Shown: positions 1 through 47,614 of the stretch, piece by piece
How the letters are laid out: each line of letters starts with the position of its first letter
How positions within the stretch are numbered: position 1 is the first letter of the stretch
Origin: an uncultured Trueperaceae bacterium
GTDB taxonomy: Bacteria; Deinococcota; Deinococci; Deinococcales; Trueperaceae
Reading direction: 5' to 3'
DNA: 47,614 nt
Assembly (NCBI GenBank): GCA_913057685.1
Contig: CAJXOA010000015.1
Location: 1 to 47,614 of the forward strand
Translations under genes and position numbers: made by a program
Notes under the pieces: model-generated
Told to the model about the DNA's origin: nothing
The model's database searches: none
The model's input: the letters and a program-made list of their open reading frames with translations, nothing else

Positions 1-694
1 CCCGCATCGACTCGAGGTTCGGCGGCACGCGGCCGTCCACGACCGCCTGCGCGAGGCCCTCGACGATCGCGGTCTTGCCGACCCCCGGCTCGCCGATGAG
101 GACGGGGTTGTTCTTCGTGCGGCGCGAGAGGATCTGGATGACGCGGCGGATCTCCTCGGTGCGGCCGACGACCGGATCGAGGCGGCTCTCGCGCGCTTCG
201 GCGGTCAGGTCGCGGGCGTACTCGTCGAGCGCCGGCGTCTCCGGCTCCCGTTCGCCCTGCTTCTTCGGGTCCGCCGCGGCGAGCACCCGCCAGCGGATCG
301 TGTCGACGTCGCGCGTCAGGGTCTGCAGGATGCGGAAGGCGACGCCGTCGCCCTCGCGCACGATGCCGAGGAGGATGTGTTCGGTGGCGATGACGTTGCT
401 GCCGAGGCTGCGCGCTTCGCTGCCGGCGAGCTCCATGACGCGGCGGGCGCGGGGGGTGATGGCGGCCGCCTCGTTGCGGGGTTGGCCGTCGCCGCGCCCG
501 ACCATCTCCTCGACCTGGCCGCGGATCCCCTCCATCGTCGCGCCGAACTCCGCGAGGACGGCGGCGGCGGTGCCGCCTTCGCGCAGCAGCCCGAGCAGCA
601 GGTGCTCGGGCCCGATCATCGCGTGGCCCATCTTGGCGCCCTCCTCGCGCGCGAACGCGAAGACGAGGCGGGCGCGGTCGTCGTAGCGGTTCAT
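1..694 (-). CDS. clpC: ATP-dependent Clp protease ATP-binding subunit ClpC/ClpA (N-terminal part)
   Basis: This is the first 231 residues of a Hsp100 unfoldase that feeds substrates to ClpP in the cytoplasm; the gene runs off the left edge. Two Clp-N repeats come first (residues about 1-140, including [10 protein letters not shown] and ATEHILLGI). The start of the first AAA+ module follows, with RLDPVVGR and the Walker A sequence GEPGVGKT near residue 205. The two Clp-N repeats fit ClpC or ClpA better than ClpX. The ATG at 694 has an AGGAGG ribosome site (701-706) eight bases upstream. A weak -10 candidate TACGAT lies at 781-786 in the divergent gap with glyQ. ClpC and ClpA cannot be separated because the middle and end are missing. 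Confidence 0.93.
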
Positions 695-866
695 GGCGTG
701 CCTCCTGACGCGCCGCGGGGGCGGGGCGCGGAACGGGGGGCGGGGTGGGGCGGCGCCTCCAGGGACGTCGTCATGGTGCTATCGTACGCGCTCGTGCGGC
801 GCGCCCGATAGGGCTTTGCCTACCTTTTTCGCGTGACGACGTCGCGCCGACCCGCGAGGTGACCCC

Positions 867-1726
<860 letters not shown>

Positions 1727-1727
<1 letters not shown>

Positions 1728-3847
1728 TGGCGACGCTGCTGTTCGAGATCGGCACCGAGGAACTGCCCGCCTGGTACGTCACGCAGGGCCGCGAGGCGCT
1801 CGCGGAGCTCGCGGCGGAACGGTTCGCCGCCGCCCGCCTGGACGTCGGCTCGATCGACGCCTACGCGACCCCGCGGCGCCTGGCGCTCCTCGTGCACGAC
1901 CTGGCGGACGCCAGCGAGCGGCGCATCGAGCGCCGCCGCGGCCCCGCCGCCGCCGTCGCCTTCGACGACGACGGGGCGCCCAGCGCCGCGGCGGTCGGCT
2001 TCGCGCGCGGGCAGGGCGTCGCCCCCGAGGCGTTGCAGGTGGAGGAGACCGACCGCGGCACGTACGTCTTCGCGGAGGTCGCGACCGGCGGGACGCCGGC
2101 GCAGGAGGTGCTGCCGGAGCTGTTGGCGGGCCTGGTGCGGGACCTGCCCGCCCCCCGCAAGATGCGGTGGGGGGAGGTCGAGACGCCGTTCGTGCGGCCG
2201 GTCGCCTGGCTGACCGCGCGGCTGGACGACGCGGTCGTGCCGGTCGAGGTCGCCGGTCGGCGGGCCGAGGGCGGGACGTACGGGCACCGCGTGCACGCGC
2301 CCGGACCGGTGGCGCTCGAGGCGCCGGAGGCGTACGTGGAGGCGTTGCGGGGCGCGTACGTCCTCGCCGACCCCGCCGAGCGGCGCGACCGGACGCGCGA
2401 CGCCGTCGCAGCCGCCGCGGAGGCGGAGGGGCTGCATCCGGCGTGGACCGAGGCGTTGCTGGACGAGGTCGTGGACCTGGTGGAGTGGCCGGTCGCGATC
2501 CTCGGGCGGTTCGACGCGCGCTACCTGGCGCTCCCCGACGTGGTGCTCGAGGCGGTCATGATCCACCACCAGCGGTTCGTGCCGCTGGCCGGCACCGACG
2601 GGGCGCTCGCCGACGCCTTCGTGGGCGTGTCGAACACCGACCCGGTCGACGTGGACGTCGTGCGGCGCGGCTACGAGGCGGTTCTGGACGGGCGCCTGTA
2701 CGACGCGCGGTTCTTCTGGGACGCCGACCGCGCCAACACCCTCGCGCACCACGCGTGGGGGCTGTCGGGGATCGCCTTCCAGCGCGACCTGGGCACGATC
2801 GCCGACAAGGTCGCGCGGGTGGGGGTCGGCGTCGGGCGGCTGATGGAGCGGGTCGGGGCGCCGGACGACGTGCGCCGCACGGTGGAGGCGGCCGGCCCGC
2901 TGCTCCGGGCGGACGCCGCGACGGAGATGGTGGGGGAACTCCCGGAGCTCGAGGGGGAGATGGGGCGCGCCTACGCCCGCGAGGAGGGCTTGGGCGACGC
3001 GGTCGCGCAGGCGCTGCTGGACGGGGTACGCCCCACCACGCCGGGCGGGACGCTGCCGGAGGGGGAGGCGGGCGCGTTGCTGGCGGCCGCCGACCGCGCC
3101 GACACGCTCCTCGGCTTCTTCGCGCTCGGCAAGCGCCCGAGCGGGTCGGCGGACCCGTTCGCGTTGCGGCGGGCGGCGGGCGCCCTCGCGCGCATCGCCG
3201 CGGCCCGGGCGTGGGAGGTGCCGCTGCGCGACCTGGTGGCGGCGGCGGCCGCCGCCTACGCCGACGGCCCCGTGGAGGTCGGCGACGAGGTCGTGGACGC
3301 CGTGACGGCGTTCGTGTGGGAGCGGGTCGCGCAACTGCTGGCGGCGGAGGGCGCCGACGTCCTCGCGGTCCGCGCGGCGACCGCGGACGGCCCGCCGGTG
3401 ATCGACGCCGCCCGGCGGGCGCACCTGCTGGTGGCGCTCGAGGGGAGCGAGGCGTTCGCGGCGTTGCGCGCGACGTACAAGCGTGCGGCGAACCTGGCCG
3501 AGGGGGCGGCGGAGGGGGTGGCGGCCGACCCGGCGCGCTTCGAGACGCCGGAGGCGGAGCGGCTGTACGCCGCCCTCGCGCCGGCGCGCGACGGCGTCGC
3601 CGCGCTCCTCGCCGAGGCGCGCGCGCAGATGCCGGCCTGGTCGTTGGGGGCGGGCCCGGAGCGCGCCCCGACGCCCGGCGCGGGGGTCGAGGCGGTCACG
3701 GCGCTCAAGGCGCCGCTGGACGCGTTCCTGGACGGCGTGCTGGTGATGGTGGACGACCCGGCGCTCCGCGCGAATCGGTTGGCGTTGTTGCGCGAGGTGC
3801 GCGACGTGCTGCGGGCGCTCGGGGCGATCGAGGAACTGGGCGGCTGA
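1727..3847 (+). CDS. glyS: Glycine--tRNA ligase beta subunit
   Basis: Beta chain (706 residues) of the alpha2-beta2 glycyl-tRNA synthetase; it binds tRNA and completes the active enzyme with GlyQ. It opens with LLFEIGTEELPAWYV, the family signature. Other conserved stretches are PRKMRWG near residue 145, MIHHQRFVPL near 283, FFWDADR near 330 and DPFALRRAAGAL near 480. The C-terminal DALR-like helical region ends in ANRLALLREVRDVL. The start ATG overlaps the glyQ stop by one base; the same frame stays open far upstream, but that stretch is glyQ read out of frame. A strong GC hairpin directly follows the stop. Confidence 0.97.
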
Positions 3848-3848
3848 A

Positions 3849-3886
3849 CGTCCGGCGCGGGGGGCGGGCCGCCCCCGCGCCGGACG
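3849..3886 (+). terminator. Hairpin after glyS
   Basis: A perfect 14-bp stem (3849-3862 with 3873-3886) and a 10-nt loop begin two bases after the glyS stop. No T-tract follows, so it is either a weak intrinsic terminator or a 3'-end stabilising hairpin. Confidence 0.6.
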
Positions 3887-3891
3887 CGTCG

Positions 3892-3925
3892 GCACCACGA
3901 GAACGCCCTCGCACCACGAGAACGC
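3892..3925. repeat. 15-bp direct repeat in the glyS/tRNA-Leu gap
   Basis: GCACCACGAGAACGC occurs at 3892-3906 and again at 3911-3925, between the two convergent hairpins. No function is apparent. Confidence 0.6.
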
Positions 3926-3949
3926 GCCCCCGGGCGGGCGGGGGCGCGT
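3922..3949 (-). terminator. Terminator hairpin of tRNA-Leu
   Basis: An 11-bp stem (3922-3932 with 3939-3949) with a 6-nt loop starts one base after the CCA end of the tRNA on the minus strand and is followed by TCTCG. Its position marks it as the tRNA terminator. Confidence 0.65.
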
Positions 3950-3950
3950 C

Positions 3951-4037
3951 TGGTGCCGAAGGTGGGACTTGAACCCACACGACCTTGCGGTCACATGACC
4001 CTGAATCATGCGCGTCTACCAATTCCGCCACTTCGGC
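3951..4037 (-). tRNA. tRNA-Leu (anticodon CAG)
   Basis: An 87-nt class II tRNA on the minus strand. The acceptor arm GCCGAAG (4037-4031) pairs with CTTCGGC, followed by discriminator A and an encoded CCA (3953-3951). The D arm carries GGCGGAATTGGTAGACGC. The anticodon stem CATGA/TCATG encloses TTCAGGG, giving anticodon CAG. A long variable arm follows, and then a T arm with GTTCAAGTC. The anticodon reads CUG, the main leucine codon in GC-rich genomes. A near-consensus promoter lies upstream. Confidence 0.97.
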
Positions 4038-4102
4038 GAGGTGGCGTCGCGGTCGTTCGTGCGCGTGCGTCCGTGCGCGAGGACCGTGGCCGACGAAGCG
4101 CA

Positions 4103-4131
4103 AGAATACCGCCGCGTCGGGGGGCTGTCAA
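4103..4131 (-). promoter_or_regulatory. Sigma-70-type promoter of tRNA-Leu
   Basis: On the minus strand, TTGACA (4131-4126), a 17-bp spacer and TATTCT (4108-4103) lie about 65 bp before the mature tRNA 5' end. This is one of the best -35/-10 pairs in the window and fits a highly expressed stable RNA. Confidence 0.85.
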
Positions 4132-4146
4132 CGGCGCCGGAACGGC

Positions 4147-4178
4147 GGACGCGCCCGCCCCGAGGGGCGGACGCGTCC
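4147..4178 (-). terminator. Hairpin after the rhodanese gene
   Basis: A long near-perfect stem (4147-4153 with 4172-4178, continued inward by CCGCCC/GGGCGG with one U-G pair) lies downstream of the minus-strand rhodanese stop. There is no T-tract. Confidence 0.5.
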
Positions 4179-4245
4179 GTGGAGAGGGTCCCGGGGCGAC
4201 CTGCGGGCGCATCCGCGTGACGGTCGGTCCGGGAGGGGAGGGGGG

Positions 4246-4704
4246 TCAGTTCACGACGTCGTAGCCCGCCGCCGCCCATTCGGTGATCCCGCCGGCGACG
4301 TTGCGGACGTCGGTGAAGCCCGCCTCGACGAGGTCGCGCGACGCCTGCATGGAGCGGCTCCCGGTGCGGCAGATGACGTACACCGGTTCGTCCTTGGGGA
4401 GGTTCGCGCGCTCCGCCGCGGCGGCGGTGTTCTGGATGAGCGGCATCAACTGCGCGCCCTCGACGTGGCCCTGGTCGTACTCCCAGGGTTCGCGGACGTC
4501 GAGGACGATCGGGTCGCCGTCCTGCAGGGCGGCGTCGAGGTCGTGGACGGAGATCGTGGTGAGCGGGGCGCCGCTCGCGCCACCGAACGTCGTGACCACG
4601 AGGGTGGCCACGATCGCCGCGGCGGCCCCCACGACGCCGATGAGGAGGGGCCAGCGGTTGGACGAGGACGCGGCCTGGGACCGCGAGGATGGGTTCTTCG
4701 CCAT
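4246..4704 (-). CDS. Membrane-anchored rhodanese-domain sulfurtransferase
   Basis: A 152-residue protein with one N-terminal membrane span (LLIGVVGAAAAIVATLVV, about residues 18-36) and a single rhodanese domain outside the membrane. The active-site loop is CRTGSR, whose cysteine would carry a persulfide in thiosulfate or polysulfide chemistry. LDVREPWEYDQGHVEGA is the usual family stretch before it. The ATG at 4704 is preferred over an in-frame start at 4755 because a promoter ends six bases before it (TATCTT at 4716-4711), which would leave the upstream start untranscribed. The promoter contains an operator-like dyad, so the gene is probably regulated. Substrate and partner are unknown. Confidence 0.88.
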   Translation of the reverse strand: MAKNPSSRSQAASSSNRWPLLIGVVGAAAAIVATLVVTTFGGASGAPLTTISVHDLDAALQDGDPIVLDVREPWEYDQGHVEGAQLMPLIQNTAAAAERANLPKDEPVYVICRTGSRSMQASRDLVEAGFTDVRNVAGGITEWAAAGYDVVN

Positions 4705-4710
4705 GGCGTC

Positions 4711-4739
4711 AAGATACCCAGGGAGGGTATCGGGGTCAA
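4711..4739 (-). promoter_or_regulatory. Promoter with overlapping inverted repeat (possible CsoR/CstR-type operator)
   Basis: Minus strand: TTGACC (4739-4734), 17-bp spacer, TATCTT (4716-4711), then six bases to the rhodanese ATG. The dyad GATACCC-N5-GGGTATC (4713-4731) fills the spacer and runs into the -10. Its pattern resembles known CsoR-family sites (TACCC...GGGTA). The repressor identity is inference; no such regulator gene is in the window. Confidence 0.7.
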
Positions 4740-4803
4740 GGGGGAAGGGCCCCACCGACTGCCCGTATCGCCCGCCCGTACCACCCGCCCGTACGGCCCG
4801 ACC

Positions 4804-5892
4804 CTACAGCCGGAACACCCCATCCTGCTGGACGACCTCCCCGTCGAGCGAGATCGTGCCCCCCTGGCGCAGGTCCCGCACCAGGTCCCAATGGATCGCG
4901 CTTTCGTTCACGCCCCCCGTCTGCGGGTACGACCGCCCCAACGCCAGGTGCACCGTCCCGCCGATCTTCTCGTCGAACAGCGTGCTGCCCGTCGGCCGGT
5001 CGATCTCCGTGTTCGTCCCGATCCCCAGCTCCCCCAAGCGCCGCGCGCCGTCGTCCTGCCGCAAGCGCTCGAGGAGCAGGTCCTCGCCGACCTCCGCCGA
5101 CGCCTCGGTCACCTCGCCCCCCTCGAAACGAAGGCGCACCCCGCGCACCTCCCGGCCCGCGACGAAACTGGGCACGTCGAACGTCACGACCCCCTCCGCG
5201 CTCCCCTCGTGCGGACCGGTGAAGATCTCGCCCGACGGCATGTTCCGCTTGCCGTCGCTGTTCACCCACGTCCGCCCCCCGACCCGCAGCGTCAGGTCGG
5301 TTCCGTCGCTCTCGATGCGCACGACGTCGGCGCGGGAGAACCGTTCGATCCACCGCTCCTGCCGCGCCCCCAACGCCCGCCAGGCCGCCGCGGGGTCGGG
5401 ATCGTTCAGGTGCATCGCCGCGAACGTGAAGTCGGTGAACGCGTCGAGCGACATGCCGGCGTCCTGCGCCCCGGCGTCGGTGGGGAAGAGGGTCCCCACC
5501 CACTTCGTCGTCTCGACGCGCGCCTCGCGCACCGGGCGGGACCGCGCCTCGATCCGCCCCAGCACCGCCGGGTCGGCCGCCTGCAACGCCCGCCGGTTCG
5601 TCGGCGCGGACACCCCGATCCAGGCGTCCGCCCGCTCCACCTCGAACCGCTCGAGCGCCGGATCGCTCGTCAAGAACCCCTCCCCGGCGCACTCCACGAG
5701 GTCCTGGGCGTACTCGGGGTAGACGAGCCGTAACGCCGGAATCGCGTCGCGCTCGAGGGTGCCGCGCACCAGCGCCCGCGCCAACGCCGTCGCCGGCGTC
5801 GCGACGTGCAGCGCCACCGTCTCGCCCGGCCGCACCTCGCAGCAGTAGTCCAACAACAGGCTTGCGTACGCATCGATCCTGGGGTCCGTCAT
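4804..5892 (-). CDS. M29-family aminopeptidase (PepS/AmpS/AmpT type)
   Basis: A 362-residue cytosolic metallo-aminopeptidase that releases N-terminal residues from peptides. The family hallmarks lie in the C-terminal half: NMPSGEIFTGPHE near residue 238, ELGIGTNTEID near 290, and FDEKIGGTVHLALG with SYPQTGG and SAIHWDL in the last 60 residues. These supply the Glu, His and Asp ligands of the two-metal centre. Characterised members are about 410 residues, so this one is somewhat short, but all ligand regions are present. The ATG at 5892 lies six bases after TAGGCT (5904-5899), suggesting a leaderless message divergent from the pseudouridine synthase gene. Confidence 0.92.
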   Translation of the reverse strand: MTDPRIDAYASLLLDYCCEVRPGETVALHVATPATALARALVRGTLERDAIPALRLVYPEYAQDLVECAGEGFLTSDPALERFEVERADAWIGVSAPTNRRALQAADPAVLGRIEARSRPVREARVETTKWVGTLFPTDAGAQDAGMSLDAFTDFTFAAMHLNDPDPAAAWRALGARQERWIERFSRADVVRIESDGTDLTLRVGGRTWVNSDGKRNMPSGEIFTGPHEGSAEGVVTFDVPSFVAGREVRGVRLRFEGGEVTEASAEVGEDLLLERLRQDDGARRLGELGIGTNTEIDRPTGSTLFDEKIGGTVHLALGRSYPQTGGVNESAIHWDLVRDLRQGGTISLDGEVVQQDGVFRL

Positions 5893-5898
5893 GCCCCG

Positions 5899-5922
5899 AG
5901 CCTACCCGCCCGGCGGTAGCAT
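5899..5922. promoter_or_regulatory. Back-to-back leaderless promoters
   Basis: The whole gap between the two divergent genes is 36 bp. TAGGCT (5904-5899, minus) precedes the aminopeptidase ATG by six bases. TAGCAT (5917-5922, plus) precedes the pseudouridine synthase GTG by six bases. The two -10 boxes are only 12 bp apart, so the polymerases should compete. Confidence 0.65.
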
Positions 5923-5928
5923 CCCCGC

Positions 5929-6708
5929 GTGCCCCCCGCGCCCCCCACGCCCCCCGACGACCCACCGCCCGACGAGCCGCCCCCCGGCGAACGCCTCCAG
6001 AAGTGGCTCGTGCAGGCGGGCGTCGCCCCGTCGCGCCGCAAGGCGGAGGCGTGGATCGACGCCGGCCGCGTCACCGTCGACGGCACCCGCGCCGCCCTCG
6101 GGGCGCGCGTGGCGCCCGGCAGCGAGGTCCGCGTCGACGGCGCCGTCGTCGCGCCCGGCGAGCGCGGCACGATCCTCCTGCTCCACAAACCGCGCGGCGT
6201 CGTCACCACCGCCCACGACCCGCAGGGCCGCCGCACCGTCCTCGACCTCGTCCCCCACGTCCCCGGCCTCCATCCCGTCGGGCGCCTCGACCGCGACAGC
6301 GAAGGGCTGTTGCTCCTCACCGACGACGGCGCCCTCACGCAACGCCTCACCCACCCGCGCTTCGAGCACGTCAAGACCTACCGCGCCTGGTGCCGCGGCG
6401 GCACGCCCGACGACGCGGCCCTCGCCGCCCTCCGGCGCGGCGTGGCGCTCGAGGACGGCCCCGCCCGCGCCGACCGCGTCGCCCCCGCCCCCGGCGGGGC
6501 GGTCCTCGACCTGCACGAGGGCCGCAACCGCCAGGTGCGGCGCATGCTCGCCGCCGTCGGCGCCCCCGTCGAACGGCTCGTCCGCACGCACGTCGCCGGC
6601 CTCGCGCTCGGCGACCTGGCGCCCGGCGCCTGGCGCCGCGCCACCGCCGAGGAACGCCGCGCCCTCGGGTATCATGGCGCCGGCGCGGCGTTCGACCGCG
6701 GGCCCTAG
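5929..6708 (+). CDS. RsuA/RluB-family pseudouridine synthase
   Basis: Isomerises a specific uridine in rRNA to pseudouridine. After a proline-rich N terminus (about 20 residues) comes an S4 RNA-binding domain (ERLQKWLVQAGVAPSRRKAEAWI, about residues 21-43, then GRVTVDG). The catalytic domain has LLLHKPRGVVTT and PVGRLDRDSEGLLLLTDDG near residue 120, where the Asp in GRLDRD is the catalytic residue. EGRNRQVRRML near 200 is the usual C-terminal motif. Length is 259 residues. The GTG start is supported by TAGCAT ending six bases upstream and by the S4 domain beginning soon after. Assignment to RsuA, RluB, RluE or RluF specificity is not possible from sequence alone. Confidence 0.92.
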   Translation: MPPAPPTPPDDPPPDEPPPGERLQKWLVQAGVAPSRRKAEAWIDAGRVTVDGTRAALGARVAPGSEVRVDGAVVAPGERGTILLLHKPRGVVTTAHDPQGRRTVLDLVPHVPGLHPVGRLDRDSEGLLLLTDDGALTQRLTHPRFEHVKTYRAWCRGGTPDDAALAALRRGVALEDGPARADRVAPAPGGAVLDLHEGRNRQVRRMLAAVGAPVERLVRTHVAGLALGDLAPGAWRRATAEERRALGYHGAGAAFDRGP

Positions 6709-6760
6709 CCCGCCACCGCCCCCCGGGCGTTCGATCCGCCCCCCGCGCCCCGGAGGCCCC

Positions 6761-7354
6761 ATGCCCGACGCCGCCCCCGACGACGCCCCCGACCCCGCGA
6801 CCGTGTTCACGCCCGGTGCCGGCACCGTGCAGATCTCCGAGGAGGAGCTCCGCGCCCGCGTCGCGACGCTCGGTGCGCAGATCGCCGCCGACCACGCCGG
6901 CGAACCGCTGCACCTCGTGTGCGTCCTCAACGGCGCCTTCATGTTCATGGCCGACCTCGTGCGCGCCATCGACGCGCCCCTCACCGTCGATTTCCTCAGC
7001 GTCTCCAGCTACGGCAGCCGCACCGAAAGCGCCGGCGAGGTGCAACTCGTCAAGGACCTCGACCAAAGCCTCAAGGGCAAGCACGTCGTCCTCGTCGAGG
7101 ACATCGTCGACACCGGCCTCACGATGCGCTACCTGCTGCACTACCTCGAGAACCGCGAGCCGCTCTCCCTCAAGGTCGCCAGCCTCCTCAGCAAACCCTC
7201 CCGCCGCACCGTCGACGTGCACGTCGACTACCTCGGCTTCGAGATCGACGACGCCTTCGTCTACGGCTACGGCCTCGACGTCGCGCACCGGTACCGCAAC
7301 CTGCCGTTCGTCACCAGCATGCCGAGCGAGGCGTCGGAGGCGACCGGGGCGTGA
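6761..7354 (+). CDS. hpt: Hypoxanthine phosphoribosyltransferase
   Basis: Purine salvage enzyme (197 residues) that joins hypoxanthine or guanine to PRPP, giving IMP or GMP. The flexible-loop region has SVSSYGSRTES near residue 83, and the PRPP-binding motif is VLVEDIVDTGLTM near residue 112. VDYLGFEIDDAFVYGYGLD near 150 is the purine-binding end and is typical of bacterial Hpt. The frame is open upstream, but the ATG at 6761 has a GGAGG site five bases before it and starts shortly before recognisable Hpt homology. GuaB, which uses IMP, is encoded in the same window. The stop overlaps the GTG of the M23 peptidase gene. Confidence 0.94.
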   Translation: MPDAAPDDAPDPATVFTPGAGTVQISEEELRARVATLGAQIAADHAGEPLHLVCVLNGAFMFMADLVRAIDAPLTVDFLSVSSYGSRTESAGEVQLVKDLDQSLKGKHVVLVEDIVDTGLTMRYLLHYLENREPLSLKVASLLSKPSRRTVDVHVDYLGFEIDDAFVYGYGLDVAHRYRNLPFVTSMPSEASEATGA

Positions 7355-8490
7355 CCCGGCGTCGGCGCCGCGCCGCAGGCCTCACCCTCCTCGCTCTCCT
7401 CGCGGTGGGCTGGGGGGTGGGCCAGATGCTGCGCGACGCCGACCCCCCGAACCTGTTCGTCGAGGCGCCCGCCCGCGCCGAGGTCGGCGCGACGTTCGAG
7501 GTCCGCCTCAGCGCCGACGAGCCCGCCCGCTACCACGTCACCTACGCCGGCACGACGCTCAGCGCCGTCGAGTACGCCTGGACCGCCACCCCGGTCGCCG
7601 CCCCCGGCCTCCAGGAGCTCCACGTCGTCGCCGAGGACGGCGCCGGCAACCGCAGCGAGGTGCGCCGAACGGTGGAGGGGATCGTCCCCGCCGACGTCAC
7701 CCCCCGCGTCGTCGGCGGCGCCCGCCCGGGCGCCCCCTTCCACGTCGCCCTCGACGTCACGCCGGTCGACGCCCCCCTCGCCGACCTGACGGTCGTCGTC
7801 GACGGCGAGGCGCGGGTCGTGCACCGCGACGCAGGCGGCCTCGTCGCCTTCGGTGCGGTCCCCCTCCGCCGCGACGCCGGGCGCCTGGACGGCGTCGTCA
7901 CCTGGCGCGACGCCCTCGAGCGCGACCGCGTCCGCGCCTTCGCGATCCCCTTCGGCCCGCTCGACACCCCCCACCAGGACCTGAACGTCGACGCCGGCAC
8001 CCTCTCGGTCATCACGCCCGAGGCGCGGGCGCTCGAAGCGCGACGCCTCGCCGCCGCGACCGCCGACCCCCGCGACCCGCCCCGCTGGCGGGCCCCGTTC
8101 CGCCTCCCGATCGAGGGGCGCGGCACGTCGGGCTTCGCGACGTCACGCACGTACGCGCCCGGCGGTCCCGTCAGCTTCCACGTCGGGGAGGACGTGGCCG
8201 TCCCCACCGGCACGCCGGTCGCCGCGACGAACGACGGCGTCGTCCGCCTCGCCGAGGACCTCCCCATCAAGGGGGGCACCGTCATCCTCGACCACGGCGC
8301 CGGCGTCACCAGCCGCCACTACCACCTCTCCGCCATCGCGGTGCAGGCGGGCGACGCGATCGCGGCCGGCGAGATCCTCGGCGAGGTCGGCAACACCGGC
8401 CTCAGCACGGGCCCGCACCTGCACTGGGAGATGCGCGTCGACGGCCGGCCCAGCGACCCGATGGCGTGGGTGGACCGCACCCGCCCCTGA
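7351..8490 (+). CDS. M23-family metallopeptidase, membrane-anchored or secreted
   Basis: A 379-residue LytM-type endopeptidase predicted to cut peptidoglycan cross-links outside the cytoplasmic membrane. A basic, hydrophobic N terminus (RRRRRAAGLTLLALLAVGWG) acts as signal or anchor. Residues 28-240 look like all-beta modules, the first Ig-like (AEVGATFEVRLSADEPARY). The C-terminal 120 residues form the M23 domain: SFHVGEDVAVPTGTPV, NDGVVRLAED, HYHLS and GPHLHWEMRVDGRPSDP. The usual HxGxD zinc motif reads HVGED, and HLHW is intact, so it is probably active. The GTG overlaps the hpt stop (GTGA), which suggests coupling; the frame upstream is hpt out of frame. Confidence 0.9.
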   Translation: MTRRRRRAAGLTLLALLAVGWGVGQMLRDADPPNLFVEAPARAEVGATFEVRLSADEPARYHVTYAGTTLSAVEYAWTATPVAAPGLQELHVVAEDGAGNRSEVRRTVEGIVPADVTPRVVGGARPGAPFHVALDVTPVDAPLADLTVVVDGEARVVHRDAGGLVAFGAVPLRRDAGRLDGVVTWRDALERDRVRAFAIPFGPLDTPHQDLNVDAGTLSVITPEARALEARRLAAATADPRDPPRWRAPFRLPIEGRGTSGFATSRTYAPGGPVSFHVGEDVAVPTGTPVAATNDGVVRLAEDLPIKGGTVILDHGAGVTSRHYHLSAIAVQAGDAIAAGEILGEVGNTGLSTGPHLHWEMRVDGRPSDPMAWVDRTRP

Positions 8491-8585
8491 CGGCCGCCGC
8501 GCCCCCCGCCCCCGACGTCGGCCCGACCCGCCCGAGGCCCGCCCGACGCGCGGTCCGGGCCCGCCCCGCCCCCGCCCGGGGGTGC

Positions 8586-8591
8586 TACGCT
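8586..8591 (+). promoter_or_regulatory. -10 box of trpS
   Basis: TACGCT ends eight bases before the trpS ATG and no Shine-Dalgarno lies between, so the message should have almost no leader. Confidence 0.55.
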
Positions 8592-8599
8592 GCACGGTC

Positions 8600-9610
8600 A
8601 TGAGCGAGTCCGGCGCACGCCCGCGCGTCTTCTCCGGCATCCAACCCAGCGGCGACCTGCACCTCGGCACCTACCTCGGGGCGCTCCGGCAGTGGGTCGA
8701 GCACCAACACGAACGCGAGAACGTCTTCTGCGTCGTCGACCTCCACGCCATCACCGTGCCCGAAGCGATCGACCCGAAGGGCCTCAAGGCGAAGAGCCGC
8801 GAGGTCGCCGCGCTGTACTTCGCGAGCGGCATCGACCCCGACGCGAACCTCGTGTTCGTGCAGTCGCACGTCCGCGAGCACGCCGAACTCACCTGGCTGC
8901 TCAACTGCACCACCCCCCTGGGGTGGCTGCACCGCATGACGCAGTTCAAGGCGAAGAGCGACGCGCGCGAAAGCGTCTCCACCGGCCTCCTCGACTACCC
9001 GGTCCTGCAGGCCGCCGACATCCTCCTGTACGACACCGACCTCGTGCCCGTCGGCGAGGACCAGGTGCAGCACGTCGAACTCACGCGCGACATCGCGCAG
9101 CGCTTCAACCACCTCTTCGGCGAGGTCTTCACGCTGCCCGACGCCACCGTCCCCCCGAGCGGCGCGCGGGTGATGGGCTTCGACGACCCCGACGCGAAGA
9201 TGTCGAAGAGCGTCGCGCAGGAGCGCGACCGCCACGCCGTGAACCTCCTCGACGACGAATCGGTCATCAAGAAGACCGTCATGAGCGCCGTCACCGACTC
9301 GGGCCGCGAGTTCCGCTTCGAGCACGCCGGCGCCGGCGTGCGCAACCTCCTCGGGGTGCTGCGCAGCCTCACCGGCGAGTCGTACGAGGCGCTCGCCGAC
9401 CGCTACGAGGGCCGCGGCTACGGGGACCTGAAGAAGGACGTCCTCGAGGCGATCCTCGAAACCGTCCGCCCCATCCGCGAACGCTACGAGGCGTACGCCG
9501 CCGACCCCGCGGAACTCGACGCGATCCTCGCCCGCAACGCCGACCGCGCCCGCGAGCACGCCGCCCGCACCCTGAAGCGCGCGCAGGACGCCCTCGGGGT
9601 CGGCGCCTGA
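8600..9610 (+). CDS. trpS: Tryptophan--tRNA ligase
   Basis: Class I aminoacyl-tRNA synthetase (336 residues) charging tRNA-Trp. The N terminus has SGIQPSGDLHLGTYLGAL, with the HIGH-type motif as HLGT. QVQHVELTRDIAQRFN near residue 153 and the KMSKS loop (DPDAKMSKS, near residue 196) are both present. Tryptophan-pocket sequences such as LLDYPVLQAADILLYDTDLVPVGEDQ are intact. The ATG at 8600 is preferred over the GTG at 8582 because the -10 box TACGCT (8586-8591) lies between them. No amino-acid-responsive leader or attenuator is seen. Confidence 0.96.
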   Translation: MSESGARPRVFSGIQPSGDLHLGTYLGALRQWVEHQHERENVFCVVDLHAITVPEAIDPKGLKAKSREVAALYFASGIDPDANLVFVQSHVREHAELTWLLNCTTPLGWLHRMTQFKAKSDARESVSTGLLDYPVLQAADILLYDTDLVPVGEDQVQHVELTRDIAQRFNHLFGEVFTLPDATVPPSGARVMGFDDPDAKMSKSVAQERDRHAVNLLDDESVIKKTVMSAVTDSGREFRFEHAGAGVRNLLGVLRSLTGESYEALADRYEGRGYGDLKKDVLEAILETVRPIRERYEAYAADPAELDAILARNADRAREHAARTLKRAQDALGVGA

Positions 9611-9654
9611 CCGCCACCCCCACGCGAGCGCGTCCGGGCCACCCTGCCCCGCAC

Positions 9655-9702
9655 CGCGCCGGACGCCGCGCCGGACGCCGCCCCGGACGCCGGCCCGGAC
9701 GC
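9655..9702 (+). repeat. Four 12-bp tandem repeats upstream of the phosphoesterase-like gene
   Basis: Four head-to-tail units of the form GCGCCGGACGCC, the last two with one or two changes, end four bases before the GTG at 9708. They fill half of the 97-bp gap after trpS. They may be slippage-generated. Confidence 0.7.
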
Positions 9703-9707
9703 CGACC

Positions 9708-10604
9708 GTGAGCGTCGCCTTCGTGTTCCTCGACGGCGTCGGGGTGGGGCCCGACGACCCCGCCACCAACCCGTTCGCCGGCGTCCCCACGCCCACCTGG
9801 GACGCCCTCGCCGGCGGGCGGCACGGGACCTTCACGACGCTCGACGCGACCCTCGGCGTGGCCGGACGCCCGCAGTCCGCGACCGGCCAAGCGACCCTCC
9901 TCAGCGGCCGCGACGCCGTCGCGGCGATGGACGGGCACTACGGCCCCTGGCCCGGCCCGACCCTCAAGCGGTTCCTCGCGGCCGGCGAATGGCTCGGCGA
10001 GACCGCCGCCCGCCACGGCCCCGACGCCGTCGCGTGGGGAAGCGCCTACCCCCGCGGCTTCTTCGACGCCCTCGCGCGCGGCCGACTTCGCCCCAACGTC
10101 CCGGTGCACGCCGCCCGCGAGGCGGGCGTGACGCTGCCGGACCTGGACGCCTACGCGCGCGGCGACGCGGTCGCCGCCGACCTCGACGGCGCCGCCTTCG
10201 CCGCGATGGGCGTCGATCCGCCCGGCGGGGCGCCCCCCGGCCCCGCCGCCGCGGAGGCGGCCGGACGGCGCCTCGCGCGCCGCGCCGCCACCGCGGCCCT
10301 GACGTTCCTCGACGTGTGGACCAGCGACGCCGCGGGGCACGCCGCCGACCTCGCCGCCGGACGGGCGTACGTCGCCCGCCTCGACGCGTTCCTCGCCGGC
10401 CTCCTGGGGGCGCGCAACGCTGCTACGACGGTCGTGATCACCAGCGATCACGGGAACCTCGAGGACCTCGGGCACGGCCGCCACACCCGCGCGCCGGTCC
10501 CGCTCGCCGTCGTCGGGCCGCACGCGGACGCGTTCGCGGGGGCGACGTCGTTGCTCGACGTCGCCCCCGCCGTCCGCCGCGCGCTCGACGGGACGCCGGG
10601 CTAG
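9708..10604 (+). CDS. Alkaline-phosphatase-superfamily metalloenzyme (PGM/phosphopentomutase-like)
   Basis: A 298-residue two-metal phospho-transfer enzyme of the alkaline phosphatase / cofactor-independent phosphoglycerate mutase fold. Metal-site motifs are in order: FLDGVGVGP at residue 8, SATGQATLLSGRDA near 57 (the Thr or Ser after the Gln region would be the nucleophile), WTSDAAGHAADL near 204, TSDHGNLEDLGHGRHTRAPVP near 247. It is much shorter than true GpmI (about 510) or DeoB (about 390), so it is better called a metalloenzyme-domain protein; substrate unknown. The GTG at 9708 begins right at the first core beta strand. No clear ribosome site is visible, and tandem repeats lie just upstream. 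Confidence 0.8.
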   Translation: MSVAFVFLDGVGVGPDDPATNPFAGVPTPTWDALAGGRHGTFTTLDATLGVAGRPQSATGQATLLSGRDAVAAMDGHYGPWPGPTLKRFLAAGEWLGETAARHGPDAVAWGSAYPRGFFDALARGRLRPNVPVHAAREAGVTLPDLDAYARGDAVAADLDGAAFAAMGVDPPGGAPPGPAAAEAAGRRLARRAATAALTFLDVWTSDAAGHAADLAAGRAYVARLDAFLAGLLGARNAATTVVITSDHGNLEDLGHGRHTRAPVPLAVVGPHADAFAGATSLLDVAPAVRRALDGTPG

Positions 10605-10623
10605 ACCGAGGCGCCCACGACGC

Positions 10624-11919
10624 CTACGGCCCGGCCGCGACGAGCAGGATCGCTTCGTACCAGGCGCCGATCAGCAGCAGCAACGCCGCCCACGGCAGCG
10701 TCGAGAACAGTTTCCGGTAGCCCGCCCCGAGGGCCGGCAGGCCCTCCCGCGCGAGGGTCGCCAGCAGCATGCCGCCGCCCGCGACGACCAGGAAGTACGC
10801 GCTCAACTCGAGCGCCGCCAACAGCGCGAACGCCAGCAGGCCGCCGACGCCCCCGCCGAGCCCGAGCGCCCCGAACGCCGCCGCCTGCGCGAAGAACGAC
10901 GCGCCCGCCAGCAGGTACGCCGGCACCCCGAACAGAAGGGCGCTGCCGAACAACAGCGTGAGCGTGACCACCACGAAGTTCTGGTAGAAGATCACCACCG
11001 CCGTGCGCGCCACGTCGCCGCTCGCCAGCGCATCGACCGCCCCGACCGCCTCCAGGGTGTCGGTCAACAGGATCGCGATCGCCTCGTCGCAGGCGTCCGG
11101 CAGGCCGGCTCCCGCGACGTACCCCGCGACGACGACCGCCGCGAACGCCAGCATCGTCCCCACCACCACCCGCCGGTGCTCGCGGACGTTGCGGCGGCCC
11201 TCCGCGAGGGCGCGCCGCAACGGCGAGGGACGCACCAGCAACGCCAGCACCGCACCGGTCAACGCGAGGAACGTCCACGCCGCCACCCGCCCCTGCAACC
11301 ACGGGCGGCCCGGCGTCGTCGGCGCTTGGAAGCCGACCCGCTCGACCCGCCAGGCGCCCGCCGCCGCGTCCGCGGCACCCGCCGCGCCCGGGTCGCGCAC
11401 GCCGGGGGCGGCGTCGTCGCTCGCGGCGGCCACGTCCTGCAGGAGGACCTCGACGACCTCCAGGGTGCCCGCGGGGGTGCGCGCGGCGTACGTGTAGCGC
11501 CGGCGGTCGTCGGCGTCGGCGGGCCGCTCGACGCGGTCCTCGAGCTCCACGGTCGTCCCCGAAGGCGGCGGCGGGGCCGCCAACAGGTCGGGGAGGCGCA
11601 TGCAGACCGTCTCCGCGTCGAGCGTCCCGACGTCCGCCAGGGGGATCGACTGCGTATCGAGCCACACCGTCACCGCCCGGTCGGCGAGCGCCTCCGGGTC
11701 GTCGCCCTGCAGCCCGACCGGCCCACCGGCGGCGGGTGGGGGGGAGGCGGGGGCGACGTCGCTCCCTTGCGCGAACGCCACGCCCGATCCGAACGGGGAC
11801 CCCAAGGACACCCACGCCACCAGCCCCACCAGCCACACGAGGACGCCCGCGAGGTGCGGGCGGCGGCGGGAGCGAGGGGAACGAGGGGGGTGCGCGACCC
11901 CCGAGCGCATCGTCGGCAT
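10624..11919 (-). CDS. SpoIIM-like (stage II sporulation protein M family) membrane protein
   Basis: A 431-residue integral membrane protein. A cleavable-looking signal (residues about 20-48, ending VAFAQ) is followed by an extracellular stretch of about 140 residues. About six or seven membrane helices follow, including WTFLALTGAVLALLV, VVGTMLAFAAVVVAGYVAGAG and FVVVTLTLLFGSALLFGVPA. The loop with FYQNFVVVTLTLLFG, then GVPAYLLAGASFFAQ and ALELSAYFLVVAGG, recalls the DUF95/SpoIIM core; no sporulation role is implied. The ATG at 11919 follows TATGCT (11934-11929) by nine bases. It is divergent from the HD-domain gene. The family assignment is tentative. Confidence 0.6.
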   Translation of the reverse strand: MPTMRSGVAHPPRSPRSRRRPHLAGVLVWLVGLVAWVSLGSPFGSGVAFAQGSDVAPASPPPAAGGPVGLQGDDPEALADRAVTVWLDTQSIPLADVGTLDAETVCMRLPDLLAAPPPPSGTTVELEDRVERPADADDRRRYTYAARTPAGTLEVVEVLLQDVAAASDDAAPGVRDPGAAGAADAAAGAWRVERVGFQAPTTPGRPWLQGRVAAWTFLALTGAVLALLVRPSPLRRALAEGRRNVREHRRVVVGTMLAFAAVVVAGYVAGAGLPDACDEAIAILLTDTLEAVGAVDALASGDVARTAVVIFYQNFVVVTLTLLFGSALLFGVPAYLLAGASFFAQAAAFGALGLGGGVGGLLAFALLAALELSAYFLVVAGGGMLLATLAREGLPALGAGYRKLFSTLPWAALLLLIGAWYEAILLVAAGP

Positions 11920-11928
11920 CGGGGGCGC

Positions 11929-11934
11929 AGCATA
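11929..11934 (-). promoter_or_regulatory. -10 box of the SpoIIM-like gene
   Basis: TATGCT on the minus strand ends nine bases before the ATG at 11919; the transcript would have at most a few leader bases. Confidence 0.5.
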
Positions 11935-11966
11935 CCCGCCGACGGCGGCGCGCGCGCGACGGCTGG

Positions 11967-11972
11967 TACGCT
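11967..11972 (+). promoter_or_regulatory. -10 box of the HD-domain gene
   Basis: TACGCT ends seven bases before the GTG at 11980, suggesting a leaderless message that would also cover folC. Confidence 0.55.
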
Positions 11973-11979
11973 CGCGCGC

Positions 11980-12477
11980 GTGAAGCCGCTCGCTTGGACG
12001 TGGAACGCCGGCGTCCGCGCCGTTCGCGGGATCCACCCCCGCTTCGTCCGCCCCGACGACGCCTGGGCGGAACGCCACCTCGTGGGCGGCGAGCGCGAGC
12101 TCTACCGATCGATGGACCCCCGCGAACGCGATCACGGCGTCCGTGTCGCGCGCACCCTGGTGCGCCGCACGCCCGACGCGGACCCCACCCTCGTCCGCGC
12201 GGCGTTGCTGCACGACGTCGGCAAGTCGGTGCGGCGCTACGCCGTGTACGAACGGATCCTCGTGCACCTCCTGCCGGGCCCCGTGCCGCCCCCCGACCCT
12301 CCCCGCCGCGGGGTCGTCGGCGCCCGCCAGGTCGCCGCCCACCACCCCGCCTACGGCGCGGCGATGCTCCGTGCGGCCGGCGCACCGGAGCGCCTCGTGG
12401 ACCTCGTCGCGCGGCACCACGCGCCCGGCGCCGACCCCGGCGCCCGCGCGCTGCACGACGCCGACCGCCGCACGTGA
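11980..12477 (+). CDS. HD-domain metal-dependent phosphohydrolase
   Basis: A 165-residue soluble protein. The HD motif is seen as DHGVRVARTL near residue 48, then RAALLHDVGKSVRRYAVYERI near 72 with the paired His-Asp, and a distal histidine in QVAAHHPAYGAAML near 120. Such domains hydrolyse nucleotides, cyclic nucleotides or other phosphoesters; the substrate cannot be told. The GTG start is supported by the -10 box TACGCT seven bases upstream and by KPLAWTWNAGVRAVRG, which continues smoothly into the domain. The stop overlaps the folC GTG (GTGA), so the two form a coupled pair. Confidence 0.85.
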   Translation: MKPLAWTWNAGVRAVRGIHPRFVRPDDAWAERHLVGGERELYRSMDPRERDHGVRVARTLVRRTPDADPTLVRAALLHDVGKSVRRYAVYERILVHLLPGPVPPPDPPRRGVVGARQVAAHHPAYGAAMLRAAGAPERLVDLVARHHAPGADPGARALHDADRRT

Positions 12478-13823
12478 GCACCCCCGTGGGCCCGCCGGGG
12501 GGTGACGCGACCCGCGCGCTGTTCGACCGGCAACGCCTCGGGATCGTCCCCGGAACCGGGCGGATGGAGGCGCTCCTGGAGCGGCTGGGGCGGCCGCAGG
12601 ACCGCTTCGCGTCGGTGCTGGTGGCGGGCACGAACGGCAAGGGCGGCACCGTCGCGCACCTCGACGCGATGCTGCGCGCGACGCCCGCGTCGGTCGGGCG
12701 CTACGTCAGTCCCCACCTGACCCACCCCGGCGAACGGGTCGCGGTCGACGGCGTCGCGATGGACGACGCCGCGTTCGAGGCGGCCGCCGCGCGGATCCTG
12801 CCGCACGCCGACGCGACCGACGCGACGTTCTTCGAGGCGGTCACCGCCCTCGCGCTGCTGACCTTCGCGGAGGCCGGCGTCCGGTGGGCGGTCCTCGAGG
12901 TGGGGCTCGGGGGGCGGTTGGATGCGACGAACGTCGTGACGCCCCGCGCCTGCGCCGTCGCGCAGGTGGCGCTCGACCACCAGGCGATCCTCGGGCCCGA
13001 CGTCGCCAGCATCGCGCGGGAGAAGGCCGGCATCCTCCGCGACGGCGTGCCCGCCTGGACGACGGCGCGCGGCGAGGCGCGCACCGCGCTGCGCCGCGAA
13101 GCGGCGCGGCTGGGGGCGCCCCTCGGGATCGCCGACGTCGCGCCCGCCCCCGACGCCGACGCCGAACTCGAGATCGCGTCGCGCGGCCTGCGGGGGTCCG
13201 CCGTCCGCATCCGGCGGCCCGGCCGCCCCGACGTGGACCTCGCGACGCCCCTGATCGGGGCGGCGCAGGCGAGCAACGCCGCCCTCGCCGCCCTCGTCGC
13301 CCTCGAGCTGGGGGCGACGCCCGACGCGATCGCCGACGGGGCGCGGCGCACCCGGTGGCCCGGCCGCCTCGAGGTCGTCCCGGACGCCGCCTGGCGGCGT
13401 GCGGTGCCCGGCGCACCGGCGGACGCGGGCCCGTTGCTGCTGGACGGGGCGCACAACCCCGCCGCCGCCCGGGCGGCGGCCACCACCCTCGAACGCCTCG
13501 CGCTGCGCCCCACCCTCGTGCTCGGCGCCGCGGACGACAAGGACGTCGCCGGTCTCCTCGCTGCGTTCGCCGGCACGGTCGCCGGCGTCGTCGTCACCCG
13601 CGCCGAGCGGTCGCCCCGCGCCCGTCCCCCCGCCGATCTCGCCGACGCCGCCGCCGCGGCCGGCCTGCCGCTCCTGGGGGTGGAGGCCGACCCGCGCGAC
13701 GCGGTCGCGGTCGCCGTCGCCGCGGGGGCGCCGGTGCTGGTGGCGGGCAGCCTGTTCCTGATCGGGGAGGTGCGCCCCTGGCTGTTGGGGGAGGACGCGC
13801 CGGCGTGGGAGCGCTGGCAGTGA
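12474..13823 (+). CDS. folC: Dihydrofolate synthase / folylpolyglutamate synthase
   Basis: Mur-ligase-family enzyme (449 residues) that adds glutamate to dihydropteroate and/or reduced folates. Motifs in order: VAGTNGKGGTVAHLDAML (ATP loop, about residue 44), YVSPHLTHPGERVAVDG near 77, FFEAVTALALLTFAEAGV near 118, EVGLGGRLDATNVV near 143, LDHQAILGPDVASIAREKAG near 168, and LLDGAHNPAAA near 320. The P-loop ends GG where most FolC proteins have GS. The GTG overlaps the HD gene stop; the frame stays open for 700 bases upstream, but that is the HD gene read out of frame. It converges on plsY with a 15-bp gap. Confidence 0.94.
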   Translation: MSTPVGPPGGDATRALFDRQRLGIVPGTGRMEALLERLGRPQDRFASVLVAGTNGKGGTVAHLDAMLRATPASVGRYVSPHLTHPGERVAVDGVAMDDAAFEAAAARILPHADATDATFFEAVTALALLTFAEAGVRWAVLEVGLGGRLDATNVVTPRACAVAQVALDHQAILGPDVASIAREKAGILRDGVPAWTTARGEARTALRREAARLGAPLGIADVAPAPDADAELEIASRGLRGSAVRIRRPGRPDVDLATPLIGAAQASNAALAALVALELGATPDAIADGARRTRWPGRLEVVPDAAWRRAVPGAPADAGPLLLDGAHNPAAARAAATTLERLALRPTLVLGAADDKDVAGLLAAFAGTVAGVVVTRAERSPRARPPADLADAAAAAGLPLLGVEADPRDAVAVAVAAGAPVLVAGSLFLIGEVRPWLLGEDAPAWERWQ

Positions 13824-13838
13824 ACGCAGGGGACGTCG

Positions 13839-14453
13839 TCAGCGGGGGGTCGCGAGGTGCTTGCGGACCGACACCGCCGCGATCACCGCGGACGCGAGCG
13901 CGGCCCGCACCAGGTCGTCGGTCGGCCACCCGCGAACGCTCAGCACGACGCTCGTGATCACCGGGAAGCCGGCCAACGTCGCGACCGTCGCGAGGGTCAC
14001 ACGGCGGGTCACGGCGATCGCCACCACCAGCACGACCAGCGCCGCGAGGCCGACCGAGGGCAGGATCGGCAGCGTCATGCCGAACGCCGGCGCGAGCGCC
14101 TTCCCCCCGCGAAAGCCGACGTACGACGACCAGGCGTGCCCGACGACCGCCCCGACGCCGGCGACGAGGCCGAGCGTGAGGGGGGCGTTCGGCGCGAAGA
14201 GGGTCGCGACGCCCACCCCGACCGCGCTCGCTGCGGCGCCCTTGCCGACGTCCAGGACGAACGTCGCGACGCCCCACCGCACGCCGACGTTCCGTGCGAC
14301 GTTCATCGTGCCCATGCTGCGCGACCCGACCGCGAAGACGTCGGCGCCCCCGAGGCGCGCCATCCACGCCCCGAACGGTATGCCCCCCAACTGGTAGCCG
14401 GCGAAGAACACCGCCGCCAGCATCCCCACCAGGTCCAGCGACGCGCCGCTCAC
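13839..14453 (-). CDS. plsY: PlsY-type glycerol-3-phosphate acyltransferase (divergent)
   Basis: An integral membrane enzyme (204 residues) that would move an acyl group from acyl-phosphate to glycerol-3-phosphate, the first step of phospholipid synthesis. Motif 1 region reads GGIPFGAWMARLGG and GSRSMGTMNVARNVG near residue 50. LDVGKG near 70 and GHAWSSYVGFRGGKALAPAFG near 105 match the second and third loops. Motif 1 differs from the usual GSGNPGATNVLR: Ser-Arg-Ser replaces Ser-Gly-Asn and one Ala is Met, so activity is not certain. At least five membrane spans are seen. The GTG at 14453 overlaps the recO stop (GTGA); an ATG at 14423 is a less likely start. Confidence 0.8.
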   Translation of the reverse strand: MSGASLDLVGMLAAVFFAGYQLGGIPFGAWMARLGGADVFAVGSRSMGTMNVARNVGVRWGVATFVLDVGKGAAASAVGVGVATLFAPNAPLTLGLVAGVGAVVGHAWSSYVGFRGGKALAPAFGMTLPILPSVGLAALVVLVVAIAVTRRVTLATVATLAGFPVITSVVLSVRGWPTDDLVRAALASAVIAAVSVRKHLATPR

Positions 14454-15205
14454 CGCGGCACCGCCGGGCGGGGGCCGCGGTCGGGGCCGGCGCCGGGCGC
14501 CGTGCCCGCGATCGCTTCGAGGCTCTTGACGCGGTCGACGTGCCACGCGACGTACCGCCCGAGGGCGCGCCACAGCGCCGGTCGTTCGGGGAGGGGCGCG
14601 GCGAGGGTCGCGCGAGGCCGGTCGACGACCAGCCGCACGAGGCCGGACGCGACGTCCGGGGCGAGGGCGACGCCCTCCCCGTCCGCCGCCAGGCGCCCAC
14701 CGGGGACGTCGAAGCGGGCGCCGCCGGCGCCGTCGCCGACGTCCGCGTGGACGTCCGGGGCGAGGCCGGCGACGCGCACCAGCATCCAGGCGTGCACCAG
14801 CGCGACGCGTTCGGGGTCGTCGTCGACGTCGAGGCCCCGCAGGCCGCTCGCGAGCCAGGCGTGCAGCGGTTCGCCGTGGTGGACGTCCACCGTCAGGCGG
14901 TCGGCGAGTTCGGCGAGGAGGTGCGCGTAGGGGTAGACGTCCGGGTCGGCGAGGCGGGCGAGCGCCCCGCGGAGCGTGACCTGCGTGACGACCGCCAGGT
15001 CGTCGTCGCGCCGGGCGTACGTCTGGACCCGCACGTCGTGGAACAGCGACAGTCGGCCGGGATTCCCCCCCAGCAGCCGTCCCTTGCGGGCGACCGCCCG
15101 CCACTTGCCGTCCTCGGAGAGGAGGGTGACGACGACGTCGCCGGACGGCAGCGGGGCGCGCCGCACGACGATGCCGTCCCGAACGCGGTAGCGGGATCCG
15201 GCCAC
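14450..15205 (-). CDS. recO: DNA repair protein RecO
   Basis: A 251-residue recombination mediator that anneals single strands and loads RecA with RecR. The N-terminal OB fold is seen as RVRDGIVVRRAPLPSGDVVVTLLSEDGKWRAVARKGRLLGG, read here in pieces from residue 7 to 47. A helical region follows (YPYAHLLAELADRL near 90). The product has no cysteine, so the CxxC zinc site found in many RecO proteins is absent. The GTG at 15205 is preceded at six bases by TAGCAT (15217-15212). plsY follows with a 4-nt overlap. recR, its usual partner, is 3 kb away on the same strand. Confidence 0.88.
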   Translation of the reverse strand: MAGSRYRVRDGIVVRRAPLPSGDVVVTLLSEDGKWRAVARKGRLLGGNPGRLSLFHDVRVQTYARRDDDLAVVTQVTLRGALARLADPDVYPYAHLLAELADRLTVDVHHGEPLHAWLASGLRGLDVDDDPERVALVHAWMLVRVAGLAPDVHADVGDGAGGARFDVPGGRLAADGEGVALAPDVASGLVRLVVDRPRATLAAPLPERPALWRALGRYVAWHVDRVKSLEAIAGTAPGAGPDRGPRPAVPR

Positions 15206-15211
15206 GCCGTC

Positions 15212-15217
15212 ATGCTA
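15212..15217 (-). promoter_or_regulatory. -10 box of recO
   Basis: TAGCAT on the minus strand ends six bases before the recO GTG; no Shine-Dalgarno is present. Confidence 0.6.
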
Positions 15218-15235
15218 CCCGGCGCGGCGGTGCGG

Positions 15236-18157
15236 TCAGGACGCCTGCTTCGCGCGGGCCTTCCCGAACGCCGTGCGGAGCTTGAACAGGCCCCGCTTCG
15301 CGCGCTCCGTGACCTCGTCCTCGCTCAACGACAGGGCGGCGGCGACCGCGGCGGCGTCCTGCGCCGCGTGCCCCGCCATGCCCTCGCGGCGCACGACGAC
15401 CTCGCGGTCGGTGGCGTCGAGCCGCTCCAGGAACGGTTCCAGGTCGGCGTTCGTCGCCTTCGGGCGCTTCGGGGTCGCCTTCTTGGTGGAGGCGTTCTTG
15501 GTGCCGGTCTTCTTCGCGCCGGTCTTCTTCGCGCCCGCCTTCTTGGTGCCCGTCGTCTTGGTGCCCGCCTTCTTCGAACCCGCTCGCTTGGCGCCCTTCG
15601 CCGCCGCGCGCGCGGCGAGGAGTTCGAGGGCCTCGTCGAGCGTGATCGTCTCGGGGTCGTGGCCCTTGCGCAGCGACGCGTTGGTCTTGCCGTGCTTGAC
15701 GTACGGACCGTAGCGGCCCTCGTGCAGTTCGACCGGTGCTTCGTCGTCGGGGTGGACCCCCAACGTCCGCAGCGGTTCGGGGCGGCCGCGCCGCCGCTTC
15801 TTCGCCAGCAACTCCACGGCCCGGTCCATGCCGACCTCGAGGACGTCGTCCTCCTTCGTGAGCGACGCGTACGTCTTGTCGTGCCGCACGTACGGCCCGT
15901 AGCGACCGATGCCGGCGACGACCTTCTTGCCGTCGTCCGGGTGGGCCCCCAGCGGCCGCGGGAGCTCCAGGAGGCGCTTCGCGAGGGCGGCGTCGACGTC
16001 GTTGGGTGCGACGCCCGCCGGCAGCGACACGCGCTTGGGTTTCGCGTCGCCGTCGGGCAGCCCCAACTGCACGTACGGTCCGTAGGGGCCGTTCTTGACG
16101 AACACCGGCGTGCCGTCGTCGTCGTGCGTGAGGGGCACGTCGCCGCGCGCTTCGGTCTCGAGGAGCGCCTCGAGGTCCTCGCGGGTCACGTCGGCGGGCG
16201 CCCACTCCTCCGGGATCGACGTCCGGACGACCGTGCCGTCCTCCTGCGTCCAGACCGCCGACGGTCCGTACCGCCCGACCCGCACGACGTACGGCGCCCA
16301 CTTCGCGGCGGTGATGGTGCTGATCTCCCGCGCGTCGATCGACGCGAGACCCTCCTCGACGCGCGCTTCGATCCCGTCGGGCCCCCCGTAGAACTCGCGG
16401 AGGTACGGCGTCGCGTCGACCTCGCCCGCCGCGATGCCGTCGAGGCGCGCCTCCATCTCCGCGGTGAACTCGGTGTCGACGAGGTGGCCGAACTGGTGCT
16501 CGAGGAGGTTGTTCGTCGCGAACGCCGTGAAGGTCGGGACGAGCTGTTGCCCCTGCTTGCGGACGTACCCGCGACTCTGGATCGTCTCGATGATGCTGGC
16601 GTACGTCGACGGACGCCCGATGCCCTCCGCCTCGAGGAGCTTCACGAGCGACGCTTCGGTGAGGCGGGCGGGCGGTTTCGTTTCGTGCCCGACCGGTTCC
16701 ACCTGGTCGAGGACGACGGCGTCGCCCTCCGCCAACGCCGGCAGCGGCCGGTCGCGGTCGTCGAGCGCCGCGTCGGGATCGTCGCTGCCCTCGACGTACG
16801 CGCGGAAGAAGCCGGGGAACAGCACCGTCCGGCCGCTGGCGCGCAGCGTCAGGACCCGCCCGTCCGCCGTTCCCTCGAGGGTGGCGGTGACGTACTCGAG
16901 CTTCGCTTCCGCCATCTGCGTCGCGATGGTGCGTTTCCAGATCAGGTCGTACAACGCCGCGTCCCGCCCGCTCAGGCGGTGCTCCTGCGCGGTCTTCATG
17001 GCGCCCCCCGCGGGGCGGATCGCTTCGTGCGCCTCCTGCGCGTTGCGGGACTTCCCGCGGTACTGCCGGACCCGCTCGAACAGGTACGCCTCGCCGTACA
17101 GCGCCTCGACGCGGGCGCGGGCGGCGTGGATCGCTTCGCCGGACAGGTTCGTCGAGTCGGTCCTCATGTAGGTGATGAGGCCGCGCTCGTACAGGCCCTG
17201 CGCGACCCGCATCGTGTCGCGCGCCGACCAACCGAGCTTGCGCGACGCCTCCTGCTGCAACGTCGACGTCGTGAACGGGGGGGAGGGGTTGCGGTTCTGC
17301 TCGCGGGTCTCGACCTTCGCGACGGTGAACGTCGCGCCGCTCGCGTCGGCGGCGAGCGCGGACGCCTCCTCGCCGGTGAGGACCTGCACGTCCTGCCCCG
17401 GCGTGAGGGACGCCTTCAGGCGGCCGGTGTCGTCGTCGAAGTCCTTGCCGGCGGCGAGACGGATCCCACCGACGTGCGTCGCGGTCGCTTCGAACGGCGC
17501 CTGCTCGCCCTTCCGGGCGGTGGCGGTCAGGTCCCAGTAGGCGGCGGGGACGAACGCCAAGCGTTCGGTCTCGCGCTGCACCAGCAGCCGGACGGCGACC
17601 GACTGGACCCGCCCGGCGGACAGGCCCTGGGCGATCTTGCGCCACAGGAGGGGACTGACGGTGTAGCCGACCAGCCGGTCGAGGACGCGGCGGGTCTCCT
17701 GGGCCCGCACGAGGTCGCTGCGTACCTCGCGGGTGTCCTCCAGCGCCTCGCGGATCGCGGATTCGGTGATCTCGTGGAACACCATCCGCTTCACCGGCAC
17801 CTTCGGGTCGAGGACCTCCTGCAGGTGGTGGGCGATCGCTTCGCCCTCGCGATCCTCGTCCGTGGCGAGCAGCAGTTCGTCCGCATCCCGCAGCTTGCGC
17901 TTGAGGTCGGCGACGACCTTCGGTTTCGTGACGACGTAGACGGGTTCGAAGTCCTTCTCGACGTCGATGGCGAGGCGCGACCAGGGGCGGTCGCGGACCG
18001 AGGCGGGGACGTCGTCGGCGTTCTGGGGCAGGTCGCGGATGTGCCCCATGCTCGACGTCACGACGTACCCGTCGGGGAGGAAGCGTTCGATGGTGGTGGC
18101 CTTGGTGGGGGACTCGACGATCACGAGCGTCCGACCGGCGGCGCGAGATTCAGGCAT
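15236..18157 (-). CDS. topA: DNA topoisomerase I with lysine-rich linker and HTH-like tail
   Basis: Type IA topoisomerase (973 residues) that relaxes negative supercoils. TOPRIM: LVIVESPTKA near residue 11 and DEDREGEA at 100-107. The catalytic tyrosine is Tyr330 in GLITYMRTDS. QEAHEAIRP and GIGRPSTYASII are also intact. There is no zinc-ribbon tail; instead several small repeats of the GRYGPYVKHGKTNASL type occupy residues about 600-850. Then comes a lysine-rich AGxKKTG repeat (about 854-902). The last 71 residues resemble sigma-factor region 4: LDATDREVVVRREGM, then LSLSEDEVTERAKRGLFKLR. The ATG at 18157 has a modest GAAGGG site and a consensus promoter upstream. Confidence 0.96.
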   Translation of the reverse strand: MPESRAAGRTLVIVESPTKATTIERFLPDGYVVTSSMGHIRDLPQNADDVPASVRDRPWSRLAIDVEKDFEPVYVVTKPKVVADLKRKLRDADELLLATDEDREGEAIAHHLQEVLDPKVPVKRMVFHEITESAIREALEDTREVRSDLVRAQETRRVLDRLVGYTVSPLLWRKIAQGLSAGRVQSVAVRLLVQRETERLAFVPAAYWDLTATARKGEQAPFEATATHVGGIRLAAGKDFDDDTGRLKASLTPGQDVQVLTGEEASALAADASGATFTVAKVETREQNRNPSPPFTTSTLQQEASRKLGWSARDTMRVAQGLYERGLITYMRTDSTNLSGEAIHAARARVEALYGEAYLFERVRQYRGKSRNAQEAHEAIRPAGGAMKTAQEHRLSGRDAALYDLIWKRTIATQMAEAKLEYVTATLEGTADGRVLTLRASGRTVLFPGFFRAYVEGSDDPDAALDDRDRPLPALAEGDAVVLDQVEPVGHETKPPARLTEASLVKLLEAEGIGRPSTYASIIETIQSRGYVRKQGQQLVPTFTAFATNNLLEHQFGHLVDTEFTAEMEARLDGIAAGEVDATPYLREFYGGPDGIEARVEEGLASIDAREISTITAAKWAPYVVRVGRYGPSAVWTQEDGTVVRTSIPEEWAPADVTREDLEALLETEARGDVPLTHDDDGTPVFVKNGPYGPYVQLGLPDGDAKPKRVSLPAGVAPNDVDAALAKRLLELPRPLGAHPDDGKKVVAGIGRYGPYVRHDKTYASLTKEDDVLEVGMDRAVELLAKKRRRGRPEPLRTLGVHPDDEAPVELHEGRYGPYVKHGKTNASLRKGHDPETITLDEALELLAARAAAKGAKRAGSKKAGTKTTGTKKAGAKKTGAKKTGTKNASTKKATPKRPKATNADLEPFLERLDATDREVVVRREGMAGHAAQDAAAVAAALSLSEDEVTERAKRGLFKLRTAFGKARAKQAS
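15452..15598 (-). repeat. Lysine-rich AGxKKTG-type repeat within topA
   Basis: About 49 codons of degenerate 5-7 residue units (AGTKTTG, TKKAGAKKTG and similar) join the TopA core to its C-terminal tail. Such basic linkers usually bind DNA non-specifically. Confidence 0.8.
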
Positions 18158-18180
18158 GGCGTCCCTTCGAATTCCGCCGC

Positions 18181-18208
18181 ATTATAGGCGTGCCGCCGCA
18201 TCTGTCAA
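18181..18208 (-). promoter_or_regulatory. Consensus sigma-70 promoter of topA
   Basis: Minus strand TTGACA (18208-18203), 16-bp spacer, TATAAT (18186-18181), 23 bases before the topA ATG. Both hexamers are perfect; the spacer is one base short of the optimum, a geometry that tends to be supercoiling-sensitive. Confidence 0.9.
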
Positions 18209-18275
18209 GGGCCGGGAAAGTACGTCCTGGTCGGGCCTCGCGCGCCCGCGCGCACGCTCGCGCGCGTACGGGGAC

Positions 18276-18295
18276 GCCCGCGCGGGCACGCGGGC
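18276..18295 (-). terminator. Possible hairpin after recR
   Basis: A 7-bp stem (18276-18282 with 18289-18295) with a 6-nt loop lies 50 bp after the recR stop and before the topA promoter. No T-tract; weak call. The rest of the 18209-18346 gap is GC alternation with no gene. Confidence 0.35.
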
Positions 18296-18346
18296 GGCGG
18301 GGGGTTCGTCGGCGCTGCGGGGGCGCCAGGGCGGTCGCGCGCGCCG

Positions 18347-18952
18347 TCAGTCGAGGCGCCGGCGGTGGTGGATCGCCCGCCCCAGGGTGACCTCGTCGGC
18401 GTACTCGAGGTCCCCGCCGACCGGCAGGCCGTAGGCGATGCGCGACACCGGCACCTCGTGCTCGCCGAGCGCCTTGGCCAGGTACATCGCCGTCGCTTCA
18501 CCCTCGACGGTCGTGCTCGTCGCGAGGATCGCTTCGCGCACCTCGCCGTTCGCGACGCGCTCCAGCAGCCGCGGGATCGTGACGTCGTCCGGCCCGACGC
18601 CGTTCATCGGCGACAGCGCGCCGTGGAGCACGTGGTAGCGCCCGCGGTACTCGCCCGAGCGTTCGATGGCGAGCAGGTCGGCGGGCTGCTCGACGACGCA
18701 CACCTCGCCCGTTTCGCGGGCGGGGTCGCGGCAGATCGGGCAGGCCTCCTCCTCGGCGTGCATCACGCCGGCGCAGCGGGGGCAGCGCCCCAGGTCGCGC
18801 TTCGCGGCGCGCAAGGCGTCGGCGAGCGCGTCGACGTCGGCGGCGTCGCGCTGGAACAGGTGGAAGGCGAGGCGTTGGGCGCTCTTCGGACCGATGCCGG
18901 GCAGGCGGCCGAGTTCGCGGATGAGGGTCGCCAGCGGCGCGGGGAAGCTCAC
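18347..18952 (-). CDS. recR: Recombination protein RecR
   Basis: A 201-residue ring-forming DNA repair protein that works with RecO (and RecF) at gaps. Domains in order: helix-hairpin-helix LGRLPGIGPKSAQRLAFHL (residues 13-31), a four-cysteine zinc finger CPRCAGVMHAEEEACPIC (about 57-74), and a TOPRIM domain with VVEQPADLLAIERSGEYRGR. The C-terminal Walker-like end is YGLPVGGDLEYADEVTLGRA. The GTG at 18952 is chosen because it gives the family's normal N terminus (FPAPLATLIRELG). A start at 19021 would overlap ybaB and add unrelated residues. It lies 13 bases after ybaB, the classic dnaX-ybaB-recR order. Confidence 0.96.
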   Translation of the reverse strand: MSFPAPLATLIRELGRLPGIGPKSAQRLAFHLFQRDAADVDALADALRAAKRDLGRCPRCAGVMHAEEEACPICRDPARETGEVCVVEQPADLLAIERSGEYRGRYHVLHGALSPMNGVGPDDVTIPRLLERVANGEVREAILATSTTVEGEATAMYLAKALGEHEVPVSRIAYGLPVGGDLEYADEVTLGRAIHHRRRLD

Positions 18953-18965
18953 GTCGGGCGGGCCT

Positions 18966-19289
18966 TCAGAAGCCCAGCCCGCCGAGGCCGCCCATGCCCC
19001 CGAGCCCACCCATGGCGCCACCCATCTCGCGTTCCTGCAGCTCCTTGGCTTTGCGTTGGGCGTCGGCGACGGCGGCGGCGACGAGGTCCTCGAGCAGCTC
19101 GACGTCCTCGGGATCGACGCTGCCGGGATCGATCTTGACGCGCGTGACGTCGCCCGCGCCGGTGGCGGTGGCGGTGACGAGCCCCCCGCCGGCGCTGCCC
19201 TCGACGGTCAACTCGGCGAGGCGCTCCTGCGCTTCCTGCATCTGCTTCTGGGCCTTCTGGGCCTCTTTCATGAGCTTCTGCATGTTCAT
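18966..19289 (-). CDS. YbaB/EbfC-family nucleoid-associated protein
   Basis: A 107-residue dimeric DNA-binding protein. The N-terminal helix MQKLMKEAQKAQKQMQEAQ, the beta strands LAELTVEGSAGGGLVTATATG, and a second helix with DLVAAAVADAQRKAKELQ are all typical. The tail is a Gly-Met-rich stretch (GGAMGGLGGMGGLGGLGF), also common in the family. The ATG at 19289 follows TAGAGT (19302-19297) by seven bases. That -10 box overlaps the stop codon of the long dnaX product. It sits between dnaX and recR, as in most bacteria. Confidence 0.93.
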   Translation of the reverse strand: MNMQKLMKEAQKAQKQMQEAQERLAELTVEGSAGGGLVTATATGAGDVTRVKIDPGSVDPEDVELLEDLVAAAVADAQRKAKELQEREMGGAMGGLGGMGGLGGLGF

Positions 19290-19296
19290 TGCCCGC

Positions 19297-19302
19297 ACTC
19301 TA
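19297..19302 (-). promoter_or_regulatory. -10 box of ybaB
   Basis: TAGAGT on the minus strand ends seven bases before the ybaB ATG. Its first three bases are also the TAG stop of the frameshifted dnaX product. Confidence 0.5.
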
Positions 19303-20166
19303 CCCGAGCGAGCCGTCGCGCCCGGCGTCCCCGGCGTCGGTCCCGGCCTCGTCCCCGGCGTCGGGGGCCGGCGGGTCGGGGGCCGCCTCCGCGGCGTCGT
19401 CCCCGTCGTCGTCCTCGTCCTCGATGGGCTCGACGGCGACCACGCGACCGGGGAAGAGCGACTGCACCATCGCGATCGGGTCGGTACCACCGGTCGCGGT
19501 CGCGCCCGCCGCTCCGGCGTCGGCGGACGCCGCGTCCGCCCCTGCGCCGTCCTCGGCGTCCCTCGGTACGCCCGTGGGGGCGTCCGCGGGGGCGACGGCG
19601 GGTCGGTCCGCGTCCTCGCCCGGGGGGCGGGGCCGCGTAGGTGGGCCTGCGGGGGTGGAAGAAGCCGCAGCGGGACCGTCGTCGGGTGCGGCGGGGGGCG
19701 GACCGGCGTCGCCCTCCTCCTCGCCGAACAGGTCGTGGGGGACGTCCTCCCAGGAGGTCGTCGCGTCCGGCGGCGGTCCGCCGGGCGCGCCCCCGTCCTC
19801 CGCGTCCGGCGTCGCCTCCTTCGCGGCGTCGCCCGCGGCGTCGGTCGCGCCACCGGTCTCGGTGGGGGGAACGGCGGACGCCGCGCTCCCCACCGACGGA
19901 GCGTCCACCGGATCCGCGTCGTCGGCCGCCTCCGCGTCGTCGGCCGCCTCCGCGTCGGGGGCCGTCCCGGCCCCGGACTCGGTCGCGGCGACCGGACTCG
20001 GTTCGGTCGGGCTTGGTTCGGCCGGGCTCGCGTCGGCTGCGGGCGCTTCGGCTGCGGGCGCCTCAGGGGCGGGCGCCTCGGGTGCGGGCGGTTCGGGGGC
20101 GGGCGCTTCGGTCGCGGGCGGTGGCGCGTCCGGGGCGGGGGCGGTCGGCCCCCGCCCCGTCAGGCT
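19300..20166 (-). CDS. dnaX: DnaX tau extension, read after -1 frameshift
   Basis: This is the -1 frame that continues dnaX past its 0-frame stop. Starting from the A7 run at 20172-20166 it is open for 288 codons, giving an 825-residue product with the 537 codons before the slip. It has no good start of its own upstream of 19908 (a GTG in mid-frame). The first part is a Pro/Ala/Glu-rich linker like the one before the slip site. Near the end WEDVPHDLFGEEEGD and DPIAMVQSLFPGRVVAVEP stand out from the low-complexity sequence. The second resembles the short conserved tail of full-length tau/DnaX proteins (a DP..-helix-LFGG-V-V pattern). An acidic stretch finishes the protein. Confidence 0.82.
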   Translation of the reverse strand, partial: SLTGRGPTAPAPDAPPPATEAPAPEPPAPEAPAPEAPAAEAPAADASPAEPSPTEPSPVAATESGAGTAPDAEAADDAEAADDADPVDAPSVGSAASAVPPTETGGATDAAGDAAKEATPDAEDGGAPGGPPPDATTSWEDVPHDLFGEEEGDAGPPPAAPDDGPAAASSTPAGPPTRPRPPGEDADRPAVAPADAPTGVPRDAEDGAGADAASADAGAAGATATGGTDPIAMVQSLFPGRVVAVEPIEDEDDDGDDAAEAAPDPPAPDAGDEAGTDAGDAGRDGSLG

Positions 20167-20187
20167 TTTTTTCGGGTGGTGCCCTCC
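20132..20187 (-). promoter_or_regulatory. Programmed -1 frameshift cassette in dnaX
   Basis: Three elements are in the right order on the minus strand. A Shine-Dalgarno-like GGAGGG (20187-20182) lies nine bases before a slippery A AAA AAA heptamer (20172-20166; frame CGA AAA AAA GCC TGA). A hairpin starts seven bases after the heptamer: an 11-bp all-GC stem (20158-20148 with 20142-20132) and a 5-nt loop. The layout matches the E. coli dnaX signal. Transcriptional slippage on the A7 run, as in Thermus, is an alternative mechanism. Confidence 0.85.
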
Positions 20188-21776
20188 GGACCCTGCAGGA
20201 CGATCTCCCAGCCGGGGCCGGCGTGGGTCGCGATCAGCGACGCGAGTTCGTCCTGGCGGTCGACCGTCTGTTGGTAGTGGAACCGGTGACGTTCCCCGAA
20301 CGCGAGCGTGAGGACGCCGCCGTCGGTCGTCGCTTCGGCCGGCAGCAGGAACGCCTTGAGTTGCGGCGTCGCGGCGTTGCGGACGGCGTGCCAGTCCAGC
20401 GCCCCGGGGGCGGCGTCGGTGCGGGCGGCCTCCGGAGCCTCGGGCGCAGGAGCTTCCGGTGCCGGCGCCTCACGTGCCGGAGCGTTGGGGGCGGGGGCTT
20501 CGGCGGCGGGGGGTTCGGCCGCCGCGGGCGGTTCCGGTGGTGTGGGGGCGGACGGTGTGGGGGCGGACGGCGCGGAGGCGGGCGGTGCGGGGGTGGAGGG
20601 TTCCGCGGCCGCGGGGTCCGTCGTACGGGGCGCCGGTCGGGTGGCGTCCGCTGCGGTGGGGGTCCGGGGGGCGGGGGTCGCCGACGCCGCGTCGGCGGGG
20701 GCGGCGTCGGCCTCGGCGGTGGGGGCGGCCGGGAGGCGGTCGTGCGCGGCGTTGGCGGTCTTGATCAACGTCGCCTCGAGGGCGTAGAGGTCGTCGTGCC
20801 GCACGAAGCGGGTGAGTTCGTCGTCGAACGCGTGCAACGCCCGCAACAGCGCGGTGCGGGGGAGGGGCGAGCGGTAGCCGTCGCCGCCGACCGCGTCGGT
20901 CACGACGGCGTCGCGCAACGTCCGCGCGAGGCGTTCGGCGAGGCTGCGGGGGGCGTACCCGTCGCGGTAGGCGCGGGCGGCCTCCTCGAGGAGCGTCGCG
21001 AGGTCGTCGCGGGCGAGCGCGTCGGCGAGTGCCTCGAGGCGTTCGCGGGGCGGCAACCCGAGCGCCGCCTCGACGTCGTCGCGACGCAGCGGACCGCCGC
21101 CGGCCCAGAGGCGCTCGAGCAGCGACTCCGCGTCGCGCATGGCGCCGTCCGCCGCGCGCGCGATCAGGTCCAGTGCGTCGTCGTCCGCCTCGACGCCGGC
21201 GGCGTCGCACAAGCCCCGGATCTTCCCGGCGATCTCCGCGTCGGCGAGCCGCCGAAACCGGAAGTGCTGGCAGCGCGAAAGGACGGTCGCGGGGAGGCGT
21301 TCGGGTTCGGTGGTGGCGAGGACGAACACGAGGCCGCTCGGCGGTTCCTCGAGCGTCTTCAGCAGCGCGTTCGCCGCCGCCCCACTCAGCATGTGCGCTT
21401 CGTCGAGGATCCACACGCGGGTGCCCCCCTCGAGCGACGCGAGGCGGACCCGTTCGCGCAGGTCGCGGACGTCGTCGACGGAGTTGTTGCTGGCGGCGTC
21501 GAGCTCGACGACGTCGCCGTGCACGCCGGAGCGGATGCGGGTGCAGGCGTCGCACGTTCCGCAGGGCGCTTCGCCGTCGTCGCGCCGTTCGCAGTTCAGC
21601 GCCATCGCCAACAGCCGCGCGGTCGTGGTCTTGCCGACCCCCCGCGGTCCGCTGAACAGGTAGGCGTGCCCCGTGCGGCCCTTCGCGAGCGCGGCCGCCA
21701 GGACCTCCTTGACGTGATCCTGGCCGACGACCTGGTCGAAGGTCGCGGGGCGGGCGCGCTGGTAGACGGCCTCCAT
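20160..21776 (-). CDS. dnaX: DNA polymerase III subunit gamma/tau (0-frame product)
   Basis: Clamp-loader ATPase; the 0-frame product has 538 residues. The AAA+ core shows RPATFDQVVGQD, Walker A GPRGVGKT (43-50), a zinc site with Cys62, Cys72, Cys75 and Cys78, Walker B ILDEAH (123-128), and the SRC arginine-finger motif at 167-169. Clamp-loader domain III follows, then a long Ala/Pro linker (about 365-450). A tau-like domain (LDWHAVRNAATPQLKAFLLPAEATTDGG, in pieces) ends in GTTRKKA-stop. The ATG at 21776 lies seven bases after TAGCAT (21789-21784). A frameshift just before the stop produces a longer form ending at 19300. Confidence 0.96.
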   Translation of the reverse strand: MEAVYQRARPATFDQVVGQDHVKEVLAAALAKGRTGHAYLFSGPRGVGKTTTARLLAMALNCERRDDGEAPCGTCDACTRIRSGVHGDVVELDAASNNSVDDVRDLRERVRLASLEGGTRVWILDEAHMLSGAAANALLKTLEEPPSGLVFVLATTEPERLPATVLSRCQHFRFRRLADAEIAGKIRGLCDAAGVEADDDALDLIARAADGAMRDAESLLERLWAGGGPLRRDDVEAALGLPPRERLEALADALARDDLATLLEEAARAYRDGYAPRSLAERLARTLRDAVVTDAVGGDGYRSPLPRTALLRALHAFDDELTRFVRHDDLYALEATLIKTANAAHDRLPAAPTAEADAAPADAASATPAPRTPTAADATRPAPRTTDPAAAEPSTPAPPASAPSAPTPSAPTPPEPPAAAEPPAAEAPAPNAPAREAPAPEAPAPEAPEAARTDAAPGALDWHAVRNAATPQLKAFLLPAEATTDGGVLTLAFGERHRFHYQQTVDRQDELASLIATHAGPGWEIVLQGPEGTTRKKA

Positions 21777-21783
21777 GGGGGCG

Positions 21784-21789
21784 ATGCTA
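21784..21789 (-). promoter_or_regulatory. -10 box of dnaX
   Basis: TAGCAT on the minus strand ends seven bases before the dnaX ATG. It is divergent from, and 28 bp away from, the patatin gene -10. Confidence 0.6.
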
Positions 21790-21817
21790 CCACCGGCTTC
21801 GGGCCGCCCGAATCGCG

Positions 21818-21823
21818 TAGCAT
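21818..21823 (+). promoter_or_regulatory. -10 box of the patatin gene
   Basis: TAGCAT ends seven bases before the ATG at 21831. An in-frame ATG at 21822 lies inside the box and is therefore an unlikely start. Confidence 0.6.
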
Positions 21824-21830
21824 GCGCGGC

Positions 21831-22772
21831 ATGGACGACGGAGTCGACGGGGCGAACGGCGAACCGGCCGGTCTCGGCGTGGCGCTCGGGGGCGGCATGG
21901 CGCGCGGCGCGGCGCACGTCGGGGTCCTCCACGCCCTCGCCGACGCAGGCCTCCCGCCCGCCCGCTACGCCGGCACCAGCTACGGCGCGATCATCGCCGC
22001 GCTCGCGGCGCTCGGGGCGTCCCCCGCCGAGCTTCGGCGGGTCGTGACGCGCGAGACCGCCGCGACGTTGTGGCGCGACGCCGCCGACGTCGGCCTCCAC
22101 CGCGGCGCGCTCGTGCACGGCGACCGGTTGGCCCGCTGGTTCGACCGCACGCTGTTCCACGGCGCCCGCATCGAGGACGCCGCCGCCCCCCTCGCGATCG
22201 CGGCGACCGACCTCGCCACCGGCGCGTTGCGGGTCGTGACGCGCGGCTCGGTCGCCGATGCCGTGCGCGCCTCCTGCGCCCTCCCGGGCCTGTTCGCGCC
22301 CGCCGCGGTGGCGGGCGAACGGTGGGTCGACGGCGGCTTCGCGGAACCGGTGCCGTTCGCCGCGCTTCGCGCCCTTGGGCCGGGCGCCAGCCTCGGGGTG
22401 CACGCCGGCGTCGACCTGGCCGGCGCCGGGACCCTCGGTCGCCTCCGGCGCCTCGACGGCGGGGGGATCGGGCGGGCCCTGCACCGGGCCGCCGACCGGG
22501 TGCGCGGCCGGAACGGGGCGTCGGCGGCGCTCAAGGGCGCCTCGTTGGCGCTCCGCAGCTACCGCCACGACGCCGTCGCGCCGCGCGGGGCGACGCTCCT
22601 CACGGTCGCGCCCCCGATCGCCTGGTGGGACTTCCATCGCGCCGACACGGCGATCGAGGCGGGCGTCGCGGCGGTCGCCGCCTGGCGGGCCGGGGCGCCC
22701 CGCGCGACCGACGACGCCGCCCGCGCGCTGCCCGCCGCCCTGGCGGGCCGCCTCGAGGGGGGCGGCGCATGA
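21831..22772 (+). CDS. Patatin-like phospholipase (RssA/NTE type)
   Basis: A 313-residue lipid acyl hydrolase. All catalytic elements are present: the oxyanion-hole loop LGGGMARGAAHVGVLHAL (about residues 20-37), the nucleophile elbow GTSYG near residue 46 (Ser of GxSxG), and the dyad aspartate in DGGFAEPVPF near residue 167. No signal peptide or membrane span is seen, so it is probably cytosolic or peripheral. The C-terminal third has helices with basic residues. It starts 54 bp from the divergent dnaX and ends in an ATGA overlap with a DUF815 ATPase gene, so the two are probably made together. Confidence 0.9.
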   Translation: MDDGVDGANGEPAGLGVALGGGMARGAAHVGVLHALADAGLPPARYAGTSYGAIIAALAALGASPAELRRVVTRETAATLWRDAADVGLHRGALVHGDRLARWFDRTLFHGARIEDAAAPLAIAATDLATGALRVVTRGSVADAVRASCALPGLFAPAAVAGERWVDGGFAEPVPFAALRALGPGASLGVHAGVDLAGAGTLGRLRRLDGGGIGRALHRAADRVRGRNGASAALKGASLALRSYRHDAVAPRGATLLTVAPPIAWWDFHRADTAIEAGVAAVAAWRAGAPRATDDAARALPAALAGRLEGGGA

Positions 22773-23965
22773 GTGGCGCCTTGGCGTTGTTGGGCGGCGA
22801 CGTGCCCGCCGCCGACGCCCTCGCGCGCCTCGCCGACGCGTCGCCGGAGGCGGCGGACGCCGCCCGCGGGGAGCTGCTGCGTGCGCTCGTGGCGCAGGGG
22901 GCGGCGGATCCCTGGGTGGGGGTCGCCGACGCCCTCTGTCACGGGGCGTCGGACGCCTGGACGCGGGCCGACACGGCGCCGGGCCTGGACGCCTGGTTGA
23001 CGCACGACGTCGCCCGGCTCGCCGGCTGGCTGCAGGCCGCCGGCCCGGCGTTCGCGCCGCCGGACGGCCCGGCGTTGCGCGACCTGGCGCCGCCGCCCAC
23101 GGGGGCGGTCGCGGACGTCGCAGCGGCGCTGCGTCGCGACCCGCCGGCCGACGTCGTGGCGTGGGTGCGCGCCTGGCGGCGGACGCACGGCGGGGGGCCG
23201 CTGGCGCGCTTCCGGGCGCTCCGGTGGGACGGGACCAGCCTGCACGGCGTCCCCCACCCGTCGCTGCCCGACCTGGACGCCCTCGTGGACCTGGAGCGCC
23301 CGATCGACGCGTTCGCCCGCAACGTCGAGGCGTTCGTCGCCGGTCGCCCCGCGATGGATGCGCTCCTGTACGGGCCGCGCGGGAGCGGCAAGTCGACGGT
23401 CGTGCGCGGGGCGTTGCGGCGGTACGCGGACCGCGGCCTCCGGCTGGTGGAGGTCGGCGGGGAGGCGGTCGCGCACCTCGGGGCGCTCGCCGACCGCTTG
23501 CGGGCGCGGCCCGAGCGCTTCCTCGTGTTCGTCGACGACCTCGCGTTCGAGGCGGGCGACGCCGGCTACCGGCCGCTGAAGTCGGTGTTGGAGGGCGGCC
23601 TCGACGCCCGCCCGGCGAACGTCCGTTTGGTCGTCACCAGCAACCGTCGGCACCTGCTGCAGGAGCGCCTGCGCGACCGGCCGGACCCGCTCGACGACGA
23701 CGTGCACGCCTGGGATACGCAGCAGGAGCGCTTGGCGTTGGCCGACCGCTTCGGTCTGGTCGTCACCTTCCCCAGCGCCGACAAGCGGCGCTACCTGGCG
23801 GTCGTGCGGGGCCTGCTCGCGCAGGAGGGCGACGGTCGTGCGGACGGCGTGGCGCTTCCCGACGACCTCGAGGCGCGCGCCGACCGGTTCGCGCGCGACG
23901 GGAACGGCTACTCCGGGCGGACCGCCCGCCAGTTCGTCGACGCCTGGCGCGCCGGCCTCGTCTGA
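22769..23965 (+). CDS. DUF815-family P-loop ATPase
   Basis: A 398-residue AAA-type ATPase of the DUF815 family, whose function is not established. Residues 1-165 are a poorly conserved helical region. The ATPase core begins at DLDALVDLERPIDAFARNVE, with Walker A GPRGSGKST near residue 205, Walker B FLVFVDDLAF near 250, then LKSVLEGGLDARPANVRLV and TSNRRHLLQE. DRFGLVVTF and GYSGRTARQFVDAW close the domain. The ATG overlaps the patatin stop by 4 nt. It converges with the glycosyltransferase gene after a 10-bp gap. Confidence 0.88.
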   Translation: MSGALALLGGDVPAADALARLADASPEAADAARGELLRALVAQGAADPWVGVADALCHGASDAWTRADTAPGLDAWLTHDVARLAGWLQAAGPAFAPPDGPALRDLAPPPTGAVADVAAALRRDPPADVVAWVRAWRRTHGGGPLARFRALRWDGTSLHGVPHPSLPDLDALVDLERPIDAFARNVEAFVAGRPAMDALLYGPRGSGKSTVVRGALRRYADRGLRLVEVGGEAVAHLGALADRLRARPERFLVFVDDLAFEAGDAGYRPLKSVLEGGLDARPANVRLVVTSNRRHLLQERLRDRPDPLDDDVHAWDTQQERLALADRFGLVVTFPSADKRRYLAVVRGLLAQEGDGRADGVALPDDLEARADRFARDGNGYSGRTARQFVDAWRAGLV

Positions 23966-23975
23966 CGCGGTCGCG

Positions 23976-24710
23976 TCACGGGCGCGCCGCGCGGGGCGAC
24001 GTCAGCACCATCCACGCGAAGCGCGCCAGGCGGGGGGCGCGGTGCCACCGGGCCGGGTCGCCCCCGACCCGCCACGCCCACTCCAGACCGACGCGTCGCG
24101 TCCACGCCGGCGTCCGCCGGACGTCGCCCGCCAGCACGTCGAGGGTGCCGCCGAGCGACAGGGCGCAGGCGGGCCCGAGCGCCGCGCGGTGGCGGGCGAC
24201 GAAGCGTTCCTGGCGTTCCCCGAGCCCGACGAACACGAGTCGCGCGCCGGAGGCGCGCACGCGCTCCGCGACCGCCGGGCCGTCGGCGTCCCCGAAGTAG
24301 CCGTCGTGCGTCCCGACGACGTGCGTGCCGTAGGTGGCGCGCACCCGTTCGGCGGCGCGGTCGGCGACACCGGGCCGGCCGCCCAGCAGGAACGTCGGTA
24401 GCTGCCCGCCGGCCTGCGCCAGGACCGCCTGCGCCAACTCGACGCCGGGCACCCGCCCGGGGGGCGCCAGCCCGGCGCGCCGCGCCGCCCACACGACGCC
24501 GACCCCGTCGGGAACGACGAGGTCCGCGTCGCGGACGGCGGCGGCGAGCGTCGCGTCGTGCCGGGCGCGCACCACCAGTTCGGGATTGAGGGTCACGACC
24601 GTCGCCGGGGCGTCCGCCGCCGCGAGCGTCCGGACGCGCTGCGCGGCGGCGTCCAGGTCGACGCGGTCGAGGGGAAAACCGAGGACCGTGCCGCGAGCGT
24701 CAGGGGGCAT
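23976..24710 (-). CDS. WecG/TagA/CpsF-family glycosyltransferase
   Basis: A 244-residue GT26 glycosyltransferase. Members transfer N-acetylmannosamine or related sugars to lipid-linked precursors of teichoic acid, enterobacterial antigen or capsule. Family stretches: VVTLNPELVVRARHD near residue 40, DADLVVPDGVGVVWAAR near 62 with the catalytic aspartate region, VPGVEL near 88, VFVGLGERQERFVARH near 160, and GGTLDVLAGDVRRTPAW near 185. The ATG at 24710 lies inside the 3' end of the ComB-family gene (11-bp overlap). Acceptor and sugar are not known; a role in envelope glycan synthesis is inferred. Confidence 0.88.
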   Translation of the reverse strand: MPPDARGTVLGFPLDRVDLDAAAQRVRTLAAADAPATVVTLNPELVVRARHDATLAAAVRDADLVVPDGVGVVWAARRAGLAPPGRVPGVELAQAVLAQAGGQLPTFLLGGRPGVADRAAERVRATYGTHVVGTHDGYFGDADGPAVAERVRASGARLVFVGLGERQERFVARHRAALGPACALSLGGTLDVLAGDVRRTPAWTRRVGLEWAWRVGGDPARWHRAPRLARFAWMVLTSPRAARP

Positions 24711-25491
24711 CGGCGGGAGCGAAGGCGAACACGTCGCCGCCGTGCCGCGCCTCGCGGGCGGTCAGGACCGGGACGACGTCGACGCGGTCGAGGTCGGCGG
24801 AGGCGCCGACGTCCGCATCCAGCCCGAGGCGGCGCAGGTAGCGTCCCGACCGCGAGGCGTACAGGAGCCGGAGGGGGTCGCGCTCGGCGCGCATGAGGTC
24901 GAGCGCCATCTGCGTCGCGCCGGCCGGCACCAGGTCGTCGCGACCGCGCAGGAGACGGTCGGCGAGGAACCCGGCGACGAGGAGGTCGTCCAGGCCGGGC
25001 GCCCCGCGGAAGCCGCAGGCGACGACGTCGATCCGTTCGCGGGCGTGCGCGAGGGCGTCGGCCACGACCGCGCCGGCGTTCACGAGCGACGCCAGCGTCA
25101 CCCGCCGCGCGTCCGCCGTCGCGGCGGCGGCGAGCGGCGCGTTCTCGGACACGAGGAGGGCGGGCCCGTCGAACGTCCGGCCGGCGAGGGTCGCGGGGGC
25201 GTTGCCGAAGTTGAAGCCTTCGGGCGGCACGCCGCGGCGCTCCCCCAGGAGCCACCCGCCGTCCTCCGCGGCGACCGACCGCGCCACCCGGTGGCTGGCG
25301 GTCAGGCCGACCCGGGTCGCGCCGCCCTCGAGGACCAGCGGGACGGTCGTCGTCGCGCGCAGGACGTCGATGATCAGCACCACGTCGCCGTAGCGGCCCT
25401 CGTCCTCCGGCCGTTCCGGGCTGCCGGCCCGGGGGACCGGGTCGACCGACAGGATCGGGGCGTGCGGGGGGGTGGACGGCGAGGGCGCCAC
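24700..25491 (-). CDS. ComB-family 2-phosphosulfolactate phosphatase-like protein
   Basis: A 263-residue protein of the ComB family. Its archetype dephosphorylates 2-phosphosulfolactate in coenzyme M synthesis, but most bacterial members have no proven role. Matches: VVLIIDVLRATTTVPL near residue 37, GERRGVPPEGFNFGNAP near 83, ASLVNAGAVVADAL near 133, GAPGLDDLLVAGFLADRLL near 162. The usual GFDLGNSP and TTNGT signatures read GFNFGNAP and VSENAPL, so substrate choice may differ. The GTG at 25491 follows TAGCCT (25503-25498) by six bases. The gene overlaps the TagA-type glycosyltransferase gene by 11 bp. Confidence 0.78.
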   Translation of the reverse strand: MAPSPSTPPHAPILSVDPVPRAGSPERPEDEGRYGDVVLIIDVLRATTTVPLVLEGGATRVGLTASHRVARSVAAEDGGWLLGERRGVPPEGFNFGNAPATLAGRTFDGPALLVSENAPLAAAATADARRVTLASLVNAGAVVADALAHARERIDVVACGFRGAPGLDDLLVAGFLADRLLRGRDDLVPAGATQMALDLMRAERDPLRLLYASRSGRYLRRLGLDADVGASADLDRVDVVPVLTAREARHGGDVFAFAPADAP

Positions 25492-25497
25492 GGCGGG

Positions 25498-25503
25498 AGG
25501 CTA
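25498..25503 (-). promoter_or_regulatory. -10 box of the ComB-family gene
   Basis: TAGCCT on the minus strand ends six bases before the GTG start at 25491. Confidence 0.5.
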
Positions 25504-25580
25504 CCACGGCGCCCGCGCGCCGCCCGACCCCGGTCCGTTCGTCCCTGGTCGCCGCGGCGGCCGGCGGGCAGGCTCGCGGC

Positions 25581-27041
25581 ATGGAACGTCACGACGTCGC
25601 CGTCATCGGGGCGGGCGTGGTCGGGGCCGCCCTCGCGCGGACGCTGTCCCTCACCCGCACATCGGTCGTCCTGATCGAGGCGCAGAGCGAAGCGGGCTTC
25701 GGGACCAGCAAGGCGAACAGCGGCATCATCCACGCCGGCCACCACGGCGACCCCGCCACCCTGAAGGGCGCCCTCGAGTGGCCCGGCAACCAGGCGTGGG
25801 ACGCCCTCGCCGCGGAGCTCGGCTTCGCCTTCCGGCGCATCGGGGAGCTCACCGTCGCCTTCGACGACGCCGAACGCGCCCACCTGGACCTCCTCGAGGC
25901 GCGCGGGCGCGCCAAGGGCGTGCCCGGCCTGGAGCGGTGGGACGCCGAACGCGTCCGCCGCGAGGAGCCGGCGTTGTCGCACGACGTCGTCGAGGCGCTC
26001 TACGCCCCCACCGCCGGCGTCGTCAACCCGTACGAGGCCTGCTACACGCTCGTGGAGAACGCGGTGCGCAACGGCGTCGAGGCGCACTTCGACGCGCCCG
26101 TCACGGCGGTCGAGGCGCTCGAGGACGGCGGCGGCTTCGCGCTGCAGGCGGGCGGCCGCCGCATCGAAGCGCGCTACGTCGTGAACGCCGCGGGCTTGTA
26201 CGGCGACGCGCTGAACGCCCTGGCGGGCGCCAGCGGCCCGCGCTTGCGCGCGCGGAAGGGCGAGGAGTACCTGCTCGACAAGCGCCTGCAGGGGTACGTC
26301 GAGCGGCTCGTGTTCCCCGCGCCCAGCGCGACGTCGAAGGGCACGCTGATCATCCCGACGTACGACGGCACCCTCATGGTCGGCCCCACCGCGCACGAGA
26401 CCGACGACAAGGAGGACCTCACGACCACCGCGGAGGGCGCGGCGGAGGTGTTCGAGAAGGTTCGGCGGCTCGCGCCGGGCCTGCAGCCGAGCGACACGAT
26501 CGCGCAGTTCGCCGGCCTCCGCGCCGTCGCGGAGGACGACGACTTCCACGTCGGCGCGACCGACGTGCCGCGGTGGTTGCAGGCGCTCGGCATCCAGTCG
26601 CCCGGCCTGACCGCCGCCCCCGTCCTCGCCGAACGGCTCGTTGCCGCGCTCGCCGAGCAGGGCCTCGCGCTCGAGCCCGATCCGGACGCCGAACCGACCC
26701 TGCCGCCGCCGGTGCGCTTCGCGACCGCGGAACCGGTCGTGCAGGAGGCGCTCGTGGCGCGCGACCCCGCCTACGCGACGATGGTGTGCCGCTGCGAGTG
26801 GGTGACGGAGGGGGAGATCCGCGACGCGATCGCGCGGGGCGCCCGCACCCTGGACGGCATCAAGTTCCGCACGCGCGCCGGAATGGGGCGCTGCCAGGGC
26901 GGCTTCTGTCGCCTGCGGTGCATGGAGCTGCTGGAGCGCGACGCCGGCATCGCCCTCCCCGACGTCCGCAAGCACAACCCCGGCAGTTGGGTGGCGATCG
27001 CCCGCGTCGACGGCACGCCGGGCCGGGAGGTGACCTCGTGA
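25581..27041 (+). CDS. GlpA-like FAD-dependent dehydrogenase with BFD-type [2Fe-2S] domain
   Basis: A 486-residue flavoprotein of the glycerol-3-phosphate dehydrogenase / D-amino-acid oxidase fold. The N-terminal dinucleotide site is DVAVIGAGVVGAALAR. SKANSGIIHAGHHGDP near residue 43 and VNPYEACYTLVENAVRNG near 150 match GlpA-type proteins. The C terminus carries four cysteines, CRC near residue 402 and GRCQGGFC near 435, forming a BFD-like iron-sulfur domain. It heads a three-gene coupled operon with an FAD/NAD oxidoreductase and a DUF1667 protein. The same trio in anaerobes is linked to glycerol-3-phosphate oxidation. The ATG at 25581 has only a poor -10 candidate (CAGGCT) six bases before. 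Confidence 0.88.
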   Translation: MERHDVAVIGAGVVGAALARTLSLTRTSVVLIEAQSEAGFGTSKANSGIIHAGHHGDPATLKGALEWPGNQAWDALAAELGFAFRRIGELTVAFDDAERAHLDLLEARGRAKGVPGLERWDAERVRREEPALSHDVVEALYAPTAGVVNPYEACYTLVENAVRNGVEAHFDAPVTAVEALEDGGGFALQAGGRRIEARYVVNAAGLYGDALNALAGASGPRLRARKGEEYLLDKRLQGYVERLVFPAPSATSKGTLIIPTYDGTLMVGPTAHETDDKEDLTTTAEGAAEVFEKVRRLAPGLQPSDTIAQFAGLRAVAEDDDFHVGATDVPRWLQALGIQSPGLTAAPVLAERLVAALAEQGLALEPDPDAEPTLPPPVRFATAEPVVQEALVARDPAYATMVCRCEWVTEGEIRDAIARGARTLDGIKFRTRAGMGRCQGGFCRLRCMELLERDAGIALPDVRKHNPGSWVAIARVDGTPGREVTS

Positions 27042-28318
27042 TCAGCGACCGACCGCAGGACCTGCGCACGGACTACGACGTGACGGTGGTCGGTGGGGGC
27101 CCCGCCGGGATGGCGGCGGCGTTGGGCGCGCGCGCGGCGGGCGCCGAGCGGGTCCTGCTCCTCGACCGCGACCAGGAGGCGGGCGGCATCCTCAACCAGT
27201 GCATCCACGCCGGCTTCGGCCTGCACTGGTTCGGGGAGGAACTCACCGGGCCCGAGTACGCCCAACGCTTCTTCGAGAACGTCCTCGAGGAGGACCTCGA
27301 CGTCCTCCTCGGTGCGTACGTGCTGGACGCCGCCGCGGGCGACGGCGTGCGGGTCGCCTCGCCCACCGTCGGGCTCGCGACCGTCCCCAGCCGCGCGATC
27401 GTGCTGGCGATGGGCGCCCGCGAACGTACGCGCGCCGCCGTCCGCATCCCCGGGTCGCGGCCCGAGGGCGTCATGACCGCCGGGTTCGCGCAGAAGCTCG
27501 TCAACCAGGAGGGGTACCTCCCCGGCCGCCGCGTCGCGATCCTCGGCTCCGGCGACATCGGCCTGATCATGGCGCGCCGCCTGAAGCTCGAGGGGGTGGA
27601 CGTGACCGGCGTGTACGAACTGCAGCCGCACGCGAACGGCTCCAACCGCAACATCGTGCAGTGCCTCGACGACTTCGACGTGCCGCTGCACCTGGCGACG
27701 ACCATCGCGGAGATCCGCGGGCGGGACCGGGTGGAGGGCATCCGCGTCGCCCCGGTCGGGGAGGACGGCCGCGTCGACGTCGCGGCCGGCGACGACGTCG
27801 CGTGCGACACCGTCCTGACGTCGATCGGCCTCATTCCGGAGAACGAACTGTCCCGCACCCTGCGCTTGCGCATGGACCCCGCCACCGGCGGGCCGGTCGT
27901 CGGCAGCGCCATGGAGACCTCCCGCGACGGGGTGTTCGCGTGCGGCAACGTCGTGCACGTTCACGACCTCGTCGATCACGTCAGTCAGGAGGCGGACCTG
28001 GCGGGCCGTTCGGCGGGGGCGTACGCGACCGGGTCGCTCCTCCCCGAGGACAACGTCCGCCTCGTGCCCGGCGCGAACGTCCGCGCCTGCGTCCCGCACA
28101 CGATCTCCACCGACCGAACGCACGTCGTGCACCTGCGCGTCGCCCGCGCGATGGAGGCGTGCACGTTGCGCTTGGGCGACGTCCACGAACGCCCCCTGCG
28201 CTACGCCGTGCCGGGCGAAATGACGACCGTCAAGGTCCGCCCCCGCGCCCTCGAGGGGTTCGCCGGCGGGACCCTGCGGGTCGACGTCGTCCCGCGCGAG
28301 GAAGGGGTGAAGGCATGA
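27038..28318 (+). CDS. FAD/NAD(P)-dependent oxidoreductase (partner of GlpA-like protein)
   Basis: A 426-residue pyridine-nucleotide-disulfide-type flavoprotein. The FAD site is DVTVVGGGPAGMAAALGA near residue 17. The NAD site is VAILGSGDIGLIMARRL near residue 168. The second FAD site is DGVFACGNVVHVHDLVDHV near residue 300. GGILNQCIHAGFGLHWFGEELTG near 50 is characteristic of this subfamily and includes a cysteine. It probably passes electrons from the GlpA-like subunit to NAD or another acceptor. The GTG at 27038 overlaps the preceding stop (GTGA) and has a strong GGGAGGTGA site upstream. Confidence 0.88.
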   Translation: MISDRPQDLRTDYDVTVVGGGPAGMAAALGARAAGAERVLLLDRDQEAGGILNQCIHAGFGLHWFGEELTGPEYAQRFFENVLEEDLDVLLGAYVLDAAAGDGVRVASPTVGLATVPSRAIVLAMGARERTRAAVRIPGSRPEGVMTAGFAQKLVNQEGYLPGRRVAILGSGDIGLIMARRLKLEGVDVTGVYELQPHANGSNRNIVQCLDDFDVPLHLATTIAEIRGRDRVEGIRVAPVGEDGRVDVAAGDDVACDTVLTSIGLIPENELSRTLRLRMDPATGGPVVGSAMETSRDGVFACGNVVHVHDLVDHVSQEADLAGRSAGAYATGSLLPEDNVRLVPGANVRACVPHTISTDRTHVVHLRVARAMEACTLRLGDVHERPLRYAVPGEMTTVKVRPRALEGFAGGTLRVDVVPREEGVKA

Positions 28319-28737
28319 GCACCGCCGGATCGCCGCCCCCCGACCGCCCCTCCGGCGGCGAGGTCGAGCACCGCACCTACCTGTGCACCGGCTGTCCGCT
28401 CGGCTGCCGGCTCGAGGTCGACGCGGTCGACGGCGACGTCGTCGAGGTCCGCGGGTTCTCCTGCAAGCGCGGCGACGCGTACGCGCGGCAGGAGTACACC
28501 GACCCCCGCCGGCCGCTCGCCACGACCGTTGCGGTGCGCGGCGGGCGTTGGCCGCGCCTGCCCGTCAAGAGCGCCGAGGCGCTCCCGAAGGCGCTCCTGT
28601 CCGACGTCGCGGCGTACCTGCACACCCTCCACCTCGACGCCCCCGTGAAGCTCGGGGACGTCGTGGCGCACGACGTGCTCGGGAGCGGCATCGACGTCGT
28701 CGCGACCCGCGACCTGCCGGCCGACCTGGACGCCTGA
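28315..28737 (+). CDS. DUF1667-family cysteine-motif protein
   Basis: A 140-residue small protein with an N-terminal metal-binding motif CTGCPLGCRLEV (about residues 23-34) and a fourth cysteine in GFSCKRGD near residue 51. This four-cysteine arrangement probably holds an iron-sulfur cluster. The C-terminal half (RPLATTVAVRGG, RLPVKSAEALPKALL) is typical of DUF1667. It is the third subunit of the GlpA-like operon and probably an electron-transfer part of the same complex. The ATG overlaps the oxidoreductase stop (ATGA). Confidence 0.87.
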   Translation: MSTAGSPPPDRPSGGEVEHRTYLCTGCPLGCRLEVDAVDGDVVEVRGFSCKRGDAYARQEYTDPRRPLATTVAVRGGRWPRLPVKSAEALPKALLSDVAAYLHTLHLDAPVKLGDVVAHDVLGSGIDVVATRDLPADLDA

Positions 28738-28778
28738 CCTCCGTACCGCCCGCCGCCCCGCCGGCGCGGCGGCCTTGG

Positions 28779-28784
28779 TACCGT
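28779..28784 (+). promoter_or_regulatory. -10 box of bshC
   Basis: TACCGT ends six bases before the bshC GTG; no Shine-Dalgarno lies between. Confidence 0.5.
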
Positions 28785-28790
28785 TCGCCG

Positions 28791-30392
28791 GTGCCGAGCC
28801 TTCCGACCGGCGGCGACCCCGCCGCCCCCACGCCCTCGTTCCTCGACGCGTACCTGCGCGGCGACCTGAACGCCTTCTTCGACGTCGCGCCCGGCGACGT
28901 GGACGCCGGCCTCGCGCGGCCGTACCCGGGCGACCGCGAGGCGCTCGCCGACGCGCTCGACGCGCAAGCGGTCGCGCGCGGCGACCACGAGGCGCAACGC
29001 CGCAACGTGCGGCGGTTGCGCCACGCGAACGCGTCGGTCGTCGTCACCGGGCAGCAGCCCGGCGTGCTGTTGGGGCCGATGTACGCCCTCGTGAAGGCGT
29101 TCTCCGCGCTGGCGCTCGCCGCCCGCCTCGATCGCGACGACCGCCCGGTCGTCCCGGTGTTCTGGGTGGCGTCGCAGGATCACGACGTCGGCGAGATCGA
29201 CCACGCGACCCTCCTGGGGCCGGACGGCGTGCGCCGCGAGGTGGCGCTCGACCTGCCCGACGCGCGGCCGTCGGGCCGCATCGCGTGGCGCGACGACTGG
29301 ACCGCCTGCCTCCGGGACGCCGTCGCGGACCTGTACGGCGCGACCGGTCCGGCGCAGGAGGTGCAGGCGTTGATCGACGACGTCGCGGGGCCCGGCGGGA
29401 CGGTCGCCGACGTCTTCGCGCGGACGTTGTCGCGGCTCCTCGGTGCGGACGGCCTGGTGGTGCTCGACCCGATGAAGCCGGAGCTCGCGCGGACGTTCGC
29501 GCCGTGGTTGCGGCGCGAGCTCGAGGCGCCCCACGTCGGGCCGGCCGCGATCAACGAGGCGGGGGAGGCGTTGCGCGCCGCCGGCTGGACGCCGCAGCTC
29601 GGGCGGGCGGCCGACGCGACGAACCTGTTCGCGCAGCACGGCGACGGCCCCCGGCGGTTGCTGCGCGTGGCGGGCGACGGGTTCCATCTCGATGGGGACG
29701 TCGAGGCGCGCCATACCGCCGCCGAGCTCGCCGCCTGGCTGGAGGACGACCCGGCCGCCCTGACGCCCGCGGCCGGCCTCCGACCGACCCTGCAGGATGC
29801 GATCCTCCCGACCGCCGCGGTCGTCGTCGGGCCGGGGGAACTGAAGTACTTCGCGCAGGTGCGGGGGGTATACGCCCACCACGGCGTCGCGATGCCGACC
29901 CTCCACCCCCGCACCCGCGCGACGCTCCTCGAGCCGCCCGCCGCGCGCATCCTGGCCCGCTACGGCCTCGACGCCGCCGCCGTGCAGGCCGACCCCGACG
30001 GCGTCGAGCGCGAGGCGCTCCTGCGCCTCCACGGCGCGGCGGACGCGTTCGAGACCGCCGCTGCGCGGCTCGAGACCGACGTCGCCGACCTCCTGGAGGC
30101 GGTCCGCGGCGTCGACCCGACCCTCGAGGGGCCGGTGCAGCGGAGCGAAGCGTCGGTGGTGACGACGGTGCGGCGCCTGCGAACCAAGACCGGGGCGGCG
30201 TTGGCGCGCCGCGACCGCGTGACGCACCAGCAGTTCGCGCGACTACGGGCGATGCTGCTGCCGGGCGGCGCGCCGCAGGAGCGGGTCGTGTCGCCCTTCG
30301 CGTACTTCGCGAAGTTCGGGGTGGCGCCGGTCCTGCAGCGCTTGCGGACCCTCCCGGAGTCCGGCGCGCACGAGCTTTCGGTCGACCCCTGA
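28791..30392 (+). CDS. bshC: Putative cysteine ligase BshC (bacillithiol biosynthesis)
   Basis: A 533-residue protein thought to join cysteine to glucosaminyl-malate in the last step of making bacillithiol, a low-molecular-weight thiol. Strong family stretches: VVTGQQPGVLLGPMYALVKA near residue 84, VVPVFWVASQDHDVGEIDH near 120, and near the end QQFARLRAMLLPGGAPQERV. The C-terminal third includes a probable coiled-coil (AADAFETAAARLETDVADLL). The GTG start follows TACCGT by six bases; upstream in-frame sequence belongs to DUF1667 out of frame. Genes for BshA and BshB are not in this window. It converges on guaB. Confidence 0.9.
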   Translation: MPSLPTGGDPAAPTPSFLDAYLRGDLNAFFDVAPGDVDAGLARPYPGDREALADALDAQAVARGDHEAQRRNVRRLRHANASVVVTGQQPGVLLGPMYALVKAFSALALAARLDRDDRPVVPVFWVASQDHDVGEIDHATLLGPDGVRREVALDLPDARPSGRIAWRDDWTACLRDAVADLYGATGPAQEVQALIDDVAGPGGTVADVFARTLSRLLGADGLVVLDPMKPELARTFAPWLRRELEAPHVGPAAINEAGEALRAAGWTPQLGRAADATNLFAQHGDGPRRLLRVAGDGFHLDGDVEARHTAAELAAWLEDDPAALTPAAGLRPTLQDAILPTAAVVVGPGELKYFAQVRGVYAHHGVAMPTLHPRTRATLLEPPAARILARYGLDAAAVQADPDGVEREALLRLHGAADAFETAAARLETDVADLLEAVRGVDPTLEGPVQRSEASVVTTVRRLRTKTGAALARRDRVTHQQFARLRAMLLPGGAPQERVVSPFAYFAKFGVAPVLQRLRTLPESGAHELSVDP

Positions 30393-30396
30393 CGGC

Positions 30397-30417
30397 GCGC
30401 GGCGGCGCCCGCCGCGC
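30397..30417. terminator. Hairpin between convergent bshC and guaB
   Basis: A 9-bp stem (30397-30405 with 30409-30417) with a 3-nt loop, four bases after the bshC stop. It is followed by further imperfect copies of CCGCGCACCGGC. No T-tract; possibly bidirectional. Confidence 0.5.
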
Positions 30418-30466
30418 ACCGGCACCTGCCGCGCACCGGCGCCCGGCGCGCACCGTCAGGCGCCGC

Positions 30467-31957
30467 TCAGCGGCGGGTGTAGTTCGGCGCGTCCTTCGTG
30501 ACGGTCACGTCGTGCGGGTGGCCCTCGACGAGGCTGGCCTGCGTGATCGTCACGAAGCGCGCGTCGCGCTGCAGGGCGGGCACGTCCGCCGCCCCGACGT
30601 ACCCCATGGCGCTGCGCAGGCCGCCCACTACCTGGTGGACGACGTCCCCGACCGGCCCCTTGTACGCCACCATCCCCTCGATGCCCTCCGGCACGAGCTT
30701 GTCGGCGCGGCGGTCCTCCTGGAAGTAGCGGTCGGCGCTGCCGCCCTCCATCGCACCGAGGCTGCCCATCCCGCGGTACGCCTTGTAGCGGCGGCCGTCG
30801 CGGAGGATCTCCTCGCCGGGCGCCTCGTACGTGCCCGCCAGCATCGACCCCACCATGACCGCGTCGCCGCCCGCCGCGAGGGCCTTCGGGACGTCCCCGG
30901 TCTGCTTGATGCCGCCGTCGGCGATCAACGGCACGTCGGCGTCGCGCGTGACGCGCGCGACCTCGAGGATGGCGCTGAGTTGCGGCATGCCGACGCCGGT
31001 CACGACCCGCGTCGTGCAGATCGAGCCCGGCCCGACCCCGACCTTCACGCCGTCCGCGCCGGCGTCGACGAGGTCGCGGGCGGCGGCGGCGGTCGCGACG
31101 TTGCCGGCGACGACGTCCAGATCGAACGTCGCTTTGAGCGTCGCGAGCGCCTCGCGTACGCCGCGCGCGTGCCCGTGGGCGCTGTCGAGCACCAGCGCGT
31201 CGACGCCCGCCTCGACCAACGCCGCGGCGCGCGCCTCCAGGTCGTCGCCGGCCCCGACCGCGGCGGCGACCCGGAGGCGCCCGAGGTCGTCCTTGTTGGC
31301 GTCGGGGTACTCCGTCGCCTTCGTGATGTCCTTGATCGTGATGAGGCCGCTGAGTTTGCCGGCGTCGTCGACGACCAACAACTTCTCGATCTTGTGGTCG
31401 CGGAGGATCGTGCGGGCGTCCTCGAGGGTCGTGCCGACCGGCACCGTGACCAGGGCGTCCTTCGTCATGAGTTCCTCGACGCCGCGCGTCGGGTCGTCCT
31501 CGAAACGCAAATCGCGGTTGGTGAGGATGCCGACCAGGACGTCGTCCCCTTCGATGATCGGGACGCCGCTGATGCGGTACTCCGCCATGAGGCGTTCGGC
31601 GTCGCCGACCGTCGCGTGGCGGGGGAGGGTGATCGGGTCGGTGATCATGCCCGACTCGCTGCGTTTGACCTTGCGGACCATCGCCGCCTGCGCCTCGACC
31701 CCCATGCGCTTGTGCAGCACGCCGATCCCCCCCAGGCGCGCCATGGCGATCGCCATGCGCGTCTCGGTGACGGTGTCCATCGCCGCGGACGCGACGGGGG
31801 TGGGGAGCGGCACGCGCCGCGAGAAGCGGCCCGCGACGGCGACGTCGCGGGGCAGCACCTCGCTCGCGCCGGGGATCAACAGGACGTCGTCGAAGGTGAA
31901 TGCGGTCGCCACGAGCTTGTCCTCGTGGGCGACGGGACGGGCGTGCGGGTCGCTCAT
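30467..31957 (-). CDS. guaB: IMP dehydrogenase
   Basis: A 496-residue NAD-dependent enzyme that turns IMP into XMP, the committed step to guanine nucleotides. The TIM barrel starts with [20 protein letters not shown]. Two CBS domains are inserted (about residues 105-215; [20 protein letters not shown] and [20 protein letters not shown]). The catalytic cysteine is in [17 protein letters not shown] near residue 317. [11 protein letters not shown] and the flap ending [16 protein letters not shown] are intact. The ATG at 31957 has a GGAGG site, so the transcript has a normal leader of about 30 nt. The product pairs metabolically with hpt in this window. Confidence 0.97.
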
Positions 31958-31982
31958 GCTGGCCTCCGGGGCGCGGTCGCGC

Positions 31983-32016
31983 CGACGGGGGCAGGATACC
32001 GCCCGCGCCCCCGTCG
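31983..32016 (-). promoter_or_regulatory. guaB -10 region inside a 10-bp inverted repeat
   Basis: CGACGGGGGC (31983-31992) and GCCCCCGTCG (32007-32016) are perfect inverted repeats around TATCCT, the probable guaB -10 (31998-31993, minus strand). The spacer is 14 bp. It could be an operator or a hairpin at the transcript 5' end; no clear -35 is seen. Confidence 0.5.
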
Positions 32017-32033
32017 GGGCGGACGTCGGCGCG

Positions 32034-32440
32034 TCAGTCGAGCGGTGCGACGTGCGCCGCGAGCGCGTCGAGCCAGGGGCGTGGGACGCGCACCGCGCGG
32101 CCCGTGCGGTCGGTGGGGACGTGCGCGGTGGTGGCGGTCGCGACCGTCGCGCCCGCCCCGTCGCCGCTCGCGAGGTCGATGCGGTAGGCGAACGTCGCGT
32201 GTCGGCTGCGGAGCGACGTGAGGGCGGTCCGGACGACCAGTTCGTCGTCGAAGCGGGCGGCCCGCCGGTAGCGGACGTCGAGGTGCGCGACCGCCATCGA
32301 GACGCCGTCCCCCTCGAGGTCGCGGTAGCGAAGGCCGCGTTCGCGCATCCACTCGACCCGCGCCGCCTCGAGCCACGTGGGGTAGGCGCCGTGGTGGGCG
32401 ACCCCCATCGCGTCGGTTTCCGCGAAGCGCACGCGCAGGA

Positions 32441-32444
<4 letters not shown>
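32034..32444 (-). CDS. YbgC/4HBT-type acyl-CoA thioesterase
   Basis: A 136-residue hot-dog-fold thioesterase. The active-site helix reads [26 protein letters not shown] in pieces from residue 7; the Asp and the HH/Y positions are those of the 4-hydroxybenzoyl-CoA and YbgC families. [20 protein letters not shown] is the usual second strand. The GTG at 32444 overlaps the mutY stop (GTGA). TACCCT (32456-32451) ends six bases before it, so it could be read both as the second gene of mutY and from its own start point. The substrate is unknown. Confidence 0.87.
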
Positions 32445-36832
<4,388 letters not shown>

Positions 36833-36836
<4 letters not shown>

Positions 36837-38086
36837 GCGAACCGCCCGAACCCGTTCCCGCGCCCGACGCCGCCCCCACCGCCCTGCCCGACCCGGCCGG
36901 CGCGAGCGTCGCGGACCTCCTCGCGCGCGACGCCGCCCACCACTCCGGCCTGTGGGCGCCCCGGCACGCCTTCGTGCGGGGGGAGGGCGTCACGCTCATC
37001 GACGCCGACGGCCGGCGGTACCTGGACCTGATGGCCGGCATCGCCGTCGCCTCGCTCGGGCACGCCCACCCCCGCCTCGCCGCCGCCGTCGCGCAGCAGG
37101 CGCAGCGCCTGATCACCGCGCCGCAGAACCAAGCGAACGACGTGCGGACCGCCATGCTGGAGCGGTTGTTCGAGCTCGCGCCCGCCCCCCTCGAGCGGGC
37201 GTTCCTCAGCAACTCCGGGTCGGAGGCGAACGAGGCGGCCCTCAAGTGGGCGCGGGCGGCGACCGGCCGCTCGACGTTCGTCGCCACCCGCCGCGGGTTC
37301 TCCGGACGCACCCTCGGCGTCCTCCCCCTCACGTGGAACGCGGCGTACCGCGAGCCGTTCGAACCGCTCGGGTACGCCGGACGGTTCGTGCGCTACGGCG
37401 ACGTCGGCGAGCTCGACGCGGCGATGGACGACGACGTCGCCGCCATCGTCGTCGAGCCGGTCCAGGGGGAGGGCGGCATCCACCCCGCCGACCCCGCCTT
37501 CCTGCAGGCGGCGCGCCGCGCCGCCGACGCCCACGGGGCGTTGCTGATCTTCGACGAGGTGCAGGCCGGCGCCGGGCGGACCGGGACCTTCCTCGCGCAC
37601 GAGGCGGCCGGCGTCCCCGCCGACGTCGCGACGATGGCGAAGGGGCTCGGGGGCGGCGTCCCGATCGGCGCGACGTTGATGAGCGCCGACGTCGCCGCCG
37701 CCATGCCCGCCGGCGGGCACGGCACGACGTTCGGTGGTAACCCCCTCGCCGCCGCCGCCGCCCTCGTCGTCCTCGAGGAGTTGGCGGGCGGCCTGATGGA
37801 CCACGTGCGCGAGGTCGGGGCGCACCTCCGCGCCCGCCTCGATGCGCTCGCCGCCGACGAGCCCCGCATCCGCGAGGTGCGCGGCGTCGGCCTCATGCTC
37901 GGGATCGAGTTCAAGGAGAAGGTCGCGCCCCTCCTCGCCGCCCTCGAGGGGCGCGGGGTGCTGGCGATCAACGCCGGCGCGACCGTCGTGCGGATGGTGC
38001 CGCCGTTGATCCTCACGCGCGACGACGCCGACCGCGCCGTCGACGCCCTCGCCGGCGCGCTGGCCGACACCGCCCCCGACGCCTGA
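36833..38086 (+). CDS. lysJ: LysW-aminoadipate semialdehyde aminotransferase LysJ
   Basis: Class III PLP aminotransferase (417 residues) that converts the LysW-bound semialdehyde to LysW-lysine using glutamate. GVTLIDADGRRYLDLMAGIAV near residue 47, LSNSGSEANEAALKWARAATG near 125, IFDEVQAGAGRTGTF near 241, and the PLP lysine in TMAKGLGGGVPIGA near 268 are all present. A Pro/Ala-rich N-terminal extension of about 30 residues precedes the fold. The ATG at 36833 has the strongest ribosome site of the operon (AAGGAGGC), which may raise LysJ above its neighbours. Confidence 0.95.
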
Positions 38087-38090
38087 CGCC

Positions 38091-39242
38091 GTGACGGTCG
38101 CGGACGCCCACGCCTGGTTGCGGCTCGCCGTCGAGACCCCCAGTCCCTCCGGCGGCGAGGCGGACGTCGTCGCCCGCCTCGCCGGCGCCCTCCCCGTCCG
38201 CCAAGGCGGTGACGCCTTCGACGACGTGCACGTCGACGCGGCCGGCAACCTGCACGCCGTCCGTGGGCACGGAAGCGTCGAGGTGCTCGCCCTCGGTCAC
38301 CTCGACACCGTGCCCGGCGACGTGCCGGTCGAGGTCCGCGACGGCGCCCTGTACGGCCGGGGCGCCGTCGACGCGAAGGGCCCCCTGTGCGCCGCGCTCG
38401 CGGCGGCCGCCGCCCTCCCGCCCGACGTCCGCGACGCGGTGACGGTGCGCGTCGTCGGTGCGGTCGGGGAGGAGGCGCCCGGCAGCGTCGGGGCGCGCCA
38501 CCTGCTGGCGACGCACAGCGCCCCCGACCGCCTGATCGTTCTGGAGCCGTCCGGGTGGGACGCCGTCACCCTCGGCTACAAGGGGCGGGCGGCGGCTCGC
38601 GTCCGGGTCGTGCGGTCTGCGGCGCACGGTGCGGGCCCCGCACCGTCCGCCGCCGACACCCTGGTCGCCTGGCTCGCGTCGCTGCACGCGGACCGCGACG
38701 CCATCACCGCGGCGGAGGCGCCGGCGGGGGCGTTCGACGCGCTGCAGGCGAGCGTCACGGCGCTCGAGCACGCGAGCGACGGCCTCGAGGTGCGCGCCGA
38801 GGCGACCGTGGCGTTCCGCCTCCCGCCGTCGTGGCCCCCCGACCGCCTCGCGGCGTGGCTCGACGCACGCCCCCGTCCCGACGGCCTGCACGTCGAGATC
38901 GCCCCCGAACGCCTCGCGGCGGTCCGCGCCCCCCGGGACGGCGAGCTGCAGCGGGCGCTACGGACCGCGATCCGCGCGGAGGGCGGCCGGCCGCGAACGG
39001 TCGTCAAGACCGGAACGAGCGACTGGAACGTCGTCGCCGACGCCTGGCCGGTCGCGACGGTCGCCTACGGGCCGGGCGACGCGTCGCTGGACCACACGCC
39101 GAACGAACACCTCGATCTCGCCGCGTTCGACGCCGCGACGCGCGTCCTCACGCGCGCCTTCGCGCACCTGGCCGGCGTCCGGGATGCCGCCGTGCACGAA
39201 GCGGCGCGGACCCCGAAGGGTCCGCGCCACGAACGATCCTGA
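38091..39242 (+). CDS. lysK: LysW-lysine hydrolase LysK (M20 family)
   Basis: M20-family zinc hydrolase (383 residues) that releases lysine from LysW, closing the cycle. Metal and catalytic motifs: VLALGHLDTVPGD near residue 64, GRGAVDAKGPLCAALAAA near 88, GAVGEEAPGSVGARHLL near 122, and TPNEHLDLAAFDAATRVL near 345 with the last histidine ligand. The GTG at 38091 lies four bases after the lysJ stop, the only non-overlapping junction in the operon. A strong hairpin lies inside the 3' end of the gene. Confidence 0.93.
   Translation: MTVADAHAWLRLAVETPSPSGGEADVVARLAGALPVRQGGDAFDDVHVDAAGNLHAVRGHGSVEVLALGHLDTVPGDVPVEVRDGALYGRGAVDAKGPLCAALAAAAALPPDVRDAVTVRVVGAVGEEAPGSVGARHLLATHSAPDRLIVLEPSGWDAVTLGYKGRAAARVRVVRSAAHGAGPAPSAADTLVAWLASLHADRDAITAAEAPAGAFDALQASVTALEHASDGLEVRAEATVAFRLPPSWPPDRLAAWLDARPRPDGLHVEIAPERLAAVRAPRDGELQRALRTAIRAEGGRPRTVVKTGTSDWNVVADAWPVATVAYGPGDASLDHTPNEHLDLAAFDAATRVLTRAFAHLAGVRDAAVHEAARTPKGPRHERS
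39203..39228 (+). terminator. Hairpin in the 3' end of lysK
   Basis: A perfect 11-bp stem (39203-39213 with 39218-39228) closed by the tetraloop CGAA, ending 14 bases before the lysK stop. There is no T-tract; it may protect the operon's 3' end or help end transcription toward fdxA. Confidence 0.55.
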
Positions 39243-39257
39243 GGCGTCGCGCGTCGT

Positions 39258-39494
39258 TCAGACGCCGGCCAGGTCGTAGTTCTTCTGGATGTACGACGTC
39301 CACTCGGCGGGGACGTCCTCCTCGGTGTAGATCGCGTCGACCGGGCACGCCGGGATGCAGGCGCCGCAGTCGATGCACTCCTCGGGGTGGATGTAGAACT
39401 GGTCGTCGGCCTCGTAGATGCACTCGACGGGGCACACGTCGACGCAGGCTTGGTCCTTGGTGCCGATGCACGGCTCCGTGATGATGTGGGGCAT
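39258..39494 (-). CDS. fdxA: 7Fe ferredoxin ([3Fe-4S][4Fe-4S])
   Basis: A 78-residue soluble electron carrier. The first half has C-x7-C-x3-C then PVEC (CIGTKDQACVDVCPVEC), the 3Fe-4S/4Fe-4S pattern. The second half has CIDCGACIPACP, the classical C-x2-C-x2-C-x3-CP. The C-terminal tail (EDVPAEWTSYIQKNYDL) is that of the FdxA/Azotobacter-type family. The ATG at 39494 has a strong GAGGAGGTG ribosome site. The redox partner is not indicated by the neighbours. Confidence 0.95.
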   Translation of the reverse strand: MPHIITEPCIGTKDQACVDVCPVECIYEADDQFYIHPEECIDCGACIPACPVDAIYTEEDVPAEWTSYIQKNYDLAGV

Positions 39495-39513
39495 GGCCAC
39501 CTCCTCGTGGCCG

Positions 39514-39525
39514 CCGCGTACGCGG
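39514..39525. promoter_or_regulatory. 12-bp palindrome in the fdxA leader
   Basis: CCGCGTACGCGG is a perfect palindrome between the probable fdxA start point and its ribosome site. It could be a small operator. Confidence 0.35.
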
Positions 39526-39540
39526 TCCGACCACGCCGCC

Positions 39541-39569
39541 ATCATCCCCCACCCTCCGGGGGCCGTCAA
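39541..39569 (-). promoter_or_regulatory. Promoter of fdxA
   Basis: Minus strand TTGACG (39569-39564), 17-bp spacer, GATGAT (39546-39541). The leader would be about 40 nt. Confidence 0.6.
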
Positions 39570-39678
39570 GGACGAACCCCCCGGGTGCCTGGCCGCGCGG
39601 TCGCGCCCGCGGGCCGCGGGCCGCCCCGCGTCGCGACCCCATCGTGCGCGACGCCCCGGGCGGCCCGCGCGCCGCCCG

Positions 39679-39684
39679 TATACT
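39679..39684 (+). promoter_or_regulatory. -10 box of the 691-residue protein gene
   Basis: TATACT ends eight bases before the ATG at 39693, suggesting a leaderless or nearly leaderless message. Confidence 0.55.
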
Positions 39685-39692
39685 TCCCAGGC

Positions 39693-41768
39693 ATGAGCGT
39701 CCCCACCGCCGAACGCCTGCTGCAGCTCCTCGAGTACGTCATGGACGACGTGCGTCACCACCGGCCGGTGCAGGGGGGCGTCGCGGCGGTCCACGACCTC
39801 GCCGACGAGGTCGCGGCCGTCGCGCGGCACCTCGAGCCGGACCGCGCGAAGCGGTTCGACGCCCTGCAGCGCGAACTCCACGCCGGGCTCGGCGCGCTCG
39901 CGCCGGCGCCCGGCGGGGAGACGGCGGCCGCTGCGCCCGCCCTCGCCGACCTCCGCCTCGGGGGGCCGGCGGAGGGCGGGGCGGCGTCCGCCCGCACGAG
40001 CGACGCGGCGGCCACCGTCACGCTCGACGGTCCCCCCGCGAGCGCGGTGCGCGCGCCGACCGACGGGACGGCGGAGGGACCGCACCCCACGCACGCCCCG
40101 GCCCCTGCGCACGCCCCGACCCCTGCGGACGTCGCGCCCCCTGCGGACGCGTCCGCCCCGATCGACGCGCCCGCCCCGCCCCCCGTCGCCGCGCCGGTGA
40201 GCGAGGCGGAACGGACCGAACGCGCCGTCCTCGCGCGCCTCGCCGACCGGGTGTTCGGCGGGGAGATCGAACGCTTCGCGGAGACGACCGCCGCCGCCTG
40301 GCGGGCCGAACGCGACCGCCTCACCGCCCGCATCATGTACGCGACGCTGCGCAACCTCGAGCGGTGGGCGGCGAGCGACGCCTTCGCCGAGGACGTCAAC
40401 CTCCGCGCCTTCGAGGTCGTCGAGCCGATCCCCGAACCGATCGACCCGCTGGTGACGGTGCACCACGAGGAGACCCTCGTGGGCGTCGTGCGCGGCGTCG
40501 CGCACGCCATCCTCGACCTGTGCGACCGCGATCCGCCCCCGAACGTCGATCGGACCGGGTCGCTGACCTACGTCCGCAACCTCGCGCACGCCGTGATCCA
40601 CGACCCGTACGCCGGCAAGCGCGCCGCCGAGGAGCCGCCGGGCCCCGACGCGAAGGGGTTGCGCGACGCGATCCGCGACCTGTCGCGCCGCAACCTCCCC
40701 GAGTGGGAGAAGCGCACGCGGCGCGAGGAGTTGCAGGCGCACCTCCGCGAACGCGAGGCGTGGGAACGCGCGCGCGCCCAGGAGCTCCGCAACGAACTCC
40801 CGCACCGCCGCGAACGCATCGATGCCTTCTTCGAGCACCTCGCCGCGCTGCTGCCCGCCTCGGTCGGGGGGCGCGGGCCGGAGCCGACCCTCGAGGGGGG
40901 CGTGCTGTTCGCCGTCGATCCCGCCCTGCGCCGCGACGCCCCGACGAACGGCGAGCACGACCTGACGCTCCGCATCGCCGATCCCGTCCGAACGACGTTC
41001 GCGGGCCGGACGCTGGTCGTGACGCACGCGGGGGGTGAGCGGACGGCGTACCTCGACGAGGTCGCCATCCCCCTCGACCGCGATCGCGTGAGCGACGTCG
41101 GGGGCGCGGAGGTCGCGACGTTCCCGCTGAACGACTACCTGCACGTCGCCGTCCGCACGCGCGGCGGGTCGCTCCCGGCCCGCGTCGCGGAGGCCGCCGC
41201 GATCCTGCACGTCCTCGCCGCGCCCGACGCGCCCGCGCTCGAGCGGGCGCTCGCGCACCTCGCGCCCGGCACGAGCGGCGACCGCGACGACCGCCTGTCC
41301 GCCGCCGTCCGGCACGGCGCCGCCCTCGCGGAGGACGCCGCCGCCGGGGGGGACCTGCGCGAGGGGTGGCGGCAGGTCCTGGCGCGCGTCACGGCGCTCG
41401 AGGGGGTCGCGCCGGATGCGGCCTGGACCGAGGCGTTCCTCGACCGGGTCGTCCTCGCGACCCGCGCGGGGGAGGGCGACCTGGACGCCGCCGTCGCGTA
41501 CCTCGCGGAGGGCGACGAGGCGACGCCGCCCGTCGCGGCGCCGTTCACCGGCGAACCGGTCGACGTGACGGTCGACGGTCGGACCTTCACCGTGCGTCGC
41601 TACGACGTGCGCGGCGAGGGACGGCACGTGGCGATGCTGCCGGGCCGCGTCGTCGCGGCGTTCCGCGACGTGTTGGTGGCGCCGTTGTTCGGGGGGGCGT
41701 TCACGTGCGTGGTCGGGGACGGCCAGGTCGTCGCGAGCTTCCGGCGGGACGCGAACGTCGCGCCCTGA
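39693..41768 (+). CDS. Protein of unknown function, 691 residues
   Basis: I do not recognise the family. The first 70 residues are helical (AERLLQLLEYVMDDVRHHRP). A Pro/Ala/Thr linker follows (about 72-168), with repeats such as PAPAHAPTPADVAPPADA. The central part is charged and helical: EIERFAETTAAAWRAERDRL and a coiled-coil-like run ELQAHLREREAWERARAQEL near 355. The C-terminal 280 residues look alpha/beta. No signal peptide, membrane span or nucleotide motif is seen, so it is probably cytosolic. The ATG at 39693 is supported by the TATACT box. Codon use matches its neighbours, so it is not an obvious recent transfer. Confidence 0.8.
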   Translation: MSVPTAERLLQLLEYVMDDVRHHRPVQGGVAAVHDLADEVAAVARHLEPDRAKRFDALQRELHAGLGALAPAPGGETAAAAPALADLRLGGPAEGGAASARTSDAAATVTLDGPPASAVRAPTDGTAEGPHPTHAPAPAHAPTPADVAPPADASAPIDAPAPPPVAAPVSEAERTERAVLARLADRVFGGEIERFAETTAAAWRAERDRLTARIMYATLRNLERWAASDAFAEDVNLRAFEVVEPIPEPIDPLVTVHHEETLVGVVRGVAHAILDLCDRDPPPNVDRTGSLTYVRNLAHAVIHDPYAGKRAAEEPPGPDAKGLRDAIRDLSRRNLPEWEKRTRREELQAHLREREAWERARAQELRNELPHRRERIDAFFEHLAALLPASVGGRGPEPTLEGGVLFAVDPALRRDAPTNGEHDLTLRIADPVRTTFAGRTLVVTHAGGERTAYLDEVAIPLDRDRVSDVGGAEVATFPLNDYLHVAVRTRGGSLPARVAEAAAILHVLAAPDAPALERALAHLAPGTSGDRDDRLSAAVRHGAALAEDAAAGGDLREGWRQVLARVTALEGVAPDAAWTEAFLDRVVLATRAGEGDLDAAVAYLAEGDEATPPVAAPFTGEPVDVTVDGRTFTVRRYDVRGEGRHVAMLPGRVVAAFRDVLVAPLFGGAFTCVVGDGQVVASFRRDANVAP

Positions 41769-41826
41769 GCGCCGGACGACATCGCCGGCCCACGTCGGTC
41801 TGTCACCCTTGGCGGTGGAGGTGCTC

Positions 41827-42129
41827 ATGCCCGAACGATTGAGCCGCGACGCGGTCGCGGCCGCCCTGACCGACCTACCGACGTGGCGCGAGGAGGACGA
41901 CGCGCTGCTGCGGCGCTTCACGTTCCCCGACTTCGCGACCGCCCTCGGCTTCCTGGTGCGGATCGGCGTCGCGGCGGAGAAACGCGACCACCACCCGGAG
42001 CTCGCGAACGTCTACAACCGGGTGGACGTGCGCCTCACGACGCACGACGCCGGTGGCCTCACCGAGAAGGACGTGGATCTGGCGAAGGCGATCGACGCGA
42101 TCGCAGCGACCGCCGGCGCGCGCGACTGA
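41827..42129 (+). CDS. Pterin-4a-carbinolamine dehydratase
   Basis: A 100-residue enzyme of the PhhB/DCoH family that dehydrates 4a-hydroxytetrahydropterin to regenerate the pterin cofactor of aromatic amino acid hydroxylases, or acts in molybdopterin-type roles. Motifs: FTFPDFATALGFLVRIGVAAEKRDHHPEL, read in pieces, with the catalytic HHPE, then YNRVDVRLTTHDAGGLTEKDVDLAKAID. The ATG at 41827 is chosen because GGAGG (41817-41821) lies at the right distance; a TTG at 41809 would sit upstream of that site. No pterin hydroxylase is in the window. Confidence 0.93.
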   Translation: MPERLSRDAVAAALTDLPTWREEDDALLRRFTFPDFATALGFLVRIGVAAEKRDHHPELANVYNRVDVRLTTHDAGGLTEKDVDLAKAIDAIAATAGARD

Positions 42130-42153
42130 CGTCCGCACCCGACCGGCCGACCC

Positions 42154-42182
42154 GACGCGCCCCGCCCCCGGCGGGGCGCGTC
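42154..42182. terminator. Bidirectional hairpin between convergent genes
   Basis: A perfect 13-bp stem (42154-42166 with 42170-42182) with a CCC loop. It lies between the pterin dehydratase stop and the dockerin-like gene stop, whose first two bases it includes. It probably ends both units. Confidence 0.65.
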
Positions 42183-43779
42183 ATTCGTCGCCGGACGTGC
42201 GTCCCTCGGGGGGCGTGCGGGCGGGCGCGAGGAAGGTGTAGCGCGCCTCGAGCCGCTGGACGTCGGCGTCGTCGACCTCCCCCGAACCGTCGACGTCGGC
42301 GGCGAGCCGCGTTCCGGCCCGCCCGTACTCGGCGGCGAGGCGGACGAGGTCGTAGAAGTCGACGTCGCCGTCGCCGTCCAGGTCCTCGGGGGCGCTGGCG
42401 AGCGCTGCGGTGAGCGCGTCGGCGTCGCTGGCGAGGGGCGGGGAGGTGCCGTCCTCCGGGAAGCGTCCGGAGCGGAACCCGCGCTCGGCGACCTCGAGCC
42501 CCAACCAGCGTCCGAGTTCGTAGGCCAGCACGTCGCTGCGCCGTCCTTCGGCGCCGGGTCGGACGAGGATCTCGACGCCCGGTTCGCCGGCGACGCGCCG
42601 CGAGAACGCCAGCGCGTCGGGACCGAAGCGGTCGACGTCGCCGATGCGGACGCGGTCGATGGCGTCGTCGTCGTCGACGAGCGTGAGGGCGACGCCCACC
42701 GACCGCCAGGCGTCGATGGCGTCGTCGAGCGCTTCGCGCAGGGCGGGGTCGTCGGGCAGGTCGAGGCGGACCTCCGTCGCGTCGTCCGCGTCCGGTGCAT
42801 CGGGGGCGGCGACGTCGGTGGGCGACGCGTCGGTGGGACTGGCGTCGGTGGGCGACGCATCGGTCGGGGAGCCATCGGTGGGCGAGGCGTCGGTGGGGTT
42901 CGCGTCGGTAGGGCTTGCGTCGGTGGGCGACGTGTCCGTGGGGGAGGCGTCGGTGGGGGACGCGTCGGTCGGGGACGTCCCGGTCGGGGCGGCCCGGTTG
43001 CCGCTCGCGGTGCCGTCGTCGGTCGCACGCGCGTCGGTCGGGGACGCATCGGTCGGGCTTGCATCGGTCGGGCTTGCGTCGGTGGGCGACGCGTCCGTGG
43101 GGGAGGCGTCCGTGGGGGAGGCGTCGGCCTCGGGATCGGGAGCGGGTGCGTCGTCGTCGGGGAACAGGTCGTCGTCCGTGAGGGCGTCGCTCCGCCAGCG
43201 CGGGGCGCTGGACACCCGCGCGCTCGCGTCGCCGTCCAGGACCGCCTCGAGGGTATCGAGGACGATCTCGACGTCGGTCTCCTCGCCCCCCTCGACGAGC
43301 AGGTCGTCGTCGACGCCCAGCGCGCCGCCGCGCAGGTCGACGAGGCCGTCGCCCGTCAGGCGCCACAGGCCCTGCCACACGCCGACGATGGGGCTGATCG
43401 AGGCCTCGCCCGCGTACTGCGCGAGGAGCACGCGGTCGCCGACCTCGACGCGCACGAGGTCGTCGACGAGGGTGCGTTCGCCGTCCCGTTCCCCCGCGGC
43501 GAGGGTGAAGGCGTGCGTATCGCCGGGGTCGTCGACGTCGTCGGGCACGCGGAGGCGTCGCTCCACCTCGAGCGTGATTCGGGTGCGCGCGCCGTCGTCG
43601 TCGCCGGCCGCCGGGTCGACCTCGGTCACGGTGCCGTACACGACGTGGTCGGCGCGGTCGAAGAGGCGCGCGAGGGACAGGTCCAGCACCGACGTCGCCC
43701 ACGTGGGCCCCACGAGGAGGACCAGCGCGAACGCCGTCGCGAACGCGAGGGCGCGGCGGGGCGCGGTCCGGCGGATCAC
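42181..43779 (-). CDS. Secreted protein with SPTDA repeats, degenerate matrixin-like domain and dockerin-like end
   Basis: A 532-residue exported protein of unknown role. Signal peptide: residues 1-29 (ALAFATAFALVLLVGPTWA). Residues 31-180 resemble the N-terminal domain seen before some matrixin peptidases (LFDRADHVVYGTVTEV, IVGVWQGLWRL). Residues 221-323 hold 17 copies of SPTDA. Residues 340-440 look like a matrixin domain whose zinc motif is lost: VLAYELGRWLGLEV in place of HELGHxLGLxH. Residues 465-515 carry two dockerin-type calcium loops, DLDGDGDVDFYDLVRLAAEYG (in pieces) and DVDGSGEVDDADVQRL. The GTG overlaps the lipoprotein gene stop (GTGA). Confidence 0.8.
   Translation of the reverse strand: MIRRTAPRRALAFATAFALVLLVGPTWATSVLDLSLARLFDRADHVVYGTVTEVDPAAGDDDGARTRITLEVERRLRVPDDVDDPGDTHAFTLAAGERDGERTLVDDLVRVEVGDRVLLAQYAGEASISPIVGVWQGLWRLTGDGLVDLRGGALGVDDDLLVEGGEETDVEIVLDTLEAVLDGDASARVSSAPRWRSDALTDDDLFPDDDAPAPDPEADASPTDASPTDASPTDASPTDASPTDASPTDARATDDGTASGNRAAPTGTSPTDASPTDASPTDTSPTDASPTDANPTDASPTDGSPTDASPTDASPTDASPTDVAAPDAPDADDATEVRLDLPDDPALREALDDAIDAWRSVGVALTLVDDDDAIDRVRIGDVDRFGPDALAFSRRVAGEPGVEILVRPGAEGRRSDVLAYELGRWLGLEVAERGFRSGRFPEDGTSPPLASDADALTAALASAPEDLDGDGDVDFYDLVRLAAEYGRAGTRLAADVDGSGEVDDADVQRLEARYTFLAPARTPPEGRTSGDE
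42811..43119 (-). repeat. 15-bp coding minisatellite (17 SPTDA units)
   Basis: Two blocks, six then eleven units of Ser-Pro-Thr-Asp-Ala, are split by an 18-residue spacer. The codons vary between units, so selection on the protein is likely, but copy number may change by slippage. Confidence 0.9.
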
Positions 43780-44618
43780 GGGGTCCCTCCGTCGTCCTGG
43801 GTGGCGTCGGTGGAGGCGTCGGCGTCGGTGGGGCTCTCGGTGCGCTCCCGGACGTCCTCGGCGCTCGCACCGATCCGGCGCGACGCGAACGTGTGCCGGT
43901 CGGCGTACAGCTGTTCGATCTCGAGGTCGAACCCGAGCAGGGTGGTGGAGGCGGCCTCGACGGGGAAGCGGAACACCTCGGTGTCGCCCTCGACGCCCTC
44001 GCCCCACGCCGCGACGTCGATCGCGAGGCGACCGTCGCCGCCCTCGACGAACAGGACGCCGTCGCGCAGCGAGCGCTCGACGGCGTCGGGATCGATCGTG
44101 ACCGCGTCGTCGTCCCACCGGAGCCGCACGCGCGCGCCCTGCCAGGTGCGGGCGTTCGCGACGCGCGCCCGCAACACCGTTTCGCCGCGCACCTCGGTGT
44201 CGGGGACCGACAGCTCGAAGGTGGGGACGGGGACGTCGCGGACCCGGATCTCGTACGCCTGGAAGGTGGAGGCGAGGTTCCCGTCGGTCACGACCAGCGT
44301 GAACGGGTAGGCGCCCAACCGCGTCGGGGTGCCGACCACGACGCCGTCCTGCAGCGACAGGCCGGGCGGCAACGCCCCCTCCTCGAGGTCGACGCGGTAC
44401 GGCCGGAGGCCGCCCACCGCGACGACGTCGGCGCGGTACGCCTCGCCGACCACCGCGTCGGGCAGGTCGTTGCTGGCGATCCGCAGCGGGTCGCCGGGCA
44501 ACGGCGCCTCGTCGGCGCAGGACGCCAGGACGACGGCGGCGACGACGAAGGCGGTCGCGAGCCACACCGCGGCGGCCGGGCGCCGTGGGCGCCACCCTGT
44601 TCGCGTCGGCGGGGTCAT
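43776..44618 (-). CDS. Lipoprotein with Ig-like and cohesin-like domains
   Basis: A 280-residue predicted lipoprotein. The signal ends in the lipobox LASC, giving an acylated Cys34. Residues 45-125 form a putative Ig (He-PIG) domain: LPDAVVGEAYRADVVAVGG and ALPPGLSLQDGVVVGTPTR. Residues 133-235 look like a cohesin fold: VPDTEVRGETVLRARVAN, then RLRWDDDAVTIDPDAV and TEVFRFPVEAASTTLLGFDL. The tail is acidic and contains one SPTDA, the unit repeated in the next gene's product. The ATG at 44618 has a good AAGGAG site. It heads the two-gene unit with the dockerin-like protein. Confidence 0.8.
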   Translation of the reverse strand: MTPPTRTGWRPRRPAAAVWLATAFVVAAVVLASCADEAPLPGDPLRIASNDLPDAVVGEAYRADVVAVGGLRPYRVDLEEGALPPGLSLQDGVVVGTPTRLGAYPFTLVVTDGNLASTFQAYEIRVRDVPVPTFELSVPDTEVRGETVLRARVANARTWQGARVRLRWDDDAVTIDPDAVERSLRDGVLFVEGGDGRLAIDVAAWGEGVEGDTEVFRFPVEAASTTLLGFDLEIEQLYADRHTFASRRIGASAEDVRERTESPTDADASTDATQDDGGTP

Positions 44619-44660
44619 GGGGTCTCCTTCCGCGGGGCCGGTCCGGCCGGCACGTCACGC

Positions 44661-44678
44661 CGGGCCCGCGAGGGCCCG
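44661..44678. promoter_or_regulatory. Inverted repeat in the lipoprotein/GH13 divergent gap
   Basis: CGGGCCC (44661-44667), a 4-base gap, GGGCCCG (44672-44678). Nearby weak -10 candidates are TACGCT (44700-44695, minus) and TAGCGT (44682-44687, plus). It could be an operator shared by both directions. Confidence 0.4.
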
Positions 44679-44740
44679 TGGTAGCGTCCCGCAGAGCGTA
44701 CCGCACCGAGCGGCCCCTTCTTTCGCTTGGAGCCCCTGGA

Positions 44741-47614
44741 TTGATCGCCCTGCCCCTCCCCGACGGCGTGCACCTGACCCGCGCCTTCCACCTCGCCCGG
44801 AGCGCCCGGGAGCGCTACGGCGTCGACGCGTCGCTCGTCGACCTGCGCGGGCGGGTCCTGGTCCTCGACCCCGCCACGGCGGAACGCCTCGCGGGGGCGA
44901 TGCGTCGCGTCGACGGCGAGCGAACGGCGGTGTCCGGCGCGGAACTCCTGGCGGCGGCGTTGCTGGACGAAGCGGTGCACGTGATGCTGGCGCACTACCG
45001 GCGGGAGGTCGACCCGACCTGGAGTCGCGACCTCGACGCCGCCCTCCACCTCGCGCTCGGGCACGCCCGCCTCCACGAGGCGCGCACGGCGTTCCTCGAG
45101 GCGTTCCCCCCCCTCCCGGTCGTGCGCGGCGACGTGGCGGTCGACGGGTGGTTGGCGGGGCACGTCGACGGCCTTCCCGCCGCCGAGGTGGCGCTCGAGG
45201 AACGCATCGCGGTGCGCCTCGCGAACGAGAACCCGGCGTTGCGCCCCATGCGCACCCTGTTCGACGACCGCGACCTGGGGTCGGCCGACCGGGCGCTCGC
45301 CGCCGCGCTCGAGGCGGAGGCGCGCGACGCGCCGGGCGTGCCCGGCGTCCCGGGCGCGACGTCGTTGTGGGCGACCCTCCGCGCCCCGCTGGAGGCCGCC
45401 CCGACGTCGCTCGAGGGGCAGCTGGCGTTCGTCCGCACCCACTGGGGCGCGCGCTTGGGGCCGGCGTTCGCGGCGTTGGTGGGGCGCGTCGATCGCGCCC
45501 TCGGGACGCTGCGCGAACGGTCGGCGGGCGGGCCGCCCGGCCCGCCCGGTCCGGCACCGGTCCCCGACGCGGCGGCGTTGCGGGGCGACGCGGAGATCGA
45601 GGCGTTCAGTGCCGACGCCGACTGGATGCCGGGCGTCGTGATGGTCGCGAAGAACGCCTACGTGTGGTTGGACCAGCTGGCGCGCTGGCGCGGCCTCGAG
45701 GTCCGTACGCTCGCCGACGTGCCCGACGCCGCGCTGGCGGAGTTGCGGGGGCACGGCTTCGACGCGTTGTGGTTGATCGGGTTGTGGGAGCGCAGCGAAG
45801 CGTCGGCGCGCATCAAGCGCCGCCGGGGGCAGGACGACGCGGTCGCCAGCGCCTACGCGCTGTGGGACTACCGGATCGCCGAGGACCTCGGGGGGGAGGG
45901 CGCCTGGCGGGACCTGCGCGACCGCGCGGCGGCGCACGGGATCCGCCTCGCGGCGGACATGGTGCCGAACCACGTGGGGATCGACGGACGGTGGGTCGTC
46001 GAGCACCCCGACCGCTTCCTGGCGCTCGACGAACCGCCGTTCCCCGGGTACGCCTTCACCGGCCCCGACCTGTCGGGCGACCCGCGGGTCGAGGTGCGCC
46101 TCGAGGACGGCTACTGGGACGGTTCCGACGCCGCCGTCGTGTTCGAGCGGACCGACGTCGCGACCGGCGAACGGCGGTACGTCTACCACGGCAACGACGG
46201 CACCTCGATGCCGTGGAACGACACCGCGCAGATCGATTTTTTGAACCCCGAGGCGCGCGAAGCGGTCGTGCAGGTGGTGCTGGACGTTGCGAAACGCTTT
46301 CCGATCGTGCGGTTCGACGCCGCGATGACCCTCGCGAAGCGGCACGTGCGGCGCCTCTGGTACCCCGCACCGGGGGAGGGGGGCGCCGTGCCGACGCGCA
46401 GCGAGCACGGCACGATGGACGACGCGGCGTTCGAGGCGGCGATGCCGACCGAGTTCTGGCGGGAGGTCGTCGACCGCGTCGCCGAGGAGGCCCCCGGCAC
46501 GCTGTTGCTCGCCGAGGCGTTCTGGATGATGGAGGGCTACTTCGTGCGGACGCTGGGGATGCACCGCGTCTACAACAGTGCCTTCATGAACATGCTGGCG
46601 CGCGAAGCGAACGCCGACTACCAGGAGCTCGTCCGCAACGTCCTCGCGTTCGACGCGAAGGTCCTGGCGCGCTTCGTGAACTTCATGAACAACCCCGACG
46701 AGGAACCCGCGATCCAGCAGTTCGGGGACGGCGACAAGGCGTTCGGGGTGACCGCCCTGATGGCGACGTTGCCGGGCCTGCCGATGTTCGGGCACGGGCA
46801 GGTCGAGGGCTTGAGCGAGAAGTACGGCATGGAGTACCGGCGCGCGAAGTGGGACGAACGCCCGAACGAGGCGCTCGTCGAGCGGCACCGGCGCGAGATC
46901 GCGCCGTTGCTGGCGCGCCGCGCGACGTTCGCGGGCACCGACCGCTTCCGCTGGTTCGAGGCGCGCGGCGAAGGGGGGCCCGCCCCCGACGTCTTCGCGT
47001 ACGCGAACGCCGCGCCGGGGGGCGCGTGGGCGATCGTGGCGTACCACAACCGCTACGCCGACGTGCACGTCGCCCTGCGCGACGTCGCGCCGTGGACCGA
47101 TGCCGCGGGTGCGCCGCCGCACGGCGGGACGTTGGCGTCCGCCCTGGGGCTCGAGGGGGGGCACGACCGCTTCGTGCGGTGGCGGGAGCACCCCAGCGGC
47201 CTCGAGTACCTCGCGCCGGCCGACGCCTGGCGGGAGGGCGGCCTGGAGCTCCAGTTGGGCGCGTACGAGTTGCGCGTTCTCCTCGACGTGCAGGAGGTCC
47301 GCGACCCCGACGGGTCGTTGCGGCGCCTCCACGACCGGTTGGGGGGGCGCGGCGTTCCCGACCTGCACGCCGCCGCCCGCGACCTCGCGCTGGCGCCCCT
47401 GCACCGCGCGTGGGCGCGGATGGTGGCCGCCCCGACCCCTCCGACCGACGCGGAGATCGCGGCGTGGGTGGCGGCGGCGCGCGACGCCGACCCGGCGGCG
47501 GCGAAGGTCCTGGCCGCCCACCCGTGGGCGTCGGCGGACGTCGCGCCAGCCGACGGCGGCGCGTCCGCCCCCGCCGCGGACGCCGAAGCGGAGGCGGACG
47601 CCGCGGTGCCTACC
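44741..47614 (+). CDS. GH13-family alpha-amylase-like glycosidase (3' end missing)
   Basis: At least 958 residues; no stop before the window ends. The first 285 residues are a helical domain without known match. The GH13 barrel follows with conserved regions: region I AADMVPNHVG near residue 407, region II VRFDAAM near 524 (nucleophile Asp), region III LLLAEAFW near 590 (acid Glu), region IV VNFMNNPDEE near 649. Region IV normally has NHD, here NPD, and continues DKAFGVTALMATLPGLPMFGHGQ, which suggests a distinct subfamily. No signal peptide is seen, so it probably acts on internal glucans. The TTG start has GGAG (44729-44732) eight bases before it; a GTG at 44768 is possible. An Ala-rich acidic tail begins near the edge. 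Confidence 0.85.
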   Translation, partial: MIALPLPDGVHLTRAFHLARSARERYGVDASLVDLRGRVLVLDPATAERLAGAMRRVDGERTAVSGAELLAAALLDEAVHVMLAHYRREVDPTWSRDLDAALHLALGHARLHEARTAFLEAFPPLPVVRGDVAVDGWLAGHVDGLPAAEVALEERIAVRLANENPALRPMRTLFDDRDLGSADRALAAALEAEARDAPGVPGVPGATSLWATLRAPLEAAPTSLEGQLAFVRTHWGARLGPAFAALVGRVDRALGTLRERSAGGPPGPPGPAPVPDAAALRGDAEIEAFSADADWMPGVVMVAKNAYVWLDQLARWRGLEVRTLADVPDAALAELRGHGFDALWLIGLWERSEASARIKRRRGQDDAVASAYALWDYRIAEDLGGEGAWRDLRDRAAAHGIRLAADMVPNHVGIDGRWVVEHPDRFLALDEPPFPGYAFTGPDLSGDPRVEVRLEDGYWDGSDAAVVFERTDVATGERRYVYHGNDGTSMPWNDTAQIDFLNPEAREAVVQVVLDVAKRFPIVRFDAAMTLAKRHVRRLWYPAPGEGGAVPTRSEHGTMDDAAFEAAMPTEFWREVVDRVAEEAPGTLLLAEAFWMMEGYFVRTLGMHRVYNSAFMNMLAREANADYQELVRNVLAFDAKVLARFVNFMNNPDEEPAIQQFGDGDKAFGVTALMATLPGLPMFGHGQVEGLSEKYGMEYRRAKWDERPNEALVERHRREIAPLLARRATFAGTDRFRWFEARGEGGPAPDVFAYANAAPGGAWAIVAYHNRYADVHVALRDVAPWTDAAGAPPHGGTLASALGLEGGHDRFVRWREHPSGLEYLAPADAWREGGLELQLGAYELRVLLDVQEVRDPDGSLRRLHDRLGGRGVPDLHAAARDLALAPLHRAWARMVAAPTPPTDAEIAAWVAAARDADPAAAKVLAAHPWASADVAPADGGASAPAADAEAEADAAVPT

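Follow-up and report, generated by a model that had tools for sequence, protein, structure and literature searches.

Predicted dual-product dnaX gene of a Trueperaceae bacterium

The dnaX gene of an uncultured Trueperaceae bacterium very probably carries a reversed form of the E. coli-type -1 programmed ribosomal frameshift, in which tau would be produced by the shift and a gamma-like form by termination. The gene lies in a stretch of 47,614 nts (hereafter, the window) whose initial annotation had pointed out the feature from sequence. The feature was confirmed as real, with all of its parts read on the minus strand (Table 1). The ATPase core models were matched above their cut-offs (TIGR02397, 347 bits, cut-off 250; PRK14963, 630 bits, cut-off 601), and a dnaX-ybaB-recR order, as in E. 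coli, is also found in the window on the basis of ORF position and sequence, with the neighbours named by eye. The Pfam domain DnaX_C occupies residues 461-528 of the 0-frame product, and the shift site is therefore located 3' of it. The end of the 0 frame reads CGA AAA AAA GCC TGA; the stem downstream comprises 12 bp with the C-G pair next to the stop included, or 11 bp after a 7-nt gap without it. The predicted products are 538 aa (0 frame) and 825 aa (-1 fusion).

Table 1. Features of the dnaX gene and its predicted shift site, in window coordinates
Feature	Position	Strand	Remarks
dnaX 0-frame ORF	20160..21776	(-)	ATG 21776, TGA 20160; 538 aa; predicted gamma-like short form, C-terminus ...RKKA
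GGAGGG, SD-like upstream stimulator (putative)	20182..20187	(-)	9 nt 5' of heptamer
Slippery heptamer A_AAA_AAA	20166..20172	(-)	phase CGA AAA AAA
GCC codon between heptamer and stop	20163..20165	(-)	
0-frame stop TGA	20160..20162	(-)	one codon 3' of heptamer
Stem-loop, downstream stimulator (putative)	20131..20159	(-)	12-bp G+C stem, 5-nt loop; begins at first base past stop
-1 frame extension, predicted tau-specific tail	19300..20167	(-)	from AGC, 288 codons including AGC, then TAG 19302-19300
Conserved tail motif DPIAMVQSLFPGRVVAVEP	~19430..19483	(-)	approximate span

In the proposed mechanism, ribosomes in the 0 frame would read AAA AAA GCC and terminate at TGA to give the gamma-like subunit, and some ribosomes would slip one base back on A_AAA_AAA, with help from the SD-like GGAGGG upstream and the stem immediately past the stop, and continue for 288 codons to complete tau. 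That the shift occurs on the ribosome, and its efficiency, are inferred. Tau of E. coli binds the polymerase alpha subunit with its C-terminal end, and the LQxLFPGRV motif in the -1 tail would be the positional counterpart of that end, with a presumptive role in alpha binding. If so, the short form would serve in the clamp loader but make no contact with the polymerase, and it would be the long form that keeps the polymerase attached to the fork.

No other A7 run exists in the 47.6-kb window (GC 0.76), and the entire 2.29-Mb genome contains the full cassette pattern a single time. The initial annotation was right about the length of the open -1 frame (288 codons), but the openness is weaker evidence than it implied: a 287-codon -1 frame stays open in 37% of simulations under an order-2 Markov model. 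Because P is about 0.37 at this GC-rich composition, the open frame proves little by itself, and the question was therefore decided by genome comparison. Given the family-wide conservation described below, a chance origin of the cassette is untenable.

Conservation of the arrangement in Trueperaceae

We searched 39 genomes of the family, taken to be Trueperaceae from named relatives, in 36 of which the site was readable (the unreadable ones being G001, G002, and G025). A 0-frame stop just past the shift site, together with a -1 tail, was found in 32 of these 36, the exceptions being L048, L050, L043, and L054. Relatives were thus examined for stops in the -1 frame without an A-run, and the proposal was not refuted. 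Within the 32 genomes, the heptamer is A_AAA_AAA or A_AAA_AAG in phase in 30, and in one it is G_GGA_AAA, which is canonical although it contains just four A; in 12, the run is just six A, with G next. The layout recurs with differing sequences in 14 genera, and typically consists of the heptamer, one codon, the 0-frame stop, and then, in most genomes, a covarying hairpin. The same cassette is shown by eight genomes besides those analyzed in detail below, with the tail motif present in seven and missing in L105.

A total of 26 sites were analyzed in detail, 24 from the Trueperaceae genomes and two from named entries of a public genome collection (one Deinococcota and one Trueperaceae MAG; possible species duplicates). 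Among them, 13 have A_AAA_AAA, 11 A_AAA_AAG, and one G_GGA_AAA, giving an in-phase canonical X_XXY_YYZ heptamer in 25 of 26. The remaining site, L060 (G018), reads CCG AAA AAA ATA GTC TGA; its heptamer is non-canonical, and the hairpin and a -1 tail with LFPGEV are retained.

Putative stimulatory elements and the alternative of transcriptional slippage

All three elements named in the initial annotation (GGAGGG, A7, and the hairpin) are present in the window and recur in Trueperaceae, where the stem covaries. A downstream stem-loop is found in the window with a z score of -3.55; for a 91-nt stretch of the window, hairpin z is only -1.4. Over the 26 sites, sequences 3' of the stop are more stably folded than their dinucleotide-shuffled versions (mean z -2.1, from a shuffle test that ignores shared ancestry), with hairpin z near zero at six of them. 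Compensatory exchanges were detected in the outer stem, both at pair 4 (G-C 15, A-T 6, C-G 2) and at pair 6 (C-G 15, G-C 4, T-A 3, A-T 1). Upstream, pairing with the anti-SD sequence peaks at the 8-mer starting 14 nt 5' of the heptamer (-5.7 kcal/mol versus -0.85 for the control; 26 sites, shared ancestry ignored). The GGAGGG of the window is such an SD-like element, enriched at this spacing across the family; its bases double as Gly codons in a conserved stretch.

Thermus dnaX undergoes transcriptional slippage on A9. In Thermaceae (name inferred) and families f3-f5, most sites have an A8-A9 run and encode tau in the 0 frame, the other frames having nearby stops in most of them, and these related families appear to make both DnaX forms by a slip during RNA synthesis. 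Hairpin z averages 0.04 at A8-A10 sites and -1.96 at Trueperaceae sites (Mann-Whitney p 4e-7, ancestry ignored); the corresponding values for SD-like pairing are -3.5 and -7.2 (p 1e-6, ancestry again ignored).

It is improbable that Trueperaceae also rely on transcriptional slippage, by which RNA polymerase would add one A (A7 to A8) and some mRNAs would be read straight into the tau tail, as with the A9 of Thermus or the A10 runs of Antonov et al. Such slippage needs neither the phase nor the SD-like element nor the hairpin, yet these are enriched in Trueperaceae and absent at A8-A9 sites elsewhere, and it is further disfavoured by the 12 of 32 genomes with only six A then G and by the one with GGGAAAA; runs such as A6G and GGGA4 are poor for transcriptional slippage and canonical for tandem tRNA slippage. 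It draws some support from the A8-A9 runs of related families, from L052, which has A9 in the two-ORF arrangement, and from the ability of A7 to slip at a low rate; even cases with seven A have been attributed to slippage by Antonov et al. (PMC3711429).

Errors of sequencing or assembly, or decay of the gene, which would mean that the true A-run differs in length and dnaX is a single ORF, were rejected as next to impossible: most of the genomes are draft MAGs and the frames are fused in one sister genome (L054), but the layout is found in 32 genomes of 14 genera with the stop and hairpin conserved too, and assembly error is ruled out as the cause because three genomes that carry it (G010, G016, and G020) are single-contig.

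The -1 tail as a tau C-terminus

The idea that the tail resembles DnaX C-termini gained support from a profile built solely from 0-frame DnaX/tau C-termini of four other families. With a threshold of E below 1, this profile matches 18 of the 26 -1 tails as well as L048 and L050 (the best at 1e-7), and no match was obtained in the other five frames or in shuffled tails of the 26 sites. For the window's own tail, E is only 0.043; the same tail alone matched no family in Pfam and NCBIfam. The tails are 84-287 codons long (26 sites), and nearly all of them have LQxLFPGRV. The FPG motif occurs in 23 of 24 displayed tails, L065 having IFAGTV instead, and in the single-ORF Trueperaceae genes L048 and L050 the motif is in frame with DnaX. 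Substitutions in the tail are only slightly more frequent at codon position 3, which lends weak support to coding. Tail indels preserve the frame in pairs from genus g7, and two gaps in L056/L066 break it. The comparisons thus support the -1 tail as a genuine DnaX C-terminus. The E. coli tau C-terminus did not match the tail profile at E below 1, so that the link between the tail and E. coli tau comes from position and appearance.

There is hardly any chance that the tail forms a gene of its own, with translation re-initiated past the dnaX stop. This reading is suggested by a tail that directly follows the stop and has an SD-like sequence before it, and was rejected since the tails share no start codon (ATG is missing in 12 of 26) and DnaX runs in frame into a homologous tail in L048, L050, and other families.

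Comparison with known dnaX recoding systems

The predicted site shares with E. coli dnaX an SD-like element about 10 nt upstream, an A_AAA_AAR heptamer, and a stem-loop a few nt downstream, as well as two DnaX products (here predicted) with a common N-terminus. However, the 0 frame encodes tau and the shift yields gamma in E. coli, whereas in the window the 0 frame stops and the shift would lead to tau, not to a shorter product. Moreover, unlike E. coli gamma, the short form of the window retains Pfam DnaX_C, the site being 3' of that domain.

Reversed two-ORF dnaX genes, in which tau needs recoding, have been described (Antonov 2013, PMC3711429; Atkins 2016, PMC5009743). The window resembles them in that its 0 frame ends in the gamma stop just past the site and its tail lies in the -1 frame. 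The published ones are mostly A10 genes ascribed to slippage (PMC3711429), while Trueperaceae have a conserved A6-A7 cassette with putative stimulators. According to Atkins 2016 (PMC5009743), the reversed polarity occurs in "many fewer bacteria", with Chlorobium phaeobacteroides as one E. coli-like reversed candidate (unpublished), and A_AAA_AAG ranks among the heptamers most prone to shifting in E. coli. The polarity proposed in the initial annotation, with the short form arising by 0-frame termination and the 825-residue form by a -1 shift, is supported here by the comparative data, but such a polarity had already been published (PMC3711429, PMC5009743).

Thermus thermophilus dnaX (A9) belongs to the same phylum, and its site has a similar position in the gene and is followed by a homologous tau tail. 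In contrast to this type (A8-A9, 0-frame tau, no hairpin enrichment, weaker SD-like pairing), the window has A7 with tau in the -1 frame. We found no report of a dnaX frameshift in Truepera or other Trueperaceae in the open-licence literature. What appears to be novel is that, within the phylum of Thermus, a cassette of the E. coli type is conserved family-wide, apparently lost in some members and once apparently reverted to A9.

Reversed dnaX frameshifting was previously known in a handful of genomes and mostly ascribed to slippage on long A-runs. Trueperaceae, beside the A9 families, offer close relatives for testing why two DnaX forms are made and what sets their ratio, and for studying the replacement of one recoding mechanism by another. 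In addition, standard gene calling with a single ORF would leave out the tau tail in Trueperaceae, and with it the region that is expected to keep the polymerase on the fork.

Evolution of the site

In Trueperaceae, the short A-run, 0-frame stop, hairpin, and SD-like element co-occur. Such co-occurrence is as expected if ribosomal shifting replaced transcriptional slippage; the DnaX tree, which was made by a quick method and has weak support at 15 of its 35 inner branches, does not fix the inter-family direction. The earlier suggestion that the phylum holds both recoding mechanisms agrees with the contrast to the A8-A9 families.

Two placements in the tree indicate that recoding has been lost and changed inside Trueperaceae. 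First, L050 (G011) reads tau in the 0 frame and has its A9 in frame, at codon 436 past the P-loop motif; it nests beside L049 and L051 (support 96), an apparent return to the Thermus-type layout. Second, L054/L145 (G028) has its frames fused in the DNA (AAG AAA AGC GTG ACG) with the hairpin retained, and is sister to L028 (support 100), which keeps A7 and the stop; recoding may have been lost recently in L054, or the draft sequence may be in error. Taken across the phylum, it seems reasonably likely that dnaX recoding has switched both mechanism and polarity, between A8-A9 transcriptional slippage with 0-frame tau (other families) and a stimulator-driven -1 ribosomal shift needed for tau (Trueperaceae), with single-ORF losses in L048, L043, and L054, one nested in-frame A9 return in L050, and a shift that would work at A_AAA_AAG also in genomes with tRNA-Lys(CUU).

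Outside Trueperaceae, two exceptions to the single-ORF layout were observed, L070 (G074; A10, two ORFs) and L094 (G062; A9, 0-frame stop). Both have the stop directly past the run and may be two-ORF slippage genes or run-length errors; in a sister genome, L071, tau is in frame with an A9 run. Three further exceptions, L129, L140, and L141, showed no run of at least six A.

A second tRNA-Lys (CUU) may explain the use of slippage in Thermus (Atkins 2016, PMC5009743). Genes for both tRNA-Lys UUU and CUU were found in G009 and G020, whose dnaX sites (L047 and L061) are A_AAA_AAG. By the argument of Atkins 2016 (PMC5009743), the CUU tRNA in these two genomes counts against a ribosomal shift, because it should lower slippage at AAG. 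Since both genomes combine A_AAA_AAG with both genes, the tRNA-Lys set alone does not decide the mechanism, and a sole tRNA-Lys as the cause of the switch is unsupported. The only tRNA gene of the window itself is a tRNA-Leu (CAG) at 3951-4037 on the minus strand.

Follow-up and report, generated by a model that had tools for sequence, protein, structure and literature searches.

The window analyzed here, a stretch of 47,614 nucleotides, is contig C15 of a 2.29-Mb genome (G000), and it carries on its minus strand two overlapping genes, P0001 and P0002; all features described below lie on this strand. The upstream gene, P0001 (43776..44618), encodes a lipoprotein of 280 amino acids, with homologues in 102 of the 111 genomes of the phylum. 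It starts with ATG, and its lipoprotein signal peptide (44517..44618) ends in LASC, the lipidated cysteine being residue 34. This lipobox cysteine is invariant in an alignment of 32 members. The stop codon of P0001 (TGA) overlaps the GTG start codon of the second gene within the tetranucleotide GTGA (43776..43779). P0002 (42181..43779) encodes a partner protein of 532 amino acids that corresponds to a fusion of two genes of its relatives, here called A and B. A hydrophobic stretch and a cleavage-like site suggest that it begins with a signal peptide extending to ...TWA (43696..43779). Both starts are preceded by ribosome-binding-like stretches, GGAAGGAGACCCCATG for P0001 and CGGAGGGACCCCGTG for P0002.

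The two-gene arrangement, its strand, the lipobox and the GTGA coupling are all as described in an initial annotation made from the sequence alone. The observation reported there is confirmed as a whole, and its interpretation, a surface anchor with a calcium-dependent client outside cellulosomes, is partly supported.

Domain structure of the lipoprotein

Following the lipidated cysteine, residues 50–126 of P0001 (44241..44471) form the Ig-like domain that had been recognized before, identified here as He_PIG (Pfam PF05345, E 4.4e-9) and matched in all 32 aligned relatives. It is followed by a cohesin-like domain at residues 130–251 (43866..44231), delimited with an AlphaFold2 model and VIA-align comparisons. 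The model, built from six sequences, has a mean pLDDT of 88.4 and shows a cohesin β-sandwich at its residues 97–218, which correspond to residues 130–251 of P0001. The best VIA-align match of this segment was 2vo8 (Z 13.9, rmsd 2.4, 120 aligned of 135 residues), with 2jh2 (Z 12.7), 6kgf (Z 12.0) and 2xdh (Z 12.0) among further cohesins. The top seven rows were all cohesins, with Z from 13.9 to 11.8, and non-cohesin folds over this domain alone reached Z 9.7 or lower, except for 5fx8_U (Z 11.4). Foldseek also found 2vo8 (TMt 0.71) and 2xdh (TMt 0.65); its top rows for the lipoprotein were mixed Ig-type proteins with high rmsd, the cohesins being prominent in the VIA-align comparison. The initial annotation had made its reading depend on a cohesin fold in residues 133–235. 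That fold was recovered in the model, but the domain extends somewhat beyond these limits.

At the level of sequence, the Pfam cohesin model (PF00963) had no match in P0001, nor any across the genome of the window, and it was matched by one of 32 lipoprotein relatives (E 0.028). A profile of the lipoprotein family searched against the PDB reached 2vo8 with an E of 0.082, over the cohesin-like half. A cohesin assignment from sequence alone was rejected, since Pfam, NCBIfam and the profile-to-PDB search gave merely hints, and it was the fold comparison that decided. Because the sequence support is faint and below the Pfam cut-off, we call the domain cohesin-like and do not file it as a Pfam cohesin. 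P0001 holds a single such domain, unlike cellulosomal scaffoldins, which have several cohesins per protein. The sole PF00963 match recorded among 61 genomes lies at L095 (G023:C352). The contig carrying it resembles foreign contamination, its protein being judged typical of another phylum, and the match was left out.

Domain structure of the partner protein

Domains A and B share one open reading frame in 11 of the 40 loci that hold both, the window included, and occupy separate frames in the remaining 29, among which we counted L033, whose linker contains unknown bases. As separate genes, A encodes an exported product of about 190 amino acids and B an exported product of about 250, in which a dockerin accompanies a degenerate matrixin-like part. 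In the loci fetched with this arrangement, the order is lipoprotein, A, B. Both the N-terminal domain A and the existence of A and B as two genes in most relatives had been overlooked in the initial annotation.

P0002 contains an SPTDA linker, encoded by a 15-bp tandem array (42800..43127; TRF period 15, 22.3 copies). P0002 has 13 exact SPTDA copies and P0001 has one, so the unit is indeed present in both proteins, as had been noted. It is common to the window and its closest relative (G004/L033), and the other relatives read have different linkers: at the position of the array they carry either different repeats or no repeat, and in G004 the bases there are unknown. Given this restriction to the closest relative, the sharing of SPTDA is uninformative on pairing, and we rejected it as evidence for the pair.

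Domain A (residues 27–192; 43204..43701) is predicted as a β-barrel. VIA-align comparison of model m06c943ef9efa matched it to 1uap (Z 8.7), 3ma2 (Z 8.3) and 1d2b (Z 8.1), the last two being N-TIMP-1, at values near the tool's stated chance level. The P0002 model as a whole is poor (pLDDT 57.4, from an alignment of seven rows). Pfam gave no convincing domain on 24 members of A, and sequence searches with the domain yielded no match to NTR/TIMP. The structural matches weakly suggest that A may have an NTR/TIMP-like fold.

The degenerate matrixin-like domain (residues 333–461; 42397..42783) was recognized by VIA-align and by Peptidase_M10 matches in relatives. Its structural matches were the metzincins 1kuh (Z 8.3, rmsd 3.5 over 119), 2xs4 (Z 8.1) and 1hv5 (Z 8.0), which is near the noise level of the tool, and Peptidase_M10 was matched by 6 of the 34 B relatives (best E 6.3e-6). 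The position at which the zinc motif has been lost, AYELGRWLGLEVAERG (42478..42525), was located in the alignment of the 34 relatives, none of which has HExxH, nor the complete HExxHxxGxxH. By eye, HE plus a Met-turn-like VM or IM is kept in 17 of the 34 B proteins, and P0002 has neither. With the zinc motif lost, we describe the domain as an inactive relative and do not file it as a peptidase; judged from its residues, it is inactive. The matrixin-like fold with a broken zinc motif that had been proposed is supported, more weakly than the other features of the initial annotation. The further suggestion that the domain binds rather than cuts fits the missing HExxH, but this role of the displayed domain is one that we infer. 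A matrixin-like paralogue devoid of dockerin occurs in G020 (L098 3942–5177), and in it the first zinc histidine is also absent (LEVGHALGLLG).

P0002 ends in the two dockerin-type calcium loops expected from the initial annotation, namely DLDGDGDVDFYD at residues 466–477 (42349..42384) and DVDGSGEVDDAD at residues 495–506 (42262..42297), both identified by pattern and family profile. They follow D-x-D/N-x-D-G-x-x-D-x-x-D, and each is succeeded by a helix in the low-confidence P0002 model. The Pfam model Dockerin_1 (PF00404) reaches P0002 with an E of 0.0026 and 18.4–20.1 bits, below its cut-off of 22.9; many relatives at this locus exceed this cut-off. It is matched by 33 of the 34 B proteins at E values up to 1 (best 1.3e-8), and the profile of the B family finds the solved dockerin 2y3n_B (E 1.9e-11). 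By pattern, both loops are present in 27 of these proteins, one in five and none in two.

Distribution of the pair in Deinococcota

Among the 111 Deinococcota genomes, profile matches were found to the lipoprotein in 102, to B in 102 and to A in 44. Lipoprotein and B occur together in 100 genomes; the lipoprotein alone was found in two (G064 and G073), B alone in two (G025 and G110) and neither in seven. In G073, G025 and G110 the absent partner would fall beyond or beside a contig end. The co-occurrence of the two parts gives a Fisher test P of 4e-8, a value that overstates independence because the genomes are related to each other, so that co-occurrence statistics are weak here.

The genomes with both parts comprise 51 in which they share one reading frame (a state judged from open frames of equal length, together with strand and distance), 43 in which they are same-strand neighbours within 3 kb, and six in which they lie on different contigs. 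The genes are therefore kept together in 94 of 100, and the loss of linkage in relatives, which had been put forward as an argument against the pair, did not occur. Gene A is present in 40 of the 43 neighbour genomes. The other three (G081, G098 and G102, all of family f4) have lipoprotein and dockerin matches separated by 42–458 bases and in frames that differ in length. All 44 genomes with A fall in families f1, f2 or f5, and all 51 one-frame genomes are without it.

In f3 and f4 (families f2 to f5 may be Deinococcus-like and Thermus-like), the match to the B profile covers just the dockerin part and lies on the lipoprotein itself, with no client encoded. We read these chains in 13 of 14 fetched loci, the last one being truncated. 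The second loop region is present in every chain read. The first loop is without its acidic residues in all 13, and the helix-forming stretch after it is retained; in several chains a linker rich in proline and alanine separates the dockerin halves. With A and B missing and a dockerin on the lipoprotein, the picture of an anchor and its client, which may hold for f1, f2 and f5, is too narrow and fails in these two families. The loss of the first loop and the splitting of the halves also mean that classical docking may not apply there.

Dockerin_1 was found in 39 of the 61 genomes searched; 36 of these have exactly one match, which is at this locus in 34. The genome of the window (G000) contains two further Dockerin_1 proteins, one with a Pfam S8 protease domain and the other alike by sequence, and these subtilase-type proteins indicate that exclusivity is not strict. 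Two matches each were also found in G003, which is placed in the genus of the window, and in G004; in G003, C40 is the locus itself.

Proteins of a second cohesin-like/dockerin set occur elsewhere in the window's genome (L097 4042–7632 and 9681–12263; L096 1528–4215). One of them combines an N-terminal cohesin-like stretch, recognized by eye, with dockerin-like loops and RCC1 repeats, and stands near subtilase-type proteins whose dockerins are of another sequence type. In f4, a cohesin-like N-terminus, likewise recognized by eye, is joined to a subtilase-type dockerin (L099 1387–3336 and 4119–6185; L100 1198–3177), and such proteins stand in tandem in L099.

Across 33 f1 genomes, dockerin distances showed partial correlations of 0.20 with the cohesin part, 0.09 with the Ig part and 0.06 with domain A, compared with 0.29 for the covalently linked matrixin part. 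The difference points in the expected direction, but the correlation with the cohesin part is small and the signal weak. Searches of plasmids with A and B gave no match.

Discussion

Considering the computed export signals, cohesin fold, dockerin loops, loss of the zinc motif and conserved pairing, we lean with modest confidence towards a cohesin-dockerin pair in the cell envelope whose members are dedicated to each other, one to one, and which is unrelated to cellulosomes. The lipid-anchored protein would present its Ig-like spacer followed by a single cohesin-like domain, presumably at the cell surface. The second exported protein would terminate in a two-loop dockerin, probably folded by calcium, that plugs into the cohesin-like domain, one to one. 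In f1, f2 and f5, this would keep an inactive matrixin-like domain, together with an NTR/TIMP-like one, tethered at the membrane, where they would serve in binding or as a structural element. In f3 and f4, where both modules are on one lipoprotein, they may form an internal clasp within the chain or a link between neighbouring chains. The presence of both modules in one chain in relatives is counted as classical support for their interaction.

An alternative that we consider unlikely is that the dockerin-like tail either caps the C-terminus, stiffened by calcium, or attaches to a matrix, the cohesin-like domain binding some other target, for instance the S-layer or a sugar, and that the neighbours serve one envelope process without contact. 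Conserved operons whose products have no direct contact are common, binding of the modules is something that we infer, and the tail in f3 and f4 lacks one of its calcium loops and, in several chains, is interrupted by a linker, all of which would suit such a role. It accounts poorly for the 51 one-frame genomes, which, all devoid of A, retain just the dockerin of the partner and retain it on the cohesin-bearing chain, or for the single Dockerin_1 match in most genomes that have one.

The functional core of the system could also be a protease-inhibitor relic, that is, a complex of the TIMP-like A with the matrixin-like B, for which the cohesin pair merely provides membrane retention. The VIA-align comparisons, in which A resembles N-TIMP/NTR folds and B resembles metzincins, point in this direction, as does the fusion of A and B described above, and a secreted metzincin with a TIMP-like lipoprotein has been described in Listeria, according to the available text of PMC8235301. 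This explanation remains doubtful, since those matches, with Z of 8–9 near the chance level of the tool, come from a model with a pLDDT of 57, A has no sequence match to NTR/TIMP, and B has no zinc motif. Less probable still is that the lipoprotein is a general hub with multiple dockerin-bearing clients, of which P0002 would be one and the two subtilase-type proteins of the same genome further examples: the additional Dockerin_1 proteins in G000, G003 and G004 would fit, but a single match is the rule in genomes having Dockerin_1, the subtilase dockerins differ in sequence type, and close to one of them stands a further protein that has a cohesin-like stretch itself (L097).

The dedicated pair that we favour can be compared with several known systems. 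Cellulosomal type I and type II pairs, in Clostridium thermocellum and others, likewise combine a cohesin fold with a two-loop dockerin. The present locus differs from them in having one cohesin-like domain, no scaffoldin, a client without a carbohydrate enzyme and a sequence below the Pfam cohesin threshold. The closest folds are the noncellulosomal cohesins of Archaeoglobus fulgidus (2xdh) and Clostridium perfringens (2vo8 and 2jh2), which are similarly found outside cellulosomes; unlike these, the locus has a lipid anchor with an Ig domain and a pseudo-protease partner, and it is spread through the phylum as neighbours or as one chain. That cohesins and dockerins exist outside cellulosomes is thus already known (2vo8, 2jh2 and 2xdh; the available text of PMC9012536 and PMC6030884).

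In ANME archaea, dockerin-cohesin pairing has been proposed to attach proteins to the envelope; as far as the available text goes, the cohesin and dockerin proteins there are many and variable per genome, in contrast to the one fixed pair found here (PMC9012536). TMEM132 proteins combine Ig-type domains with a cohesin domain, as the lipoprotein does, but they are animal proteins, and the available part of that report states that dockerin homologues are undetectable in vertebrates (PMC6030884). The metzincin and TIMP-like lipoprotein of Listeria monocytogenes also form a bacterial envelope pair, and the protease is reported to cleave its TIMP-like partner; the abstract makes no mention of cohesin or dockerin (PMC8235301). 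The locus described here, by contrast, has lost the zinc motif, and its assignment of a TIMP-like domain is weak. Dockerins on subtilisins are mentioned in PMC2605481, none, in the text available, in a setting like that of this pair. Our literature search, which did not extend to the Peer et al. (2009) overview of modules outside cellulosomes, found no description of this pair in Deinococcota, nor of a phylum-wide dedicated pair occurring both as neighbours and in one chain.

A broader and tentative scenario, which we regard as improbable when taken in full, is that a former protease-inhibitor pair, a dead matrixin with a TIMP-like protein, now has a structural role at the surface throughout Deinococcota, where a private cohesin-dockerin lock holds it in place. 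In the two families without a client, the lock would have been retained within one lipoprotein, as a clasp or a polymer link.

Cohesin-dockerin binding is known mainly from cellulosomes, and elsewhere the partner of a module is often unclear. With one dockerin per genome in most cases, beside or on the sole cohesin-like lipoprotein, the locus offers a pair reduced to the minimum, in which the candidate partner is unambiguous. The pair persists through deep divergence, alternating between separate genes and one chain, and it is suited to testing roles of cohesins in processes other than the breakdown of cellulose. In addition, the locus would provide a clear example of a pseudo-protease that is conserved and displayed for binding.
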